Part shown: piece by piece, positions 1 through 64,000 of the stretch | How positions within the stretch are numbered: the first letter of the stretch is position 1 | Layout: the number at the start of each line of letters is the position of its first letter | Assembly: GCF_002777825.1 (NCBI RefSeq) | Contig: NZ_MEIR01000080.1 | Span: 124,001-188,000, forward strand | Origin: Snodgrassella alvi | GTDB lineage: Bacteria; Pseudomonadota; Gammaproteobacteria; Burkholderiales; Neisseriaceae | Direction of reading: 5' to 3' | DNA length: 64,000 bases | The notes under the pieces: model-generated | Told to the model about the DNA's origin: nothing | The model's input: only the letters and a program-made list of their open reading frames with translations | The model's database searches: none | Made by a program: the position numbers and the translations under genes

Positions 1-1062
1 GGAATGTATCCACCCGGTTCCACTTTCAAACCATTTTTGGCTATGGCTGCGCTCGAAAGTGGCAAACTTACCCAAAGTACAGTTCTGCCAGCGCCAGGTG
101 TCTGGAGTATTCCTGGCTCTACCCACCAATTTCGTGATGCCGCACGTAGCGGACATGGCTCGGCAAATCTGAGCAAGGCTATTCAGGTTTCATCAGATAC
201 ATTTTTTTACCGTCTGGGTTATGAAATGGGTGTAGACCGTATGTCACCTTATTTAGCCCAGTTTAATCTGGGTAAACAGACAGGTATCGATATAAATCAT
301 GAATACACAGGGGTATTACCCACGCGTGCATGGAAAGAAAAAAGATTTGCCAAAAGTAAGCCTCAGACGCGGGTATGGCAACCGGCAGATAGTGTTAGTA
401 TGGCCATTGGACAGGGCTATAATGCTTACACACCTTTACAGATAGCTTTTGCCACTGCAATTCTGAGTAATGATGGCATAGTCTATCGTCCTCATCTGGT
501 TCAGGCTTTGCTCGACCATAATTTACAAAAAATGACCTTAATCGACCCGCAACCGATTCGAACATTACCATTTAAGCGCAGCAATTTTGAATACGTTAAG
601 GATGCAATGCAAAAGGTATTGAAACCGGGCGGTACTGCCGCGGCAATCGGTTCAGGTTTGAGTTATTCCATGGGTGGTAAAACCGGTACAGCACAGGTAG
701 TGCAGATTAAACAGGGTGCCCGTTATAATGCTGCGGCTCTGAAAATGCAGCTACGTGACCATGCTTGGTTTATTGCTTTTGCGCCGGCTGATAAGCCACA
801 GATTGCCATTGCTGTTATTCTCGAAAACAATGGCTGGGGGGCAACAGCTGCACCACTTGCCCGGCAATTGGCTGATTTTTATCTGTTGAAATTAAAAAAT
901 TTACCCAGTGCCGGCCAATCAACCAACGCTTCAGATTTACCAGTAAATGATTTATCCAATAATGCCATGATGGATGCGCGGCGGCATGATGAACATAGTC
1001 AGGCTGCTTTGCCGCCATTACTGCGCGCTTATCGTCCTCAGTCTGGCTTGCGAGATAAATGA
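1..1062 (+). CDS. mrdA: Penicillin-binding protein 2, C-terminal part (5' end outside window)
   Basis: Periplasmic D,D-transpeptidase that cross-links peptidoglycan during side-wall growth, partnered with the glycosyltransferase RodA encoded next to it. The frame is open from base 1; the window starts just before the active site, with the catalytic Ser of STFK (SxxK) at 19-21. An SSD triad (the SxN/D position) follows 57 codons later and KTG of KTGTAQ lies near codon 226 of the visible part, so the transpeptidase domain is nearly complete while the membrane anchor and dimerisation domain are missing. The stop TGA overlaps the rodA start codon, implying translational coupling. The adjacent rodA argues for mrdA and against ftsI. 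Confidence 0.95.
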   Translation, partial: GMYPPGSTFKPFLAMAALESGKLTQSTVLPAPGVWSIPGSTHQFRDAARSGHGSANLSKAIQVSSDTFFYRLGYEMGVDRMSPYLAQFNLGKQTGIDINHEYTGVLPTRAWKEKRFAKSKPQTRVWQPADSVSMAIGQGYNAYTPLQIAFATAILSNDGIVYRPHLVQALLDHNLQKMTLIDPQPIRTLPFKRSNFEYVKDAMQKVLKPGGTAAAIGSGLSYSMGGKTGTAQVVQIKQGARYNAAALKMQLRDHAWFIAFAPADKPQIAIAVILENNGWGATAAPLARQLADFYLLKLKNLPSAGQSTNASDLPVNDLSNNAMMDARRHDEHSQAALPPLLRAYRPQSGLRDK

Positions 1063-2168
1063 TGATTAATGAAAAACAATGGTTCAAACGCTTTTGGTAC
1101 AAATTGTGGGCACCAATGGATGTGTGGTTGTTTTATGCTATGCTGACCATTTATGTGATGAGTCTGTTTCTACTTTATTCTGCCGACGGACAGGATTTTG
1201 GCCAGCTGGAAAATAAAACTCTGCATACCATTCTCAGTTTTATTTTATTATGGGTGATTGCTCGCACTCCACCACAGATATTAAGTAATTTTGCTTTACC
1301 GTCGTATTGTCTGGGTATATTGCTGCTGATTGGTGTACATTTTGTCGGAATTACTGTAAATGGTTCCACTCGCTGGTTGAATATTGGTATAGCTCGTATT
1401 CAGCCTTCGGAAATCATGAAAATTGCGGTTCCTATGTTATTGGCATGGTATTTTCAGAAAAACGAAAGTAATATACGCTGGTATCACTATAGTATTGCCT
1501 TTGTATTGATTTTTATTCCTGTAGCACTGATTTTAAAACAGCCGGATTTGGGTACGGCTACGTTAATTATGGCTTCTGGTCTGTTTGTAATATTTTTCGC
1601 TGGTTTACCGTGGAAAGTCATTATTTCAGCGATTATTGGTTTCGTGGCCATGCTGCCTGTAATCTGGAATTATGGGATGCATGATTATCAGCGCATGCGG
1701 GTTTTAACTTTACTCGATCCCACTAAAGACCGCCTTGGTGCCGGATATCATATTCTGCAATCAATGACTGCAATTGGTTCTGGTGGTATCTGGGGTAAAG
1801 GCTGGTTGGAAGGCTCCCAAACTCATCTTGATTATATTCCCGAATCAACGACAGATTTCATCTTTGCTGTATTTGGTGAAGAGTTTGGGCTAATCGGAAA
1901 TATCCTGCTAGTCACTGTATACACATTTATTCTTATGCGTGGGTTATATATTACCTTTAAGGCACCTACTCTGTATTGCCGTACCTTGGCTGGTGCTTTG
2001 ACCATGACCCTGTTTTGCTATGCATTTGTAAATATGGGCATGGTTAGTGGTATTTTACCAGTGGTTGGGGTGCCTTTACCGCTAGTGAGCTACGGTGGTA
2101 CCGCTACTTTATCGGTAATGGTTATCCTGGCAATGCTGATGGGTATCAGTAATCAGCGCAAACAGTAA
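1059..2168 (+). CDS. rodA: Rod-shape peptidoglycan glycosyltransferase RodA
   Basis: SEDS-family inner-membrane glycosyltransferase that polymerises lipid II into glycan strands for cell elongation. The 369-residue length matches E. coli RodA (370). About ten hydrophobic segments are visible, with the family landmarks QPDLGTA in the middle, ESTTDFIF (holding the conserved Asp) and, near the C-terminus, a PVVGVPLPLVSYGG stretch. The ATG overlaps the mrdA stop (ATGA); a second ATG follows immediately at 1062, so the exact first codon is uncertain by one. Transcription ends at the hairpin at about 2212-2249. Confidence 0.96.
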   Translation: MMINEKQWFKRFWYKLWAPMDVWLFYAMLTIYVMSLFLLYSADGQDFGQLENKTLHTILSFILLWVIARTPPQILSNFALPSYCLGILLLIGVHFVGITVNGSTRWLNIGIARIQPSEIMKIAVPMLLAWYFQKNESNIRWYHYSIAFVLIFIPVALILKQPDLGTATLIMASGLFVIFFAGLPWKVIISAIIGFVAMLPVIWNYGMHDYQRMRVLTLLDPTKDRLGAGYHILQSMTAIGSGGIWGKGWLEGSQTHLDYIPESTTDFIFAVFGEEFGLIGNILLVTVYTFILMRGLYITFKAPTLYCRTLAGALTMTLFCYAFVNMGMVSGILPVVGVPLPLVSYGGTATLSVMVILAMLMGISNQRKQ

Positions 2169-2211
2169 TACCAGATTGCATTTTGATTGATACTTTTTTG
2201 GCGACAGTAGT

Positions 2212-2249
2212 AAAAAATCGAAACCTTATAAAAGGTTTCGATTTTTTTT
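2212..2249. terminator. Bidirectional intrinsic terminator between rodA and clpP
   Basis: ATCGAAACCTT pairs with AAGGTTTCGAT around a short ATAA loop, with an A-run on the left and T-run on the right. It sits between two converging genes and can stop both. Confidence 0.9.
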
Positions 2250-2291
2250 GCATAAATATAAAATCTGAATCTAAATATCTATCTAAGCTTT

Positions 2292-2903
2292 TTATTTGGG
2301 TCTGTGGGTTAGGACTTCATCAATCAGACCGTATTTTTTCGCTTCCTCAGCCGACATAAAATTATCGCGATCGGTGTCTTTTTCAATTTGAGCCAGTTTT
2401 TGGCCGGTATGGCGCGCCAAATGTTCGTTTAATTGTTTTTTCAGCTTGAGTAATTCACGCGCATGGATTTCGATATCCGAAGCCTGACCACCCAATCCAC
2501 CACTGATAAGTGGTTGGTGAATCATGACCCGGCTGTTTGGTAAAGCAAATCGTTTACCCTTGGTTCCAGCCGACAGGAGGAAAGCGCCCATACTTGCAGC
2601 CTGTCCCAAGCATAAAGTTGCCACATCAGGCTTGATGAAATTCATGGTATCAAAAATGGACATACCGGCAGTTACCGACCCGCCCGGAGAGTTGATATAA
2701 AGAGAAATATCCTTATCAGGATTTTCACTTTCCAGAAACAGTAACTGGGCTACAACCAGATTGGCAGTTTCATCGGTAACTGGGCCAACCATAAATATAA
2801 TCCGTTCCTTGAGCAGGCGCGAATAGATGTCATACGCACGTTCTCCGCGGCCACTCTGTTCTACAACCATAGGTACCAGACCCAGATTTTCAATATGTGA
2901 CAT
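2292..2903 (-). CDS. clpP: ATP-dependent Clp protease proteolytic subunit
   Basis: Cytoplasmic serine peptidase that forms a barrel of two heptamers and degrades substrates fed by ClpX or ClpA. At 203 residues it has the usual size. The catalytic triad is visible: Ser104 in GQAASMGAF, His129 in SRVMIHQP and Asp180 in DTDRDNF. A GAGGAA ribosome-binding site precedes the ATG. It lies 84 bases downstream of tig, the same order as in many proteobacteria, but clpX does not follow; the next gene converges from the other side. A hairpin between tig and clpP could tune expression. Confidence 0.97.
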
Positions 2904-2923
2904 ATTTTTTCCTCAATTGAAAT

Positions 2924-2962
2924 AAAAGCACCCAAGCAGCTTCACAACTACTTCGGTGCTTT
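2924..2962 (-). terminator. Hairpin between tig and clpP, terminator or attenuator
   Basis: On the minus strand AAAGCACC pairs with GGTGCTTT, extended by an imperfect GAAGTAG/CTGCTT pairing, followed by TTTATTTC. It sits in the tig-clpP spacer, so partial termination would set the ratio of the two products. Confidence 0.55.
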
Positions 2963-2987
2963 GGTCGTTGTTTAATGCGTACTACAC

Positions 2988-4307
2988 TCAGGCCTGAGCC
3001 TGTTGTCCCATAACTTCATCAAAAGTCAGTACTTTATCTGCCACTTTTGCTTTGCTTAAAACGTAGTCAACTACATTCTGCTCTATAGCCAGTGAAGTAG
3101 GTGCCTGCAGATTCTTTTTATCACTATAGTACCAGTCGATAACTTCTTGCGGGTCTTCATAGCTATCCGCAAATTCATTGATTACGTTACGTACCTGTTC
3201 TTCTGATGGTTCCAGTTTTTCTTCGCGCACCAGTTCGCCCATAATCAGGCTGATGGCTACACGACGGCTGGCCTGCTCATTGAACATATCCAGTGGCAAT
3301 TCCAGATCTTTTTGATCCATACCCTGTGCCGCAAAATTTTCTTTCATTCGCGCGGCCATAGTCTTTGCTTCTTCAGTGATCAATGATGAAGGAACATCAA
3401 CCGGAGTGGCAGCCAGTAAGGCATTAATGGCGCTGTCTTTAGTCATTTCACTTACACGACGGTTTACTTCACGGCTGACATTTTTCTTGATCTCAGCACG
3501 CATTTTTTGTACATCGCCATCTTCAATACCCAGTGATTTGGCAAATTCTTCATTTACTTCTGGCAGCACTGCTTCAGAAACATTTTTCAGTGTAATGGTG
3601 AAAATAGCAATTTTACCGGCCAGATCCTTACTTTGGTAATCTTCTGGGAATGTAACGGAAACTTCTCTTACATCGCCCTCTTTCATACCAACAATACCTG
3701 CTTCAAAGTCTGGCAACATCTGGCCTTTGCCCAGCAGGAAAGGGTAATTTTCGGCAGTGCCGCCTGCAAATGCTTCACCATCAATTTTACCAACAAAATC
3801 GATGATAACCCGATCATCGTTACGCGCTTCACGTTCTACATGATTGAAACGGGTACGTTGCTGGCGCAGGATATCTACGGTTTTGTCAATTTCTGTATCG
3901 CCAATTTCAGTACTGAACTTAGTTACTTCCTGAGCACTTAAATCACCGATTTTGATTTCAGGGAATTCTTCAAATACCACGGCAATTTTATATACTTTTT
4001 CATCATCTTGATCAGCATCTTCCAGTGCAGTAAGACTTTTCAGGCCGGCAACCTTCAGTTTTTCAGCTACGATGAGGTCTTCAAATGCTTTATGGGTCAT
4101 TTCATTCAGCACTTCATCGCGAATGCCATAACCATACATGGAATCAATCATTTTCAGCGGTGCTTTACCCGGACGGAAGCCATCAATACGAGCACGTTTC
4201 TGTGCTACTTTCATGCGTGCGTTAACTTTTGCTCGGATGTCTTCCCAGTTCAGAGCCAAAATGATTTTACGCTCTAAATTATCTAGTTTTTCTACTGTTA
4301 CGCTCAT
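2988..4307 (-). CDS. tig: Trigger factor, ribosome-associated chaperone/PPIase
   Basis: Chaperone that binds nascent chains at the ribosome exit tunnel and has FKBP-type prolyl isomerase activity. The 439-residue protein shows the three-domain order: N-terminal ribosome-binding domain with the signature GFRPGKAP at residues 43-50, a central FKBP domain (DRVIIDFVGKIDGE through the GMKEGD region, about 160-245), and a helical C-terminal substrate cradle. Length compares with 432 in E. coli. It is first in the tig-clpP unit. Confidence 0.97.
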   Translation of the reverse strand: MSVTVEKLDNLERKIILALNWEDIRAKVNARMKVAQKRARIDGFRPGKAPLKMIDSMYGYGIRDEVLNEMTHKAFEDLIVAEKLKVAGLKSLTALEDADQDDEKVYKIAVVFEEFPEIKIGDLSAQEVTKFSTEIGDTEIDKTVDILRQQRTRFNHVEREARNDDRVIIDFVGKIDGEAFAGGTAENYPFLLGKGQMLPDFEAGIVGMKEGDVREVSVTFPEDYQSKDLAGKIAIFTITLKNVSEAVLPEVNEEFAKSLGIEDGDVQKMRAEIKKNVSREVNRRVSEMTKDSAINALLAATPVDVPSSLITEEAKTMAARMKENFAAQGMDQKDLELPLDMFNEQASRRVAISLIMGELVREEKLEPSEEQVRNVINEFADSYEDPQEVIDWYYSDKKNLQAPTSLAIEQNVVDYVLSKAKVADKVLTFDEVMGQQAQA

Positions 4308-4481
4308 CGTAAACCCTTAGATGTCAGTTGATCTGATTTGGTTCATTTGTCTTAAAAGTACTGCTTGGGCTGTACGCACACGGGCATTCACTCATGCAGA
4401 CAAAAATTAAATGGCAAGTGTACCATAAGCCTTTATAAAAGCCTATGTAATGACAAAACACTTTTAGCAGTTTGTGGCTGA

Positions 4482-5345
4482 TTAGCTGTGCTGATCTGTT
4501 TTCATTATTCTTTCTACTTCATGCCAATAGCCATCGGCGTGTTGTTGCACCAATGCTATCATGCCCTGCCTGATTTGCTTAATCTGATTGAAATTAACAA
4601 TTGCATTACTGCTTACGCGTACTGGAGACAGAAAGGATAAATGGTCAAGTACATAGAAGCGACGGTGCTCCTGAAATTCAAATTCTGCCCAATTTTCAAT
4701 GTAACGCCCCTGCCAGCATAAAGGATGTAACGGTGCCTGAAAGTGCTGGTTGGCTGAGGGTGTGAATAGCATGCCACGGATAATACTGGCGTGCTGCAAC
4801 ATGCCGGGTTCAAGCATCAGATCTTTTAAGGTACTTTCAGCAGCAGGCTGAATACTTAATGCTAGTTGCTGCTTAATCTTGTGCATTTTATCCATTAGCC
4901 GGTCTGCTTTGCTCAGGCCAATAAAACTTTCTGCTTTATCTGACTGGCTGCCATAATATTTACAGGTTAATTCCAGATGAAAAATCTGGTCATTTAGCTG
5001 CACGATGAAATCAAAGGCTCCTACTGTGCGCTGATTATCCTGAACGGGCAAATTATGAGCAATTAAGCGGCTGTGTGGCGCATGTAAAAACCAGTAGTAA
5101 AGTAAGCGTTCTGCATATACCCCCAGATGAGTCTGATAACCACCATGTTGTTTCAGAAACAGATACAGATTATCCGGCTGTTCATCCAATGACAACAGAA
5201 ATCGAAATCCCTCATTCCCTAATAATATTGAAACTGGCAGCTCAGCAGATGATATCCAGGGCGATGGCGCGGTCAACAAACTAGCCAAATCACGCACAAT
5301 CGTTTTTTTCAGATGCCACCAGATTGGATCAGAAGCATAATTCAT
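4482..5345 (-). CDS. DUF1853 family protein
   Basis: Protein of unknown function whose opening (DPIWWHLKK, then VRDLASLL) resembles the DUF1853 family of proteobacteria; the acidic and aromatic motifs around residues 105-145 (AFDFIVQ, LELTCKYYG) suggest a nuclease-like fold, which is only inference. I place the start at 5345 because AGAGGAG stands 8-10 bases upstream; a start at 5381 would add 12 residues without a clear ribosome-binding site. It follows trmJ by about 40 bases on the same strand and is probably cotranscribed with it. No signal peptide or membrane segment is seen. Confidence 0.75.
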   Translation of the reverse strand: MNYASDPIWWHLKKTIVRDLASLLTAPSPWISSAELPVSILLGNEGFRFLLSLDEQPDNLYLFLKQHGGYQTHLGVYAERLLYYWFLHAPHSRLIAHNLPVQDNQRTVGAFDFIVQLNDQIFHLELTCKYYGSQSDKAESFIGLSKADRLMDKMHKIKQQLALSIQPAAESTLKDLMLEPGMLQHASIIRGMLFTPSANQHFQAPLHPLCWQGRYIENWAEFEFQEHRRFYVLDHLSFLSPVRVSSNAIVNFNQIKQIRQGMIALVQQHADGYWHEVERIMKTDQHS

Positions 5346-5388
5346 AAGTTTTTTCTCCTCTTGTATAGACAGATTGTGCAATTGACTG

Positions 5389-6201
5389 CTAACTATGCTT
5401 TTTCTGTATTTGTTGATTTATGGTGTTATAAAAGCCACGTAAGATATCAATATCTTCTGTGCTTAGCTGGGCACGGTCAAACATGGCAGCCATGCGCCGC
5501 ATTAGCCGTTCTTCATTGCGACGGTTAAAGAATCCGGCAGTGCTCATCACCTCACGTAAATGCTCTACCATACTGCTTGTCTGCTGATGTGTGGCCAGAT
5601 TCTGTTCCTGCTTTAAATGAGCCATGCTGATATCAACGTGGCTAAACAGCTCATAACAGATTACCTGTACAGCCTGTGCCAGATTGAGGGAAAAATAATC
5701 TGGGTTACCATTGATAGTAATCAAACGATTGCAGCTTTGTACCTCTTCGATACTCAAACCAAAAGTTTCATTACCAAATACAAGTGCTATTTTCTGCCCA
5801 GCACATGCGGCATCGATTAGTGATGGCATAATTTCGCGTGGCGTATGCAATGGTGCAGTCAGTTCACGGCGTCGGCTGGTTAATGCACAGGACAATGTAG
5901 TTTCTGCCAGTGCTTCATTGAGGGAGGCAACAATTCGCGCATTCTCCAGTACATCACGTGCACCTGATGCAAGAGTAAAACTTTCTTCAGGCAGAACGAA
6001 AGCAGCAGCATTTGCATGATCAAACACAGCGGGCTTTGGCGTCATCGGAGTCTGCATCAGATTGGGTGCAACCAGTGTCAATCTGTTTAACCCCATTGTT
6101 TTCATGGCTCGTGCTGCTGAACCAATATTTGCTGGATGGCTGGTGCGGGTAAGAACAACAGTAATGTTATTAAGAAAATCGGGAAGTATGGGTTTATTCA
6201 T
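5389..6201 (-). CDS. trmJ: tRNA (cytidine/uridine-32-2'-O)-methyltransferase TrmJ
   Basis: SPOUT-family SAM-dependent enzyme that 2'-O-methylates position 32 of tRNA anticodon loops. The N-terminal block with TRTSHPANIGSAARAMK, the LVAP strand and the LVFGNETFGLS motif are typical of the TrmJ/TrmH knot domain, followed by a C-terminal helical extension (about 270 residues in all). The start at 6201 (MNKPIL) is preferred; an upstream start at 6237 would add 12 residues and neither has a strong ribosome-binding site. A TrmH-type relative is possible, but the C-terminal extension fits TrmJ. Confidence 0.85.
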   Translation of the reverse strand: MNKPILPDFLNNITVVLTRTSHPANIGSAARAMKTMGLNRLTLVAPNLMQTPMTPKPAVFDHANAAAFVLPEESFTLASGARDVLENARIVASLNEALAETTLSCALTSRRRELTAPLHTPREIMPSLIDAACAGQKIALVFGNETFGLSIEEVQSCNRLITINGNPDYFSLNLAQAVQVICYELFSHVDISMAHLKQEQNLATHQQTSSMVEHLREVMSTAGFFNRRNEERLMRRMAAMFDRAQLSTEDIDILRGFYNTINQQIQKKHS

Positions 6202-6307
6202 GTTTGCAATTAAAATAAGGATGATGCACTCAGACAACTGAACACTGATAAATCCTGTATATTATAGCAAAATCATCCTGTGCAAACGGTAGGTCTGGCG
6301 TGCCGGT

Positions 6308-6336
6308 TTGGGAAAAAGCATTTTTTGCCGTATAAT
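6308..6336 (+). promoter_or_regulatory. Predicted sigma-70 promoter of suhB
   Basis: TTGGGA (-35, 6308-6313) and a consensus TATAAT (-10, 6331-6336) are separated by 17 bases. Transcription would start near 6343, giving a leader of roughly 110 bases before the suhB ATG. Confidence 0.7.
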
Positions 6337-6360
6337 CACTTTCTATTTATTCTGTTTAAT

Positions 6361-6400
6361 TGCCGCAATGTTTTTGAGATGCGGCATTTGTTCTTTAACA
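6361..6400 (+). promoter_or_regulatory. boxB-like hairpin and boxA antitermination site in the suhB leader
   Basis: TGCCGCA (6361-6367) pairs with TGCGGCA (6380-6386) around a 12-base loop, and TGTTCTTTAACA follows at 6389-6400. The latter matches the rrn boxA consensus TGCTCTTTAACA at 11 of 12 positions, and the hairpin-then-boxA order is that of rRNA leaders. SuhB is a component of the Nus complex that acts on boxA RNA, and in E. coli suhB is known to be autoregulated through a boxA in its own leader; here the same logic is inferred from position. Confidence 0.7.
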
Positions 6401-6454
6401 TACATCATTTTGTATCTATTTTAAGCTTTTATCAGCCCTATCACGAGAATTAGC

Positions 6455-7246
6455 ATGAATCCTATTTTAACTACTGCCTGGAAAGCAGCGCGCAAGGCCG
6501 GCCAAATGATGCATCGTGCCAGCAGCAATTTAAATACTATTAAAATTGATAATAAAGCTGCTAATGATTTTGTTTCAGATGTTGATCGTGAGGCAGAACG
6601 TATTATTGTTAACACCCTTCAGGAAGTGTACCCACATCATGCCATTTTGAGTGAGGAAGCTGGCTATCTGGGTAATGACAATGCTGAATATCAATGGATT
6701 ATTGATCCACTGGATGGAACTACCAATTATTTGCATGGCCATAAACAGTATGCCATTTCAATGGCATTGCTGCACAAAGGAACTTTAACTGAAGCGCTGG
6801 TATATGCACCGGAGCAAAATGATTTGTATGTGGCCAGCCGCGGCCAAGGTGCATTACTGAATGATAAACGCATTCGGGTGAGTAACCGCATTGATTTGTT
6901 ACGCAGCCTGATTGCAACGGGTTTTCCAGTTGTTGACCAAAGCATGATGGATACTTATCTGGCCATTTTAAAAGATGTGCTGGCCAAAACAGCCGGTGGC
7001 CGCCGTGAAGGGTCTGCGGCACTGGATTTATGTAATGTAGCCTGTGGCCGTGTAGATGGATATTTTGAATTTAATCTGAAACCGTGGGATATTGCAGGTG
7101 GTGCTTTGATTGTGCAGGAAGCTGGCGGTATCGTTACCGACATGCAGGGTGAGCAGACTTGGCTGGATAGTGGTGACATTGTGGCTGCTAATCCGAAAAT
7201 TCTGGCACAGTTATTGCAAATTATTGCACCTCATTTAGCAATATAA
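6455..7246 (+). CDS. suhB: Inositol-1-monophosphatase / Nus-complex factor SuhB
   Basis: Mg-dependent inositol monophosphatase family protein; in bacteria SuhB also joins NusA, NusB, NusE and NusG in the rRNA antitermination complex. The 263-residue length matches E. coli SuhB (267). Metal-site motifs are visible: SEEAG near residue 67, DPLDGTTNY near 85-93, and WDIAGGAL near 210-217. The ribosome-binding site is weak (GAGAA), which would suit translational control from the boxA-containing leader. A stem-loop just past the stop probably ends the transcript. Confidence 0.95.
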   Translation: MNPILTTAWKAARKAGQMMHRASSNLNTIKIDNKAANDFVSDVDREAERIIVNTLQEVYPHHAILSEEAGYLGNDNAEYQWIIDPLDGTTNYLHGHKQYAISMALLHKGTLTEALVYAPEQNDLYVASRGQGALLNDKRIRVSNRIDLLRSLIATGFPVVDQSMMDTYLAILKDVLAKTAGGRREGSAALDLCNVACGRVDGYFEFNLKPWDIAGGALIVQEAGGIVTDMQGEQTWLDSGDIVAANPKILAQLLQIIAPHLAI

Positions 7247-7255
7247 TATATTTTG

Positions 7256-7288
7256 TGGTGGTTTATGCGGTTAAACCGCTACCACCAG
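7256..7288 (+). terminator. Imperfect hairpin downstream of suhB
   Basis: TGGTGG pairs with CCACCA and an inner GCGGTT with AACCGC, followed by a short T-rich stretch. It lies 10 bases after the suhB stop and ahead of the copper-chaperone gene, so it may be a terminator or part of that gene's leader. Confidence 0.45.
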
Positions 7289-7321
7289 ATTTTATATCTG
7301 TCTTTGATAGGGGTAATAGTT

Positions 7322-7795
7322 ATGAAAAAAGTTCTGTTTACCACTTTGTTAGCTTCATATGCAGGTCTGGTATTGGCACAAGGTATTGTAGCCAATAATG
7401 CATGGGCACGATTCAGCGTACTCGGTATGTCTTCCAGCGGTGTATTTATGGATTTGGACAATCATTCTGGTAAAGATGATGTATTGCTGAGTGCATCCAC
7501 ACCGGTAGCAATGTCCAGTGAAATACATGAAACTGTTGAGGTAAATGGTGTGATGAAGATGCGCCCGCTAGCGCATGGACTGCCCCTGCCTGCTGGACAG
7601 GTAACCCAACTACAGCCGGGCAAAATGCATATTATGTTGATGGGTTTGAAAAAGCCTCTGACAAAAGGGACTACTATTCCTGTACGCCTGACCTTTCGCT
7701 ATGCCAAACCGGTTACCCTAAATGTGCCAGTTAGTATAGCACCAGCCACTCAAACAGATGCGACTGTGCCAGAACATTCGCATATGCATCATTAA
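7322..7795 (+). CDS. Periplasmic copper chaperone, PCu(A)C family
   Basis: Exported copper carrier that delivers Cu(I) toward cytochrome oxidase assembly in related proteins. Residues 1-19 form a signal peptide (MKK start, hydrophobic core, Ala-rich cleavage region). The Cu(I) ligand pattern of the family is visible: His in EIHET, Met in VMKM, then His/Met in MHIMLMGL about 40 residues further. The C-terminus ends in an additional His/Met tail (HSHMHH), common in this family. A GGGG-type ribosome-binding site precedes the ATG at 7322; an in-frame ATG at 7253 overlaps the hairpin and is unlikely. Confidence 0.88.
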   Translation: MKKVLFTTLLASYAGLVLAQGIVANNAWARFSVLGMSSSGVFMDLDNHSGKDDVLLSASTPVAMSSEIHETVEVNGVMKMRPLAHGLPLPAGQVTQLQPGKMHIMLMGLKKPLTKGTTIPVRLTFRYAKPVTLNVPVSIAPATQTDATVPEHSHMHH

Positions 7796-7988
7796 GTTAG
7801 CCTGCCAACTGGATAAATTGGATTCCAAACCTGAATTTACTCAGGTAATTATATGTAACTATTTGTATAATCAGTGCTGTGTTTTCAGGATTGATTAAAT
7901 TTGCTGTCAGTAATAGATATTTCTCAAATATATAGTCTCATAGCAGGCAGATTACTGCTTTTTGAAAATAATTTAATTTTAACTATTT

Positions 7989-10151
7989 ATGATTTCCTTA
8001 TTGCATTCAGGCAAATTCTGGCTGAAATTGATGGTATTTAGCTGTCTGGGCATTTTTTTGCTCTTGGCCATCGATATGGCTGTACTACATTATTTGTTTA
8101 ATGCAGAAGAAATTAATAAACGCGCTAATGCACTCGTGGCTGAGAGCGGCCGTCAGGTTGTTTTCGACCCGGATATCAGCCGTTCAATGTTTCCACGCCC
8201 AACTGTAACCTTGCATCAGGTACACATTCAAAATATAGCCACCAAAACAGATGATATCAATATTGGTAATATAAAAATCGGTCTGGGCTGGCAAAGTCTA
8301 TTTGGCCGTCTGACTATTGAAAAGTTACAGCTAATGGATACAGATATTAATCTGGTTCGAGATAATCAGGGGCACTGGAATCTGGTTGATTTATGGCAAA
8401 AGTCACATAAAGGCCAGCAGCTACAGATTAATCGCCTGAATCTGGATAATGCCAGTTTTCGCATTCATGATGGGCTTAATCTGCAACAGATTAATCAGTT
8501 AAATTTAAGGTGGCAAAATCTTGGCAGCACCAGTATGCTTCAGCTAAATGGGGTATTGAGTGGTGAAGATATGCAAACTACGCAATGCCAACTGAGTGCC
8601 GTATACCACCCTGATGCCGTCATGCAATGGCAGGATGTTAAACTCGACGTAAAAACCAGCTTGCCGACTTTGGGTGATAGTAATGGCCAGTGGCATTTTG
8701 ATGCTCGCTGGCTGCCACAACAGCAGTTATTCCAGACATCGGCCGTGCAATGGCAATGGCACAGCAAACGTAATCAGTTGCATGTTACTGGTAACGGCCA
8801 AAATTGGCAGGTAGGCTGGGCCAAACTGTTTTTACCGCAGTTAAATGGTGTGGCCACTGCACAGATTGGCGACAATGAGATTAATGCAACATTATCTGCC
8901 AGCAATACCAGTTGGTTGCAGAATCATTGGTCTCTACCCCAGTTTCAAATCGATAGTGGCTGGCAAAGTCATTTATATCAGACCGCGCTGACCCTCAGGG
9001 GGCAGTTATCCTGGCTGGATATGCGTCACTGGAAAATTGATAATCTTTCGATTAACAGCCATCAGGATACAGTGGATGCACTGCCAAATTCACGTTTTAT
9101 TAGTGATTTATCAGGTACCGTACAGGGTGATGATGCCGGTAATGGCCAACTCAATCTGCAAGGTCAGTTTGATAATCAGCCTATAAATATTGCACTGGAT
9201 TATCAGGCAGACCGGCATTTGGGGAAAATAAGCGGTAATATTCACCTTGTGCAGTTGAATTTACGCCCTTATTTAGAAACGACTACAGATCTGTTACCAG
9301 CTGACTGGCAACAACTCTGGCCTCGCTGGTTCAGAAACAATTCAGTTAATACACAGCTGGCTATCGACTCCATCCTCACACCTACGATACAACTGAATCA
9401 GTTTAAAACCCAACTAGCTTTAGATGCACGTACTTTCACGCTGAACCCAATCAGTTTGCAAATATATGGTGGTAGCAGTAATGGTATGTTGCAGGTAAGT
9501 AATACCAATCCATTAACCTGGAAAGTGCAGCAACACGCAAATCGTGTGCAAATGAAGTCTTTCCTACAGGATACATTTGGTTTGCATAATCTGGATGGCA
9601 AAGGCGATGCAGATATTGATTTCCATGGTGTTGGCATTAGCCGCCAGCAATGGTTGTCCAGCCTAAGCGGACAGGTACACATCCAGATTAATCAGGGTGT
9701 ATGGAATGGTATTGATATCAATAATATTCTGCAAAACAGTGATAACCAGACTACAGTGGCCTATAATGAAACCAGCCAAACGCCGTTTCGGTTTATCAGG
9801 CTGGCTATTCCATTAAATAATGGATATACCAAAAACAGTCGTATCGAATTGCATGCCGATAATTTTGATATTAAAGGTACAGGCAGTGTTAAGTGGCTGC
9901 AACAGCAAATGGACTACAACGTACTGATTGCTACCAGACGGGCGAAACAGCAAAATCTGTTGCCATTACGTATCAATGGCTCATTTATCCGACCAGCCTT
10001 CACCATTGATTATCAGCGCTTGACTGCTGGCTTGCATACATCGCAGCAGAAGCAGGACAGTTTACGGCAAACATTACAGCAGCAATGGTTATGGCTGAAT
10101 CAGGGAAGCAGTGCATCATCTGAAAACTATGAACCAGCGCACCATCCATGA
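7989..10151 (+). CDS. AsmA family envelope protein
   Basis: Large AsmA-like protein (720 residues) with an N-terminal membrane anchor (about residues 10-33) followed by a long beta-rich periplasmic region of repeated short strands, ending in the AsmA C-terminal block (GTGSVKWLQQQMDYNV, then LPLRINGSF). AsmA-like proteins are linked to outer-membrane biogenesis and phospholipid transport between the membranes. No good ribosome-binding site is seen at 7989. The stop overlaps the start of the next gene (ATGA), so the two are translationally coupled although their known roles differ. Confidence 0.85.
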   Translation: MISLLHSGKFWLKLMVFSCLGIFLLLAIDMAVLHYLFNAEEINKRANALVAESGRQVVFDPDISRSMFPRPTVTLHQVHIQNIATKTDDINIGNIKIGLGWQSLFGRLTIEKLQLMDTDINLVRDNQGHWNLVDLWQKSHKGQQLQINRLNLDNASFRIHDGLNLQQINQLNLRWQNLGSTSMLQLNGVLSGEDMQTTQCQLSAVYHPDAVMQWQDVKLDVKTSLPTLGDSNGQWHFDARWLPQQQLFQTSAVQWQWHSKRNQLHVTGNGQNWQVGWAKLFLPQLNGVATAQIGDNEINATLSASNTSWLQNHWSLPQFQIDSGWQSHLYQTALTLRGQLSWLDMRHWKIDNLSINSHQDTVDALPNSRFISDLSGTVQGDDAGNGQLNLQGQFDNQPINIALDYQADRHLGKISGNIHLVQLNLRPYLETTTDLLPADWQQLWPRWFRNNSVNTQLAIDSILTPTIQLNQFKTQLALDARTFTLNPISLQIYGGSSNGMLQVSNTNPLTWKVQQHANRVQMKSFLQDTFGLHNLDGKGDADIDFHGVGISRQQWLSSLSGQVHIQINQGVWNGIDINNILQNSDNQTTVAYNETSQTPFRFIRLAIPLNNGYTKNSRIELHADNFDIKGTGSVKWLQQQMDYNVLIATRRAKQQNLLPLRINGSFIRPAFTIDYQRLTAGLHTSQQKQDSLRQTLQQQWLWLNQGSSASSENYEPAHHP

Positions 10152-11713
10152 GCATTTACGTTTTTCATGGATGGCCACAGCCAGATGAATTAGCCCAACA
10201 GCTTGGCAATGATGAGCAAGTAGAAATAGTGATTGTTGCCGAAAAGTGGCCAGAATCATTGATTGCAAAATCATCAGCCGGCCAGATTATTGTGCAACAA
10301 TGGCTTGAAGCAAAAGTATTTTGGCAGCAGCAACCCGTTTTCAGCTATCCCTTTCGTGATGCTGGTAAATTTACACTTATCCAGCCGCAGGTATACGAGC
10401 AATGGGGGCAGTTTAATCCCGGCATGCCCTGCCCTACACCGCTATATTCCAAATTCATTTACAAGCCCTGGCTTACCTTGCCGGCACCGCTACCGATCAA
10501 ATCTGTAGTGGTTATTGGTGCTGGTATCGCCGGAGCAGCCACCGCTTTTGCGCTGGCAAAACGTGGTATAGCGGTAACAGTAATTGAGCAGCATGCAATT
10601 GCCAGTGCAGCATCAGGCAATCATCTTGGCCTGTTGTATGCAAAAATTTCAGCGCATGCAACTGTGCAAACGGAATTGTTACTGGCTAGTTATGGCTACA
10701 GCCATGCGCTCCTCAAGAATTGCCTGCCTGCCGGGCAAGGCTGGCTGGATTGTGGAGTTATTCATCTGGATTACAACGCCACCGAAGCGAAGCGTAACAC
10801 TTTGCTGGCACAGCAAAATCCTCAGAGCGCACTCTTTCAGACTATTACAAAAGCAGAGGCAGGCCAGATTGCTGGTATAGATGTGCCATATAGTGGCCTA
10901 TGGTGGCCGTATGGTGCTGCGATTAACCCATTTAGCTTGATTCAGGTTTTACTCAAGCATCCGCTGATACAGGTTTTAACAGCTACTAAAGTGAATACGA
11001 TTTCCCGCCAGAATGACTTATGGCAAATCGCCTGTCAGAACCAGCAAAAATCGTTTTATCTTGATGCATCTCATATTGTGATTTGTGCCGGCGCCGAGAG
11101 TAATTCCCTGTATCCAGTTGCTGGCTGGCCACTACACAAGATACGCGGGCAAACAACCACTGCCGGCATGCGTTCAGAAGCAACCCATCTAAAGTGTGCA
11201 CTGAGTGGCAATAGCTATATCACACCAGCATGGCAAGATAAACTTTGCTTTGGTGCTACATTCCATCCCAACCAGACTGATGATAATTTGTCTGCCGAGG
11301 ATGAAAATCTTAACTGGCAACAATTACGCCAATGGCTGCCACATCTGGCCGCAGATTTACGTCCAAACACCAGCCCCCAAGGACATGCTGCAATACGCTG
11401 TGATGCTTTCGACCATTTACCGGTGGTAGGGCCTGTTGGTAATACTTCTGCCATGCTGAAACAGTATGCCCAATTACGTCTGGATAAAAACTACTCGCTT
11501 ACTCAACCCTGTCCATGGCAGCCGGGTATATTTATTAATACAGCTCATGGCAGCCGTGGGCTGGTGACCGCACCCCTATGTGCAGAAGCCATAGCCGCCA
11601 TTATGCTTGGCCTGCCATCACCATTGTCAGTTCGGCTGCAACAGGCGCTCCACCCTAACCGCCTGCCCATTAGATCACTGACGCACCATCAGTCATTCCT
11701 GTTATCGATTTAA
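10148..11713 (+). CDS. mnmC: FAD-dependent tRNA U34 oxidoreductase (MnmC oxidase domain without methyltransferase domain)
   Basis: D-amino-acid-oxidase-type flavoprotein related to the C-terminal half of MnmC, which removes the carboxymethyl group from cmnm5(s2)U34 of tRNA to give nm5(s2)U34. The Rossmann motif VVVIGAGIAGAA lies near residues 118-129, and the C-terminal TAHGSRGLVTAPL block is characteristic of MnmC. E. coli MnmC has about 245 residues of methyltransferase before the flavin domain; here only about 115 residues precede it and no SAM motif is seen. The gene starts inside the asmA stop codon. Confidence 0.82.
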   Translation: MSIYVFHGWPQPDELAQQLGNDEQVEIVIVAEKWPESLIAKSSAGQIIVQQWLEAKVFWQQQPVFSYPFRDAGKFTLIQPQVYEQWGQFNPGMPCPTPLYSKFIYKPWLTLPAPLPIKSVVVIGAGIAGAATAFALAKRGIAVTVIEQHAIASAASGNHLGLLYAKISAHATVQTELLLASYGYSHALLKNCLPAGQGWLDCGVIHLDYNATEAKRNTLLAQQNPQSALFQTITKAEAGQIAGIDVPYSGLWWPYGAAINPFSLIQVLLKHPLIQVLTATKVNTISRQNDLWQIACQNQQKSFYLDASHIVICAGAESNSLYPVAGWPLHKIRGQTTTAGMRSEATHLKCALSGNSYITPAWQDKLCFGATFHPNQTDDNLSAEDENLNWQQLRQWLPHLAADLRPNTSPQGHAAIRCDAFDHLPVVGPVGNTSAMLKQYAQLRLDKNYSLTQPCPWQPGIFINTAHGSRGLVTAPLCAEAIAAIMLGLPSPLSVRLQQALHPNRLPIRSLTHHQSFLLSI

Positions 11714-11738
11714 GCATAATAACATTTTGCACAGCCCT

Positions 11739-11781
11739 AATGTTATAGGGTATCATTACTGTAATGTTATATAGTAACATT
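11739..11781 (+). promoter_or_regulatory. Two tandem Zur-like operator boxes upstream of znuCBA
   Basis: The second box, 11763-11781, is a perfect 7-5-7 inverted repeat (AATGTTA, 5 bases, TAACATT), very close to the gammaproteobacterial Zur consensus core. The first, 11739-11757, is an imperfect copy of the same palindrome (AATGTTATA...TATCATT). They stand 32 bases before the micro-ORF and 130 bases before znuC, where zinc-bound Zur would block transcription. Confidence 0.8.
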
Positions 11782-11812
11782 TATTATCAGGCTGAATCGG
11801 TAAAGGCATAAT

Positions 11813-11917
11813 ATGTTTTCTCTTTTGCTGTGTGGAGTGGGTAAACGCTTATCCTGGGTGAGCGTGATTCTGGTATTGCTGTGGTTGATGTATGCGTGGG
11901 CAGTGTGCGCATCATGA
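11813..11917 (+). CDS. 34-residue membrane micro-ORF coupled to znuC
   Basis: Short gene starting MFSLLLCGVGK with a single hydrophobic segment (about residues 13-32, SWVSVILVLLWLMYAWAV). It has a good ribosome-binding site (AAAGG, 6 bases before the ATG) and its TGA overlaps the znuC ATG (ATGA). znuC itself has no clear ribosome-binding site, so this ORF may serve to load ribosomes onto znuC, may be a functional membrane peptide of the zinc transporter, or both. It lies directly downstream of the Zur boxes. I know no named family for it. Confidence 0.55.
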   Translation: MFSLLLCGVGKRLSWVSVILVLLWLMYAWAVCAS

Positions 11918-12642
11918 GTATTCAGGTTGACAATGTTACCGTGAGCTATCGACACCGGCCAGCTATCCATCATATCAGTATCGATTTTAATTCTAATGAA
12001 ATGTGGGCAATATTCGGTCCCAATGGTGCGGGTAAATCGACACTGCTGAAAGCTATCATGCATCTTGTTCGCCTTGATAGCGGCCAGATTCGCTGGCCAC
12101 AATTGCAACGGTCTGATATTGCCTATCTGCCGCAACAATCCGACATTGATCGCAGCCAGCCAATGAGTGTATTTGAGCTTGTGGCAACGGGTTTGTGGTA
12201 TGAAACTGGTTTTTTTTCCGCAGTCTCCACAAGCATGCATCAACGTATTCTTGATGTATTAAATCAGGTAGGCATGTTGCAATATAAGGAACGCAGTATT
12301 GCCCAATTATCCAATGGCCAGTTTCAGCGTGTATTACTTGCGCGCATGCTGATTCAGAATGCTAAGGTATTGTTGCTGGATGAGCCATTTAATGCCGTAG
12401 ACGCCGCCACTACTTTTGCTTTGCTGGATATTCTCAAGGCACATCAGCAACAACACCAGTGTACCGTGATTACCGTTTTGCATGATTACGAACAGGTACA
12501 AACCTATTTTCCTAATACACTGCTGATTGCACGTGAAAAAATTGCCGCAGGGAAAACTGACAGCGTATTAACGGATCAATATCTGCAACAGGCTACAGAA
12601 GCCATGCAGCAATATGAACACAACCAGTGGTGTGACAGGTAA
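11914..12642 (+). CDS. znuC: Zinc ABC transporter ATPase ZnuC
   Basis: ATP-binding subunit of a high-affinity metal uptake transporter. Walker A GPNGAGKST is at residues 35-43, the signature LSNGQFQRV in mid-protein, and Walker B VLLLDEP follows. I set the start at MSIQVDN (11914), which fits the family and lies in the ATGA overlap with the micro-ORF; the in-frame ATG at 11881 would add 11 residues that do not look like ZnuC. The Zur boxes argue for zinc, although Mn transporters (MntABC) of the same cluster family look alike. Confidence 0.9.
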   Translation: MSIQVDNVTVSYRHRPAIHHISIDFNSNEMWAIFGPNGAGKSTLLKAIMHLVRLDSGQIRWPQLQRSDIAYLPQQSDIDRSQPMSVFELVATGLWYETGFFSAVSTSMHQRILDVLNQVGMLQYKERSIAQLSNGQFQRVLLARMLIQNAKVLLLDEPFNAVDAATTFALLDILKAHQQQHQCTVITVLHDYEQVQTYFPNTLLIAREKIAAGKTDSVLTDQYLQQATEAMQQYEHNQWCDR

Positions 12643-12646
12643 ATCA

Positions 12647-13522
12647 ATGAATATTGCCCATTTTCTTCTAGAGCCTTTTGCTGATTACGATTTCATGCGT
12701 TTTGCGCTGTGTTCAATTGTGTTTCTGGCACTGGGAACCGCACCCGTAGGTGTTTTTCTGATGATGCGTCGCATGAGTCTGGTGGGTGATGCACTGGGAC
12801 ATGCCATTTTACCGGGCGCTGCGGTAGGCTACATACTCGCAGGTTTGAGCCTGCCTGCAATGAGCATAGGCGGCTTTATAGCCGGCCTGCTGATGGCTTT
12901 GCTGGCAGGGCTGGCCAGCCGCTTTGCCAATGTGCGCGAAGATGCCAGTTTTGCCGCTTTTTTTCTCACCTGTTTGGCGCTTGGGGTGGTTTTGGTGAGT
13001 AGAGGTGGTAATAGCGTAGATTTGCTTAATTTATTGTTTGGATCCATACTTTCAGTAGACCGTGCGGCACTAACATTAGTCGCTGTTGTCAGCAGTATAA
13101 CCATGCTGGTACTGGCCGTTATCTATAGACCATTAATGCTTGAAAGTATCGACCCTTTGTTTTTACGCTCTGTAAATGGTAAGGGTACACTATGGCATAT
13201 TATATTCTTGGTGCTTGTCGTATTGAATCTGGTATCTGGTTTTCAGGCTTTAGGCACACTGATGTCCGTAGGTTTAATGATGTTACCCGCTATCAGTGCG
13301 CGTTTATGGCATAAAACCATGGGCGGCATCATGACCATAGCTGCTGCTATTGCAGTGATATGCGGTTATGTAGGCCTGTTATTGTCTTACTATATTGATT
13401 TGCCTTCTGGCCCCGCCATTATTCTGTGCTGTGGCTTAGTCTATATTTTGTCGTTATTTATTGGCAGCGAGAGCGGTATTTTATGGCGTTTATACAGACG
13501 CCAGCGCCATCATGTTGCCTGA
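12647..13522 (+). CDS. znuB: Zinc ABC transporter permease ZnuB
   Basis: Inner-membrane channel of the metal importer, family ABC-3, with about eight or nine hydrophobic segments over 291 residues and the typical MSLVGDALGHAILPG motif near residues 41-55. The start at 12647 follows the znuC stop by four bases and has an AGG-type site; an ATG at 12614 lies inside znuC and is less likely. The downstream substrate-binding gene belongs to the same transcription unit. Confidence 0.9.
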   Translation: MNIAHFLLEPFADYDFMRFALCSIVFLALGTAPVGVFLMMRRMSLVGDALGHAILPGAAVGYILAGLSLPAMSIGGFIAGLLMALLAGLASRFANVREDASFAAFFLTCLALGVVLVSRGGNSVDLLNLLFGSILSVDRAALTLVAVVSSITMLVLAVIYRPLMLESIDPLFLRSVNGKGTLWHIIFLVLVVLNLVSGFQALGTLMSVGLMMLPAISARLWHKTMGGIMTIAAAIAVICGYVGLLLSYYIDLPSGPAIILCCGLVYILSLFIGSESGILWRLYRRQRHHVA

Positions 13523-13566
13523 AAAACAGATTACTGATTCATAAACCCATTTTAGGAGATGTGCTA

Positions 13567-14454
13567 ATGAAACGTGGCTTTTTTATCTGCCTGTTAACCT
13601 TATGTCTAACGAGCTTTGCCCGCATGATTTATGCCGCACCTATACCTGTTATTACCAGCTTCAGTATTCTGGGTGATGTTACTCAGCAAATTGGTGGCGA
13701 ACGCATTCAGGTACACAGCCTGATTGGTACCGATCAGGATGCACACATGTATCAGTTGGTAAGCAGGGATTTGCGTCAAATGCGTACGGCCAAACTGATT
13801 TTGCTGAATGGTTTGGGGCTGGAACCTTTGTCTTTACAACGTGCCGCCCAGCAAAGCCGTGTTCCCATGTTTGTCGTTACTCAAGGTATTCAGCCACTGA
13901 TGATAGCTGATGATGGACACGATCACCACCAGCACACCGACCCGCATGTCTGGAATGATCCCGTTTTAATGCAAACGTATGCGCGCAATGTCGCCAATGC
14001 CCTGATTAGTGTAGATCCGCAAGGTAAAGCCTACTATCAGCAGCGGCTGACCGCCTACCAGCAACAACTTGCAGGATTAAACACATGGGCCAGCAAAATA
14101 TTTAATACCGTACCGCCAGAAAAACGTAAAGTACTGACCGGGCACGATGCTTTTGCCTATATGGCCAAGCGCTACCAGATTCAATTCATCGCCCCGCAAG
14201 GTGTAAGCACAGAAGCAGAACCGTCTGCGCGACAGGTAGCAGCAATCATCAATCAGATTCGCCGCGACCATATTAAAGCCATTTTTATTGAAAATATTAA
14301 AAATCCAAAAATGGTACAGCGGATTGCTAGTGAAACCCAAACCAGAATTAGCGGCCACCTGTATTCTGATGCACTGAGTAAAGGCGCACCTGCTGCAACT
14401 TATATTGATATGTTCCGTTATAATGTCAATGCTTTAAATGCTGCCATGAAATAA
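13567..14454 (+). CDS. znuA: Zinc ABC transporter substrate-binding protein ZnuA
   Basis: Periplasmic cluster A-1 metal receptor that passes the ion to ZnuB. Residues 1-25 form a signal peptide. A His-rich loop (DDGHDHHQHTDPH, about residues 117-129) precedes the HVWNDP block; such loops are frequent in Zn-specific receptors. Further ligands are expected in TGHDAF and in the ENIKNP region. The start at 13567 has AGGAG seven bases upstream; the longer frame from 13426 overlaps znuB. Assignment to zinc rests on the His loop plus the Zur boxes. Confidence 0.88.
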   Translation: MKRGFFICLLTLCLTSFARMIYAAPIPVITSFSILGDVTQQIGGERIQVHSLIGTDQDAHMYQLVSRDLRQMRTAKLILLNGLGLEPLSLQRAAQQSRVPMFVVTQGIQPLMIADDGHDHHQHTDPHVWNDPVLMQTYARNVANALISVDPQGKAYYQQRLTAYQQQLAGLNTWASKIFNTVPPEKRKVLTGHDAFAYMAKRYQIQFIAPQGVSTEAEPSARQVAAIINQIRRDHIKAIFIENIKNPKMVQRIASETQTRISGHLYSDALSKGAPAATYIDMFRYNVNALNAAMK

Positions 14455-14511
14455 ATGGGCAAACAAACGCATAGCTTAATCAACTTATATGCCTGTTTTA
14501 TGCGTTTACTT

Positions 14512-15363
14512 TTAATTTTGCAGAGCCTGCCGCCAGTTATGTACATTAGACTGGCGGTTTTGCTCAAAATTTTCCAGCATTTCCAGTTCAAAGCGCGAAA
14601 ACCCAGCCTGTTCACGTGCATCAATATTCACATAGCCACGAAAAATAAATAAATCATAGCGGCTGAGTAAGCGCCGGAATAAAGCCAATGGTTCCAAACC
14701 GCGCAGTCTGCATAGATACTGATACCAGTAATTCCCCACCTGCACATGACCCACTTCATCGCGATAGATAATATCCAACACCGCACAAGTGGCATCGTCG
14801 CCCTTTTGCGCTATTTTAGTGCGCATTCCCGGGGTAACATCCAGTCCACGCGCTTCCAGTACTCTGGGCACCAGAGCCATACGTAACAGTGGATCAAATG
14901 CGGTTTTATAAGCCATATCCCACAAATGATTATGCGCGGAAAAATCACCATAATCGTAGCCGGAGGCCTGTAACCGCTGCCGCATAAGCTGGAAATGATG
15001 TGCTTCTTCGGCGGCAATGCGCACCCAATCGCGAGTAAATTCTTCTGGTAATAGCCGAAAACGATAGGCAGCATCAAGCGCTAAATTGATTGCATTAAAT
15101 TCAATGTGACAAACTGCATGCAATAAGGCTGCATAACCCTCAGCTGTCGTAAACTTGCGGCCTTTAACTTTGGCTGGCGGCACCAGCATTGGCCGCACCG
15201 GATGGCCAGCAAAACGAAAATCTTTGATTACAGCAGTTTCATCCCGTTGCAATGCATTAGCTGGTGTTTGTAAACATAACTGTTGTGCCGCATCACTCAA
15301 GGCACATTTTTCATCTGGTATACAACTTAATAAGGCAGATTCCAGCAAGGCAGCAATAGACAT
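14512..15363 (-). CDS. DUF455 family ferritin-like protein
   Basis: A 283-residue protein of the DUF455 family, distantly ferritin-like with a predicted di-iron four-helix bundle. The likely metal ligands are visible in AVCHIEFNAI, AAEEAHHF, LEARGLD and RDEVGHV, the ExxH spacing expected of the fold. The biochemical role is not established; relatives have been compared with MiaE-type tRNA hydroxylases. The ATG at 15363 is preferred to a TTG two codons earlier. It stands alone, converging on znuA. Confidence 0.8.
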   Translation of the reverse strand: MSIAALLESALLSCIPDEKCALSDAAQQLCLQTPANALQRDETAVIKDFRFAGHPVRPMLVPPAKVKGRKFTTAEGYAALLHAVCHIEFNAINLALDAAYRFRLLPEEFTRDWVRIAAEEAHHFQLMRQRLQASGYDYGDFSAHNHLWDMAYKTAFDPLLRMALVPRVLEARGLDVTPGMRTKIAQKGDDATCAVLDIIYRDEVGHVQVGNYWYQYLCRLRGLEPLALFRRLLSRYDLFIFRGYVNIDAREQAGFSRFELEMLENFEQNRQSNVHNWRQALQN

Positions 15364-15517
15364 TTTCAAAAACAGGCATAAAGTAAATTACAGTTCAGTA
15401 TACATGCCCTGCCCTAGCAAAATAAACCATCATTATAGATAGATTTTATCTTACATATAGTAGAAATCACCTAATAGTTTTACAATATAAAATCTTTAAT
15501 ATAAAAAAGATAAATAT

Positions 15518-15931
15518 ATGAATTACTCACGTACGCTTGAAGGCACCCTACTCGCGCTGGCCTTGTCAGCCACATTTTCTGCCATCGCAGCTGACAATTG
15601 GCAAACCTGTAAAGAAAAGCAGCAACAGATTGAGAAGCAACTGCAATATGCTCGTGCCAATAATAATCAGAAACAAATTAACCGTCTGAACATCCAGAAA
15701 ACCGATATAGCCCAAAACTGTAGCAACGAAGATTTGCGGCAGAAATATACCCAGAAAATCGATAAGTTAACCAATAAAATTAATGAAAACCAGCGCAAGC
15801 TGGACAAAGCTCAGGCTAAAGGCGACATTGATAAAGTTACTGACTTACAAAATAAACTGAATGAGAATAAGGCAAAACTTCAACAGGCAAAGCAGAACTT
15901 TGCCCGTTTTGAGCAGGCAGCCAAGCAGTAA
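15518..15931 (+). CDS. DUF1090 family periplasmic protein (YqjC-like)
   Basis: Small exported protein: residues 1-25 form a signal peptide ending AIAAD, followed by a highly charged, Gln/Lys-rich helical segment predicted to be a coiled coil (about residues 35-135). Two Cys (CKEK near 32 and NCSN near 67) match the conserved pair of DUF1090. Function unknown. The ribosome-binding site is weak and the upstream region is AT-rich. Confidence 0.8.
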   Translation: MNYSRTLEGTLLALALSATFSAIAADNWQTCKEKQQQIEKQLQYARANNNQKQINRLNIQKTDIAQNCSNEDLRQKYTQKIDKLTNKINENQRKLDKAQAKGDIDKVTDLQNKLNENKAKLQQAKQNFARFEQAAKQ

Positions 15932-16353
15932 ATTGATCAACCCATGCTGATGGAAAAGTTGATAAGATTACGATTTTTTTCCATTAGAATCCTATTGCAT
16001 GATTACTTTGCTTATATAGCACCTACGCCAACATTGCCTTAATCTTTAAATATAATTTTAAAGTTAAATTAACTGGACAATCACAAATTATTTAATTTTT
16101 ACTTAAAAATTAATCTATTATACAAAACAATAATTAATATTATTAATGTGTAATTTTATTTTAGCCCACTCAGGTAATCGATTACTTACCTGAGATGCAT
16201 AAGATATCATTCAAAATGGCCACTTGATTCACCAAAATAGTTTTGCTTATTTGCAGCACTATTGTGCAGAAGTAGCCAAACAGACAATTTCTGTTTCAAC
16301 TTTAGCCGCGAACAGCTAAAATATTCATTAATAGTTTAGCAAAGGAGTGATTA
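15932..16353. other. AT-rich intergenic region with one strong inverted repeat
   Basis: About 420 bases without a credible gene. The only structure seen is the perfect 9-base inverted repeat at 16169-16194. The last 60 bases presumably hold the lolA promoter, but no clear -35/-10 pair could be fixed. Confidence 0.6.
16169..16194. repeat. Perfect inverted repeat upstream of lolA
   Basis: CTCAGGTAA and TTACCTGAG are separated by eight bases (TCGATTAC). There is no T-run on either side that would make a normal terminator, so an operator or an RNA structure in a leader is equally possible. Confidence 0.6.
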
Positions 16354-16968
16354 ATGCGAATTTTGAGTAAAGCTGTGCTTAGTAGCATTATGGCTATCAG
16401 CAGTGTACTGGTTAGTGCAGGTGGTTTAGACACCCTGCAAAAATTTAATTCGGATACAGATGGTATTTCTGGGCAGTTCACTCAGACAGTTCACAGCAAA
16501 AAACGCACGCAAACAACATCTGGGACATTTGCCATTCAACGCCCGGGGCTCTTTCGTTGGGAATACACGCAGCCTTATAAACAGACAATTGTTGGCGACG
16601 GTAAAATTGTCTGGTTATATGATCAGGATTTGGCTCAGGTAACCAAACAAGAGCAGAACCAGACAATTGGTGATTCGCCAGCAGCCATTCTGTCCAATAA
16701 ATCAGCACTGAATGCCAATTATTCCTTGTCAGATGATGGCAGCAGCGATGGTATCGATTATGTACGCGCTATACCGAAACGCAGTAATACCGGTTATCAG
16801 AATATTCGTATCGGTTTTCGTGGCGACAATCTGGCCAACATGCAGCTAAAAGACAGTTTTGGTAATCAAACCACCATCACATTCAGCAAAATCAATACGC
16901 ATCCGCAATTTAACCGTAGTCAGTTTAAATTTACACCACCTAAAGGTGTCGATGTACTGACCCAGTAA
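16354..16968 (+). CDS. lolA: Outer-membrane lipoprotein carrier protein LolA
   Basis: Periplasmic chaperone that accepts lipoproteins from LolCDE and passes them to LolB at the outer membrane. The 204-residue protein begins with a signal peptide (about residues 1-23); the mature part has the LolA features ISGQFTQTV, the RPGLFRWEY block and SPAAILSN. AAAGGAG precedes the ATG by seven bases. A strong hairpin follows the stop. Confidence 0.93.
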   Translation: MRILSKAVLSSIMAISSVLVSAGGLDTLQKFNSDTDGISGQFTQTVHSKKRTQTTSGTFAIQRPGLFRWEYTQPYKQTIVGDGKIVWLYDQDLAQVTKQEQNQTIGDSPAAILSNKSALNANYSLSDDGSSDGIDYVRAIPKRSNTGYQNIRIGFRGDNLANMQLKDSFGNQTTITFSKINTHPQFNRSQFKFTPPKGVDVLTQ

Positions 16969-16983
16969 CAAGCATAATTAAAC

Positions 16984-17015
16984 AAACAGGCAGGTGTTAC
17001 CTGCCTGTTTTATTT
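16984..17015. terminator. Intrinsic terminator between lolA and a converging lipoprotein gene
   Basis: A 12-base perfect stem (AAACAGGCAGGT / ACCTGCCTGTTT) with a GTT loop, then TATTT; the stem ends in A/T runs, so it can act in both directions. Confidence 0.88.
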
Positions 17016-17020
17016 CGCTA

Positions 17021-17449
17021 TCAGCAACGGTATACATATGAACGCCCATTGTGGGTGTTGCGACACCAGCGTGGCCTGAACATCATCCAGTTCATGTCAT
17101 CATCCCATCTGCGCTGCATTTCCCAATCTCGTGCCTGTTGTAACCTTATCTTACTCACATAACTGTCCCAAGCCAGTCTGTAACAACTCTGAAAAATCGG
17201 CAGATTAACCTTTTGCCGATATTCTTCCGCTATTTTCGCATTGGCAGGGTCAGAAAAAAATGCCGGATTTTGCATTTGTGCCTGCATCAATTCGGCAGTA
17301 CGTGCATCACATTGTGCTGCCAAATCCAGCTTCAGCTTCTGTTCAGCGGCTTTTTCCGCTGCCGCCCGAGCAGCTTTTTGTTCCGGTGTAGCACAAGCAG
17401 CCAGCACTAAGCTCATCAAGCCCAAAGTGAAAATTCTACGCCAATGCAT
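17021..17449 (-). CDS. Predicted small outer-membrane lipoprotein
   Basis: A 142-residue protein with a lipoprotein signal (lipobox LAAC, Cys19), then an Ala/Lys/Glu-rich helix (about 25-55) and a C-terminal part rich in Trp, Arg and Met with two late Cys. AAGGAA precedes the ATG. I do not recognise a family. It is upstream-adjacent to nothing on its strand except comEC, whose stop lies 72 bases before its start. Confidence 0.75.
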   Translation of the reverse strand: MHWRRIFTLGLMSLVLAACATPEQKAARAAAEKAAEQKLKLDLAAQCDARTAELMQAQMQNPAFFSDPANAKIAEEYRQKVNLPIFQSCYRLAWDSYVSKIRLQQARDWEMQRRWDDDMNWMMFRPRWCRNTHNGRSYVYRC

Positions 17450-17520
17450 ATTAATTCCTTCTATCCAGCCAGTTAACGGACATTTATCATTATACGCCAG
17501 TATATTATGCAGTTCAGAAG

Positions 17521-19785
17521 CTATTTTGGCATAGCCTCTAATCTCGGCTTGCGCTGCCAGTAAGGCCGATAACTGTGTAATAGCTTCCAGCGCACCGGGC
17601 GTGCCGATAAAGTAGTTTGCATACCTCCCATCTGGTCTGTACGCAACAGCGTAATACCCTCCTGTGCCAGCAACTGCCGTACCTGAACATGCGGGTGGCC
17701 ATATGGATTGGCGAAGCCGACACTGGCAATAGCATATTGTGGTGCCACTGTACGGATAAAATTCACATCACTGGAATGGCGGCTGCCATGATGGCCTAAA
17801 ATTAAAATCTGGCTGAATAAATTATCGTTATAAGCAGCCAGTAAAGCACGCTCTCCCTTTTTGCCCAGATCACCAGTAATCAGAATGGCTTTATCAGCAC
17901 TTACAACACGTAACACGCAGCTATATTCATTTTTTTCGCTTTTGGCCGCCACTGGCTGATTAAGAAACTCAAGCCATACCCCATCCCATTGCCAGTTCAA
18001 ACCGCCTCTACATGCTTGCACTGGAAAGGAATAGGCTTGTGGTTGTCCGGCAATAATACTGTGTGGTTGCAGATGCCGCTTAATCAGCGTTGCGCCACCA
18101 TCATGATCACTATCATTATGAGACAGAACCAGCATATCCAGCCGTTTAATACCAGCAGCACGTAAATTGGGCAACAAAGCAGATTGCGCTGCATAGGCAG
18201 TGCCAGTATCAAACAATAATTCATGTTTGGCCGTACTGATACTTACAGCCAACCCCTGCCCAACATCCCATACCCTGATAACTGCTTCCCCCTGAGCTGG
18301 ACGCGGTGGCCGATAGCTGAGCAATAAAAGTAAAATCAACAGACATAATGGACGTAAATACCAGCCGCGTGGCAGTAGCAACAGCAAAACGGCAATAAAC
18401 GACAGCAGCCACAACGCCAAAGGAGCATGTGCCGGATAATATTCAGGAGCATAGCCAGCTACCCAGTGTAACAGGCGCATGGTATGTTCGCTCAGATACG
18501 CGGCCAGAGTACGCAATATATCCACTGGTATAATCAATGACAGCAAGGCCAATGGCACCAGTACCAGCGTAAACCAGGGAATAGCCAGTGCATTTACCAG
18601 CGGCGATATTAGCGGTACCGAACCAAAACAAAAAGCCACCAGTACCACCGAAGCCAGTCCTGCTGCCCATTGTGCCAGTACTAATTGACGCCATTTAGCA
18701 CTATGACCATAGCCCTCACCAGCCCACATCAACACAGCAACCAGCAGAAAAGACAGCCAAAATCCAACGCTTAATACAGCCAAAGGATCAAACAACAACA
18801 CAATCGCTATCGTTAACCACCATACCTGAAAAGCGCGCAAATACCCACGTCGCCAAGTTAAGGCCAGAATAATAATCATCAGCATACTGCGCTGAGTGGG
18901 AACAGCAAAACCGGCCAGTGCACTATAAAGAATAGCCGTCAGCACAGCCGTGCAGCGGGTGTATATCCATGGCTGGTGAATGCGTACGGGCAAATACTGT
19001 AAACATTTACCACATAACCATGCAGCCAGCATGGCCAGCATACCTACATGCAGGCCGGAAATGCTAACCAGATGATTCAATCCAAGTGGGCGGAATATTT
19101 GCCAGGCTGCTGCGGGTAATGCAGACTGCTCACCGACAGCAAGCGCTTTGAGCAAGGCTACCCCCTGCGGGTAAGTTTGAACCTGTGCCTGCCAGCGTGC
19201 GCTACACCATAGGCGCCAGCGTGACAGCCATTCCTGCCAACCAGATGTTGCTGGTAATGCTTTACGCTCCCCTTTGACGACAGTAGCCATCGCACCAATA
19301 TGATTAGCCAGAGCCCAGGCTTCCTGATTGAAACCAACCTTATTGGTGTCGCCGATAATCGCACGTACCTTTGCCCTTATCTGCCATCTGCTGCCCGGCG
19401 GCCATTGCTGTTTTGTGTAATCAGTCAGTAGCCATTGCTGCTGTTGGCCGTTAGGTAATCTTACCTGAGCTACAAAACGGCTGCGCTGCTGATTCTGCTG
19501 GGGAATATCCGTGACTTTAATCACGACATTTTGTAACTGCGTTTTATCCGTTAATGGCCATTGTTGTTGCAATATCATATCGGTACGCCATAACGCAAAT
19601 ATCACGCCAGCGCACATCGCAGAGCCATAACGACAACATTGCCAGCCGGGCCATATCATCAATACAGCCAGAATAAACAAAGCACTTAGCCATGGCAAAA
19701 TTACAGACTGAGGTAATAAGTAAGACCCACAGACACCCACAACCCACCAGGGTAACCAGGCACAGGCAAAACGGATTTTCGCCAT
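17521..19785 (-). CDS. comEC: DNA uptake channel ComEC/Rec2
   Basis: Inner-membrane channel that carries single-stranded DNA into the cytoplasm during natural transformation (comA in Neisseria). The 754-residue protein has the full layout: N-terminal membrane segments, a soluble OB-like region (about 100-200), the Competence domain with VSISGLHVGML near residue 240 and many membrane helices, then a metallo-beta-lactamase-like domain with LSHNDSDHDGG near residue 555 and GHHGSRHSS near 670. No frame damage is visible, so competence is plausible. Confidence 0.93.
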   Translation of the reverse strand: MAKIRFACAWLPWWVVGVCGSYLLPQSVILPWLSALFILAVLMIWPGWQCCRYGSAMCAGVIFALWRTDMILQQQWPLTDKTQLQNVVIKVTDIPQQNQQRSRFVAQVRLPNGQQQQWLLTDYTKQQWPPGSRWQIRAKVRAIIGDTNKVGFNQEAWALANHIGAMATVVKGERKALPATSGWQEWLSRWRLWCSARWQAQVQTYPQGVALLKALAVGEQSALPAAAWQIFRPLGLNHLVSISGLHVGMLAMLAAWLCGKCLQYLPVRIHQPWIYTRCTAVLTAILYSALAGFAVPTQRSMLMIIILALTWRRGYLRAFQVWWLTIAIVLLFDPLAVLSVGFWLSFLLVAVLMWAGEGYGHSAKWRQLVLAQWAAGLASVVLVAFCFGSVPLISPLVNALAIPWFTLVLVPLALLSLIIPVDILRTLAAYLSEHTMRLLHWVAGYAPEYYPAHAPLALWLLSFIAVLLLLLPRGWYLRPLCLLILLLLLSYRPPRPAQGEAVIRVWDVGQGLAVSISTAKHELLFDTGTAYAAQSALLPNLRAAGIKRLDMLVLSHNDSDHDGGATLIKRHLQPHSIIAGQPQAYSFPVQACRGGLNWQWDGVWLEFLNQPVAAKSEKNEYSCVLRVVSADKAILITGDLGKKGERALLAAYNDNLFSQILILGHHGSRHSSDVNFIRTVAPQYAIASVGFANPYGHPHVQVRQLLAQEGITLLRTDQMGGMQTTLSARPVRWKLLHSYRPYWQRKPRLEAMPK

Positions 19786-20384
19786 ATAAACAGCTACAAT
19801 TCCCCAAAAAGATATAATTAATTTTATATGTAGACTACATACATTATACCAAATAAATTAACATAAAATGTCTTTGTAATTTATTCATAGTTTAATCGGT
19901 ATAATTCTAAATTAACCTCAGAAAACTTATAATTATTTTTCTATGTGTTATCGACTGAAGATCCGTTCAATTTTAAAGCCACTCAGACATTAATCAGTAA
20001 TTAACCGATTTTCATCTGTTTATTTTATATATGGACAAATACTGGCTACAGCAATCATCTTTGCATCAAACAATCAAATAATCAAATAGTTAAATGAAAG
20101 CAAATTATATAATAGCTTATACAAAACAGCGAACATCAATACTCAGATTTAAGCATAAATAGCAAAGTATTCATAAAACTGACTTTTGCCCCGAGCGATT
20201 ACTCACTCGCATCAGATTAATCACAAGCCTGGCCAAATAGAAACAGCTTATATTTGCAAAACTACCCACCTAAAATTAAATTTAATTAACATCAGTAATA
20301 GCCACTGTGAAAACAACCAAATGTAGGTATAATATAAAGTTTGATAATCGTAAGCTGACCAGATTAAAAGGATTTAACTACACC
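19786..20384. other. AT-rich intergenic region between comEC and the DUF502 gene
   Basis: About 600 bases, very AT-rich, with no open frame that looks coding and no recognisable RNA gene. It must contain the divergent promoters; a consensus TATAAT at 20328-20333 is the only good -10 candidate for the rightward genes, without a convincing -35. Confidence 0.5.
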
Positions 20385-21101
20385 ATGGCGCAACAGCCTG
20401 CCGAGAGCGGAAAACTGAAAAAATCCTTAAAAAAATACATGCTCACTGGCGTGCTCGTATGGCTGCCCATTATTGTGACAATTTGGGTAATCAGTTATAT
20501 CATTGGCATGGCAGATCAGCTCGTCAACATTTTACCGGCACGCTGGCAACCACAAGCATTTTTAGGTTTTAAAATCCATGGTATAGGTTTGCTGGCTGCG
20601 CTCATCATTGTATTTTTTACTGGTTTACTGGCAGCAAATATGCTTGGGCGCAGAATATTAGCTGCTTGGGATGCATTTTGGGGACGCATTCCTGTCGTAA
20701 AAAGCATTTATTCGGGCGTCAAAAAAGTATCTGAATCATTATTGTCAGATTCGCGCCAGTCGTTCAAAACACCGGTATTGATACCCTTTCCGCAGCCAGA
20801 CATCTGGACGATTGGATTTGTATCCGGCCATATACCGGATAATATTACATCTGCTCTGCCACATCAGGCTGGCGACACACCGGCAAACGAGTACATTTCT
20901 GTATATGTGCCAACTACGCCCAATCCTACGGGTGGCTACTATATTATGGTCAACAGTAAAGATGTACGCGAAATCGACATGAGTGTAGACGATGCACTGA
21001 AATATGTTATTTCGCTGGGCATGGTACAGCCAGACGAACCCCCACATAAACAGTCATTACAGGCTATTTTCCCGCTACACAAATCAGCCAAACCACACTA
21101 G
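20385..21101 (+). CDS. DUF502 family membrane protein
   Basis: Inner-membrane protein of 238 residues with two N-terminal transmembrane segments (about 22-47 and 70-92) and a soluble C-terminal part holding the DUF502 blocks ([28 protein letters not shown]). Function unknown. The start at 20385 (MAQQPAES) has AAAAGGA upstream, and an upstream in-frame ATG at 20307 lies at or before the probable promoter. aspS follows 71 bases downstream on the same strand. Confidence 0.85.
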
Positions 21102-21172
21102 CACCAGGCTTTGACCGGGATGATATTCCTGATGACACAATTAACCGTAATCACTGCAACAAAGGCAATAAA

Positions 21173-22981
21173 ATGCGAACCAACTATTGTGGCTTAATTA
21201 ACGAGCAATATCTCGACCAGACCGTCACCGTAAAAGGCTGGGTACATCGCCGTCGCGACCATGGTGGTGTAATATTTATTGACTTGCGCGACCGCGAAGG
21301 TATCGTACAGGTTGTAATTGACCCTGATACACCAGAGGCATTTACTCTGGCCGATTCTGCCCGTAATGAATATGTACTGAGCATTACTGGCCGTGTTCGT
21401 GCACGTCCGGATGGCACCAAAAACGACAAAATGATTTCTGGCGGCATTGAACTATTAGCCAAGGAAATAGAAATACTTAATACCGCTGCTACCCCTCCTT
21501 TCCTGATTGATGACGAAGGGATTAGCGAAAATGTTCGCCTCACCAACCGGATAATCGATTTACGCCGTCCGGTTATGCAGAATAATCTGCGCCTGCGCTA
21601 TCGTGTGGCCATGGCTGTGCGCCGTTATCTGGACAGTCAGGGATTTATCGATATCGAAACACCGATGCTTACCCGCTCTACTCCGGAAGGTGCTCGTGAC
21701 TATCTAGTACCTAGCCGTGTATTTCCAGGTGAATTTTTTGCGTTACCTCAATCACCTCAATTATTCAAACAGTTACTGATGGTGGCAGGGTTTGATCGTT
21801 ACTACCAGATTGTTAAATGTTTCCGTGATGAAGATTTACGTGCCGACCGTCAACCTGAGTTTACCCAGATTGACTTGGAGACTTCGTTCCTTAGCGAGAA
21901 CGAAATCATGGATATCACTGAAAACATGGTTAAACTGGTATTTCAGGAAGCATTGTCTGTCGATTTACCCACCTTCCCACGCATGAGCTGGCACGACGCC
22001 ATGTTCCTGTATGGTTCAGACAAACCGGATTTACGGGTAAACCTGCAATTTACCGAGCTCACTGATGTCATGAGAACGGAAGAATTCAAAGTATTCCGTG
22101 CTGCTGCCGACATGAAAAACGGCCGAGTTGTGGCCTTGCGTGTACCTAATGGCGCTGGATTAAGCCGCAAGGAAATAGATACTTATACCGAGTTTGTAGG
22201 CATCTATGGTGCCAAAGGTCTGGCTTATATCAAAGTTAACGATATCAGCAAGATAAACAATGGCGAAGACAGCGGCTTGCAGTCTCCGATTGTGAAATTC
22301 CTGTCTGATAGCGCATTGCAGTTGATTATTGAAAAAACCGGTGCCCAGAATGGCGATATCATTTTCTTTGGCGCAGACAAGGCTAAAGTTGTGAATGAAG
22401 CCATTGGTGCCCTGCGTATCAAAATTGGCCATGAACACGGTGCTGCCAATGGCTACTTTACCGAAGAATGGCGCCCATTATGGGTAGTTGATTTCCCCAT
22501 GTTTGAATATGATGAGGAAGAACAACGTTGGTCTTCCATGCATCACCCGTTTACTGCACCCAAGACTGGCCATGAAGATTTACTGGTAAGTGCACCCGAA
22601 CAATGCCTTGCCCGTGCTTATGATATGGTGTTAAACGGTTGGGAAATCGGTGGTGGTTCAATTCGTATCCATCGTGCTGATATTCAGGAAAAAGTATTTG
22701 CTGCACTGAAAATTACACCAGAAGAACAACAGAATAAATTCGGTTTTCTCCTAAGCAACCTGAAATTCGGTGCGCCACCTCATGGTGGTCTGGCTTTCGG
22801 TCTGGACCGTCTGGTTACCCTGATGGCTGGTGCTGACTCCATTCGTGACGTTATTGCTTTCCCGAAAACCCAGCGTTCACAGGACTTGCTGGTAGATGCA
22901 CCAAATCATGTAGATGAGAAACAACTGCGTGAATTAGGCTTGCGCCTACGTCAGAAAGCTCAAACTGAAGAACAGAATTAA
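21173..22981 (+). CDS. aspS: Aspartyl-tRNA synthetase, probably non-discriminating
   Basis: Class IIb synthetase of bacterial type (602 residues) with an N-terminal OB anticodon-binding domain, the catalytic core with motif 2 ([16 protein letters not shown]) and motif 3 (GLAFGLDR), and the bacterial GAD insertion between them. Residue 30 is His in RRRDHGG and residue 81 is Gly; this His/Gly pair is the known marker of non-discriminating AspRS that also forms Asp-tRNA(Asn) for later amidation by GatCAB, whereas E. coli has Leu at the first site. AAAGG precedes the ATG. Confidence 0.96.
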
Positions 22982-22995
22982 TTGTTGTATTCAAT

Positions 22996-23030
22996 AAAAA
23001 ACTGCCTGATAGCTGTCAGGCAGTTTTTTT
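22996..23030 (+). terminator. Intrinsic terminator of aspS
   Basis: ACTGCCTGA pairs with TCAGGCAGT around a six-base loop and is followed by a run of seven or more T. Confidence 0.92.
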
Positions 23031-23154
23031 ATCAGAATCAGCATTGATGATGAGAGTTAAAATAGAATTGATATCAAAGCTAAATCTAGCCAGAATCAGA
23101 ACATTTTAAGTTCAGAGCACAGGATTAAGTCGAATATTATCAATAATTGATTAA

Positions 23155-24246
23155 TCAACGCTTTTGCAGCCAGACACCCGATTCAATATGTGGTGTAAAG
23201 GGAAACTGGTCAAACATCGCCGCCCGCTTCACTTCATGTGTAGTTAGAAGTATTTGCAGATTTTCGTGCAAAGTGACAGGATTACAAGATACATAAATGA
23301 TATTGTCAAATTTTTGCAATAATTCAAGCGTTGCCTGATCAATGCCGGCTCGTGGCGGATCCACAAAAACCGAGCTGAACTGATAATCCCCCAAATAAAT
23401 CTGCTCGCTCGCCAAACGCTGAAAAGCCCTGACACCGGTATAAGCCTCAGTAAACTCTTCGGCCGACAGCCGAGCCAAAGCAATATTATTTATCTGATTA
23501 GTTTCAATATTCCAGCGCGCAGCCTGTACAGAGGTTTTCGATACCTCCGTAGCCAGTACCCGGCGAAAATGGCGGGATAGAGGCAAAGTAAAATTACCAT
23601 TACCACAATACAGTTCCAGTAAATCTCCTTTATTAATCGCTTGCGCCACATTCGTAGCCCAACTCAACATGGATTGACATACTTCTGCATTGGGCTGAGT
23701 AAAGCCACCTTCTAACTGCTTGTACTGAAACACCTCATGATTAACAGTTAACCGCTCGATAACATAATCTCGTTCCAGAACTACTTTCTGACCGCGACTG
23801 CGTCCCAAAATCTGAATACCCAGTTCGGCTGCCAATATTCTAGCCGCTTGAACCCAGCTATCGTCCAGTTTTTTGTGATAAATCAGCGTTACCAGCGTAT
23901 CACCTGCCAGTGTGGTTAAAAACTCAACCTGAAACAGCCGCGCTTTTATCAGCTCATTAGCCTGTATGCTGTCCAACAGCTTTGGCATCAGTGAATTAAT
24001 ATTTTCATGAGCAATAGTAAAATTACGCAACTTGCGTACATTACTGGCACTGGCTTTTTCACCCGGTGTAAACATAGCATAACTGCACTCATTCCCATCA
24101 TGCCAGATGCGAAACTCGGCACGCATCCGGTAATGCGATGCAGGCGAAGTAAAAACTTGCACCGATGGGAAAGCACAGTCTGCAAATAAATTATCCAAAT
24201 AAAGTTGTTTATCAGACAGTTGTTGTTCGTAAGCGGCAGTCGTCAT
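23155..24246 (-). CDS. trmA: tRNA (uracil-54-C5)-methyltransferase TrmA
   Basis: SAM-dependent enzyme that makes the ribothymidine at position 54 of nearly all tRNAs. The 363-residue protein aligns by eye along its length with E. coli TrmA (366): SHYRMRAEFRIWHDG near residue 45, YHKKLDD, the SAM site LLELYCGNGNF, FVDPPRAG and the catalytic Cys in YVSCNP. I use ATG at 24246; a TTG five codons earlier is possible and neither has a good ribosome-binding site. The RumA-type iron-sulfur Cys cluster is absent, as expected for TrmA. Confidence 0.95.
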   Translation of the reverse strand: MTTAAYEQQLSDKQLYLDNLFADCAFPSVQVFTSPASHYRMRAEFRIWHDGNECSYAMFTPGEKASASNVRKLRNFTIAHENINSLMPKLLDSIQANELIKARLFQVEFLTTLAGDTLVTLIYHKKLDDSWVQAARILAAELGIQILGRSRGQKVVLERDYVIERLTVNHEVFQYKQLEGGFTQPNAEVCQSMLSWATNVAQAINKGDLLELYCGNGNFTLPLSRHFRRVLATEVSKTSVQAARWNIETNQINNIALARLSAEEFTEAYTGVRAFQRLASEQIYLGDYQFSSVFVDPPRAGIDQATLELLQKFDNIIYVSCNPVTLHENLQILLTTHEVKRAAMFDQFPFTPHIESGVWLQKR

Positions 24247-24294
24247 GAAATTAACAAGCAAAGCAAAAAAGGAGCTATTATAACAAACCCCTGT

Positions 24295-25011
24295 TTATTC
24301 CCGCACATCACGCTGAGTCTGCTGGCCATAATCTTCGGCTGCAATCATAGCAGCAATTTGTTGTGCCGTATCTCCAGCACTCTGTAACTGATTTTTCGCT
24401 TTTAAATTAATAAAATTATGTACCAGCGGAAATTTTTCTACATCGGCAGAACGAATATTCTGCTGCATATTCGTATCCACCACCCCAGGTGCAATGCTGG
24501 CAATACGCACATGCGGATGCTTCTCAGCAGCCACTACCGCTGCATGCTGATCCAATGCGGCCTTGGTAGCACCATAAACACTCCAGCCTGCTATCGCATG
24601 GCGGCCAGCACCGCTACTGATATGAGCAATACGAATGTCGGCTTTGGTGGCAGCCGCAATCACGGCATTGGTTAACAATAATGGCGCAGCAATATTTACC
24701 ATTACAGCTTTGATAATTGCATCATAGTCCTGCTGGCCGGCCAGTGCATTTGGTTCAACTATCCCGGCATTATTAATCAAAATCACTTCATTCTTGTTTT
24801 CCAGATTATTCTGCCAGCTAGCTGATTGTACTAACGTTGCCATAGCCTCTGCATCAGCAAAATCAATTGCATATTGCAGTAATCGTTCAGGCGGATTGTC
24901 CCAGCCATGCCGTGACAGGCCGACCACCATGGTTTCCTGAGCTAAATAGTATTCAGCCAGAGCGCGGCCCAAACCACGACTATGGCCAGTAATAATCACA
25001 CAATTTTGCAT
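24295..25011 (-). CDS. Short-chain dehydrogenase/reductase (intact copy)
   Basis: NAD(P)-dependent oxidoreductase of unknown substrate (238 residues). The cofactor motif TGHSRGLG is at residues 8-15, NNAG near residue 80, and the catalytic pair appears as SVYGATK, with SSG supplying the Ser. AAAAGGAA lies six bases before the ATG at 25011. This is the complete member of a duplicated pair: its N-terminal half recurs, broken, at 26711-26850 and 28045-28169. It is divergent from tadA-derived sequence, as the second copy is from the real tadA. Confidence 0.85.
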   Translation of the reverse strand: MQNCVIITGHSRGLGRALAEYYLAQETMVVGLSRHGWDNPPERLLQYAIDFADAEAMATLVQSASWQNNLENKNEVILINNAGIVEPNALAGQQDYDAIIKAVMVNIAAPLLLTNAVIAAATKADIRIAHISSGAGRHAIAGWSVYGATKAALDQHAAVVAAEKHPHVRIASIAPGVVDTNMQQNIRSADVEKFPLVHNFINLKAKNQLQSAGDTAQQIAAMIAAEDYGQQTQRDVRE

Positions 25012-25079
25012 GTCAAATTCCTTTTCCAGATTAACCAGATTTGTAGAGTGACGCTGGACGTCAAGCAAATCCATAGCCG

Positions 25080-25248
25080 ATGAGCTTACTGGTAACTACA
25101 CTCCCACTGGCCTTTAAAACCATAATCATTCTAAAACAGCTTGATACATAGCGTAGAAGATTTACAGCAGCACGGCACAATATTATCTGTTTATCATTTA
25201 AATAATATTGGTATATTCAGGATTGATAGCGTATTATCGCAATTTCTG
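25080..25248 (+). pseudogene. Dead 5' fragment of tadA (left copy of a duplicated junction)
   Basis: Lines up with the first 170 bases of the intact tadA at 28239: the start codon, LAxKTIxILKQLD coding and the later GCGTATTATCGCAATTT stretch correspond. A 2-base deletion brings a TAG at 25149-25151 after 23 codons, and no deaminase domain follows. Together with the adjacent SDR gene it shows that an SDR-tadA junction exists twice around bioB. Confidence 0.8.
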
Positions 25249-25381
25249 GTACCGAAAGAAAACAAATCAATACGTATTTTAACTTAATATAATAAACAGT
25301 ATAGCACAAACAGAAAACTGCATCCGTCCGTAAATCTATCCCTGTTTCATGTAGATTTTACAACTTAAAATGGTTGGCAAT

Positions 25382-25398
25382 ATAGCATTAAATGCTAT
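25382..25398. promoter_or_regulatory. Perfect palindrome just upstream of bioB
   Basis: ATAGCATT-A-AATGCTAT, an 8-1-8 inverted repeat 42 bases before the bioB start codon. It could be an operator; it does not match the BirA operator pattern as I know it, nor the BioR half-sites. No T-run follows, so a terminator is unlikely. Confidence 0.45.
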
Positions 25399-25440
25399 GT
25401 TCCATTGCGAAACTCAACCTTGCTACTAAAGGAAACTATT

Positions 25441-26484
25441 ATGTCCTTGGGCACTATTCGTCATGACTGGGCTCTGCCTGAAGTAATGCAATTATTTCAA
25501 TTACCTTTTAATGATCTTATTTTTAAAGCTCAAACCGTACACCGACAATACTTCAATTCAAATGAGGTACAGGTTTCAACCTTATTATCAATCAAAACAG
25601 GTGCCTGTCCGGAAGATTGCAAATACTGTCCTCAGTCCGGCCATTACAACACAGGGCTAGATAAAGAAAAATTACTTGAGGTACAAAAGGTCATAGAGAA
25701 AGCCAAAGCAGCTAAAGCAATAGGTTCAACCCGTTTCTGTATGGGAGCAGCATGGAAACATCCTACGGCTAAAGATATGCCTTATGTCTTAGAGATGGTA
25801 AAAGGTGTGAAAGCATTAGGCATGGAAACTTGTATGACTTTAGGTAAACTATCACCAGATCAAGCCTATGCCTTAGCAGATGCCGGACTAGACTACTATA
25901 ATCACAACCTGGATACTTCACCAGAATTTTATACTCATATCATCACCACTCATACTTACAGTGATCGATTACAGACATTAGCTTATGTGAGAGAAGCAGG
26001 TATAAAAATTTGCGCAGGTGGTATTCTGGGGATGGGAGAATCAATCCAAGATCGTGCTAATTTATTAATCCAGTTAGCTAATTTAGTTGAACATCCAGAA
26101 AGCGTTCCCATTAATAATTTAGTTAAAGTTAAAGGCACACCTCTGGAAAATGAACCAGATATAGAACCGTTTGATTTTATTAGAATGCTTGCTGTCGCCC
26201 GTATTATGATGCCTAAATCCTATGTGCGTTTATCAGCAGGACGGCAACAAATGAATGAGCAAACCCAAGCACTAGCTTTTTTAGCAGGCGCTAATTCTAT
26301 ATTCTATGGAGATAAATTATTAACAACAGCTAATCCTCAGATAGAAAAAGATCAAGCATTACTTATTAAATTAGGGATTAAGCCAGAACCACGACAAGAT
26401 TATGGCGATGAAGTGCATCAAGCCGCTATTGAGCAAGCTATTATTGAGCAAGGTCAAACCAGTATGGATAGTACCAATGCTTAA
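25441..26484 (+). CDS. bioB: Biotin synthase
   Basis: Radical SAM enzyme that inserts sulfur into dethiobiotin, the last step of biotin synthesis. The 347-residue protein is collinear with E. coli BioB (346): the cluster motif CPEDCKYC near residue 57, [21 protein letters not shown], and VRLSAGR near 260 (Arg ligand of the auxiliary cluster). AAAGGA precedes the ATG at 25441; the in-frame ATG at 25405 is less likely. Codon use differs from the neighbours, with TTA the dominant Leu codon and an AT-richer third position. No other bio genes are nearby and the gene is bracketed by duplicated flanks. Confidence 0.95.
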
Positions 26485-26545
26485 CTACGAGTTATATTTA
26501 GCCGCTCATCAGGCAAAGCAAAAGATTTATGAGTGAAAATCAATG

Positions 26546-26568
26546 GCCAATCACTATTTAAGATTGGC
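26546..26568 (+). terminator. Weak hairpin downstream of bioB
   Basis: GCCAATC pairs with GATTGGC around a nine-base loop, 60 bases after the bioB stop. There is no convincing T-run. Confidence 0.3.
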
Positions 26569-26710
26569 TAATCATTCTGATTTAATACAAATTTCCACAA
26601 AGTGCTAAACGAAGAAGTAATCAAAATACAATTTTATCGGATAAATTTAATCATGCCTCTTTGCTGGGCGGGAATTTGTTAAGTGGTGCTGTTTTAATCT
26701 TATCAGCACA

Positions 26711-26850
26711 TTAAATTCCACTATACCGGCATTATTAATCAGAACCATATCATCCTTGTTTTCCAGATCGTTTTGCTCGCTGGCCAATTGTCGCCATGTG
26801 TCCTGAATCTCAGTATCGGCCAAATCAATTACATATCACGATGCTCCTTC
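26711..26850 (-). pseudogene. Broken second copy of the SDR gene, part 1 (left of the IS)
   Basis: Matches the middle of the intact SDR gene (about 24760-24880): the segments CCGGCATTATTAATCA, TTGTTTTCCAGAT and AAATCAATT are shared in the same order. The 3' half of the gene is absent; bioB and its downstream spacer lie where it should be. Similarity stops at 26850 where the IS begins. Confidence 0.75.
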
Positions 26851-26890
26851 TGTAAATACCCCAAACTTAGTACAAGATTCAAGTAGAAAA

Positions 26891-27728
26891 TTATGCTGCT
26901 TGTTTTAGGGTTTTATATTCAATCGGCGTCATATTATTTAATGCTTCATGAGGCCTTTCCGTGTTATAAATGGTTAGCCATTCTTCGGTTACCTTTCTTG
27001 CTTGTTCCAGATTATTAAATAGATATAAATCCAGTACCTCTGTACAATACAAATGATTAAATCATTCAATATGCCCATTTTGATATGGGTTGCTTGATTG
27101 AATATGATTGATGGTTATAACAAGTGATTTTGTACAGTTAGTAAATGTTTTCCGCTAAATTCTGGCCTGTTATCCATCCGACTTTTTAATGGATAACTAT
27201 ATATTGAGACAGTTTATTGAGGTAACGGGTAATTCTCTTCGCCAATGAAGTGACTGCAATATCAATGCCTAACGCCTCACGATTAAAGTCATCTATCACA
27301 TTGAAAGTTCTAAAACGCCGTTGATTGCGACTGCTTTCACTCATAAAATCCATTGACCAGCATTCACCTTGTTTATTGGGTGCTGATAGCCTTTCTGGGC
27401 TTCGTGGAGGAATGCGTTGTTTACGCTTTACCCTGAGATTAAGCTTTAATTCACAATACACCCGATCCACGCGTGTTTATGATTCCATTTATAGCCGAGC
27501 TTTCTGATGCGATTAAAACATTTGGGAAAGCCCCAGCGTAAATGCTTATCGGTAATAGCACTTAGTACTGACATAATCACCGAATCATCCGGTAATTTAG
27601 GTTGATAATAGTAAGCACAGCGGCTTAAGCCAACAATAGCTCAGCTCATGGCAATAGTAACAGAATGACTTTCTTGCAGTTGTACAGCCCAAGCTTTACG
27701 TGCTTGAGTAGGCACTATAGCTTTTTTA
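26891..27728 (-). pseudogene. IS3-family transposase orfB (DDE integrase), inactivated
   Basis: Translated pieces in two frames give an IS3-type integrase: KAWAVQLQESHS at the start, then an in-frame TGA, RWGFPKCFNRIRKLGYK, a frameshift near 27475, then WSMDF and NVIDDFNREALG carrying the first two acidic residues, a stop, DNRPEF with the third acidic region, and the C-terminal YNTERPHEALNNMTPIEYK ending in QAA. Normally OrfAB is made by -1 frameshifting. Confidence 0.85.
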
Positions 27729-27972
27729 TGATTTCCTCCTGAAGCTGAGATTTTAAACTGAGCTCAGCAAACATCTGCTTAAGCTTACGGTTTTCAGCCT
27801 CTAGCTCCTTTAAACGTTTGATATCGGACGTTTCTATACCACCGTATTTATCACGCCATTTATAAAAAGTTGAATTGCCGATGCCATATTTACGGTAGAG
27901 TTCTTTGACGAGGATACCGGCTTCAGCTTCTTTTAAAATAGCTATGATCTGATGTTCAGTCATTTTTTTCAT
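27715..27972 (-). CDS. IS3-family transposase orfA
   Basis: An 85-residue protein with an N-terminal helix-turn-helix (TEHQIIAILKEAEAG...KYGIGNSTFYKW) that would bind the IS ends, and a leucine-rich coiled coil (about 52-85). GAGGA precedes the ATG. The 3' end carries an A AAA AAG slippery heptamer directly before the CTA TAG end, the classic IS3 signal for -1 frameshifting into orfB. orfA looks intact although orfB is dead. Confidence 0.85.
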   Translation of the reverse strand: MKKMTEHQIIAILKEAEAGILVKELYRKYGIGNSTFYKWRDKYGGIETSDIKRLKELEAENRKLKQMFAELSLKSQLQEEIIKKL

Positions 27973-28044
27973 GCTTAAATCCTCAATGGGTTAATAAAGA
28001 GAATTTTCTACTTTTATGCTGTACTATTTTAGGGGATAGTTACA

Positions 28045-28169
28045 TTTCTGGCAGCTAGCGCCAGCCATGGTGTATCAGGCAAACAATCTTGATTTTCTGA
28101 GTCAGATAATATTCAGCCAGCGCACGCCCAAACCACCATGATGATCAGTAATTATCACACCTTCTGCAT
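28045..28169 (-). pseudogene. Broken second copy of the SDR gene, part 2 (right of the IS)
   Basis: Corresponds to the N-terminal coding part of the intact SDR gene (about 24900-25011): shared stretches include ATATTCAGCCAG, CGCGCCCAAACCAC-like sequence, AGTAATTATCACAC and the ATG with TCAAATTCC. Reading from the ATG at 28169 reaches a TGA after four codons, so it is dead. Confidence 0.75.
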
Positions 28170-28238
28170 ATCAAATTCCCTTTTCATGATTGGCCAGATT
28201 TATAGTAGGATAACAGGCATCAATCATTCTCTTTGCTT

Positions 28239-29006
28239 ATGAATACGCCATTTACAACACCACCGCTGGCACCTAAAACCATAGCCATTCTTAAACAGCT
28301 TGATATACATTGCGTAGAAGATTTGCAGCAACGTGGTGCTATTACCACTTTTTTACAGTTTAAAAACATTAGCACCAGTAGTACTGAAAGCGTGTTATGG
28401 CAATTTATCGCTTTAGTGGAAAACCGTGCCGCGCAGAGCTTTAGCGCCAAAGAGAAAACATTTTGGCGTCAACAGATAAAGCAGCATCCACCTGTAGCCC
28501 TATTTCCGCCTGCAAAAATCATGCAGCACTGGATGCAACAGGCATTACATGCAGCGCAGCAGGCACAGCTACTGAATGAAGTGCCGGTAGGTGCAGTTGT
28601 GGTGTACGAAAATAATCTTATAGGTTATGGCTATAATCGCTGTATTACCGACCATAATGTCAGCCACCATGCTGAAATTCAGGCGCTGGCAGCGGCCAGT
28701 AGTACGCTGGGCAATTATCGCTTACAAAATTGTGATGTATATATTACTCTGGAGCCTTGTGCCATGTGTGCTAGTGCCTTAATACAGGCCAGAGTGAAAA
28801 GAGTAATTTATGGTACTGCTGAAACCAGAACCGGTGCTGCCGGCAGTGTGATTAATTTATTTGCCAATCGCCAGCTTAATACGCATACCGCAATTCTGGG
28901 CGGCGTGTTGGCTGCTGAATCCAAAGAATTATTGCAGCAATTTTTCTGGCACAAACGCCAATCTGTTCAAATAACAGATATATCTGCTGGCAGTACAGAG
29001 ATATAA
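28239..29006 (+). CDS. tadA: tRNA-specific adenosine deaminase TadA with N-terminal TfoX-C-like domain
   Basis: Zinc deaminase that converts A34 to inosine in tRNA(Arg). Residues about 95-250 hold the deaminase fold: HAEIQAL (His ligand and catalytic Glu) and EPCAMC (two Cys ligands), then RVIYGTAETRTGAAGS. About 95 residues come before it, with PPLAPKTIAILKQLDIHCVEDLQQRG-type sequence resembling the C-terminal (helix-hairpin-helix-like) domain of TfoX; canonical TadA is only about 165 residues. The ATG at 28239 is preferred to a TTG two codons before. Its 5' part is duplicated at 25080. Confidence 0.9.
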   Translation: MNTPFTTPPLAPKTIAILKQLDIHCVEDLQQRGAITTFLQFKNISTSSTESVLWQFIALVENRAAQSFSAKEKTFWRQQIKQHPPVALFPPAKIMQHWMQQALHAAQQAQLLNEVPVGAVVVYENNLIGYGYNRCITDHNVSHHAEIQALAAASSTLGNYRLQNCDVYITLEPCAMCASALIQARVKRVIYGTAETRTGAAGSVINLFANRQLNTHTAILGGVLAAESKELLQQFFWHKRQSVQITDISAGSTEI

Positions 29007-29050
29007 ACAAGCGACTACGACATACCACAAGCATGAGATACAAAAATATA

Positions 29051-29839
29051 TTATTTAAAATAAGACATAAGTAAATCATGGCCAAAGCTGCAAATCATAA
29101 TACATAACACGATAATAAATCCTTTACGTATTAATTCACTGCCACCAATCATAGCCATTCTGGTTCCGATTAATCCGCCTGTTAAATTGGCAGCAGCCAA
29201 TGGAATTGCCCAGTGCCACACCACGTACTGGTTTGGAATAAAGAAAGCCAGCGCGGCCAGATTAGTTGTCAGGTTGATGACTTTGGATGATGCGGTTGCC
29301 GTAATGAAATCAAAGGCAAAAAAGCGCACAAATACAAAAGCCAGCAAACTGCCGGTACCCGGGCCCAAAATACCATCATACAGGCCGATTAATGCCCCCA
29401 TAAAAAGACCAAAAACATATTCGCGCCGACTAAGATGGCTCCGGCGCTGAACCTGTCCGAGATCTTTTTTGAGAAAAGTATAAACCGCCATCACAATTAA
29501 AATAACCAGAATGGACGGTTTCATCCATGCTGTAGGTAGATATACTACGACATGTGAACCCAGATAAGAAAAAACAAACGCAAGCGCGGCTGCGGGCAAC
29601 AGCATTGCCCATGGTACAGGTATACGTCGAGTGTATTGTATGGCTGCTACGAGCGTACCACTGGCTGATGCAAATTTATTGATCCCCATGACAATAGGCA
29701 CAATGGTATGTTTTGGTAAAGCATTAAAAAGCCCGGGTATCTGCAACAGCCCGCCACCTCCTACAGCAGCATCCATCAAACCGGCACTAAAACCAATGAT
29801 TAACAGCCTCCAAATATGAGCATCACTGAACCATTCCAC
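29051..29839 (-). CDS. TauE/SafE family membrane permease
   Basis: Inner-membrane protein of 262 residues with about eight hydrophobic segments and the two glycine-rich repeats typical of TauE/SafE transporters: GLMDAAVGGGGLLQIPGL near residues 20-37 and GLYDGILGPGTGS near 152-164. Family members export or take up sulfur-containing or other small anions; the substrate here cannot be told. The CNP1 gene lies 12 bases upstream, so they probably share a transcript. Confidence 0.85.
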   Translation of the reverse strand: MEWFSDAHIWRLLIIGFSAGLMDAAVGGGGLLQIPGLFNALPKHTIVPIVMGINKFASASGTLVAAIQYTRRIPVPWAMLLPAAALAFVFSYLGSHVVVYLPTAWMKPSILVILIVMAVYTFLKKDLGQVQRRSHLSRREYVFGLFMGALIGLYDGILGPGTGSLLAFVFVRFFAFDFITATASSKVINLTTNLAALAFFIPNQYVVWHWAIPLAAANLTGGLIGTRMAMIGGSELIRKGFIIVLCIMICSFGHDLLMSYFK

Positions 29840-29851
29840 GATTAATCCTGT

Positions 29852-30382
29852 CTAGCGCATGGCGCGGGTAGTAATACGTTGCATTAGTTCCTGCTGATTA
29901 CGTGGCAATCCATCTTCGCAGAAAGTCTGATACAGCACTGAGCGTACTTTATCCAGCTCATTCAGGGTGGTACCAATTACTTTCCATTGACTATTGCGCG
30001 GCTGTATCCAGCGTTTATTGACATCATCACCAAAACCAAACACCTTCATGCGTCGTGTAGGGCAATGGATGGCTTCGGCAGAAAGATTATTAATACCCTG
30101 TTTAGACTGCTGGTTCAAAATATAATGTATTGTATGGTCAGTATTAATATGAATACTGTTCAGCATTAATTTTGGCTGGCCTGTATAAGTCTGGCTGATA
30201 TAGAGATCAGCCCACTGTTCGTTACCTGTTGGATAGGCTGGCATGGGCACAGCATGTTCTTCCCATGCCTGATTTTCATCCGGACCAATATAATGTTCAT
30301 TATACAAGGTTTCCTTGCGTGCCAGTGCCAGAGCACAAACACCAAGCAGCAAAGTTGCGAACATAGTTTTGGCAATATTCAT
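29852..30382 (-). CDS. CNP1-like family exported protein
   Basis: Protein of 176 residues with a signal peptide (about 1-22, ending ALARKE) and the CNP1 family pattern of alternating aromatic and charged segments; two Cys (AIHCPTR and TFCEDG) may pair in the periplasm. Function unknown. GGAGA precedes the ATG at 30382 (a TTG two codons earlier is possible). It stands between adk and the TauE gene on the same strand, after a hairpin that should end most adk transcription. Confidence 0.75.
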   Translation of the reverse strand: MNIAKTMFATLLLGVCALALARKETLYNEHYIGPDENQAWEEHAVPMPAYPTGNEQWADLYISQTYTGQPKLMLNSIHINTDHTIHYILNQQSKQGINNLSAEAIHCPTRRMKVFGFGDDVNKRWIQPRNSQWKVIGTTLNELDKVRSVLYQTFCEDGLPRNQQELMQRITTRAMR

Positions 30383-30452
30383 ACCCAAGTCTCCGCGGCT
30401 AAATATTTTATCCAGCCATATATGTTTGGAAAAATTATTGGCGCATTGTAGC

Positions 30453-30502
30453 CAAAATTAAAGGCTGCCTGCGATTAAAATTAAATTCGCAACAGACAGC
30501 CT
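30453..30502 (-). terminator. Intrinsic terminator of adk
   Basis: On the minus strand AGGCTGTCTGTTGCGA pairs with TCGCAGGCAGCCT (one mismatch and a bulge), followed by TTTAATTTT. The right-strand arm AGGCTGCCTGCG resembles a Neisseriaceae uptake-sequence dialect at 10 of 12 positions. Confidence 0.65.
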
Positions 30503-30512
30503 GTGTAGAATA

Positions 30513-31178
<666 letters not shown>

Positions 31179-31214
31179 CTATACTTTAATTTAATATACT
31201 GTAAATAATCATAT

Positions 31215-31982
31215 TTATTTGTGTATATCTGGCCAACTGGTGCGTACGCGTTCCAAATCTGCCATCGTATCAACCCCTGCCGCTGGCGCGTGGGAGGTGA
31301 TTTGTACCGCGATGTTAAAACCGTGCCATAACACCCGTAATTGCTCAAGCGATTCAGCCTGCTCTAATGGGGATGGTGTCAAATCCGAATACTGATGCAA
31401 AAATTGTACCCGATAACCATAAATACCAATATGTCGATATACCGGTATATCTTTCGGCATCATTTCGGCACCGCTGCGCATCAGCTCACGCGGCCAAGGA
31501 ATGGCTGCGCGGCTGAAATACAATGCATTATGTTGGCTGTTCAGCACTACCTTAACACAATTAGCGTCAATAAAATCCGCGTATTCAGTTAATAAGTGTG
31601 CGGCTGTAGCCATTGGGGCGCAGCTTTGCTGTAGCTGTGCGGCCACTGCATTAATCAGTTCCGGTTCAATCAGGGGCTCATCACCCTGCACATTGACTAC
31701 ACAGTCATTTTCGGCCAAATTTAAGATGCTGGCCGCTTCGGCCAGACGTGTGGTACCGCTTTCGTGGTCTGTGCCCGTTAATACGGCTTCAATACCATGA
31801 GCCTGACACGCAGCCTGAATATCTGCATGATCTGTGGCCACAACGACTTTACTGGCTTTACTTAAGCAGGCGCGCTCAGCCACCCGCACCACCATCGGCT
31901 TACCATGAATATCGGCTAAAGCCTTGTTTGGCAGGCGGCTGGAAGACAGGCGTGCTGGAATCAATACAACAAAATCACTCAT
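31215..31982 (-). CDS. kdsB: 3-deoxy-manno-octulosonate cytidylyltransferase (CMP-KDO synthetase)
   Basis: Activates KDO with CTP for lipopolysaccharide inner-core assembly. The 255-residue protein opens with [19 protein letters not shown], the nucleotide-binding motif, and shows [11 protein letters not shown] near residue 97 and RHIGIYGY further on. The start at 31982 forms an ATGA overlap with the upstream Trm112 gene; an ATG at 31997 lies inside that gene. Its presence with lpxK shows that the organism makes KDO-containing LPS/LOS. Confidence 0.96.
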
Positions 31983-32167
31983 GCGTCGGCTGTACATTCT
32001 TCGTCAGATAATTCACGCGCTTCATTTACCAGCATATAGGGAATGCCGTCTTTAACTGGATAAGCCAGCCGCGAAGCCTTACACCACAACTCCTGTTGCT
32101 GTGCATGCCATTGCAGTTTTCCCTTACATTGGGGGCATACCAGAATATCCAGATATTTTTGATCCAT
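31979..32167 (-). CDS. Trm112 family zinc-ribbon protein (YcaR-like)
   Basis: A 62-residue protein whose N-terminus has one zinc-knuckle half CPQCKGKL; Trm112-like proteins act as partners or activators of other enzymes, and bacterial ones commonly sit between lpxK and kdsB as here. GGACAG precedes the ATG. The stop overlaps the kdsB start. The bacterial function is not settled. Confidence 0.9.
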
Positions 32168-32180
32168 TTTCTGTCCTTAG

Positions 32181-32196
32181 TACCACAACAGTGGTA
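32181..32196 (-). repeat. Short perfect inverted repeat in the Trm112 leader
   Basis: TACCAC-AACA-GTGGTA, just upstream of the ribosome-binding site of the Trm112-kdsB pair. The surrounding spacer to lpxK (32168-32446) has no gene I can support and may carry a separate promoter. Confidence 0.4.
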
Positions 32197-32446
32197 AGCG
32201 ATATCTATCGTTTTTCATTCAGTCTGATGTCAGAATGAGACGTTGCCTGTTAATAATTTACACATAACATTGATGAATGACTTTACCATATATTGAAATG
32301 GCGATACAGGATACGGTGAAATATTCGGCCTGAACAAAAATTCCTTGCCTGCGATACCAGCCAAACCAGTCTGTACAATCCATAAATGCTGTGCGAACAA
32401 TTTACAGAAATTTTACCAGTAGCCAGTGTTCATCGCATCTTTTTCA

Positions 32447-33514
32447 TCATAATAACGTTTTTATTGTAGCAGTACTGCGCAATTGTAATCGCGACTGAAT
32501 AAATTCAGCCAAATCGGGGCAGATTTGAGCAGAGAGAGGCAAAACCCAGATATTATGTTGCAAAGGCATCGTCAGCTTGACTGCATCCTTTTCGGTAATA
32601 AATATCACATCTGCCTCAGGCCAGTCTGCTGGTTTAATCACAGCATGGTCGTCCAACGCAATGGTTTGCTTCAGATCAATGCCTAAAGTTTGTAATGCCT
32701 GAAAAAAGCGCTCTGGCCGGCCAATAGCAGCGATGGCCGCACAATGCCTGCCTGCAAACTCTATTGCTTGAGCAGTCTGCCGTGGCTGGTTCAGGCAATA
32801 AAAATCAGCATAATTTAATGTGCTGTAGCCACACCACTGTGCTTTTAGCATGTCTAACTGATGTGCTCGCTGCAAGGCTATTGCATCGCCCTGACTGAAT
32901 ATTACCCCATCAACCAGGTGCAAACGGCCAAATGATTCACGTAATGGGCCATTGGGTAGTAAATCCATTGTTTTACCAATATCCGCCGCCGGACATACCA
33001 CAATTTCCATATCCCGCTTGAGGGCATAATGTTGCAGGCCATCATCGCTTAGCAGAAGCTGCAAATCCGGATGTACCTGTAATAATGCTTTACCCGCAGC
33101 CTCGCGTGTACTGGCAACGGCAATCGGTGCTTGAGTTTGCTGAAACAGCATCAGCGGTTCATCTCCGGCTTCTGAAGCCGTAGTACGGGCATTGATAATT
33201 ACCGTATCTTTGCTGGCACGCCCATAGCCGCGGCTAATAATACCAACCTTAATCTGCCGCTGCTGCAATGCATGTACTAATGCAGCCACTAAGGGAGTTT
33301 TACCCACGCCGCCAACATGAATATTGCCGATTACCACTACCGGGCAAGGCAGCCGCTTACTGGGTAATAGCCCGACTTGATAAAGCCAGCGGCGTAGCAT
33401 CGCTATTATCTGAAAAACCCGTGCCAGCGGCCATAACAGCATGGTCAGCCCTGTCTGTGGATGTTGCCAGTGGCGTTGTATCAAACCGGCTATCCAGCTC
33501 ATAATTCTGCTCAT
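32447..33514 (-). CDS. lpxK: Tetraacyldisaccharide 4'-kinase LpxK
   Basis: Membrane-associated kinase that phosphorylates the 4' position of the lipid A precursor. The 355-residue protein has an N-terminal hydrophobic/amphipathic helix, the P-loop GNIHVGGVGKTP near residue 63, SRGYGR, SDDGLQHY and FITEKDAVKL, all typical of LpxK. Start options are ATG at 33514 or 33502 (a TTG at 33523 is also in frame); none has a clear ribosome-binding site. It is divergent from xseA, with about 100 bases between them. Confidence 0.93.
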   Translation of the reverse strand: MSRIMSWIAGLIQRHWQHPQTGLTMLLWPLARVFQIIAMLRRWLYQVGLLPSKRLPCPVVVIGNIHVGGVGKTPLVAALVHALQQRQIKVGIISRGYGRASKDTVIINARTTASEAGDEPLMLFQQTQAPIAVASTREAAGKALLQVHPDLQLLLSDDGLQHYALKRDMEIVVCPAADIGKTMDLLPNGPLRESFGRLHLVDGVIFSQGDAIALQRAHQLDMLKAQWCGYSTLNYADFYCLNQPRQTAQAIEFAGRHCAAIAAIGRPERFFQALQTLGIDLKQTIALDDHAVIKPADWPEADVIFITEKDAVKLTMPLQHNIWVLPLSAQICPDLAEFIQSRLQLRSTATIKTLL

Positions 33515-33622
33515 AAACGACAAAATGGCACTATACCACGGTGTATATATAGAACTGAAACCCAGTAAAAAAGGCCGTATAATATCTGCACAACAAAATC
33601 GCTCAAAATAATGGTGTTTTTT

Positions 33623-34975
33623 ATGTCTGATTTCTTTGCTCCAGCTGCATTAAGTGTCTCGGAACTCAATGCATGTGCCCGGCAATTACTCGAACAGAAT
33701 CTGGTTGGTTTGTGGATTGGCGGTGAAGTTTCCAATCTTACCCGTGCCGCCAGCGGACATTATTATTTCTCTTTAAAAGATGCCCGTGCACAGGTCAGAT
33801 GCGTACTGTTTAAAGGCGTGGCACAGCAACTTAGCCAGCCTTTACAGGAAGGCGATGACCTTGAAGTAGCCGGAAAAATCAGTATTTACGAAGCCCGTGG
33901 TGAATTTCAGATTACCATCAATGCCGTGCGGCATAAGGGCTTGGGACAGTTATATGAAGCTTATGAACGTCTGAAGCAACAATTAACTGCGGAAGGTTTA
34001 TTTTCTCCTCAACGTAAGCGCCCGTTACCGCCCCATCCGAAAGTGGTGGGTGTGGTCACCAGCCTGGCCGCAGCAGCATTGCGTGATGTGGTAACAACTT
34101 TACGTCGCCGTCATAGCGGCATCAGCGTGATTGTCTATCCGACTGCGGTACAGGGAGCCGGCAGTGAACAGCAGATTGCATCAGCCATTGCGACTGCCAA
34201 CGAGCATGCGCAGGCCGATGTACTGATTATCTGCCGTGGTGGCGGCAGTATTGAGGATTTATGGTCTTATAATGAAGAAATTGTAGTACGGGCTGTAGCC
34301 GACAGTACTATCCCTACCGTTAGCGGCGTTGGCCATGAAACCGATTTTACCCTGACTGATTTTGCTGCCGATGTGCGCGCACCTACTCCTACTGCGGCCG
34401 CAGAACTGGTCAGCCCGGATATGGCGCAGTTGCGGCGTACTGTTGCACAATGGCAAACCCGCATTCACCAATTGTTGCAACAGCGCTATTACGATGCTTC
34501 ACAGAAACTCGACTGGCTTGCGCGCCAGTTAAAACATCCGCAACAAAACTGGCAGCAACAGCAGCAGCAACTATCAGACTTACAACGCCAGTTACGGCTA
34601 AGTATGCAACGTCAGATCAAACAGCAACAGCAAAATTTGTTACAGCAACAACGCAGCTTAAATAGCTTGCGGCCACAAACTACTCATGCACAGCAGGCAC
34701 TCGCCTACCGCAAACAGCAGTTACAGCAATTTTGGCATCATATTCTGCTGCGTGCACAGCAGCGCCTACAACAGCAAGCTTCCGTGCTAGAGGCTGTTTC
34801 ACCATTACAGATTCTGGCCAGAGGCTATAGCGTAGTAACCAATCAGCGCGGACAAGTTATTAGCGATAGCAGTAAATTGAAAGCCGGCCAGTATCTTAAT
34901 ATCCGCTTTGCTGCGGGTGAACGCCGTGTACAAGTGGCTGCACCCAAAATTCAGTCTGATTTATTTGATAATTAA
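33623..34975 (+). CDS. xseA: Exodeoxyribonuclease VII large subunit
   Basis: Catalytic subunit of the single-strand exonuclease ExoVII. The 450-residue protein has an N-terminal OB fold (VGLWIGGEVSNLTRAASGHYYFSLKD), the catalytic domain (VVTSLAAAALRDV, ICRGGGSIEDLW, SGVGHETDFTLTDF, RAPTPTAAAEL), then a long coiled coil and a C-terminal RGYSVV block. The coiled coil (about residues 290-390) is unusually Gln-rich with several runs of 4-6 Gln. The ATG at 33611 is an alternative start four codons earlier. Confidence 0.95.
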   Translation: MSDFFAPAALSVSELNACARQLLEQNLVGLWIGGEVSNLTRAASGHYYFSLKDARAQVRCVLFKGVAQQLSQPLQEGDDLEVAGKISIYEARGEFQITINAVRHKGLGQLYEAYERLKQQLTAEGLFSPQRKRPLPPHPKVVGVVTSLAAAALRDVVTTLRRRHSGISVIVYPTAVQGAGSEQQIASAIATANEHAQADVLIICRGGGSIEDLWSYNEEIVVRAVADSTIPTVSGVGHETDFTLTDFAADVRAPTPTAAAELVSPDMAQLRRTVAQWQTRIHQLLQQRYYDASQKLDWLARQLKHPQQNWQQQQQQLSDLQRQLRLSMQRQIKQQQQNLLQQQRSLNSLRPQTTHAQQALAYRKQQLQQFWHHILLRAQQRLQQQASVLEAVSPLQILARGYSVVTNQRGQVISDSSKLKAGQYLNIRFAAGERRVQVAAPKIQSDLFDN

Positions 34976-35017
34976 TCTTTTGCTGATTTAAGTAAGCAGC
35001 TTAAAACAAGAAGCTAA

Positions 35018-35281
35018 TTATCAAAAGGTAAAAATCTATTTGATAGTACTTTTGGTGGCAAAGACGGTATAGCAATCATTACTTTACAGAAGTATAATTT
35101 AAAATAGGATTTAATCACTGCGCCAAATGGAGAATATTATTTTGACAAAAAAGCCATATTGCATCCTGTAAAGGTTAAGAATTAAAAAACTTATATTGGC
35201 AGAATTAACCATGACAAAAATTTGTCTAAAATACAACGTATAGATAGTCATCCAAGTAATCAATTAAAACCGACTATTTAA
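35018..35281 (+). pseudogene. Decayed gene of unknown family
   Basis: One frame reads as protein for about 85 codons but is broken by stops at 35105-35107 (TAG) and 35183-35185 (TAA). The pieces are FDSTFGGKDGIAIITLQKY, then DLITAPNGEYYFDKKAILHP, then TYIGRINHDKNLSKIQRIDSH. Codons are very AT-rich. No family is recognised; the location next to an orphan secreted protein gene suggests a small accessory patch. Confidence 0.5.
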
Positions 35282-35343
35282 ATTCATTCATCAAAATTAA
35301 AAATACACCAGCTATAACCATATAATACTGAAAGATACAAAAT

Positions 35344-35685
35344 ATGAAATTATTGATTATACTAATGATTTTACTGTCTTTCACTTGCTCCGCAGAAGAA
35401 CTTACTCGTGATTGTTTATATACCAATAATTATGAATCAGCGAGGTATACAATTAAAATAGTTTCTTGTTGTAAAGAAGGAGAATTAGATTGTGATAATG
35501 TTTATTATGAAGGAACAAAAAAGAAAGATAAATCTTTTATACAGTTGAAAGGAAAAACAATAAATGATTATTTATCTCATCGTTTTTTAGGCTATCAATT
35601 TCAAAACAATGATTACTTATATATTGTTCAAGATAATTCATTAACAATATATAAAAAAATAAATTATTACAAAAAGATTTATTAA
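35344..35685 (+). CDS. Small AT-rich gene for a secreted Cys-containing protein
   Basis: A 113-residue protein with a signal peptide (about 1-17, cleavage near CSAEE) and four Cys in the mature part (RDC, SCC, LDC), suggesting a disulfide-bonded periplasmic or secreted protein of about 95 residues. Base composition is far more AT-rich than the flanking xseA and DUF815 genes, a sign of transfer. No family is recognised. The ribosome-binding site is weak (GAAAG about ten bases upstream). Confidence 0.6.
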   Translation: MKLLIILMILLSFTCSAEELTRDCLYTNNYESARYTIKIVSCCKEGELDCDNVYYEGTKKKDKSFIQLKGKTINDYLSHRFLGYQFQNNDYLYIVQDNSLTIYKKINYYKKIY

Positions 35686-35753
35686 ATCTATTCTATAATT
35701 AATTACATTATTTTTTTAGTTGTAGAACCAAAAAAATCTTCACGCAGAAAAAA

Positions 35754-36617
35754 TCAAACTTTTCTTTCTTGTGGTTCCCGCCCGACCCAGTCACAGACAA
35801 ATTGCCAAGCCACCCTGCCCGAGCGACTGCCACGACTCTGGCTCCAGTTAAGTGCAGCGCGTCTGGCCATGTCATCCAAGTGTAAACCAGCTTCTTCCAG
35901 CCAGTTTTCTACTGCCTGCAAATAGGCACTCTGGTCGAATGGATAAAAGCTCAGCCACAAACCAAAGCGATCAGACAATGATACCTTTTCTTCTACCGCT
36001 TCCTGTGGATGAACTTCGCCTCCACTACCGGTCTGTGCAAGATTGTCGGCCATATATTCAGGCATCAGATGCCGACGATTGGAAGTAGCATAAACCAGTA
36101 CATTGTCACAGCGCTGCGACAAGCCGCCATCCAGCGTGGTTTTCAGTGCTTTATAAGCATCGTCGCCGTCTTCAAACGACAAATCATCACAAAAAAGAAT
36201 AAATTTTTCTGGCCGTTGCGCCAGCATAGTAAGCAACGCGGGTAAAGTGAGCAAATCACTTTTATCCACTTCCACCAAACGTAAGCCCTGAGCAGCATAT
36301 TGATGCAATAACGCTTTAACCAATGATGATTTACCCGTACCACGCGCACCAGTCATTAATACATTGTTTGCTGGCCGGCCAGCAAGAAACTGTTCGGTAT
36401 TGCGCACCAGCTGACGTCGTTGTTCATCTACTGCGGCCAGACAGTTCAGGGCAAAGGTGTGTGGATGGGGCAGGCTTTCCAGAATGCCCTTATTACCCAG
36501 CTTATGCCAGCGATAAGCAACCGCCGTCCAGTCTGGCTCCTGAGCTAATGGTGGTAAGATGGCGTCCAGCCGCTGTAATACAGTGGCAGCCAGTTCTATC
36601 AGTTCCCTGCGTTTCAT
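35754..36617 (-). CDS. DUF815 family AAA-type ATPase
   Basis: Cytoplasmic ATP-binding protein of 287 residues with Walker A GARGTGKSS near residue 92, Walker B FILFCDDLSFE near 140, sensor-1 VYATSNRRHL near 180, and a C-terminal lid with RSGRVAWQF. Family members are widespread but have no firm function; the fold resembles DnaA/IstB-type ATPases. AAAGGAA precedes the ATG. The methyltransferase gene upstream ends 32 bases before it, so they are probably cotranscribed. Confidence 0.88.
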   Translation of the reverse strand: MKRRELIELAATVLQRLDAILPPLAQEPDWTAVAYRWHKLGNKGILESLPHPHTFALNCLAAVDEQRRQLVRNTEQFLAGRPANNVLMTGARGTGKSSLVKALLHQYAAQGLRLVEVDKSDLLTLPALLTMLAQRPEKFILFCDDLSFEDGDDAYKALKTTLDGGLSQRCDNVLVYATSNRRHLMPEYMADNLAQTGSGGEVHPQEAVEEKVSLSDRFGLWLSFYPFDQSAYLQAVENWLEEAGLHLDDMARRAALNWSQSRGSRSGRVAWQFVCDWVGREPQERKV

Positions 36618-36649
36618 CTCTAGTTTCCTTTTGCTTTAACTCGTGGTTT

Positions 36650-37210
36650 TTATGCATGCTTTTGCAATAACAAAGCGTATGGCGCATTATGCACCCGATT
36701 AATAAAAGCATATTTCAATACCGCTATCTGCTGTTGTGGCAAGCCAACCGCCCATGCCTGCACAGCATCAGCCTCAATTTTGCCCTGCTCATGCCCCGGA
36801 TATAAAACCGCCGCCAGCACACCATTAATCGCCAGATGATCTAATCCGGCCTGCATGGCTTTCAGTGTTGTACTGGCTGTAGTCGTGCAACTTTTGTCAG
36901 CTCCCGGTAAATAGCCTAGATTAAACATGATGGCACTAACTTCACCCTCAATATAACCATCCAAATGTTCATGTCCGGCCTTAATCAGCTCAACACGTTC
37001 ACGCATGCCTGCATTGACCAATCTTTTACTGGTTGCCTGTAACGCAGCTTCCTGGATATCAAAGGCCATGACTTTACCCAATTCTCCAACACATGTGGCC
37101 AGAAAAAGAGTATCGTGCCCATTACCTGCTGTGGCATCGACAACCGTATCCCCAGCCCGTACTACTTGCTGAATACTGGCATGTACAAAGTCCAGAATAT
37201 TTAAAAGCAT
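36650..37210 (-). CDS. SAM-dependent methyltransferase, YtqB/MnmM family
   Basis: A 186-residue class I methyltransferase. The SAM motif VVDATAGNGHDTLFLA lies near residues 22-37, with MAFDIQ as motif 2 and IMFNLGYLPGAD as the substrate-side motif. This is the family long annotated rRNA methylase and since shown in Firmicutes to be MnmM, which methylates nm5(s2)U34 of tRNA to mnm5(s2)U34. Because the MnmC in this window seems to lack its own methyltransferase domain, this gene is a reasonable candidate to supply the step; that is inference. Confidence 0.8.
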   Translation of the reverse strand: MLLNILDFVHASIQQVVRAGDTVVDATAGNGHDTLFLATCVGELGKVMAFDIQEAALQATSKRLVNAGMRERVELIKAGHEHLDGYIEGEVSAIMFNLGYLPGADKSCTTTASTTLKAMQAGLDHLAINGVLAAVLYPGHEQGKIEADAVQAWAVGLPQQQIAVLKYAFINRVHNAPYALLLQKHA

Positions 37211-37387
37211 AAACCCACTATTATCTGCTAGCTGATGCAGAGCAATGTCTGATTACATTTACAAACAAATACATGCAAGGATATCAAAATATTTCTAGAT
37301 TAACAAAATACCTGCGCAAACTAAGTAAAAGGTTTTCTTACCTGTACAGCGTCGTCTGGGCAGATAAATACTTATATTTATTAAACC

Positions 37388-38311
37388 TTACATGCCCAAT
37401 TCACGTAAAAAGCGAATATCGTCAGCCCAGCCGGATTTCACTTTTGCCCAAACCTTTAAAAATACTTTGGTTTCAAACAGCTTTTCCATATCCAGGCGCG
37501 CTTCAGTGGAAATCTTTTTCAGTTTTTCCCCGCCTTTACCAATCAGAATACCTTTCTGGCTGTCTTTATCCACCAGAACTGCAATATAAATCCGGTATAG
37601 TCCATCTTCTTCAGCAAACTGTTCCACCTCAACATTCATAGCATAAGGCAGCTCTTCACCCAGATAACGAAACAGTTTTTCGCGTACAATTTCCATAGCC
37701 AGAAATCGTGCCGATTTATCTGTTACCATATCTTCAGGATAAAGCGGGATTCCCTGAGGGAGCATGGGTTTGAGCGTATGTACCAGTTGGGCAACACCCA
37801 AACCATGCTTGGCACTCACCAGTGCCACCTTGGTAAAAGTAAAAGCCTGCTGGACTTCTGCAATAAAAGCCTGCATGACACTTTGGTCTTTTGCCTTATC
37901 CTTGTCTATTTTATTAATCACCAGCACCACGGGAATACGCTGCGGTAATTGCCGCAATACTTCGCGATCCGCCTCAGAAAAGCGTAATGCCTCAACCACA
38001 AAAACAATTACATCCACACCGGCTACTGCTTCAGTAACATTCTGATTCAGACGATCATTCAATGCATTACGATGATAAGTCTGAAAGCCTGGCGTATCAA
38101 CAAATATCAATTGCGCTTCATTATCAGTATAAATACCATTAACTCTATGGCGGGTAGTCTGAGCTTTTTTACTGGTAATACTGATTTTCTGGCCAATAAG
38201 ATGATTCATTAATGTAGATTTTCCCACATTTGGGCGGCCGACAATGGCAACAAATCCACAGCGAAAATTATCTGACGGGGATGGATAATTGTGACTGGGC
38301 ACTTCAGACAT
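37388..38311 (-). CDS. era: GTPase Era
   Basis: Ras-like GTPase that binds the 3' end of 16S rRNA and is needed for 30S assembly. The 307-residue protein has G1 GRPNVGKST near residue 25, G3 DTPG, G4 NKID and SAK (G5), followed by a C-terminal KH domain with GKGGEKLKKI. In most proteobacteria era follows rnc directly; here two other genes lie between them. The ATG has only a weak upstream AGAAAG. Confidence 0.97.
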   Translation of the reverse strand: MSEVPSHNYPSPSDNFRCGFVAIVGRPNVGKSTLMNHLIGQKISITSKKAQTTRHRVNGIYTDNEAQLIFVDTPGFQTYHRNALNDRLNQNVTEAVAGVDVIVFVVEALRFSEADREVLRQLPQRIPVVLVINKIDKDKAKDQSVMQAFIAEVQQAFTFTKVALVSAKHGLGVAQLVHTLKPMLPQGIPLYPEDMVTDKSARFLAMEIVREKLFRYLGEELPYAMNVEVEQFAEEDGLYRIYIAVLVDKDSQKGILIGKGGEKLKKISTEARLDMEKLFETKVFLKVWAKVKSGWADDIRFLRELGM

Positions 38312-38620
38312 ACATTCTTTCTAAAAAGTACAAAATAACCACAGCGTGGCTAAAATAAACTGGAACACTCCGAAATATGGAATTTAACAAGGCAAAAAAG
38401 TCACTAATTCAACATTCCAAAAACAGATTATAGGCGATGAATCTGCATAGTTAAAAATAGAAACTATTGAGTTCATAAATAATACATTGCTTGTTCTGCA
38501 AATTTTTCTTTACCCATTTTATACCGCATGATTGATTCATCAGCACATCAGCATTGTCGCCGTACTACACATAAGGCTCAGAGCAGATTACATTTTACAA
38601 ATTAGATTCTTACAACTTGA
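38312..38620. other. Intergenic spacer between the DUF2867 gene and era
   Basis: About 310 AT-rich bases; no gene, RNA or strong hairpin seen. It presumably contains a promoter for era, since era is separated from rnc. Confidence 0.5.
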
Positions 38621-39142
38621 CTAATCAATATTTTCAAACAATTTATGCACAATAAACGGATGAAGTACTGAAACTGGCAACATATATAACCGCCCCCATA
38701 AATTATGATTTTTTACCGATGCAACCAAATACAGTATATTTTTACTGGGATTGGAAATATTCTCAGTAATCCGCAGGCACACGCAAACGTCTAAATGTGA
38801 ATCTTTCACAATCAAAGTAAGCTTATCCGCTATGTCCTCAGCTATGGTAAAAAAATGGGCTGTGTTTATCTGGCCAGATTGATACTTGTCTTCTTCCAGA
38901 TTGGTAAACCCTTTTATAGCCCGCACACCTACTGGTTTGACAACTATATCCCTGAGATTAAATAACATCCTTAACCATTCAGGCTGATGGGATGTCATCA
39001 TTTTATAAGCCTCATATGCCGTAATATTTTTACAGATTTCTTTCTTTTGGCAATCCAGATAATCTAATTTTTCTGCAACCAGAGTGATATTATCAGGCAG
39101 CTCAGTCAGCGTTTTGGAAATTGCCTTTTGCCTGTTAATCAT
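38621..39142 (-). CDS. DUF2867 family protein
   Basis: A 173-residue protein with the family pattern: DYLD near residue 27, PEWLRMLFNLRDIVVKPVG in the middle, an HLDV block near 120 and an ending of HNLWGRLYMLPVSVLHPFIV. The function of DUF2867 is unknown. AAGGA precedes the ATG. The gene is AT-richer than era and rnc and interrupts the rnc-era pair together with the next one. Confidence 0.75.
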   Translation of the reverse strand: MINRQKAISKTLTELPDNITLVAEKLDYLDCQKKEICKNITAYEAYKMMTSHQPEWLRMLFNLRDIVVKPVGVRAIKGFTNLEEDKYQSGQINTAHFFTIAEDIADKLTLIVKDSHLDVCVCLRITENISNPSKNILYLVASVKNHNLWGRLYMLPVSVLHPFIVHKLFENID

Positions 39143-39274
39143 TTTTTTCCTTATCGATATAAATGCTTAAGTAATCTGAGTGCTTTTACAGGGAGTACCG
39201 ATTTTCCAGTGAATTGGATGATATTTGCCCATACTGGAATACTTGACACTGGCTAATCAACAGCTCAATTTTCG

Positions 39275-40156
39275 TTATTGAATAATTGATTTTTTAACAG
39301 GAGTATACCTTTTCTCTAGCTTATTCCAATGATATATCATAGATACCTTTTTTGCGTTACCCTTTTCCGACCACAGAATATCTTTCATTCCTGAATGAGA
39401 CGTTGACAGAATTCTAATAATATAAACATTTTCATGAAGTTCATGGTCACGTGTACCATCTTCATGCCAGTCTCCTGCATAATTAGCAAAGTGATACGTC
39501 GGTGCATTGAAAACTGGCAGTAATTCACCATTAATCACAGCAAATAATGTTACCGATTCATCAAGAGCTCCTCCGCCTGCATAGCCTGTAGCTGTATTAT
39601 GCCGTACACCAAAAGCTAATACATCCGGGCTTAATCGATATGGAGCAAAATCATAACGCCTCGGATTTCCAATAACCTGCTTACCTGAATCATTATTTAG
39701 AAGAAAGCCACTGTTTTCCAGATCAGTGCTGCTTTCAATCCATGGCTTAGCCACCAATGAAAAGCCTTTTATCTGATCAAAATGCAACACAGCAATGACT
39801 GTTTTACCTTTTTCCAGATAATGACAGTGATCGTTATCATCTTTCTGAATACTAGAACAGGCTATAAAAATATAGGTATCAGGTTGACTTGGCCATGCCT
39901 TAATGCCCGCAAAATGCCAGTTTTCCTCATCTGCCTTCTTCGCATCAGCTAAAGCCAGAATTTTTTTAAATTCATCTGATTTTGAAAAAAAATCACGACC
40001 AAAATAATCAACTGGCTTTACCCCTCCCAGCTCTTCTGCAATAAACTCCCGACCAGCGGAATGATTAATATTGGGATAGACTTCTTCAAGAGAATGCACT
40101 GTTTTAGCCCATATACTATTGCTTAGTAACAGGGCAAGGAACCATAAAAATCTCAT
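39275..40156 (-). CDS. Exported protein of unknown function
   Basis: A 293-residue protein with a signal peptide (about 1-17, cleavage near IWAKT). The mature part is soluble with many acidic and aromatic residues and one Cys pair (IACSS and DHCHY); no lipobox is present. I do not recognise a family. It lies between rnc and the DUF2867 gene on the same strand, about 33 bases after rnc, so it could be transcribed from the lepA-lepB-rnc unit. Confidence 0.65.
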   Translation of the reverse strand: MRFLWFLALLLSNSIWAKTVHSLEEVYPNINHSAGREFIAEELGGVKPVDYFGRDFFSKSDEFKKILALADAKKADEENWHFAGIKAWPSQPDTYIFIACSSIQKDDNDHCHYLEKGKTVIAVLHFDQIKGFSLVAKPWIESSTDLENSGFLLNNDSGKQVIGNPRRYDFAPYRLSPDVLAFGVRHNTATGYAGGGALDESVTLFAVINGELLPVFNAPTYHFANYAGDWHEDGTRDHELHENVYIIRILSTSHSGMKDILWSEKGNAKKVSMIYHWNKLEKRYTPVKKSIIQ

Positions 40157-40189
40157 CTATATACCTATATACCGATTATGGTTGATAAT

Positions 40190-40915
40190 TTATTTTTTCC
40201 GGATTTTTGCTGACGGAAAATTCTTTTCTAACCAAGCCAGAGCCGTCTGTGCCGTTTGCTGTTCTGCTTCACGTCGACTATGTCCTGCTGCTTCAGTCTG
40301 AAAACCAGTTTCCCCCAAATCACATTGCACAACAAACTGCTGATCATGCGCATCACCAATCTGATCTACAATTCTGTATTTTGGCAATGGCATATGCCTT
40401 GCCTGTAGGGCTTCCTGTAATCGTGTTTTTGCATCCTTACCACTATTTTGCGGATTGATATGCCGGATTCGCTCTGCATATAAACGGCGTACTACAGCTT
40501 CGGCTGTATTGAAATCAGCATCAAAACTCACAGCAGCAAACAATGCTTCCATTGCATCTGCCAATGTGGACGGACGCCTAAAGCCGCCGCTTTTCAATTC
40601 GCCGCTACCCAGCAACAGAGCATCACCTACTTTTAATTCAGTTGCAATTTGTGCCAGTGTTTCCTGATTCACCAGATTAGCACGCATTCTGGACAGTTCA
40701 CCTTCTGTCAGGCGTGGAAAGGCATCAAACAGCATTTTGGCGACAGAATAATTCAAAATTGAGTCACCGATAAACTCAAACCGCTCATTGTGTAACGCGC
40801 TGTAACTGCGATGAGTCAATGCCTGTTGCAATAATTTGGATTGCTTAAAGTGATAGCCAAACATTTTTTGAACATAACCCAAAGCATTTTCATGCCGTAC
40901 ATCAGTTTTTTTCAT
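40190..40915 (-). CDS. rnc: Ribonuclease III
   Basis: Double-strand-specific endoribonuclease for rRNA processing. The 241-residue protein has the RNase III signature ERFEFIGDSILN near residues 44-55 with the catalytic acidic residues, the second acidic site in the DAMEALFAA region near 120, and a C-terminal dsRNA-binding domain (DAKTRLQEALQ through SRREAEQQTA). AAGGTTAA precedes the ATG. It follows lepB after a strong hairpin. Confidence 0.97.
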   Translation of the reverse strand: MKKTDVRHENALGYVQKMFGYHFKQSKLLQQALTHRSYSALHNERFEFIGDSILNYSVAKMLFDAFPRLTEGELSRMRANLVNQETLAQIATELKVGDALLLGSGELKSGGFRRPSTLADAMEALFAAVSFDADFNTAEAVVRRLYAERIRHINPQNSGKDAKTRLQEALQARHMPLPKYRIVDQIGDAHDQQFVVQCDLGETGFQTEAAGHSRREAEQQTAQTALAWLEKNFPSAKIRKK

Positions 40916-41009
40916 TTAACCTTCTTTAATAATGAATTAATTATCTTTCAGGCAAGATTCTTTAATTAACCTATGCTATCAGAATCAATATAGCATTGCT
41001 ATATAGACA

Positions 41010-41034
41010 AAGCGCAAGATTGAATCTTGCGCTT
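41010..41034 (-). terminator. Hairpin between lepB and rnc
   Basis: AAGCGCAAGATT is followed almost at once by AATCTTGCGCTT, a near-perfect palindrome 11 bases after the lepB stop. The T-run is short, so it may be a processing site or partial terminator that separates lepAB from rnc. Confidence 0.6.
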
Positions 41035-41045
41035 AAAATCAGACA

Positions 41046-42032
41046 TTACTGAATTTTGGTGCCGATTCGTTTCATATCACCCATATTCAGCCATATCAGA
41101 AACGCTTTGCCTACAACCAGTCTGTCGTCTACAAAGCCCCAGTAGCGACTGTCTTCACTGTTATCGCGGTTGTCACCCATCATAAAGTATTTTCCAGCCG
41201 GAACTGTACAACTGAATCCACTGCCATCTGGATAATAGGTACACAATTCACGATTGGGGAAAGACCGTACACCTTGAAGAATAACTGAAGGCTGTTGTGG
41301 CATTTTTAACACTTCAACCGATTTATTATCAAGCTGTTCAGTCACTTGCTGAGCCTGAATTGGCATTGTGCCAAAATTGGGTACCTGCTCTGCATAGTTG
41401 TATAGCTTCTGCTCATCAATATCGTTGACTGCCTTACCATTGATTGTCAGCGTTTTATCCTTATAAGTGACAACATCACCCGGTAAACCAATCACCCGTT
41501 TGATATAGTTTATCCGCGTATCTTCTGGATAATTGAATACCATCACATCACCGCGCTCAACTTTGCTTACCGGAATCAGTACATTATTCAGAATCGGCAG
41601 GCGAATACCATACACAAATTTATTCACCAGAATAAAATCACCGGAGATCAAACCCGGGCGCATTGAGCTGGATGGAATCTGAAAAGGTTCTGCCACAAAA
41701 GTACGCAGTACAAACACCACCAGAATGATGGGGAAAAAACCACTCATATAATCGGTAAAGTGATTATCGTCCATTTGGCTGGGATTCTTTTTCTGCCGGC
41801 GCCGGTGTACAAACCAGGCGATACCGGTGAACAGCACAAATAGTAACAATACTGCGGTAAAACTTATCCGTGTTGATAACAGGCCAAAAGCACCGACCAG
41901 CATCAGCAGATAACCCCATTGCAATGCGCCACTCCACTCACCGTTTTCCTCACGCACTTTTGCGCTCTTGAAAAACAGCAGAATACCCAGCACCAGAAGT
42001 ACTGCTGCACCTATAATCATCGTATTCGACAT
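41046..42032 (-). CDS. lepB: Signal peptidase I
   Basis: Inner-membrane serine protease that removes signal peptides. The 328-residue protein has N-terminal membrane segments (about 2-20, 37-75 and 98-113), the catalytic Ser123 in IPSSSMRPG and the general-base Lys178 in INYIKRVIGLPGD, then the MMGDNRDNSEDSR block. It starts three bases after the lepA stop, so the two are one unit. Confidence 0.96.
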   Translation of the reverse strand: MSNTMIIGAAVLLVLGILLFFKSAKVREENGEWSGALQWGYLLMLVGAFGLLSTRISFTAVLLLFVLFTGIAWFVHRRRQKKNPSQMDDNHFTDYMSGFFPIILVVFVLRTFVAEPFQIPSSSMRPGLISGDFILVNKFVYGIRLPILNNVLIPVSKVERGDVMVFNYPEDTRINYIKRVIGLPGDVVTYKDKTLTINGKAVNDIDEQKLYNYAEQVPNFGTMPIQAQQVTEQLDNKSVEVLKMPQQPSVILQGVRSFPNRELCTYYPDGSGFSCTVPAGKYFMMGDNRDNSEDSRYWGFVDDRLVVGKAFLIWLNMGDMKRIGTKIQ

Positions 42033-42035
42033 GTA

Positions 42036-43826
42036 TTAATCTCCAACCTGCAAAATCGCCAGAAAGGCAGTTTGCGGAATTTCCACATTGCCTACCTGTT
42101 TCATGCGTTTTTTACCGGCTTTCTGTTTTTCCAGTAATTTTTTCTTGCGGGTAATATCACCGCCATAACATTTAGCCAGCACATTCTTGCGCAGTGCCTT
42201 AACATTTTCGCGGGCAATAATCTTACCGCCTATTGCCGCCTGTACAGCAATATCAAACATCTGGCGGGGAATCAGTTCACGCATTTTTGCTACCAGTTCC
42301 CGGCCGCGATGAACTGAATTACTGCGATGTACAATCAGACTTAACGCATCAACCTTTTCACTATTCACCAGAATATCCAGTTTCACCAAATCCGCAGCTC
42401 TGAATTCAAGGAATTCATAATCCAGTGAAGCATAACCGCGCGAAGTAGATTTCAGTTTATCGAAGAAATCCATTACCACTTCATTCATCGGCATATCATA
42501 AGTCAGCATTACCTGCCGCCCCATATACTGCATATTTTTCTGAACACCGCGTTTCTGATTACATAGTGTCATTACAGCACCAACATATTCCTGCGGCAGC
42601 AATATAGTAGCAGTGATAATGGGCTCATAAATCGCTTCAAGCGTCCCGATATCCGGCAATTTGGATGGATTTTCAATTTCAATGCGTTCGCCACTTTTCA
42701 GCAACACTTCATATACCACTGTTGGTGCAGTGGTAATCAAATCCATATCAAATTCGCGTTCCAGTCTTTCCTGCACAATTTCCAGATGTAGCAGACCAAG
42801 AAAGCCGCAGCGAAAACCAAAGCCCAGCGCCTGAGAAACCTCCGGCTCAAATTTCAGCGACGCATCATTAAGCTGTAGTTTTTCCAGCGCTTCGCGTAGC
42901 GCATCATAGTCATGGCTTTCTACCGGATAGAGACCAGCAAACACCTGTGGCTGCACCTCTTTAAAGCCGGGTAAAGGTTCACTGGCTGGTTCACGTGCCA
43001 AAGTAATGGTATCACCCACCTTAGCTGAACCCAGTTCTTTCACACCGGTAATCAAAAAGCCTACATCTCCTGCTTTTAACTCGGGTTTCTGAACAGATTT
43101 AGGGGTAAACACGCCCAACTGTTCAACCTGTGTTTCAGCACCCGTGGCCATAAACCGCACTTTATCTTTCAGACGCACGACACCATCCACCATGCGGATC
43201 AGCATCACTACACCAACATAATTATCAAACCATGAATCAATAATTAATGCTTTTAATGGTGCCTCAGTCTTTCCGGTAGGCGCGGGAACTTTCTTGACAA
43301 TTTCTTCCAGTACATCTTCAATACCGATACCACTTTTAGCCGAACAGCGTACGGCATCGATGGCTTCAATACCGATAATGTCTTCTATCTCTTCGATTAC
43401 CCGCTCTGGTTCCGCTGCCGGCAAATCAATCTTATTTAATACCGGCAGTACTTCCACGCCCAAATCAATTGCGGTATAGCAATTAGCTACAGTTTGCGCT
43501 TCTACACCTTGTGAAGCATCAACCACAAGCAATGCACCTTCACAGGCCGATAGCGAGCGCGATACTTCATAGGAGAAGTCCACGTGTCCCGGGGTATCAA
43601 TCAGATTGAGCTGATATATCTCCCCGTCTCGTGCCTTATACTGCAAGGCTGCTGTTTGTGCCTTGATGGTAATGCCACGTTCTTTTTCAATATCCATGGA
43701 ATCGAGTACCTGAGCACTCATTTCCCGATTTTCAAGACCGCCACAATACTGAATGAAACGATCAGCCAGTGTAGACTTCCCATGGTCAATATGGGCGATA
43801 ATGGAGAAATTGCGTATATTGTTCAT
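42036..43826 (-). CDS. lepA: Elongation factor 4 (LepA)
   Basis: Ribosome-bound translational GTPase (back-translocase or initiation-linked factor). The 596-residue protein has the G1 AHIDHGKST near residue 12, the switch region [26 protein letters not shown]-like domains III and V, and the LepA-specific C-terminal domain. I use ATG at 43826 (MNNIRNFSI), the universal LepA opening; a TTG three codons earlier is in frame. Confidence 0.97.
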
Positions 43827-44041
43827 GCAAGCCAATGATTAGTTAATTCAATCAATAGTATCCCAGTATCTTAATACCCAATACCGGAAAACCAAAAATA
43901 ACTGCTTATTTTAACGGAATGTGCCCAAGTGCGCCGAAGAATTTATAGCAAACAAAAAATTTTTTTATATTAACAAATAAATCAGATTCAATTTACATCG
44001 ATATCATTTATTTGCTCTTTAACGCCAAACAGACTATATCA

Positions 44042-44070
44042 TTGACATAAATAACCGTTATCATTATATT
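44042..44070 (+). promoter_or_regulatory. Predicted sigma-70 promoter of the SanA-like gene
   Basis: A consensus TTGACA (44042-44047), a 17-base spacer and TATATT (44065-44070). Transcription would start near 44077, close to the start codon, so the leader is short. Confidence 0.75.
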
Positions 44071-44091
44071 CTGCAAGATGTACGCCAATTA

Positions 44092-44775
44092 ATGTTGAGC
44101 TTTAGTTATATGACTATAACTTTATTAAAAAGAATCACTAAATATAGCTTTTATAGCATAATAGCCATCATTATTTTTCTGATACTTCTTTATCATTGGG
44201 TAAGCAAACAGGCTGCACCTTATGTATTCACAGACAGCAATCAGCTCAGTCCTCGCACTGTAGGTCTTGTATTAGGTACGGCAAAATATCTGCGCAATGG
44301 CAAACTTAATCCTTTTTACCAATATCGTATTGAAGGCGCTGTCAAACTTTACCAACAGGGAAAAATTAAACATTTGCTTTTGAGCGGAGACCATTCCCAC
44401 AAAAATTACAATGAACCAGAAACTATGCAGCAAGATTTGATTCGAGCAGGTATACCTGCTTCATCCATGACTCTGGATTATGGTGGGTTGAGGACTTTAG
44501 ACTCTATCCTTCGAGCCGAAAAAATTTTTCAGGTAGACAGTTTTACCATTATTACGCAAAATTTTCATTGTGCCCGCGCCATACTTATTTCCCGAAAATA
44601 TCAACTAGATGCGCAATGCTATGCAGTAGCCGCCCCAACCGGCAAGAACTATGCAAAAGTAATATTTCGTGAAATTTTAGCACGAGTCAAAGCTGTTAGT
44701 GACCTATATATCAAACACAAACTACCTAAATTTTTAGGCAAGCCTGAACCAATATTTTCTTCTGCGCAACACTAG
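44092..44775 (+). CDS. SanA-like membrane protein (DUF218/YdcF superfamily)
   Basis: Protein with one N-terminal membrane segment (about residues 18-40) and a periplasmic DUF218 domain. It is collinear with E. coli SanA: VGLVLGTAKYLRNGKLNPFY, LLLSGDHS, NEPETMQQDLI, LDYGGLRTLDSI, FTIITQNFHC and the C-terminal RVKAVSDLYI ... PKFLG. SanA supports the envelope barrier against large antibiotics such as vancomycin. The start could instead be ATG at 44110; neither has a clear ribosome-binding site. Confidence 0.88.
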   Translation: MLSFSYMTITLLKRITKYSFYSIIAIIIFLILLYHWVSKQAAPYVFTDSNQLSPRTVGLVLGTAKYLRNGKLNPFYQYRIEGAVKLYQQGKIKHLLLSGDHSHKNYNEPETMQQDLIRAGIPASSMTLDYGGLRTLDSILRAEKIFQVDSFTIITQNFHCARAILISRKYQLDAQCYAVAAPTGKNYAKVIFREILARVKAVSDLYIKHKLPKFLGKPEPIFSSAQH

Positions 44776-44923
44776 CCGACTACTCTGAAAACACCAATAA
44801 TATAAGCTTGCAGGCAATAACAATACCTTCAATCAGCCAGACAGATACTCGACATCGAAAATCAGCTACAAAAAGAATACAATATACCTAATTTAAATTA
44901 GTGGCTCATATGAAAGTGATTTC

Positions 44924-46054
44924 ATGCTTAAAATTAGTACCCAGTTTGATGGCGGCAATATAGAAATTGTAGATGCTCAAAATCCTGACAATATTCAACT
45001 GAAATTACCAAAAGACAACGCAGCCAATTTCCGTCAATGGTTTTATTTCCGCGTACAGGGGGCTGCCTACCAGAATCTTCAGTTACACTTTATCAATGCT
45101 GCTGAATCTGCCTATCCTGCTGGATGGGAAGATTATGAGGCAATGTGCTCATATGATCGCATCAATTGGTTTCGTGTTCCTACCACTTACGAAAACGGAA
45201 TACTCTGTATCAACCACACGCCATTGGCAAACAGTGTGTATTACGCCTATTTTGAACCGTATTCCTATGAGCAGCATCTTAATTTACTAGGGGATTCGCA
45301 AAGTAGCGGACTGTGCCAGATAGAAGATTTAGGTAGTACACTACAAGGACGCGATATTAATTTATTAACTATCGGTAATCAGGCAGCCAGTGATTTGAAA
45401 ATATGGATTATTGCACGCCAGCATCCAGGCGAAACCATGGCAGAATGGTTTATCGAAGGATTACTCAATCGTTTGCTTGATCATCAGGATTCAACTGCTC
45501 GCGCACTATTGGATCAAGCTACTTTTTATATCGTTCCTAATATGAATCCAGACGGTTCTGCATTAGGAAATCTGCGCACTAATGCAGCCGGTGCTAATTT
45601 AAATCGTGAATGGTTACAGCCCAGCATGGAGCGCAGCCCAGAGGTTTTGGTAGTCCGTCAAAAAATGCATGAAACCGGCGTCGATTTATTTCTGGATATT
45701 CATGGTGATGAATCTATTCCCTATGTATTTCTTTCTGGTAATGAGGGCATACCCTCTTTTGATGAGCGTCTGCATACATTACAAGAACAGTTTAAACATG
45801 CCTTTCTGCTGGCCAGCCCAGATTTTCAAGATAAATATGGTTATGAAAAAGATGCACCGGGCAAAGCAAATCTGAATATGGCTACATCTTATATCGGTGA
45901 AACTTTTAAATGTTTAGCCTACACCCTGGAAATGCCATTTAAGGATAACCATCAGTGGCCAGACGATGATTTTGGCTGGAACGGACAGCGTTCTCTGCGC
46001 CTAGGTGAAGCTATTCTAAGCCCGATCTATGCGATGCTTGATAGTTTGCGTTAA
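44924..46054 (+). CDS. M14-family zinc carboxypeptidase (cytosolic carboxypeptidase-like)
   Basis: A 376-residue protein with an N-terminal beta-domain (about 1-120, FRQWFYFRVQGA and YEAMCSYDRINWFRVPT) followed by an M14 peptidase domain. Zinc ligands are His167 and Glu170 in RQHPGETM and His260 in DIHGDE; substrate-binding NLNREW is near 228, and the catalytic Glu is in TLEMPFK. There is no signal peptide. The two-domain layout is that of M14D cytosolic carboxypeptidases, which in eukaryotes remove Glu side chains from tubulin; the bacterial substrate is unknown. Confidence 0.88.
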   Translation: MLKISTQFDGGNIEIVDAQNPDNIQLKLPKDNAANFRQWFYFRVQGAAYQNLQLHFINAAESAYPAGWEDYEAMCSYDRINWFRVPTTYENGILCINHTPLANSVYYAYFEPYSYEQHLNLLGDSQSSGLCQIEDLGSTLQGRDINLLTIGNQAASDLKIWIIARQHPGETMAEWFIEGLLNRLLDHQDSTARALLDQATFYIVPNMNPDGSALGNLRTNAAGANLNREWLQPSMERSPEVLVVRQKMHETGVDLFLDIHGDESIPYVFLSGNEGIPSFDERLHTLQEQFKHAFLLASPDFQDKYGYEKDAPGKANLNMATSYIGETFKCLAYTLEMPFKDNHQWPDDDFGWNGQRSLRLGEAILSPIYAMLDSLR

Positions 46055-46073
46055 TTTCCACATGTTGTATCCT

Positions 46074-46101
46074 AAGCTTGAACATGTTTCAGGCTTTTTT
46101 T
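46074..46101 (+). terminator. Intrinsic terminator of the M14 peptidase gene
   Basis: AAGCTTGAA pairs with TTCAGGCTT (one G-T type mismatch) around a short loop and is followed by a run of T. Confidence 0.8.
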
Positions 46102-46210
46102 GTATTTTTTAGTAAAATCAAATGATTAAAAATTACATGCGCAGCATAATAAAGCTGGGTTATTTGTAATCATGTTGTCTATATTCATTATCAATGTTTA
46201 GGAAACAATC

Positions 46211-47275
46211 ATGAAAAAAAGCATACTTGTGTACAGCATCATCAGTGTTCTTTCTCTGGCCGCCTGTTCCCGGGATGATTCAACCTCATCACCGCAATTA
46301 AGCTGTAATAGTGAACAGTTACGCAACCAGATTCAGCAAACTCTGCAAACCGGAATTGATAACAATGCGCGCCAGTTTGCCCAAAATGACAGCCGCCAGT
46401 TTGTGAATGCTGAAAAAGTAATCGGCGCTAGCCATGAATTGAATATTGCATTGTCAGATGGCAAGTTAGATAAAGACAGTAATGGTAATCCAATTTGTAG
46501 CAGTGAATTAAAGATTACGGTACCAGCCAATATCTGGCAGCAAATTCAAACCAATGCACCGCTGTTATTTGGCAAATCAGATTTCATTGCACATCTGAAT
46601 CAGCAGTTGCAGGGCAATGAAGTTACTCTACATGACAGTATTTTCACCAAGCCTGTTAAATATGCTCCCATTGCCGGCAATACCAATGCGGCCTCAGCTA
46701 CCAATGCTGCCAGCAATTTCGATCAGGCAGGTATTCAAACATTAGGTACCGTTTTGGGTAATGCTCTGCTGCCGTATGGTATCAAAGATACAGTAGTCAT
46801 TGCTGGCCATACCTATAATCGCGCTGATGCCATTACTCTGATTACCAATCCTAATGCAAAAGTTTCGCCTATAGACCAGTTAAGCCCAACAGCGCAAATG
46901 GCTAGTGCCATTCTTAACGGCCATATACCTGCTATAGACAGCAACAATCAGGGCGACAGCAGCAATAATGCAGGCAAAATTTCAGAGAACAGCAGCAAAC
47001 CAACTGAGATTACGGCTAACCAATTGCAACTGGCACGGGATAATAACCGCAATGCCAACAGTGTTATTAATACGCACTGGCGTAATCTTGATGATACTGT
47101 ACGCAAAACGTTACAGCAGGAAGAGCAGAAATGGATCGCCCGCAAGAACAGTCAATGTCAGGAAAAAGCTGCTAAAGCAGACACACCGGCTCATGCAGAA
47201 TTCCTGCGACTGGAATGTGACACACAGATGACTAATGAACGTATTAAGTATCTGAGTGGCTACGCATTGCATTAA
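46211..47275 (+). CDS. Lipoprotein with C-terminal DUF1311/LprI-like domain
   Basis: A 354-residue lipoprotein: lipobox LAAC with Cys19, a middle region without recognised motifs (two Cys, a low-complexity Asn/Ala/Ser stretch near 155-170 and 240-255), and a C-terminal domain (about 285-350) with the W..LD...R..L ... W...(K)..QC ... LECDTQMTNER pattern of DUF1311, a family related to lysozyme inhibitor LprI. AGGAAA precedes the ATG. Function unknown. Confidence 0.72.
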   Translation: MKKSILVYSIISVLSLAACSRDDSTSSPQLSCNSEQLRNQIQQTLQTGIDNNARQFAQNDSRQFVNAEKVIGASHELNIALSDGKLDKDSNGNPICSSELKITVPANIWQQIQTNAPLLFGKSDFIAHLNQQLQGNEVTLHDSIFTKPVKYAPIAGNTNAASATNAASNFDQAGIQTLGTVLGNALLPYGIKDTVVIAGHTYNRADAITLITNPNAKVSPIDQLSPTAQMASAILNGHIPAIDSNNQGDSSNNAGKISENSSKPTEITANQLQLARDNNRNANSVINTHWRNLDDTVRKTLQQEEQKWIARKNSQCQEKAAKADTPAHAEFLRLECDTQMTNERIKYLSGYALH

Positions 47276-47291
47276 TCCATAATTGCAAACT

Positions 47292-47324
47292 AGGCACCAG
47301 TAATATTATTTATTGCTGGTGCCT
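47292..47324 (+). terminator. Hairpin after the DUF1311-like lipoprotein gene
   Basis: AGGCACCAG pairs with CTGGTGCCT, extended by TAATA/TATTG; no strong T-run follows. Confidence 0.6.
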
Positions 47325-47423
47325 GTTCATAACCTGGTTATTTCATTTATTGTATATAGATATATTCTGGACGTTGACCACTATATCAATATAATAAAAT
47401 AAGATTAGCCAGTCAGAAGTATA

Positions 47424-47640
47424 AAAACGGATTGAAGCAAGTAAAAATACTGATCATTTTAAGCCAAAGTTTGAAAAGCAGTACAGTTAGGTAGCTTACA
47501 TTCTCTATATTGGTTCATATACCAGAGAAAATAGTACAATACAAAAGTTATTGGATTCTATTTTATCTAATGAATTGAGATTCATTAAAAAAAAAAATAT
47601 ATATATTTATCGGTTCCAGCCAATACAGAACAGGATAAAT
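47424..47640 (+). pseudogene. Possible decayed reading frame upstream of dinB
   Basis: One frame reads KRIEASKNTDHFKPKFEKQY, a TAG at about 47490, then VAYILYIGSYTRENSTIQ and KLLDSILSNELRFIKKKN before a stop. The text looks protein-like but no family is recognised and no start signal is seen; the 390-base spacer otherwise holds only an A-run and AT repeats near 47587-47610. Confidence 0.25.
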
Positions 47641-47673
47641 TGAAAATAATCATTCTATATCGCTCAGGGTAAT

Positions 47674-48744
47674 ATGTCAGAACGAAAAATAATCCATATT
47701 GATATGGATGCCTTTTACGCGTCAGTAGAATTGCGCGACCGTCCTGAACTAAAAAACAAGCCCGTAGTAGTTGCCTGGGATGGACCCAGATCGGTTATCT
47801 GTGCTGCTTCATATGCTGCACGCAAGTATGGTTTACATTCAGCCATGGCCGTAACCACGGCCAAACGTTTATGTCCTCAGGCAATCTACATTTCACCAGA
47901 CTTCGGTAAGTATCGCGCTGTATCACAACAAATACATAGTATTTTCAGCCGCTATACTCTTCAGATTGAACCTGTGTCTCTGGACGAAGCTTATTTGGAT
48001 GTAACCAATTATCAGGGAACATTACCCTATGCACGCGATATAGCACGCGAAATACGGGTTGCCATACTGAATGAAACTGGCTTGACAGCTTCGGCAGGCG
48101 TTGCGCCCAACAAATTTCTGGCTAAAATCGCTTCCGACTGGCGTAAACCCAATGGCCAGTTTGTTATCGCACCCACACAGATTATGGCCTTTTTACACAA
48201 TCTGCCATTAGGCAAAATTCCCGGTGTCGGTAAAGTTACCGAACAAAAAATGCATGCCTTGGGCTGGGCTACAGTTGGTGATTTGAGACAGGTAAGCCTA
48301 TCTGTTTTAGTACACCATTTTGGCCGCTGGGGTTACCGGCTGTTTGATTTAGCCCAAGGTCGCGATGACCGTGAAGTGACGACTGAACGTGACCGTCAGC
48401 AAATTTCTACTGAAATTACACTGAATGATAACAAAAATCTGGTTGAAATAGCCCATCATCTGCCTGAACTGGCGCAGACGCTGGTTAAGAACATGCAATG
48501 TAAACAGCTTCAAGGTAGTTGTGTCACATTGAAATTAAAAAATACACATTTTCAGATTTATACCCGCTCCCAAACCTATTCGTCTCCTTTACCAGATGCT
48601 CCTGCTTTGATTGCTGCCGGGCAGGATTTACTTAAACGCATGCCTAACGACAGCGCCCTGTTTCGACTGATAGGTCTGGGTATCAGCCACTTTCATCAGC
48701 ACGAGTATCAATCTGATTTATGGGCGCCGGGGAGCACTTACTAA
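47674..48744 (+). CDS. dinB: DNA polymerase IV
   Basis: Y-family translesion polymerase. The 356-residue protein has HIDMDAFYASVE near residue 8 and EPVSLDEAYLDVT near 102, supplying the catalytic acidic residues, the IPGVGKVTEQKM hairpin near 184, and a little-finger domain. The C-terminal QSDLWAP may be a beta-clamp-binding motif (consensus QLxLF). AGGG precedes the ATG. It stands alone in the plus direction before icd. Confidence 0.96.
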   Translation: MSERKIIHIDMDAFYASVELRDRPELKNKPVVVAWDGPRSVICAASYAARKYGLHSAMAVTTAKRLCPQAIYISPDFGKYRAVSQQIHSIFSRYTLQIEPVSLDEAYLDVTNYQGTLPYARDIAREIRVAILNETGLTASAGVAPNKFLAKIASDWRKPNGQFVIAPTQIMAFLHNLPLGKIPGVGKVTEQKMHALGWATVGDLRQVSLSVLVHHFGRWGYRLFDLAQGRDDREVTTERDRQQISTEITLNDNKNLVEIAHHLPELAQTLVKNMQCKQLQGSCVTLKLKNTHFQIYTRSQTYSSPLPDAPALIAAGQDLLKRMPNDSALFRLIGLGISHFHQHEYQSDLWAPGSTY

Positions 48745-48922
48745 ACAACTTTTGGCCTAAATGCTAACTGTATCTGCATTCTTCTGCCTTAAGCAGGTTT
48801 CCGACTACATCAAACTACATTTCTCTGGCCTAAGTTAACAAAATAAAGGATAATTAGTTTGACAGACTACAAACGGAAGTGTGTAGTCACCCATCAGAAA
48901 AAGTAACATCACAGGAGTTACC

Positions 48923-50161
48923 ATGAGTCACATTAAAGTACCGACAGAAGGTCATAAAATCGTTTCCGGTCAAGCCATCCCGAATGATCCTATTATTCCC
49001 TTTATTGAAGGCGATGGTATTGGTGTTGACATTACACCAGTGATGAGAGAAGTTATCGATGCTGCGGTAGCCAAAGCTTATAACGGTGCTAAAAAAATCG
49101 TCTGGATGGAGGTTTACGCTGGCGAAAAAGCGACTAAAGTTTATGGTGAAAATGTGTGGTTACCAGATGAAACGCTGGAAGCCATCAAAGAATATAAAGT
49201 AGCCATCAAAGGGCCGATGACTACCCCTGTTGGTGGTGGTATCCGTTCACTGAACGTTGCTATTCGCCAGCAACTGGATTTATATCAGTGTGTTCGTCCT
49301 GTACAGTATTTCACCGGTGTACCTTCTCCACTGAAAGACCCAAGCAAGGTGAACATGGTTATTTTCCGTGAAAATACCGAAGATATTTATGCTGGTATTG
49401 AATGGCTGTCTGAAACAGGAGATGCCAAAAAAATAATCAATTTCCTGCAAAATGAAATGGGTGTTACCAAAATCCGTTTCCCGCAAACTTCCAGTATTGG
49501 TATCAAACCAGTATCCAAAGAAGGCACACAGCGCCTGACCCGTGCTGCCATCCGTTATGCTATTGATAACGACCGTGACAGCGTTACTTTTGTTCATAAA
49601 GGTAACATTATGAAATTCACCGAGGGTGGTTTCCGTGACTGGTCTTATGAAGTAGCTAAAAATGAATTTGGTGCCACTTTAATTGGTGAAGGCCCATGGT
49701 GTGAATTCAAGAATCCGAAAACTGGCAAAAATATCGTTATTAAAGATTGTATTGCCGACGCTTTCTTGCAGCAGATTCTGTTGCGTCCGGCTGAATATGA
49801 TGTGATCGCTACTTTGAATCTGAATGGTGATTACATTTCTGATGCTCTAGCAGCACAGGTAGGTGGTATTGGTATTGCTCCGGGTGCCAATATTTCTGAT
49901 GAATACGCTGTCTTCGAAGCTACTCATGGTACAGCGCCCAAATATGCTGGTCAGGACAAAGTTAATCCGGGCTCCATCATTCTGTCTGCTGAAATGATGT
50001 TGCGTCATTTAGGCTGGAAAGAAGCCGCAGACTTGGTGAATGCTTCTATTGAAAAAGCCATTGCTGATAAAATCGTTACTTATGATTTTGCCCGCATGAT
50101 GGAAGGTGCAAAAGAGGTTTCTTGCTCTGCATTCGGCAAGGCTTTAATTGAACGCATGTAA
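48923..50161 (+). CDS. icd: Isocitrate dehydrogenase (NADP-dependent)
   Basis: TCA-cycle enzyme converting isocitrate to 2-oxoglutarate. The 412-residue protein is the same type as E. coli Icd (416): the substrate loop [18 protein letters not shown] with the phosphorylatable Ser position, [10 protein letters not shown], and the cofactor region [16 protein letters not shown] near 335. CAGGAG precedes the ATG by seven bases. A strong terminator follows. Confidence 0.97.
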
Positions 50162-50183
50162 TCTAAAGCTACTTAGTCATGAC

Positions 50184-50217
50184 AAACCGAATCCTTAAAA
50201 CGGATTCGGTTTTTTTT
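50184..50217 (+). terminator. Intrinsic terminator of icd
   Basis: AACCGAATCC pairs with GGATTCGGTT around a TTAAAAC loop, followed by eight T. Confidence 0.93.
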
Positions 50218-50353
50218 ACAATATCAGCCTTATTGATATATATGCTTGCGTATAATAATTATATAGCTCTAGTTGATACTAAGCCTGTTAATTGATAAAG
50301 CCGGCAATTCCATTACAATATATTCAAATTAAATAGAATTGATAAATAAAAAC

Positions 50354-50650
50354 ATGATTTTAGGAATTGAAACTGATTCATATGGTCGCTGTGTACATTA
50401 TCATAATGAAAATGATATTGTTGCACTTCAATGTGACCAATGTAAGCAATACTATGCCTGTTTTAAATGTCATGACCAGCTATGTGACCATCAGTTTGTT
50501 CCCATGACAACTATAAACAGCAAACCAGTTATGTGCGGTAAGTGCAAAAGTCTTCTGACTTATGAGCAATATCAGCAATATACCTGTCCATTTTGTCAGA
50601 TATCATTCAATCCACGCTGTGCATTACATAAGGATATTTATTTTAAATAA
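50354..50650 (+). CDS. CHY-type zinc-finger protein
   Basis: A 98-residue protein almost entirely made of a CHY zinc finger: CVHYHNENDIVALQCDQC, CFKCHDQLCDH, MCGKC and CPFCQISFNPRCALH supply three or so zinc sites. The family occurs in bacteria and in eukaryotes (for example yeast Hot13, a mitochondrial intermembrane-space factor). The ATG at 50354 is preferred to an in-frame TTG at 50339. No ribosome-binding site stands out. Confidence 0.88.
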   Translation: MILGIETDSYGRCVHYHNENDIVALQCDQCKQYYACFKCHDQLCDHQFVPMTTINSKPVMCGKCKSLLTYEQYQQYTCPFCQISFNPRCALHKDIYFK

Positions 50651-50667
50651 TTGATTCACGAATATTT

Positions 50668-51432
50668 TTAATTGCCATCTAGATCAACGACCAAGCCGTC
50701 TTCATCCCATTCGGTTTTGCGTACTAATTCGTTTTTTTCAAATATCGATTCACTCTTTTTAGCACCGGAATCATACCAGCTCAGCACTACACCACTTACC
50801 TTATTCTTATGTATAGCCACATCGGCAAGCAGATGTCCTTTATCATCCCATGTTGTCATGGTTTGAACTACGCCCTGATGGACGCTCATATCCTGTTTTA
50901 TCTGGCCATTTGGATACCAGCGCTGCCAGCGGCCTTCAGCTTTACCATTAACAAAATACAGCTCCCCACGTTTTTGCCCGTTTTCATACCAGCTTAAAGT
51001 ACGGCCATTCGGCATACCCTTTTGCCAGTTCATTTCAATTGCCTTCTGACCATTGGGATACCATGTATGCCATTTCCCAATAGGCTTGCCATTTTTGTAG
51101 TCACCTTGTATTTTTTTATGACCATCTGGATACTGTAGCTGTAATTTGCCTTCTTTCATGGCCGGAATAAACTGTTGCAGTTTATCTATAGGTAGGGCAT
51201 AGCTATCACTGTATTTGCTTTTAGCCGGATCAGAAAAATCCTGTACATCAATATGATTGCCATTATCATGAAACGGTTGCACATGTTGTACTTCAGACTG
51301 TTTTTGAACAACCTGACTATTTGCATCAAAATACACAGTCTTGTGTTTGTGCGATTTAATCTGCCACACTATCGCTATCAGAATGAGTATTATTGCGAGT
51401 ACGAACCAGTAAGAACGTCTGGCCACATACAT
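50668..51432 (-). CDS. Membrane-anchored MORN-2 repeat protein (YwqK-like)
   Basis: A 254-residue protein with one N-terminal membrane segment (about 8-25), a linker, then at least five MORN-2/YwqK-type repeats from residue 100 on, each with a WYxNGQ or similar turn (HTWYPNGQKA, SWYENGQKRG, RWYPNGQIKQ, SWYDSGAKKS). AAAAGGGA precedes the ATG. Such repeats form extended beta sheets; the YwqK name refers to an immunity protein in Bacillus but no toxin gene is adjacent. Confidence 0.8.
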   Translation of the reverse strand: MYVARRSYWFVLAIILILIAIVWQIKSHKHKTVYFDANSQVVQKQSEVQHVQPFHDNGNHIDVQDFSDPAKSKYSDSYALPIDKLQQFIPAMKEGKLQLQYPDGHKKIQGDYKNGKPIGKWHTWYPNGQKAIEMNWQKGMPNGRTLSWYENGQKRGELYFVNGKAEGRWQRWYPNGQIKQDMSVHQGVVQTMTTWDDKGHLLADVAIHKNKVSGVVLSWYDSGAKKSESIFEKNELVRKTEWDEDGLVVDLDGN

Positions 51433-51542
51433 GATTTTTATCCCTTTTCATTAAGCAGTGTCATTATTTTATGCAATAAATATTATTTCTATCGTTATTA
51501 CATTTTTTTTCAAACAGTGCAATCACTATTAGTTTTAGCCAC

Positions 51543-52889
51543 TTATTTTTGCCAGTAAGTTTTAATATTAACAAATTCATAGATACCAAATTCAGACAAT
51601 TCACGCCCGAATCCAGAATCTTTTACGCCGCCAAACGGTAAACGCAAATCACTGCTGGTATGGCGATTGATAAATACACTCCCAACATTTAACTGTTCGG
51701 CAAACTGCCATGCTAAATAGGCATCCTGCGTATAAATACTGGCGCCCAAACCAAAAGGATTGTCATTGGCCAGCCTCAGTGCATGGGCATTGTCTTGCGC
51801 ACGCAGGATAATAGCTACTGGTCCGAATACCTCTTCATTGTATACGCGACAATCTGGATTCACTTTATCCAATATAGTGGCCGGATAAAACCAGCCCGGC
51901 ATATCGCTTGGAATTTCACCCCCAAGCAGACATTGCGCACCATGAACCAACGCATCCTGTACTTGTGTATGGACAGTTGTACGTAAATCCTGCCGGTGTA
52001 GTGGTGCTAAAGTAGTCGTTGACAGCCATGGTTCACCCATCTGCAATTTTTGACAATGCTGCTGCAACGCCGCAAGAAAATCTTCTGCAATTTCATTATG
52101 AACTATAAGCCGTTTGGCTGCATTGCAGGATTGTCCGGCATCACGAAAACGCGAATAACATGCCTCTGAAGCAGCCTGTTCCACATCTGCATCATTTAAT
52201 ACAATGAATGCATTGCTTCCACCCAGCTCCATAACGCATTTACGCAGATGCCGGCCAGCGAGTGCAGCAAGATAACGTCCTGTCTGAGTAGAACCAGTAA
52301 AAGCCAGTGCCTGTGTGTGTGCAATGGCATACTCGATATCATCATTATCTAGCCAAGTCAGTTGTAAAGGTAAGTCATTACCTATCAGATTAAACAGCAT
52401 CTGGCTGATTTGGCCTACTGAAGGAGCCGGCTTTACCAGACAGGCGTTGCCTGCACATAAAGCCGGAATGGCAAAACGCAGAATCTGCCATACTGGATAA
52501 TTCCACGGCATAACGGCCAGTACAGTACCCAATGGCTCAAAACGCACCTGACTCAGGCTTGCCTGTGTAGCAATGGTTTTGTGTGCCAGTAGTTCGGGTG
52601 CCAGATGGGCGTAATAGCGGATTAATGCAATTGATTTACTGATTTCTGCTTCACATTCGCGCAAACAGCGCCCTACTTCAATACAAATCTGATAGGCCAG
52701 CTCGGCTTTGGCCTGTTCCAGACGTTGAGCAAAAGCAAGTAAATGGCGGGTACGAGTTTGTACATTTTCGCTGGCAAAGCTATGTTGTTGTCGGGCCAGT
52801 TGCTGATACTGTAGCTCGAATTCAGCTTTTGTCAGACTTTTACGGTTGAACAGAACCTCACCCGTAATGGCATGGTAACTGGTATACAA
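51543..52889 (-). CDS. NAD(P)-dependent aldehyde dehydrogenase (succinate-semialdehyde dehydrogenase-like)
   Basis: Cytoplasmic ALDH-superfamily enzyme of about 448 residues. The catalytic Cys is in GQSCNAAKR and the general-base Glu in VMELGGSNAF; VMPWNYPVWQ, the TGSTQTG cofactor turn and EEVFGPVA are also present. The short length and these features resemble the Sad-type succinate-semialdehyde dehydrogenases. No good ATG start exists: AAGGA stands eight bases before a TTG at 52889 and the first upstream ATG (52940) would add an unrelated 17 residues. Confidence 0.85.
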   Translation of the reverse strand: MYTSYHAITGEVLFNRKSLTKAEFELQYQQLARQQHSFASENVQTRTRHLLAFAQRLEQAKAELAYQICIEVGRCLRECEAEISKSIALIRYYAHLAPELLAHKTIATQASLSQVRFEPLGTVLAVMPWNYPVWQILRFAIPALCAGNACLVKPAPSVGQISQMLFNLIGNDLPLQLTWLDNDDIEYAIAHTQALAFTGSTQTGRYLAALAGRHLRKCVMELGGSNAFIVLNDADVEQAASEACYSRFRDAGQSCNAAKRLIVHNEIAEDFLAALQQHCQKLQMGEPWLSTTTLAPLHRQDLRTTVHTQVQDALVHGAQCLLGGEIPSDMPGWFYPATILDKVNPDCRVYNEEVFGPVAIILRAQDNAHALRLANDNPFGLGASIYTQDAYLAWQFAEQLNVGSVFINRHTSSDLRLPFGGVKDSGFGRELSEFGIYEFVNIKTYWQK

Positions 52890-52964
52890 CACAACAATCC
52901 TTAAACTGCGAAAATATGAATCAGACTGTATGCAACACAATACAGCAGCAGGTTATCAAACGAT

Positions 52965-52994
52965 ATTGACCTTATAAAAATTTATAAGGTCAAT
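52965..52994 (-). terminator. Hairpin after ppiD
   Basis: ATTGACCTTATA pairs perfectly with TATAAGGTCAAT eight bases past the ppiD stop. The T-tract is poor, but the position between two same-strand genes suits termination or mRNA 3'-end protection. Confidence 0.6.
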
Positions 52995-53002
52995 GATGGA
53001 AA

Positions 53003-54538
53003 TTATTGCTCGTCACCAGTTTCCAGTTTCTGTACGCCCTGCTTGATTTTATAACGGCTCTTTAACCACTCTAGATTACTGGTTGCCAGGTTTTGCGCCA
53101 GACTCTGACTGATCACCTGTTTGGCCTGTGGCAAAACATTATCCATATCATGTGGTGGCATGATTGCATTAATTTTTACCAGCACCGGATTTTGCTGATC
53201 CTTGAGCAGAATATATGCTGGTTTGCCATTTGCCGGTTTGGCTTTAATCCAGGATTGGAAATCATCCTTGGACATAAGGGCTACGGCCTGTTGTGGTGTC
53301 AGATCAGCACTGGGCGACCATAACAGGTTGGGATTGGTACCTTTATTTACGGCATCTAAAGCCTGTTTGGCTGCTGCTGTGGCAAGCTTTTTGCTTTCTA
53401 CAGCAATATAATCCTGCTGTACCTGTGATTTAACTTCTGCAAAGGGTGCCTGATGTTCTTTGCGTACATCAAGAGCACGCACTACCCAGTATGTTCCATT
53501 GCCAATATCAACCGGTTCAGAGTTGTAGCGTTTAACCAGTACATCATTGCCAAACAAAACATCCTGCAAGGCCTTCGGCATACCACCAGCGCTAGCTATA
53601 TCACGGGTTATCCAGCCTTGATCAACCTTATGAATCTTCAAGCCAAGCTTGTCAGTAATAGGTTGTAATGTTTTAGGGTTGTTAAAGGCCAGATCACTGA
53701 CACTTTCTTTCATTTTGGCTACCAGTGCTACGCCTTTACGAGCCTGAATCTCCTGAGTTAGCTGTGCTTTTACGTCTTCCAGAGATGGCTTGGGCGCTGA
53801 GGCAGAAGTTGGAATCTGGTCATAGGCTTCTTTCAACTCTGCTTCACTGACACTCTCTTTGGCACCCAGTTCAGCGGCAGATAGCTGTACAAATTCGTAT
53901 TTTACTGCCTGTGGCAGATAATACTGTTTTTTGTTAGCTTCGTAATAAGCTTTCAGCTTGCTGTCGTCTGTGGCTACCTTGCTAGCAAAATTTGCTGCGG
54001 GAAAAGTGATCGTCTGTAATTGGCGTGCAGCCTGCAACAGATTAACCATCTGCTTTGCCTGTGTATCACTGACCAGATTACCGGCTTTCATCAGATTGAG
54101 CATGGTTTGCATGGCATACTGTTGACGCAAACCATTTACTAGCGCTTCTTCAGACATGCCAGCCTGTTGCAGAAATGCACGATATTTAGCTTCAACAAAT
54201 TTTCCGTTTTCCTGAAAACTCGGATCGGATGCAATAACCTGCTTTATCTGTTCGATTGATACGCTGATACCCATATCATGGGCACCTTGCTGAATATATG
54301 CCTGATCAACGAGACTGTCATAAGCAAGCTGTTTGCTCACTGAGTTGCCGGAGGCATTCTGTAATCGCCGCTGAAAATCATTAACTTCATTAACTTTGAT
54401 TTTAATATCACCAACTTTACTGATGTAATCAGTACCTGGGACAGCCAGCGAGTAACCACCTGCAAACACAAAACTCAGGCAAATTACACCCAGAATAATC
54501 TGGGCCGGTGTTCTATATTTTTCTACAATGTGGAACAT
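53003..54538 (-). CDS. ppiD: PpiD-like periplasmic foldase, parvulin domain apparently missing
   Basis: Inner-membrane-anchored SurA/PpiD-type chaperone near the Sec translocon. It has an N-terminal membrane segment (about 13-33), a SurA_N-like helical region (about 40-185) and C-terminal helices (about 255-500). E. coli PpiD (623 residues) has a parvulin domain in the middle; here the text runs from SEAELKEAYDQI straight to the helix starting PSLEDVKAQL, about 110 residues shorter. Gene order lon-hupB-ppiD is the E. coli order. Isomerase activity is therefore unlikely. Confidence 0.85.
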   Translation of the reverse strand: MFHIVEKYRTPAQIILGVICLSFVFAGGYSLAVPGTDYISKVGDIKIKVNEVNDFQRRLQNASGNSVSKQLAYDSLVDQAYIQQGAHDMGISVSIEQIKQVIASDPSFQENGKFVEAKYRAFLQQAGMSEEALVNGLRQQYAMQTMLNLMKAGNLVSDTQAKQMVNLLQAARQLQTITFPAANFASKVATDDSKLKAYYEANKKQYYLPQAVKYEFVQLSAAELGAKESVSEAELKEAYDQIPTSASAPKPSLEDVKAQLTQEIQARKGVALVAKMKESVSDLAFNNPKTLQPITDKLGLKIHKVDQGWITRDIASAGGMPKALQDVLFGNDVLVKRYNSEPVDIGNGTYWVVRALDVRKEHQAPFAEVKSQVQQDYIAVESKKLATAAAKQALDAVNKGTNPNLLWSPSADLTPQQAVALMSKDDFQSWIKAKPANGKPAYILLKDQQNPVLVKINAIMPPHDMDNVLPQAKQVISQSLAQNLATSNLEWLKSRYKIKQGVQKLETGDEQ

Positions 54539-54643
54539 GAGATTCAGTTAACTTTTCTAAAGCAGATAATACTTCCTATTGTAGCGTTTTTTGTTAAGCT
54601 AAACCATGCTGTTTGAAGAGCATATGCACAAAAACGACAGACA

Positions 54644-54670
54644 ACAGAAAAGGCGGGATATCCCGCCTTT
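54644..54670 (-). terminator. Intrinsic terminator of hupB
   Basis: AAAGGCGGGAT is followed directly by ATCCCGCCTTT, a perfect palindrome, and on the minus strand by TTCTG. It separates hupB from ppiD. Confidence 0.8.
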
Positions 54671-54690
54671 ATGAATTACGCAACCTCAAA

Positions 54691-54960
54691 TTAAAGAGCG
54701 TCTTTCAGTGCTTTACCGGCACGGAATTTAGGCGTTTTGGCGGCCTTGATTTCTAATGGTTCACCTGTTTTGGGATTACGTCCAGCACGAGCCGCACGCT
54801 CACCAACATAAAATGTACCAAAACCCACCAGTGTTACCGTATCGCCACCTTTCAGTGCATTGGTGACTGCGCTGATCATACCGTCTAGTGCCTTCGCTGC
54901 AGAAGCTTTAGATAAATCGGCCTCTTGGGCAATGGCTTCAATCAATTCAGACTTATTCAC
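54691..54960 (-). CDS. hupB: DNA-binding protein HU
   Basis: Small nucleoid protein that bends DNA as a dimer. With a GTG start at 54960 it is 89 residues, the normal HU length ([32 protein letters not shown] with the DNA-intercalating arm and Pro near 63, [12 protein letters not shown]). AAAGGGAC lies six bases before the GTG; the longer frame from 55035 adds 25 residues foreign to HU. It is downstream of lon, as in E. coli. Confidence 0.95.
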
Positions 54961-55107
54961 AATAAAGTCCCTTTCTGTTGTTATGTTCATATGATTTTCA
55001 GGTACCACATGTCTGGTGGAGCCTGAACAATACATTACGATTACTTTATAACAAGGCCAAATTCTTTATGTCAAGCATCGATACAGACGCAATGAGTTAA
55101 AACAGGC

Positions 55108-55148
55108 CAAAAACAAAGCCATTCACCAATTAGTGTTGGTGAATGGCT
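55108..55148 (-). terminator. Intrinsic terminator of lon
   Basis: GCCATTCACCA pairs perfectly with TGGTGAATGGC and, on the minus strand, is followed by TTTGTTTTT. Confidence 0.88.
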
Positions 55149-55153
55149 GCATA

Positions 55154-57601
55154 TCAATGTTTTACGGTTTTTGTAGTTGACTTAGTCGCAGACTTAGCTA
55201 ATACGCCCTCTTCTGGAACGCTTTGCCAAGGGCTAGGCGGGTATGCTAGTCCCAGATTGAGCACTTCATCAATCCACTGTACCGGATGAATGGTTAGCTT
55301 TTCACAGATGTTAGCCGGAATTTCTTCCAAATCCTTAACATTGTCTTTCGGAATCAGTACATGCTTGATACCACCGCGTAAAGCCGCTAGCAGTTTTTCT
55401 TTCAGGCCGCCAATCGGCAGTACTTCACCTCGCAGGGTAATTTCTCCTGTCATGGCTACATCTGCACGTACTGGAATGCCGGTAAAAGCTGACACCAGAG
55501 CCAGAGTGATTGCGCTACCAGCACTGGGTCCATCCTTGGGAGTAGCACCTTCGGGAACATGAACATGAATGTCGTTTTTCTCATAAAAATCAGGTTCAAT
55601 ACCTAGACTTTCAGCTCGAGAACGTACAACACTCCATGCAGCACTCACAGATTCCTGCATCACATCACCCAGTTTACCGGTGCGTAGAATATTACCTTTT
55701 CCACGGAACTTGCTGGCTTCAATGGTTAAGAGTTCACCACCCACTTCAGTCCAAGCCAGACCGGTAACCTGTCCGACACGATTTTCATTTTCTGCCACGC
55801 CATAATCAAAACGGCGCACGCCCAGATAATCATGTAAATTATCGGCATTGATAATAATTTCTTCAGGTTTGGATTTGACCTTCTTTCCTTTACCGGTACT
55901 CACTTTCTCTTCTGCAACAGCCTGCTTCATAACCACTTTGCGGCAAATCTTGGCAATCTCACGATCTAGTGAGCGTACACCGGCTTCGCGGGTATAATAG
56001 CGGATAATATCGCGCACAGCAGATTCTTCGATACGGATTTCACCCTCACGTACACCGTTTTGCTTGGTTTGCTTGGCTACCAGATATTTCATAGCAATAT
56101 TGATTTTCTCGTCTTCGGTATAACCGGAAAGACGAATAATCTCCATACGGTCAAGCAGTGGCGTAGGAATATTCAAGCTGTTGGATGTGGCAATAAACAT
56201 TACATCCGACAAATCAAACTCTACCTCAGCATAGTGGTCGGAAAATGAATGATTTTGTTCAGGATCGAGCACTTCAAGTAAAGCACTGGCTGGATCACCA
56301 CGAAAATCATTACCTAATTTATCAATCTCATCCAGTAAAAACAGTGGGTTTTTTACACCAGCTTTGGCCATGTTTTGCAGAATTTTACCGGGCATGGAAC
56401 CAATATAGGTACGACGATGGCCACGAATTTCACTTTCATCGTGTACGCCACCCAGTGCCATGCGTACATATTTACGGCCGGTAGCTTTGGCAATAGATTG
56501 ACCCAGTGAGGTTTTACCTACCCCAGGTGGCCCGACCAGACACAAAATAGGACCTTTGAGCTGATTCATTCGCTTCTGCACGGCCAGATATTCAAGAATG
56601 CGCTCTTTAACCTTTTCCAGACCATAATGATCTGCATTCAGAATCAAGTTTGCTTTAGCAATATCCTTGCTGACTTTGGATTTCTTTTTCCATGGTAATT
56701 CAAGCAGGGTATCAATATAGTTACGCACGACGGTAGATTCCGCAGACATAGGTGGCATCATGCGTAGCTTTTTGAATTCAGACAGACATTTTTCTTCAGC
56801 TTCTTTGCTCATACCAGCCTGACGAATCTGTGCTTCAAGATTAGCCAGATCATCATCTTCTTCGCCAAGTTCTTTCTGAATCGCTTTCACCTGCTCATTC
56901 AGATAGTATTCACGCTGCGATTTTTCCATCTGCCGTTTTACTCGGCCACGAATACGTTTTTCCACCTGAAGAATATCCAGTTCGGACTCAAGCAGGTGCA
57001 GCAAATGCTCCAGACGTGCAGTGACATTTACCATGGTCAGAATCTGCTGGCGCTGATCCAGTTTTAGCTGTAAATGAGCAGCAATGGTATCGGCCAGCCG
57101 GCTTAGCTCTTCAATTCCATGGATAGTAGTTACCACTTCTGCCGGAATTTTCTTGTTTAATTTTGCCAATTGCTCAAACTGGGATAACAATGTGCGGCGC
57201 AATGCCTCATCATTATGAGTATCCTCATCAGTATCTTCACATTTAACGATGTGTGCTTCGACATATGGGCCACTTTCATCGATATACTGTACTTGGGCTC
57301 GATACAAACCTTCTACTAATACTTTAACAGTACCATCAGGTAATTTGAGCACTTGCAGGATACTGGCTACTGTACCCATAGCATACATATCTTCTGCATG
57401 CGGCTCATCAGTATCAGCATTTTTCTGCGCCAGTAAGAATACTGGTTCGTCATGCTCCATTGCTGCATCCAGAGCCGCTATGGATTTTTCCCGGCCTACA
57501 AACAGGGGCAATACCATATGCGGGTAAACAACAACGTCACGCAGGGGCAACATTGCCATTGTAGTTGGCTGCACTGGAGGAGAATCATAAACTTCAGCCA
57601 T
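55154..57601 (-). CDS. lon: ATP-dependent protease Lon
   Basis: Cytoplasmic AAA+ serine protease for misfolded and regulatory proteins. The 815-residue protein has the N-terminal substrate domain ([12 protein letters not shown]), Walker [10 protein letters not shown] near residue 360, Walker B FLLDEIDK, the SNSLNIP sensor, and a protease domain with catalytic Ser in [10 protein letters not shown] and Lys in [11 protein letters not shown] Lys/Ser-rich insertion ([11 protein letters not shown]) lies between the AAA+ and protease domains. The ATG at 57601 has GAGG six bases upstream; a TTG at 57613 is less likely. Gene order with hupB and ppiD is conserved. Confidence 0.97.
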
Positions 57602-57763
57602 GTAATGCCTCAATCTTTCCTGAAAATATGCAATAAAATTGAATGTGAAAATGGTGCTGAACTAGCGTTTTTCAAGTGCTTTTGCGGTATGGTGACCATT
57701 GAAATGTTTCGATGTTTAGAGCATTAATTATTATGGATGTTAACTATAGAGATTAAGAGAGAT

Positions 57764-57805
57764 AAGCCGGGCAAATCTGATTACTAAAATCAGCCTGCCC
57801 GGCTT
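57764..57805 (-). terminator. Intrinsic terminator of ettA
   Basis: AAGCCGGGCA pairs with TGCCCGGCTT, with an inner CTGAT/ATCAG stem, directly after the ettA stop on the minus strand. Confidence 0.75.
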
Positions 57806-57812
57806 TAGGGTA

Positions 57813-59480
57813 TCAGCGGGTTACCGGTTTGTAACGAATGCGTTTGGGTTTGGCGCCCTCCTCACCCAAACGACGTTTTTTATCTGCTTCATATTCCTGA
57901 TAATTACCATCAAAAAATATCCATCTGGATTCACCTTCAGCCGCCAAAATATGCGTGGCAATGCGGTCAAGAAACCAGCGATCGTGTGATACCACCAGTA
58001 CACTACCTGCAAATTCCAGTAATGCATCTTCCAGTGCGCGCAGGGTTTCCACGTCTAGGTCATTGGATGGTTCATCCAGTAATAGTACATTACCACCAGA
58101 AATCAGGGTCTTAGCCAGATGTAACCGGCCACGTTCGCCACCAGAAAGTTTACCGACAATTTTGCTTTGGTCACTGCCTTTGAAATTGAATCTCCCCAGA
58201 TAGGCACGCGCCGGAATTTCAAATTGCCCCACCTGTAAAATATCACGCCCCTCTGCAATCTCATCAAATACGTTTTTATCTTCATGCAGGCCGTGACGAC
58301 TCTGGTCTACTACTGACATTTTAACAGTCTGCCCAATCTTCACTTGTCCCTGATCTGGCTGTTCCTGCCCGGTGATCAGCTTAAACAATGTGGATTTACC
58401 TGCGCCATTGGGACCAATAATGCCAACAATCGCTCCCGGCGGAATTTTGAAACTCAAATCATCAATCAGTAATTTGTCGCCAAAACTTTTGCTGACATGC
58501 TCAAATTCGATCACTTCATTACCCAGACGCTCAGCCACCGGTATGAAAATTTCCTGTGTTTCGTTGCGTTTCTGGTATTCATAATTACTCATTTCCTCAA
58601 AGCGAGCCAGACGGGCTTTTGATTTAGCCTGACGTCCGCGCGCATTCTGGCGTACCCACTCAAGCTCTTGTTTCATGGCTTTAATACGTGCAGCTTCTGC
58701 TTTTGCTTCATGCTCTAGCCGCGCTTCTTTTTGTTCCAGCCATGAACTATAGTTGCCTTTCCACGGAATACCATGGCCACGGTCTAATTCCAAAATCCAT
58801 TCAGCGGCGTTATCCAGAAAATAGCGGTCGTGTGTTACAGCAACTACCGTACCGGGGAAACGAACCAAAAACTGCTCCAGCCATTCTACTGATTCAGCAT
58901 CCAGATGGTTGGTAGGTTCGTCCAGCAATAGCATGTCTGGTTTGCTTAATAACAGTTTGCATAAAGCTACACGGCGTTTTTCACCACCAGACAAATTACC
59001 GATTTGCGCATCCCAGTCCGGCAGCCGCAAAGCATCAGCAGCAATTTCAAGCTGATGTTCTATATTGTCGCCGGCACCAGCAGTAATGATGGCCTCCAGA
59101 CGTGCCTGCTCTTCTGCCAGTGCATCAAAATCAGCATCTGGTTCGGCATAGGCGGCATAAACTTCTTCCAGTTTTTTCTGCGCACCGGCTACATCACCCA
59201 GTCCAGATTCCACTTCTTCCCGTACAGTTTTATCAGCATCTAATTGTGGCTCCTGTGGTAAGTAGCCGATTTTGATGCCACTCATTGCAATGGCTTCACC
59301 TTCAAACTCGGTATCCACACCAGCCATGATTTTCAGTACAGTAGATTTGCCTGCACCATTTAGTCCCAACAGACCAATTTTGGCGCCCGGAAAAAAGGAT
59401 AAGGAAATATCTTTGATAATCTGTTTTTGTGGCGGCACGGTTTTACTTACGCGCAGCATTGAATACACATATTGGCTCAT
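57813..59480 (-). CDS. ettA: Energy-dependent translational throttle protein EttA
   Basis: ABC-F ATPase that binds the ribosomal E site and slows translation when the ADP/ATP ratio is high. The 555-residue protein (E. coli 555) has two ABC domains: Walker A GLNGAGKST near residue 39 and GPNGAGKST near 350, signatures LSGGEKRRV and LSGGERGRL, and Walker B LLLDEPTNHLD and LLLDEPSNDLD. The arm and the linker (about 245-320, rich in Arg/Lys) are present. No membrane domain is associated, as expected. Confidence 0.96.
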   Translation of the reverse strand: MSQYVYSMLRVSKTVPPQKQIIKDISLSFFPGAKIGLLGLNGAGKSTVLKIMAGVDTEFEGEAIAMSGIKIGYLPQEPQLDADKTVREEVESGLGDVAGAQKKLEEVYAAYAEPDADFDALAEEQARLEAIITAGAGDNIEHQLEIAADALRLPDWDAQIGNLSGGEKRRVALCKLLLSKPDMLLLDEPTNHLDAESVEWLEQFLVRFPGTVVAVTHDRYFLDNAAEWILELDRGHGIPWKGNYSSWLEQKEARLEHEAKAEAARIKAMKQELEWVRQNARGRQAKSKARLARFEEMSNYEYQKRNETQEIFIPVAERLGNEVIEFEHVSKSFGDKLLIDDLSFKIPPGAIVGIIGPNGAGKSTLFKLITGQEQPDQGQVKIGQTVKMSVVDQSRHGLHEDKNVFDEIAEGRDILQVGQFEIPARAYLGRFNFKGSDQSKIVGKLSGGERGRLHLAKTLISGGNVLLLDEPSNDLDVETLRALEDALLEFAGSVLVVSHDRWFLDRIATHILAAEGESRWIFFDGNYQEYEADKKRRLGEEGAKPKRIRYKPVTR

Positions 59481-59622
59481 AATATCTTCAGTAGATTAAA
59501 TTTAGTCTATATCAGCCTTAATTGTGGCTGAAGGTTATAAATTTGATTTTAACATGCATATAACTGCTGTCACGGAATGCTTTGCGTTAAAATGCTTCCT
59601 TTTGTCTCTCTTGCCATGGCTT

Positions 59623-60273
59623 ATGAATATCATCTCCACTCTGATAGATTTTATTTTACATATTGACCAGCACCTACAATTTATTGTCACTCAATATGGT
59701 GTATGGATTTATGTTATTCTATTTGTTTTGATTTTTTGCGAAACTGGATTGGTAATTACGCCTTTTCTGCCGGGTGATTCCTTATTATTTGCGGCTGGCG
59801 GAATAGCGGCCGTTGGCGAAATGAATGTCCATTTGATGGTAATACTGTTGCTAGCAGCAGCAATTATTGGTGATGCGGTAAATTTCTCAGTTGGAAAGAA
59901 ATTCGGCGCACTTCTGTTTGCCAATCCACAATCTCGGCTATTCAGGCAGGTTTATCTACACAAAACGCAGGAATTTTATGCAAAACATGGTGGAAAAACC
60001 ATTATTATTGCGCGTTTTGTACCAATTGTACGAACATTTGCACCCTTTGTGGCCGGTATGAGCCATATGAACTATGGCCATTTTCTGCGTTACAACTGTA
60101 TTGGTGCTATTCTCTGGGTAGTGTTGTTTTCCTATGCCGGCTATTTTTTTGGTAATCTGCCATTTATTAAGCAGAATCTTTCTCTGGCACTGGTTATAAT
60201 TATTGCCATTTCTTTTTTACCGGCCATTATTGAGATTCTGCGGCACAGGCAGACAGCATACAAAAACAATTAG
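59623..60273 (+). CDS. DedA family membrane protein
   Basis: Inner-membrane protein of 216 residues with four to six hydrophobic segments, the [20 protein letters not shown] motif near residue 42, the [15 protein letters not shown] motif near 130 and a C-terminal hydrophobic tail. DedA proteins belong to the VTT/SNARE-associated superfamily and include undecaprenyl-phosphate and phospholipid flippases. I set the start at 59623 (MNIISTL); the upstream extension from 59524 is unlike DedA. mutL follows 47 bases later. Confidence 0.88.
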
Positions 60274-60320
60274 ATATTTAATTTTATTATGCTGCTGATT
60301 TCAAAACTTACAGGCAAGAT

Positions 60321-62249
60321 ATGAGCCAGATACATCTGTTACCCGATCATTTAATTAATCAAATAGCAGCCGGAGAGGTGATTGAGCGTCCGGCCAATGC
60401 GCTAAAAGAAATTATTGAAAACAGTCTTGATGCCAGAGCCAGCCATATTAATATTCAGCTGGAAGCCGGTGGCATTAAACGCTTGTCTGTAACTGATGAC
60501 GGACAGGGCATGAGCGAGACAGACGTACCACTTGCCTTGCATCGCCATGCCACCAGCAAAATCAGTACATTGGAGGATCTGGAAAAGGTAGTAAGCATGG
60601 GGTTTCGCGGTGAAGGGCTGGCCAGTATTGCTTCAGTAAGCCGTCTGACTTTAACCAGCCGCACTGCTACTGCTACCCATGCTACCCAAATTTATGCAGA
60701 AGATGGCAAGCTGAGTGCCGTCAAGCCGGCGGCACACGCTTCAGGCACCACGGTAGAAGTTGTTGAACTTTTTTTCAATACACCAGCCAGACGCCAGTTT
60801 CTTAAATCACCAGGCACTGAGTTTGCTCACTGCCGTACCATGGTAGAACGTCTGGCTCTGGCACATCCTGATGTAGCTTTTGAGTTACAGCACAACGGCA
60901 AGAATATATTCACGCTACCCGCACAATCCCTTTCGGAGCGCTGCACTGAGATTATGGGAGCAGACTTTACCGCAGCCAGCCTAAATGTGGATGAAGCAAT
61001 AAATGGCATGCGTTTACATGGTCTGATTGGCAAACCGACTTTTGCGCAAGGAAAAACCAGCCAGCAATACATTTTTGTCAATCAGCGCTTTGTACGTGAC
61101 AAAATCATTTTACATGCAGTAAAACAGGCTTATAACGATGTTTTGCATCAAGCATTAACACCGGCATTTGCGCTTTTTCTTACGCTGCCGCCTACGGATG
61201 TCGATGCGAATGTGCATCCTACCAAAACCGAAGTGCGTTTCCGACAGAGTCAGGCTGTGCACCAGTTAATTTTTCATGCTTTGAATAAATGTCTGGCCGC
61301 CACCAACGCTACTCAAACTGAATCCATTTCTCAGCCAGCCGCAGTACTGGCAGATATCATGCACAAACAGCCAGCCGATGTACAACAACTGTTTCCAGCA
61401 CAAGAAAAAACTGGCTCAAAACAGGCACCGGCACCCTATCACCGTAGCCATACACCAGTACAGCGCAGCTTAAGTTTAAAAGAATCCCAAGCTGCCCTGA
61501 ATACTTATGCCGAACTGTATAGGCCAGAAACAACATCAGCGGCAGACAAGGTTGCTACTGCTGATGCTGAAAAAATTGATAGTGAACTGGCTAACTGGGA
61601 ACAGGCACGGGGTATTTCTGCTGCACAAGCGCCGGTACAGACTTCGGCAAATGAAACAAATGCACCCCCGCTAGGCTACGCCATTGCACAGCTACTGGAT
61701 ATTTATATTCTGGCACAGGCTGAAGAAGCATTGATTCTGGTAGACATGCATGCCACTGCCGAGCGTGTAAATTATGAAAAGATGAAGCAACAACGTGATG
61801 CTAATGGTAAGGTAAGCAGTCAGACATTGCTGATTCCCGTTCGCTTTACTGCCAGCCATGAGGAAATTGCTTCGGCAAACGAGTATGCTACCACCTTGCA
61901 TGATTATGGTCTGGATATTACCATTGAAAATAATCAGCAACTGGTGGTTCATACAGTACCGGCAATGCTGGTTAAAAGTGACATTCAGCAACTGGTACAG
62001 CAGGTACTGGCTGATTTGATGACCATTGGCAGCAGTGATGTGATACGGGAACATGAAAATCGTATTCTGTCTACTTTAGCCTGCCATGGTTCAGTACGTG
62101 CCGGGCGTAAATTGACACTACCGGAAATGAATGCTTTGCTGCGGGATATGGAACAGACAGAACGGGCAAATCAATGTAATCATGGCCGTCCTACATGGGT
62201 AAAATTGCGTTTGCAGGATTTGGATGCCCTCTTTTTACGCGGACAGTAA
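60321..62249 (+). CDS. mutL: DNA mismatch repair protein MutL, endonuclease type
   Basis: Mismatch-repair ATPase that links MutS to strand incision. The 642-residue protein has the GHKL ATPase N-terminus (EVIERPANALKEIIENSLDA, DDGQGM, GFRGEGLASI), a linker rich in Ala/Gln/Thr (about 345-455) and a C-terminal domain with DMHATAERVNYE from Asp475 (the DQHAx2Ex4E endonuclease motif with Met for Gln), ACHGSVRAGR and CNHGRP near 619. E. coli MutL lacks this nuclease. AGGC-type site before the ATG. Confidence 0.96.
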   Translation: MSQIHLLPDHLINQIAAGEVIERPANALKEIIENSLDARASHINIQLEAGGIKRLSVTDDGQGMSETDVPLALHRHATSKISTLEDLEKVVSMGFRGEGLASIASVSRLTLTSRTATATHATQIYAEDGKLSAVKPAAHASGTTVEVVELFFNTPARRQFLKSPGTEFAHCRTMVERLALAHPDVAFELQHNGKNIFTLPAQSLSERCTEIMGADFTAASLNVDEAINGMRLHGLIGKPTFAQGKTSQQYIFVNQRFVRDKIILHAVKQAYNDVLHQALTPAFALFLTLPPTDVDANVHPTKTEVRFRQSQAVHQLIFHALNKCLAATNATQTESISQPAAVLADIMHKQPADVQQLFPAQEKTGSKQAPAPYHRSHTPVQRSLSLKESQAALNTYAELYRPETTSAADKVATADAEKIDSELANWEQARGISAAQAPVQTSANETNAPPLGYAIAQLLDIYILAQAEEALILVDMHATAERVNYEKMKQQRDANGKVSSQTLLIPVRFTASHEEIASANEYATTLHDYGLDITIENNQQLVVHTVPAMLVKSDIQQLVQQVLADLMTIGSSDVIREHENRILSTLACHGSVRAGRKLTLPEMNALLRDMEQTERANQCNHGRPTWVKLRLQDLDALFLRGQ

Positions 62250-62313
62250 TATTTTGCCAGTGTTCAGTGACGCTACGCTGACCAGCAGTATTCTCTGATT
62301 TGATATTTATTAT

Positions 62314-62347
62314 AAAACCCTCTTAATCAATTGATTAAGAGGGTTTT
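62314..62347. terminator. Bidirectional terminator between mutL and the DUF945 gene
   Basis: A perfect 34-base palindrome (AAAACCCTCTTAATCAA / TTGATTAAGAGGGTTTT) with A- and T-rich ends, between two converging genes. Confidence 0.92.
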
Positions 62348-62363
62348 GTGATTTCATTACTGC

Positions 62364-63947
62364 TTAGTGAGTATTGGCAGCTTCTGGTGCTGAGGCTGCT
62401 GGCAATTCAGCATAATCAGGTTCATTCTCTGGTTCAGGTTCAATATTCCATATTTTGCCATTCAGATAAACTTTACCATTGATTAATTTAAAATGTGTTT
62501 TCACAATACCATTGGTTACCTGTATGTAACCACGTGCCTGCATGGATTTAATCGCACTATCAATCATCAGGCGGATTGTCTGGTCAATATCTTCCAGAGC
62601 TTCAGCACCGCCGGCGCTGGCATCCACCGTAAACAGCGCCCGTGCCTGACTGATGGCAAAATTTTCCATAATGGCCTGAGGAATAGCGAAATCCATTTCC
62701 GCTTCAGTTTTATTCAGCATCAATCCCAGTTGCTGCATATCGGAAGCAAGCAGGCTTTTGAAACCCAAACTACCATGTATATCAATCAGTCCCTGCGGCA
62801 TTTGCAATTTAAAACTGTTGAGTTTAAGAAGTGGGTCATGAGTAAATAAACCCAGTCCTTCATTGCGCACTGCCTCTACTATTGCTGCGCGTAACTGCTC
62901 ATTATTCAGATTCTGGCTTGATAGCTGGGTAATTTTATTATTGATTGCTACCAGACTGGCCGCATCCAGATGCTCAGCCGAGGCATCGATATCCAGCGGG
63001 CCATAAATATCATTACCATACTGCAATTTGGCAAAGCCAAATTTACCACTACTGTTAATCCATTGATCTTTTTCTTCAGTAGAAGTGGCCAATTTCAAAT
63101 CCTGAATGATAATTTTGGTAGGCATACTGTTGCCAGCCGGGCTGATGAAAGCACCAATCTGTAATTTGGTCACCAAATTAACTAGCTGATCCAGACGGAT
63201 AGTATTGTCTGTGGTATCGTTCCAGGTAAAGGTAATGGCCTTGATACGCAAATCGCTGTTACCTAAAGCGAGTGAGGTTTTACCGTGTTCAGTATGGCTA
63301 TTAAGCTGCAAATCCTGATAGGAAGCATGTCCTTTGCTGGCAAGAACCATATCCAGCCCGGGGCTGACGGTATGGCTGTCATAACTGTTAAAATCTTCAG
63401 CATAATCAATCGTTGACTCCAGCCCCTGCCAGTTGATTTTGATACCAGACAATTCTTCATAATTGAATTTTGGTATCGCAACGTGCATTTGTCCGCTGCC
63501 TCCGAGATTAATCGTATTTTCCAGTCTGACTGGTGCTTCCTGCCCGAAAAAACGCGCCAGAATCTGTTGAGCTTGCGGAGTGAAGCGCAATTCTGTTTCC
63601 ACACGAGCCCGTACCGGACGGATGCTGCCAGCAAATAAACCATGCTGAACATGATTAACCAAAGTAATCGGCTGTTGCAACACCGTACGCACATTATCAG
63701 GTAATTGTTGCTGTACTCCAGCAAAGAAACTTGGCTTAAAGCGAATCTGCATAGTTTCTGTAGATGTAAACCAGCCACGCTCATAGCTGTGTTTATCAAT
63801 CACAAGAAAAGGACTTTTAGCCAGTAAAGCGCGTTGTTCGTCTAGACTATGCTGGGCTTTGATGCCTAAATAAAAAGGCAAAGCCAGAGCAATAAGCAAT
63901 ATGACTGCCGCAATAGCGGCGATGATCGTTACAATTCGTTTATTCAT
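62364..63947 (-). CDS. DUF945 family protein (YdgA-like)
   Basis: A 527-residue protein with an N-terminal membrane segment or uncleaved signal (about 5-27) and a long periplasmic beta-rich region with the DUF945 opening (KHSYERGWFTSTE) and the later LDMVLASKG and SLGFKSLL blocks. DUF945 proteins have no settled role; YdgA of E. coli is an inner-membrane/periplasmic protein. A C-terminal Pro/Glu/Ala tail follows the last strand. The gene runs to near the window end, with the start inside the window. Confidence 0.82.
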   Translation of the reverse strand: MNKRIVTIIAAIAAVILLIALALPFYLGIKAQHSLDEQRALLAKSPFLVIDKHSYERGWFTSTETMQIRFKPSFFAGVQQQLPDNVRTVLQQPITLVNHVQHGLFAGSIRPVRARVETELRFTPQAQQILARFFGQEAPVRLENTINLGGSGQMHVAIPKFNYEELSGIKINWQGLESTIDYAEDFNSYDSHTVSPGLDMVLASKGHASYQDLQLNSHTEHGKTSLALGNSDLRIKAITFTWNDTTDNTIRLDQLVNLVTKLQIGAFISPAGNSMPTKIIIQDLKLATSTEEKDQWINSSGKFGFAKLQYGNDIYGPLDIDASAEHLDAASLVAINNKITQLSSQNLNNEQLRAAIVEAVRNEGLGLFTHDPLLKLNSFKLQMPQGLIDIHGSLGFKSLLASDMQQLGLMLNKTEAEMDFAIPQAIMENFAISQARALFTVDASAGGAEALEDIDQTIRLMIDSAIKSMQARGYIQVTNGIVKTHFKLINGKVYLNGKIWNIEPEPENEPDYAELPAASAPEAANTH

Positions 63948-64000
63948 GCTCGAAATGTCTTATATATCCACATTCTGGGAGATTTGCAGGATAACATCAA

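Follow-up and report, generated by a model that had tools for sequence, protein, structure and literature searches.

The short open reading frame (micro-ORF) directly ahead of znuC in the window, i.e. the whole stretch of 64,000 nucleotides that was analysed, almost certainly encodes a small membrane protein that is conserved and belongs to one clade of zinc importers. Our preferred reading, which we consider probable, is that the micro-ORF is a genuine gene and that its product is a small, single-pass inner-membrane accessory subunit, near-obligate in one ZnuCBA clade, with a function that we infer.

The micro-ORF and the znuCBA operon

The features of the region are collected in Table 1. The original prediction had described an ORF of 34 codons with an AAAGG ribosome-binding site and an ATGA overlap with znuC, and these coordinates could all be confirmed in the sequence.

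Table 1. Features of the micro-ORF, its leader and the znuCBA genes in the window
Feature	Position	Strand	Details
Promoter-like hexamers TGCACA-17-TATCAT	11728..11756	+	weak: 4 such sites in the region vs 5.9 expected
Zur-like palindrome TGTTATAGGGTATCA	11741..11755	.	1 mismatch to relaxed pattern
Zur-like palindrome TGTTATATAGTAACA	11765..11779	.	0 mismatches to relaxed pattern; 1 mismatch to GTTATNNNATAAC
Ribosome-binding site AAAGG of micro-ORF	11802..11806	+	6 nt 5' of ATG; from sequence, modest anti-Shine-Dalgarno (anti-SD) energy
micro-ORF	11813..11917	+	ATG 11813, stop TGA 11915-11917, 34 aa MFSLLLCGVGKRLSWVSVILVLLWLMYAWAVCAS; single membrane helix, N-terminus predicted cytoplasmic
ATGA stop/start overlap micro-ORF/znuC	11914..11917	+	znuC ATG 11914; conserved
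znuC, ABC ATPase	11914..12642	+	PF00005; NCBIfam comparison
znuB, permease	12647..13522	+	PF00950; NCBIfam comparison; in-frame upstream ATG at 12614
znuA, periplasmic zinc-binding protein	13567..14454	+	PF01297; NCBIfam comparison

Regarding the leader, the Zur pattern used here is a motif relaxed by one base. Allowing up to 2 mismatches, it gave 19 sites in the whole window compared to 17.8 expected by chance, thus no excess. The box at 11765-11779 lies at a near-identical position in most members of the genus. Across 161 loci, a Zur-like box (up to 2 mismatches) was detected upstream in 85, compared to 4 of 161 control stretches inside znuC, the base composition of this control being unmatched; with the motif in this form, the other 76 loci have no such box. 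The pattern of the promoter-like hexamers occurs in the region no more frequently than by chance.

The genes 3' of the micro-ORF belong to the Pfam classes of ABC ATPases, ABC-3 permeases and ZnuA-family binding proteins. The best NCBIfam models were AztB for ZnuB and AztC for ZnuA; in the case of ZnuC, the Deinococcus-type manganese MntA was best and AztA second. All three proteins stay below the NCBIfam cut-offs for AztABC (176/220, 241/280 and 272/350) and also below those for the E. coli-type ZnuABC (ZnuC 108/306, ZnuB 80/284, ZnuA 82/268). Because both the Azt and the Znu cut-offs are missed, none of the best hits listed is an equivalog model specific to this importer clade.

It had further been expected that ordinary gene callers would miss the micro-ORF. 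This holds in part: among six annotated alphaproteobacterial regions that hold the peptide, it is unlisted in three, in a gene table that is stated to be incomplete, but entered as a hypothetical protein in the other three (WP_339115353.1 in Thioclava, WP_203101353.1 in Skermanella and QEW23251.1 in a Paracoccaceae strain).

Conservation across Proteobacteria

When 61 genomes were searched using only the peptide, matches were obtained, besides the window's own, in all 13 other genomes of the same genus, 11 of them at E values of 5.9e-7 to 3.7e-16 and two at 3.6e-6 and 0.008. Loci of znuC were also gathered by ZnuC similarity, with the peptide disregarded. This was done for relatives (77 of 120, E <= 1e-40), the order (51 of 250, E <= 1e-35), the class (14 of 274) and the phylum (69 of 299, both at E <= 1e-40). 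A homologue of the peptide lies 5' of znuC in 77/77, 50/51, 9/14 and 51/69 of these loci, respectively, in samples that overlap and under a three-frame reading. Including 21 named loci and 8 regions from a plasmid collection, the total amounts to 222 znuC loci. A homologue is found directly 5' of znuC in 182 of the 222; the profile behind the 161- and 222-locus scans was iterated on the very fragments of the 161-locus scan, so that weak members lean on it. In most loci the end of the peptide and the start of znuC are at most 30 nt apart, and the farthest lies 143 nt upstream.

Named holders include Neisseria gonorrhoeae in the betaproteobacteria, Kushneria and Pseudomonas sp. in the gammaproteobacteria, and Chelatococcus, Mesorhizobium, Elioraea, Thioclava, Skermanella, Neorhizobium and Bartonella sp. 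HY761 in the alphaproteobacteria. The original prediction had proposed to look for conservation within Neisseriaceae; the frame turned out to be conserved far beyond this family. As for the scope of these samples, the set of 80 loci from which the 21 named ones come was scanned in full for the peptide, with clear matches in 6 (L179-L184); only L179-L199 entered the tree, as the others are ATPases of a more distant kind. From the plasmid records, 8 of 53 hit rows were examined. Two rows were excluded, L111 (same genome as L059) and L173 (no znuC).

Purifying selection on the frame

Within the genus, pS was 0.573 and pN 0.149 (dN/dS 0.153), and none of 500 column shuffles was as low. This sample consists of 12 of the 14 loci, all of equal length (11 distinct, 31 codons), while L030 and L035 were left out for their length. 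In the two other frames, pN/pS was 0.77 and 2.67. Variable third codon positions amounted to 26 of 31, compared to 19 for position 1 and 9 for position 2. For the other genera of the family dN/dS was 0.19, with 0 of 60 shuffles as low (37 loci, 36 distinct, 25 codons), 33 of these 37 loci coming from a single genus, in which a peptide identical with that of the gonococcus occurs. As synonymous sites are near saturation, these ratios are rough. Altogether, the purifying selection on which the original prediction had staked itself is seen, at a dN/dS of about 0.15.

These data bear on two simple explanations. The region between the Zur-like boxes and znuC could carry a conserved RNA element, or binding sites of the leader, with the frame being incidental. 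We regard this as very improbable, given that change at third positions dominates, that the other frames show the values quoted above, and that homology between classes is seen at the level of the protein. That the micro-ORF is there by chance is hardly conceivable: short ORFs are common, roughly 6 kb containing 82 that reach 25 aa or more, but the matches throughout the genus, the adjacency to znuC, the dN/dS and the presence in 182/222 loci all stand against it. Both readings are rejected by the codon substitution pattern.

Anatomy of the peptide

Counting rows with a letter in the respective column, an Arg is conserved in 99% (182 rows), a first Trp in 96% (182), a second Trp in 92% (175) and an Ala in 97% (167). 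The first Trp lies 12 residues after the Arg and the second 5 further, with the Ala directly after it; near the peptide start, Ser-Leu-Leu is in the majority. The 15 residues preceding the hydrophobic core contain 339 K/R vs 27 D/E over the 182 rows, compared to 18 vs 42 after the core. From this charge pattern and the positive-inside rule, the N-terminus should be cytoplasmic. The single hydrophobic helix of the original prediction was reproduced by an AlphaFold2 single-sequence model (one helix, residues 3-33, mean pLDDT 86), and the charge pattern and hydropathy also point to one helix. Conservation follows a helical period no more than suggestively (1 of 1000 shuffles, for the best of 24 overlapping windows, uncorrected).

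In some lineages, the N-terminal part is rich in histidine. No fewer than 26 of 182 members have 5 or more His there, compared to 0 of 364 spans in other frames; the peptide of Chelatococcus caeni (L180) is one of the His-rich ones. This is a lower bound, as the tail of L138 is visible and yet uncounted by this definition; for the His count, each peptide was started at the ATG/GTG lying farthest upstream within 75 residues, so that the true starts are unsure. The His-rich tail changes 6 times on the ZnuC tree and reaches a maximum of 18 His (L119). Since 156 of the 182 members are without it by this definition, zinc binding cannot be the general job of the peptide.

Pfam gave no family for 4 peptides, and what 36 members gave were isolated hits here and there, none better than E 0.33. 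Similarly, NCBIfam gave no family for 3 peptides; one His-rich peptide had three weak hits, the best at E 0.061 with 12.7/400 bits. The only hit to a solved structure, LptC (E 0.024), was taken as a generic match between membrane helices. No run-through segment that would fuse the peptide to ZnuC was detected in 161 loci.

Probable coupling to znuC

The micro-ORF overlaps znuC by 4 nt, in frame, in 142 of 182 loci and by 1 nt in 8, the other 32 being arranged otherwise. This conserved overlap of stop and start makes translational coupling likely. It had also been claimed that znuC is without a clear ribosome-binding site. This could not be confirmed, as the anti-SD energy 5' of znuC is no worse than that 5' of the micro-ORF. 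In the 14 genus members the mean energy was -5.96 for znuC vs -3.99 for the micro-ORF, in a model that does not include spacing, and in 37 loci of other genera it was -4.76 vs -0.83. In the latter loci the Shine-Dalgarno of the micro-ORF is thus weak, random in-gene stretches giving -2.11. Because the pairing of znuC is at least equal, this measure does not support the idea that znuC depends on the micro-ORF for initiation.

It is improbable, in our view, that the micro-ORF acts as a leader only, its translation opening or feeding the znuC start while the peptide itself is jobless. The overlaps are what such a device would show. However, a pure coupling device does not explain the dN/dS of 0.15 (and 0.19 in the other genera), the Arg and Trp residues that are near-invariant across three classes, the single topology or the lineage-specific His-rich tails, and the anti-SD energy at znuC is as good as or better than that of the micro-ORF. 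Of the coupling role offered in the original prediction, the coupling stands as likely, but as the sole function it fails to account for the constraint on the sequence.

Specificity for one clade of importers

On a ZnuC tree of 222 rows, the presence of the peptide requires 3 changes compared to 37 in shuffles, and none of 500 shuffles was as low; the tree was made with FastTree and some of its branches are long. The rows that lack the peptide, 40 in all, comprise 10 that are AztA-like, 29 more distant ATPases and one divergent case (L132). One of the AztA-like rows is Paracoccus alcaliphilus, annotated as aztA in an aztABCD operon, which is without the micro-ORF. With the tree rooted as chosen, the AztA-like rows and L132 lie inside the peptide-bearing group, so that the peptide may have been lost a single time with the importer kept.

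A profile search of 250 genomes of the order shows the same from the side of the peptide. All matches adjoin znuC at E <= 1e-5 (38/38) and at 1e-4 (41/41), while among weaker matches 43/44 do so at 1e-3 and 46/53 at 0.01. These adjacency counts are complete at E <= 1e-3; a count of 47/51, made on matches down to E 0.016, also includes G167 (E 0.029), which was chosen for adjoining znuC. By its adjacency to znuC and its distribution on the tree, the peptide is genetically tied to the transporter across species.

This linkage is also what has to be weighed against a different function. The peptide could be a zinc-starvation membrane protein apart from the transporter, e.g. a zinc buffer, a chaperone or a regulator that acts on a protease or on Zur signalling, and be linked with ZnuCBA through co-expression alone. 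Its place as first gene after the Zur-like boxes and the His-rich tails in at least 26/182 members would fit with such a protein, and a contact with ZnuB is something that we infer. Nevertheless, we consider this unlikely: copies encoded elsewhere would be expected, whereas all 41 good matches in the 250 genomes adjoin one znuC clade. Moreover, the peptide is absent beside AztA-type and other zinc/manganese importers of the same phylum, and the majority of its members have no His tail. The original prediction had offered a regulatory or stabilising membrane peptide of ZnuCBA. There is strong support for a membrane peptide that goes with ZnuCBA; it may act as a regulator, a stabiliser or a coupling device, the roles offered there.

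Proposed role of the peptide

In the case of an accessory subunit, the following mechanism can be proposed. The micro-ORF would be the first gene of an operon under Zur control, as the motif pattern suggests. Its translation would be coupled to that of znuC, so that peptide and transporter are presumably made in step. The peptide would insert with its N-terminus inside. In this orientation, the near-invariant Arg would lie where the helix meets the cytoplasm, and the two Trp close to the periplasmic side. The peptide may pack on ZnuB, aiding assembly or gating and possibly affecting transport. The His-rich cytoplasmic tail, added in several lineages, could trap zinc as it exits the pore, and the trapped zinc might either be passed on or throttle import when zinc is plentiful. 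Against this proposal, it has to be added that AztA-type and other cluster A-I importers evidently function without such a peptide.

A stronger version of this proposal can be put forward tentatively. The peptide might be a hitherto overlooked fourth subunit that is obligate throughout the clade, with the near-invariant Arg placed where ZnuB opens to the cytoplasm and a repeatedly grafted His tail that catches zinc, for hand-on or for trans-inhibition; we see this as possible, with somewhat less than even confidence. Among the metal ABC importers of cluster A-I, the peptide would then be, to our knowledge, the first accessory subunit of the single-helix kind.

Zinc uptake by such importers matters to bacteria that are zinc-starved by a host. 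If a fourth, coupled subunit is needed, structures and reconstitutions made without the peptide would be incomplete, and mutants at the head of the operon or promoter fusions may have changed the peptide unknowingly. With the repeated gain of His tails, it also becomes possible to test directly what happens to zinc as it leaves a metal ABC importer on the cytoplasmic side.

Comparison with known systems

KdpF, AcrZ and CydX are single-helix proteins of about 30-50 aa that accompany transporters or membrane enzymes as accessory components. The peptide resembles these in size, in having one helix, in being encoded or regulated with a membrane complex and in being easily missed by annotation. It differs from them in that none of 36 members has a Pfam match better than E 0.33, that its partner would be a cluster A-I zinc ABC importer and that some members carry His-rich N-terminal tails.

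AztABCD of Paracoccus denitrificans also has an extra protein beyond the ABC components, and Azt models are among the best for the proteins of the window. However, this extra protein, AztD, is reported to be a periplasmic chaperone, and the window proteins stay under the Azt cut-offs.

The operon znuCBA/mntABC of N. gonorrhoeae and N. meningitidis has the same gene order. In the gonococcal sequence, we found a 34-aa homologue with its stop within the ATGA at the znuC start. The Neisseria operon is described as consisting of three genes in the accessible text of a 2022 review (PMC9280163) and of PMC2895646, the former naming only NGO_0170-0168 for the gonococcal operon. In the meningococcus, znuA is Zur-dependent and a Zur-like site lies upstream of znuC, as reported in PMC2895646.

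The operon zniCBA of Rhizobium leguminosarum also has the order C-B-A and is controlled by Zur; it is here known from the accessible text of PMC12183173 and not from the DNA of the strain. According to this text, the Zur motif lies 153 bp 5' of the first annotated gene, a gap that would leave space for such an ORF, and an 88-bp upstream fragment gave basal reporter activity only; unlike in the window, no small ORF is described in these parts of the paper. In the literature searched, whose coverage leaves out most subscription papers, no published account of the micro-ORF was found.

Exceptional loci

The sole exception to znuC adjacency at 1e-3 is the match in G054 (L173), an ATG-less frame in a genome without ZnuC at E <= 1e-35. 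The frame ahead of it resembles DUF1826. The match looks like a remnant of the micro-ORF, as if the peptide had decayed once the importer was lost.

In the case of L132 (G591), the candidate peptide (E 0.004) is divergent and tail-less, and the N-terminus of ZnuC itself carries a His-rich stretch, HIQAHEHGVHFHG. It is as if the His tail had shifted to the ATPase.

On a Skermanella rosea plasmid (L261, 3221-8609), the micro-ORF lies between a DUF1826 gene and aztA, which is followed by genes for a permease, a binding protein, a GTP-binding protein and a WD40 protein. This is perhaps an extended zinc-starvation cluster.
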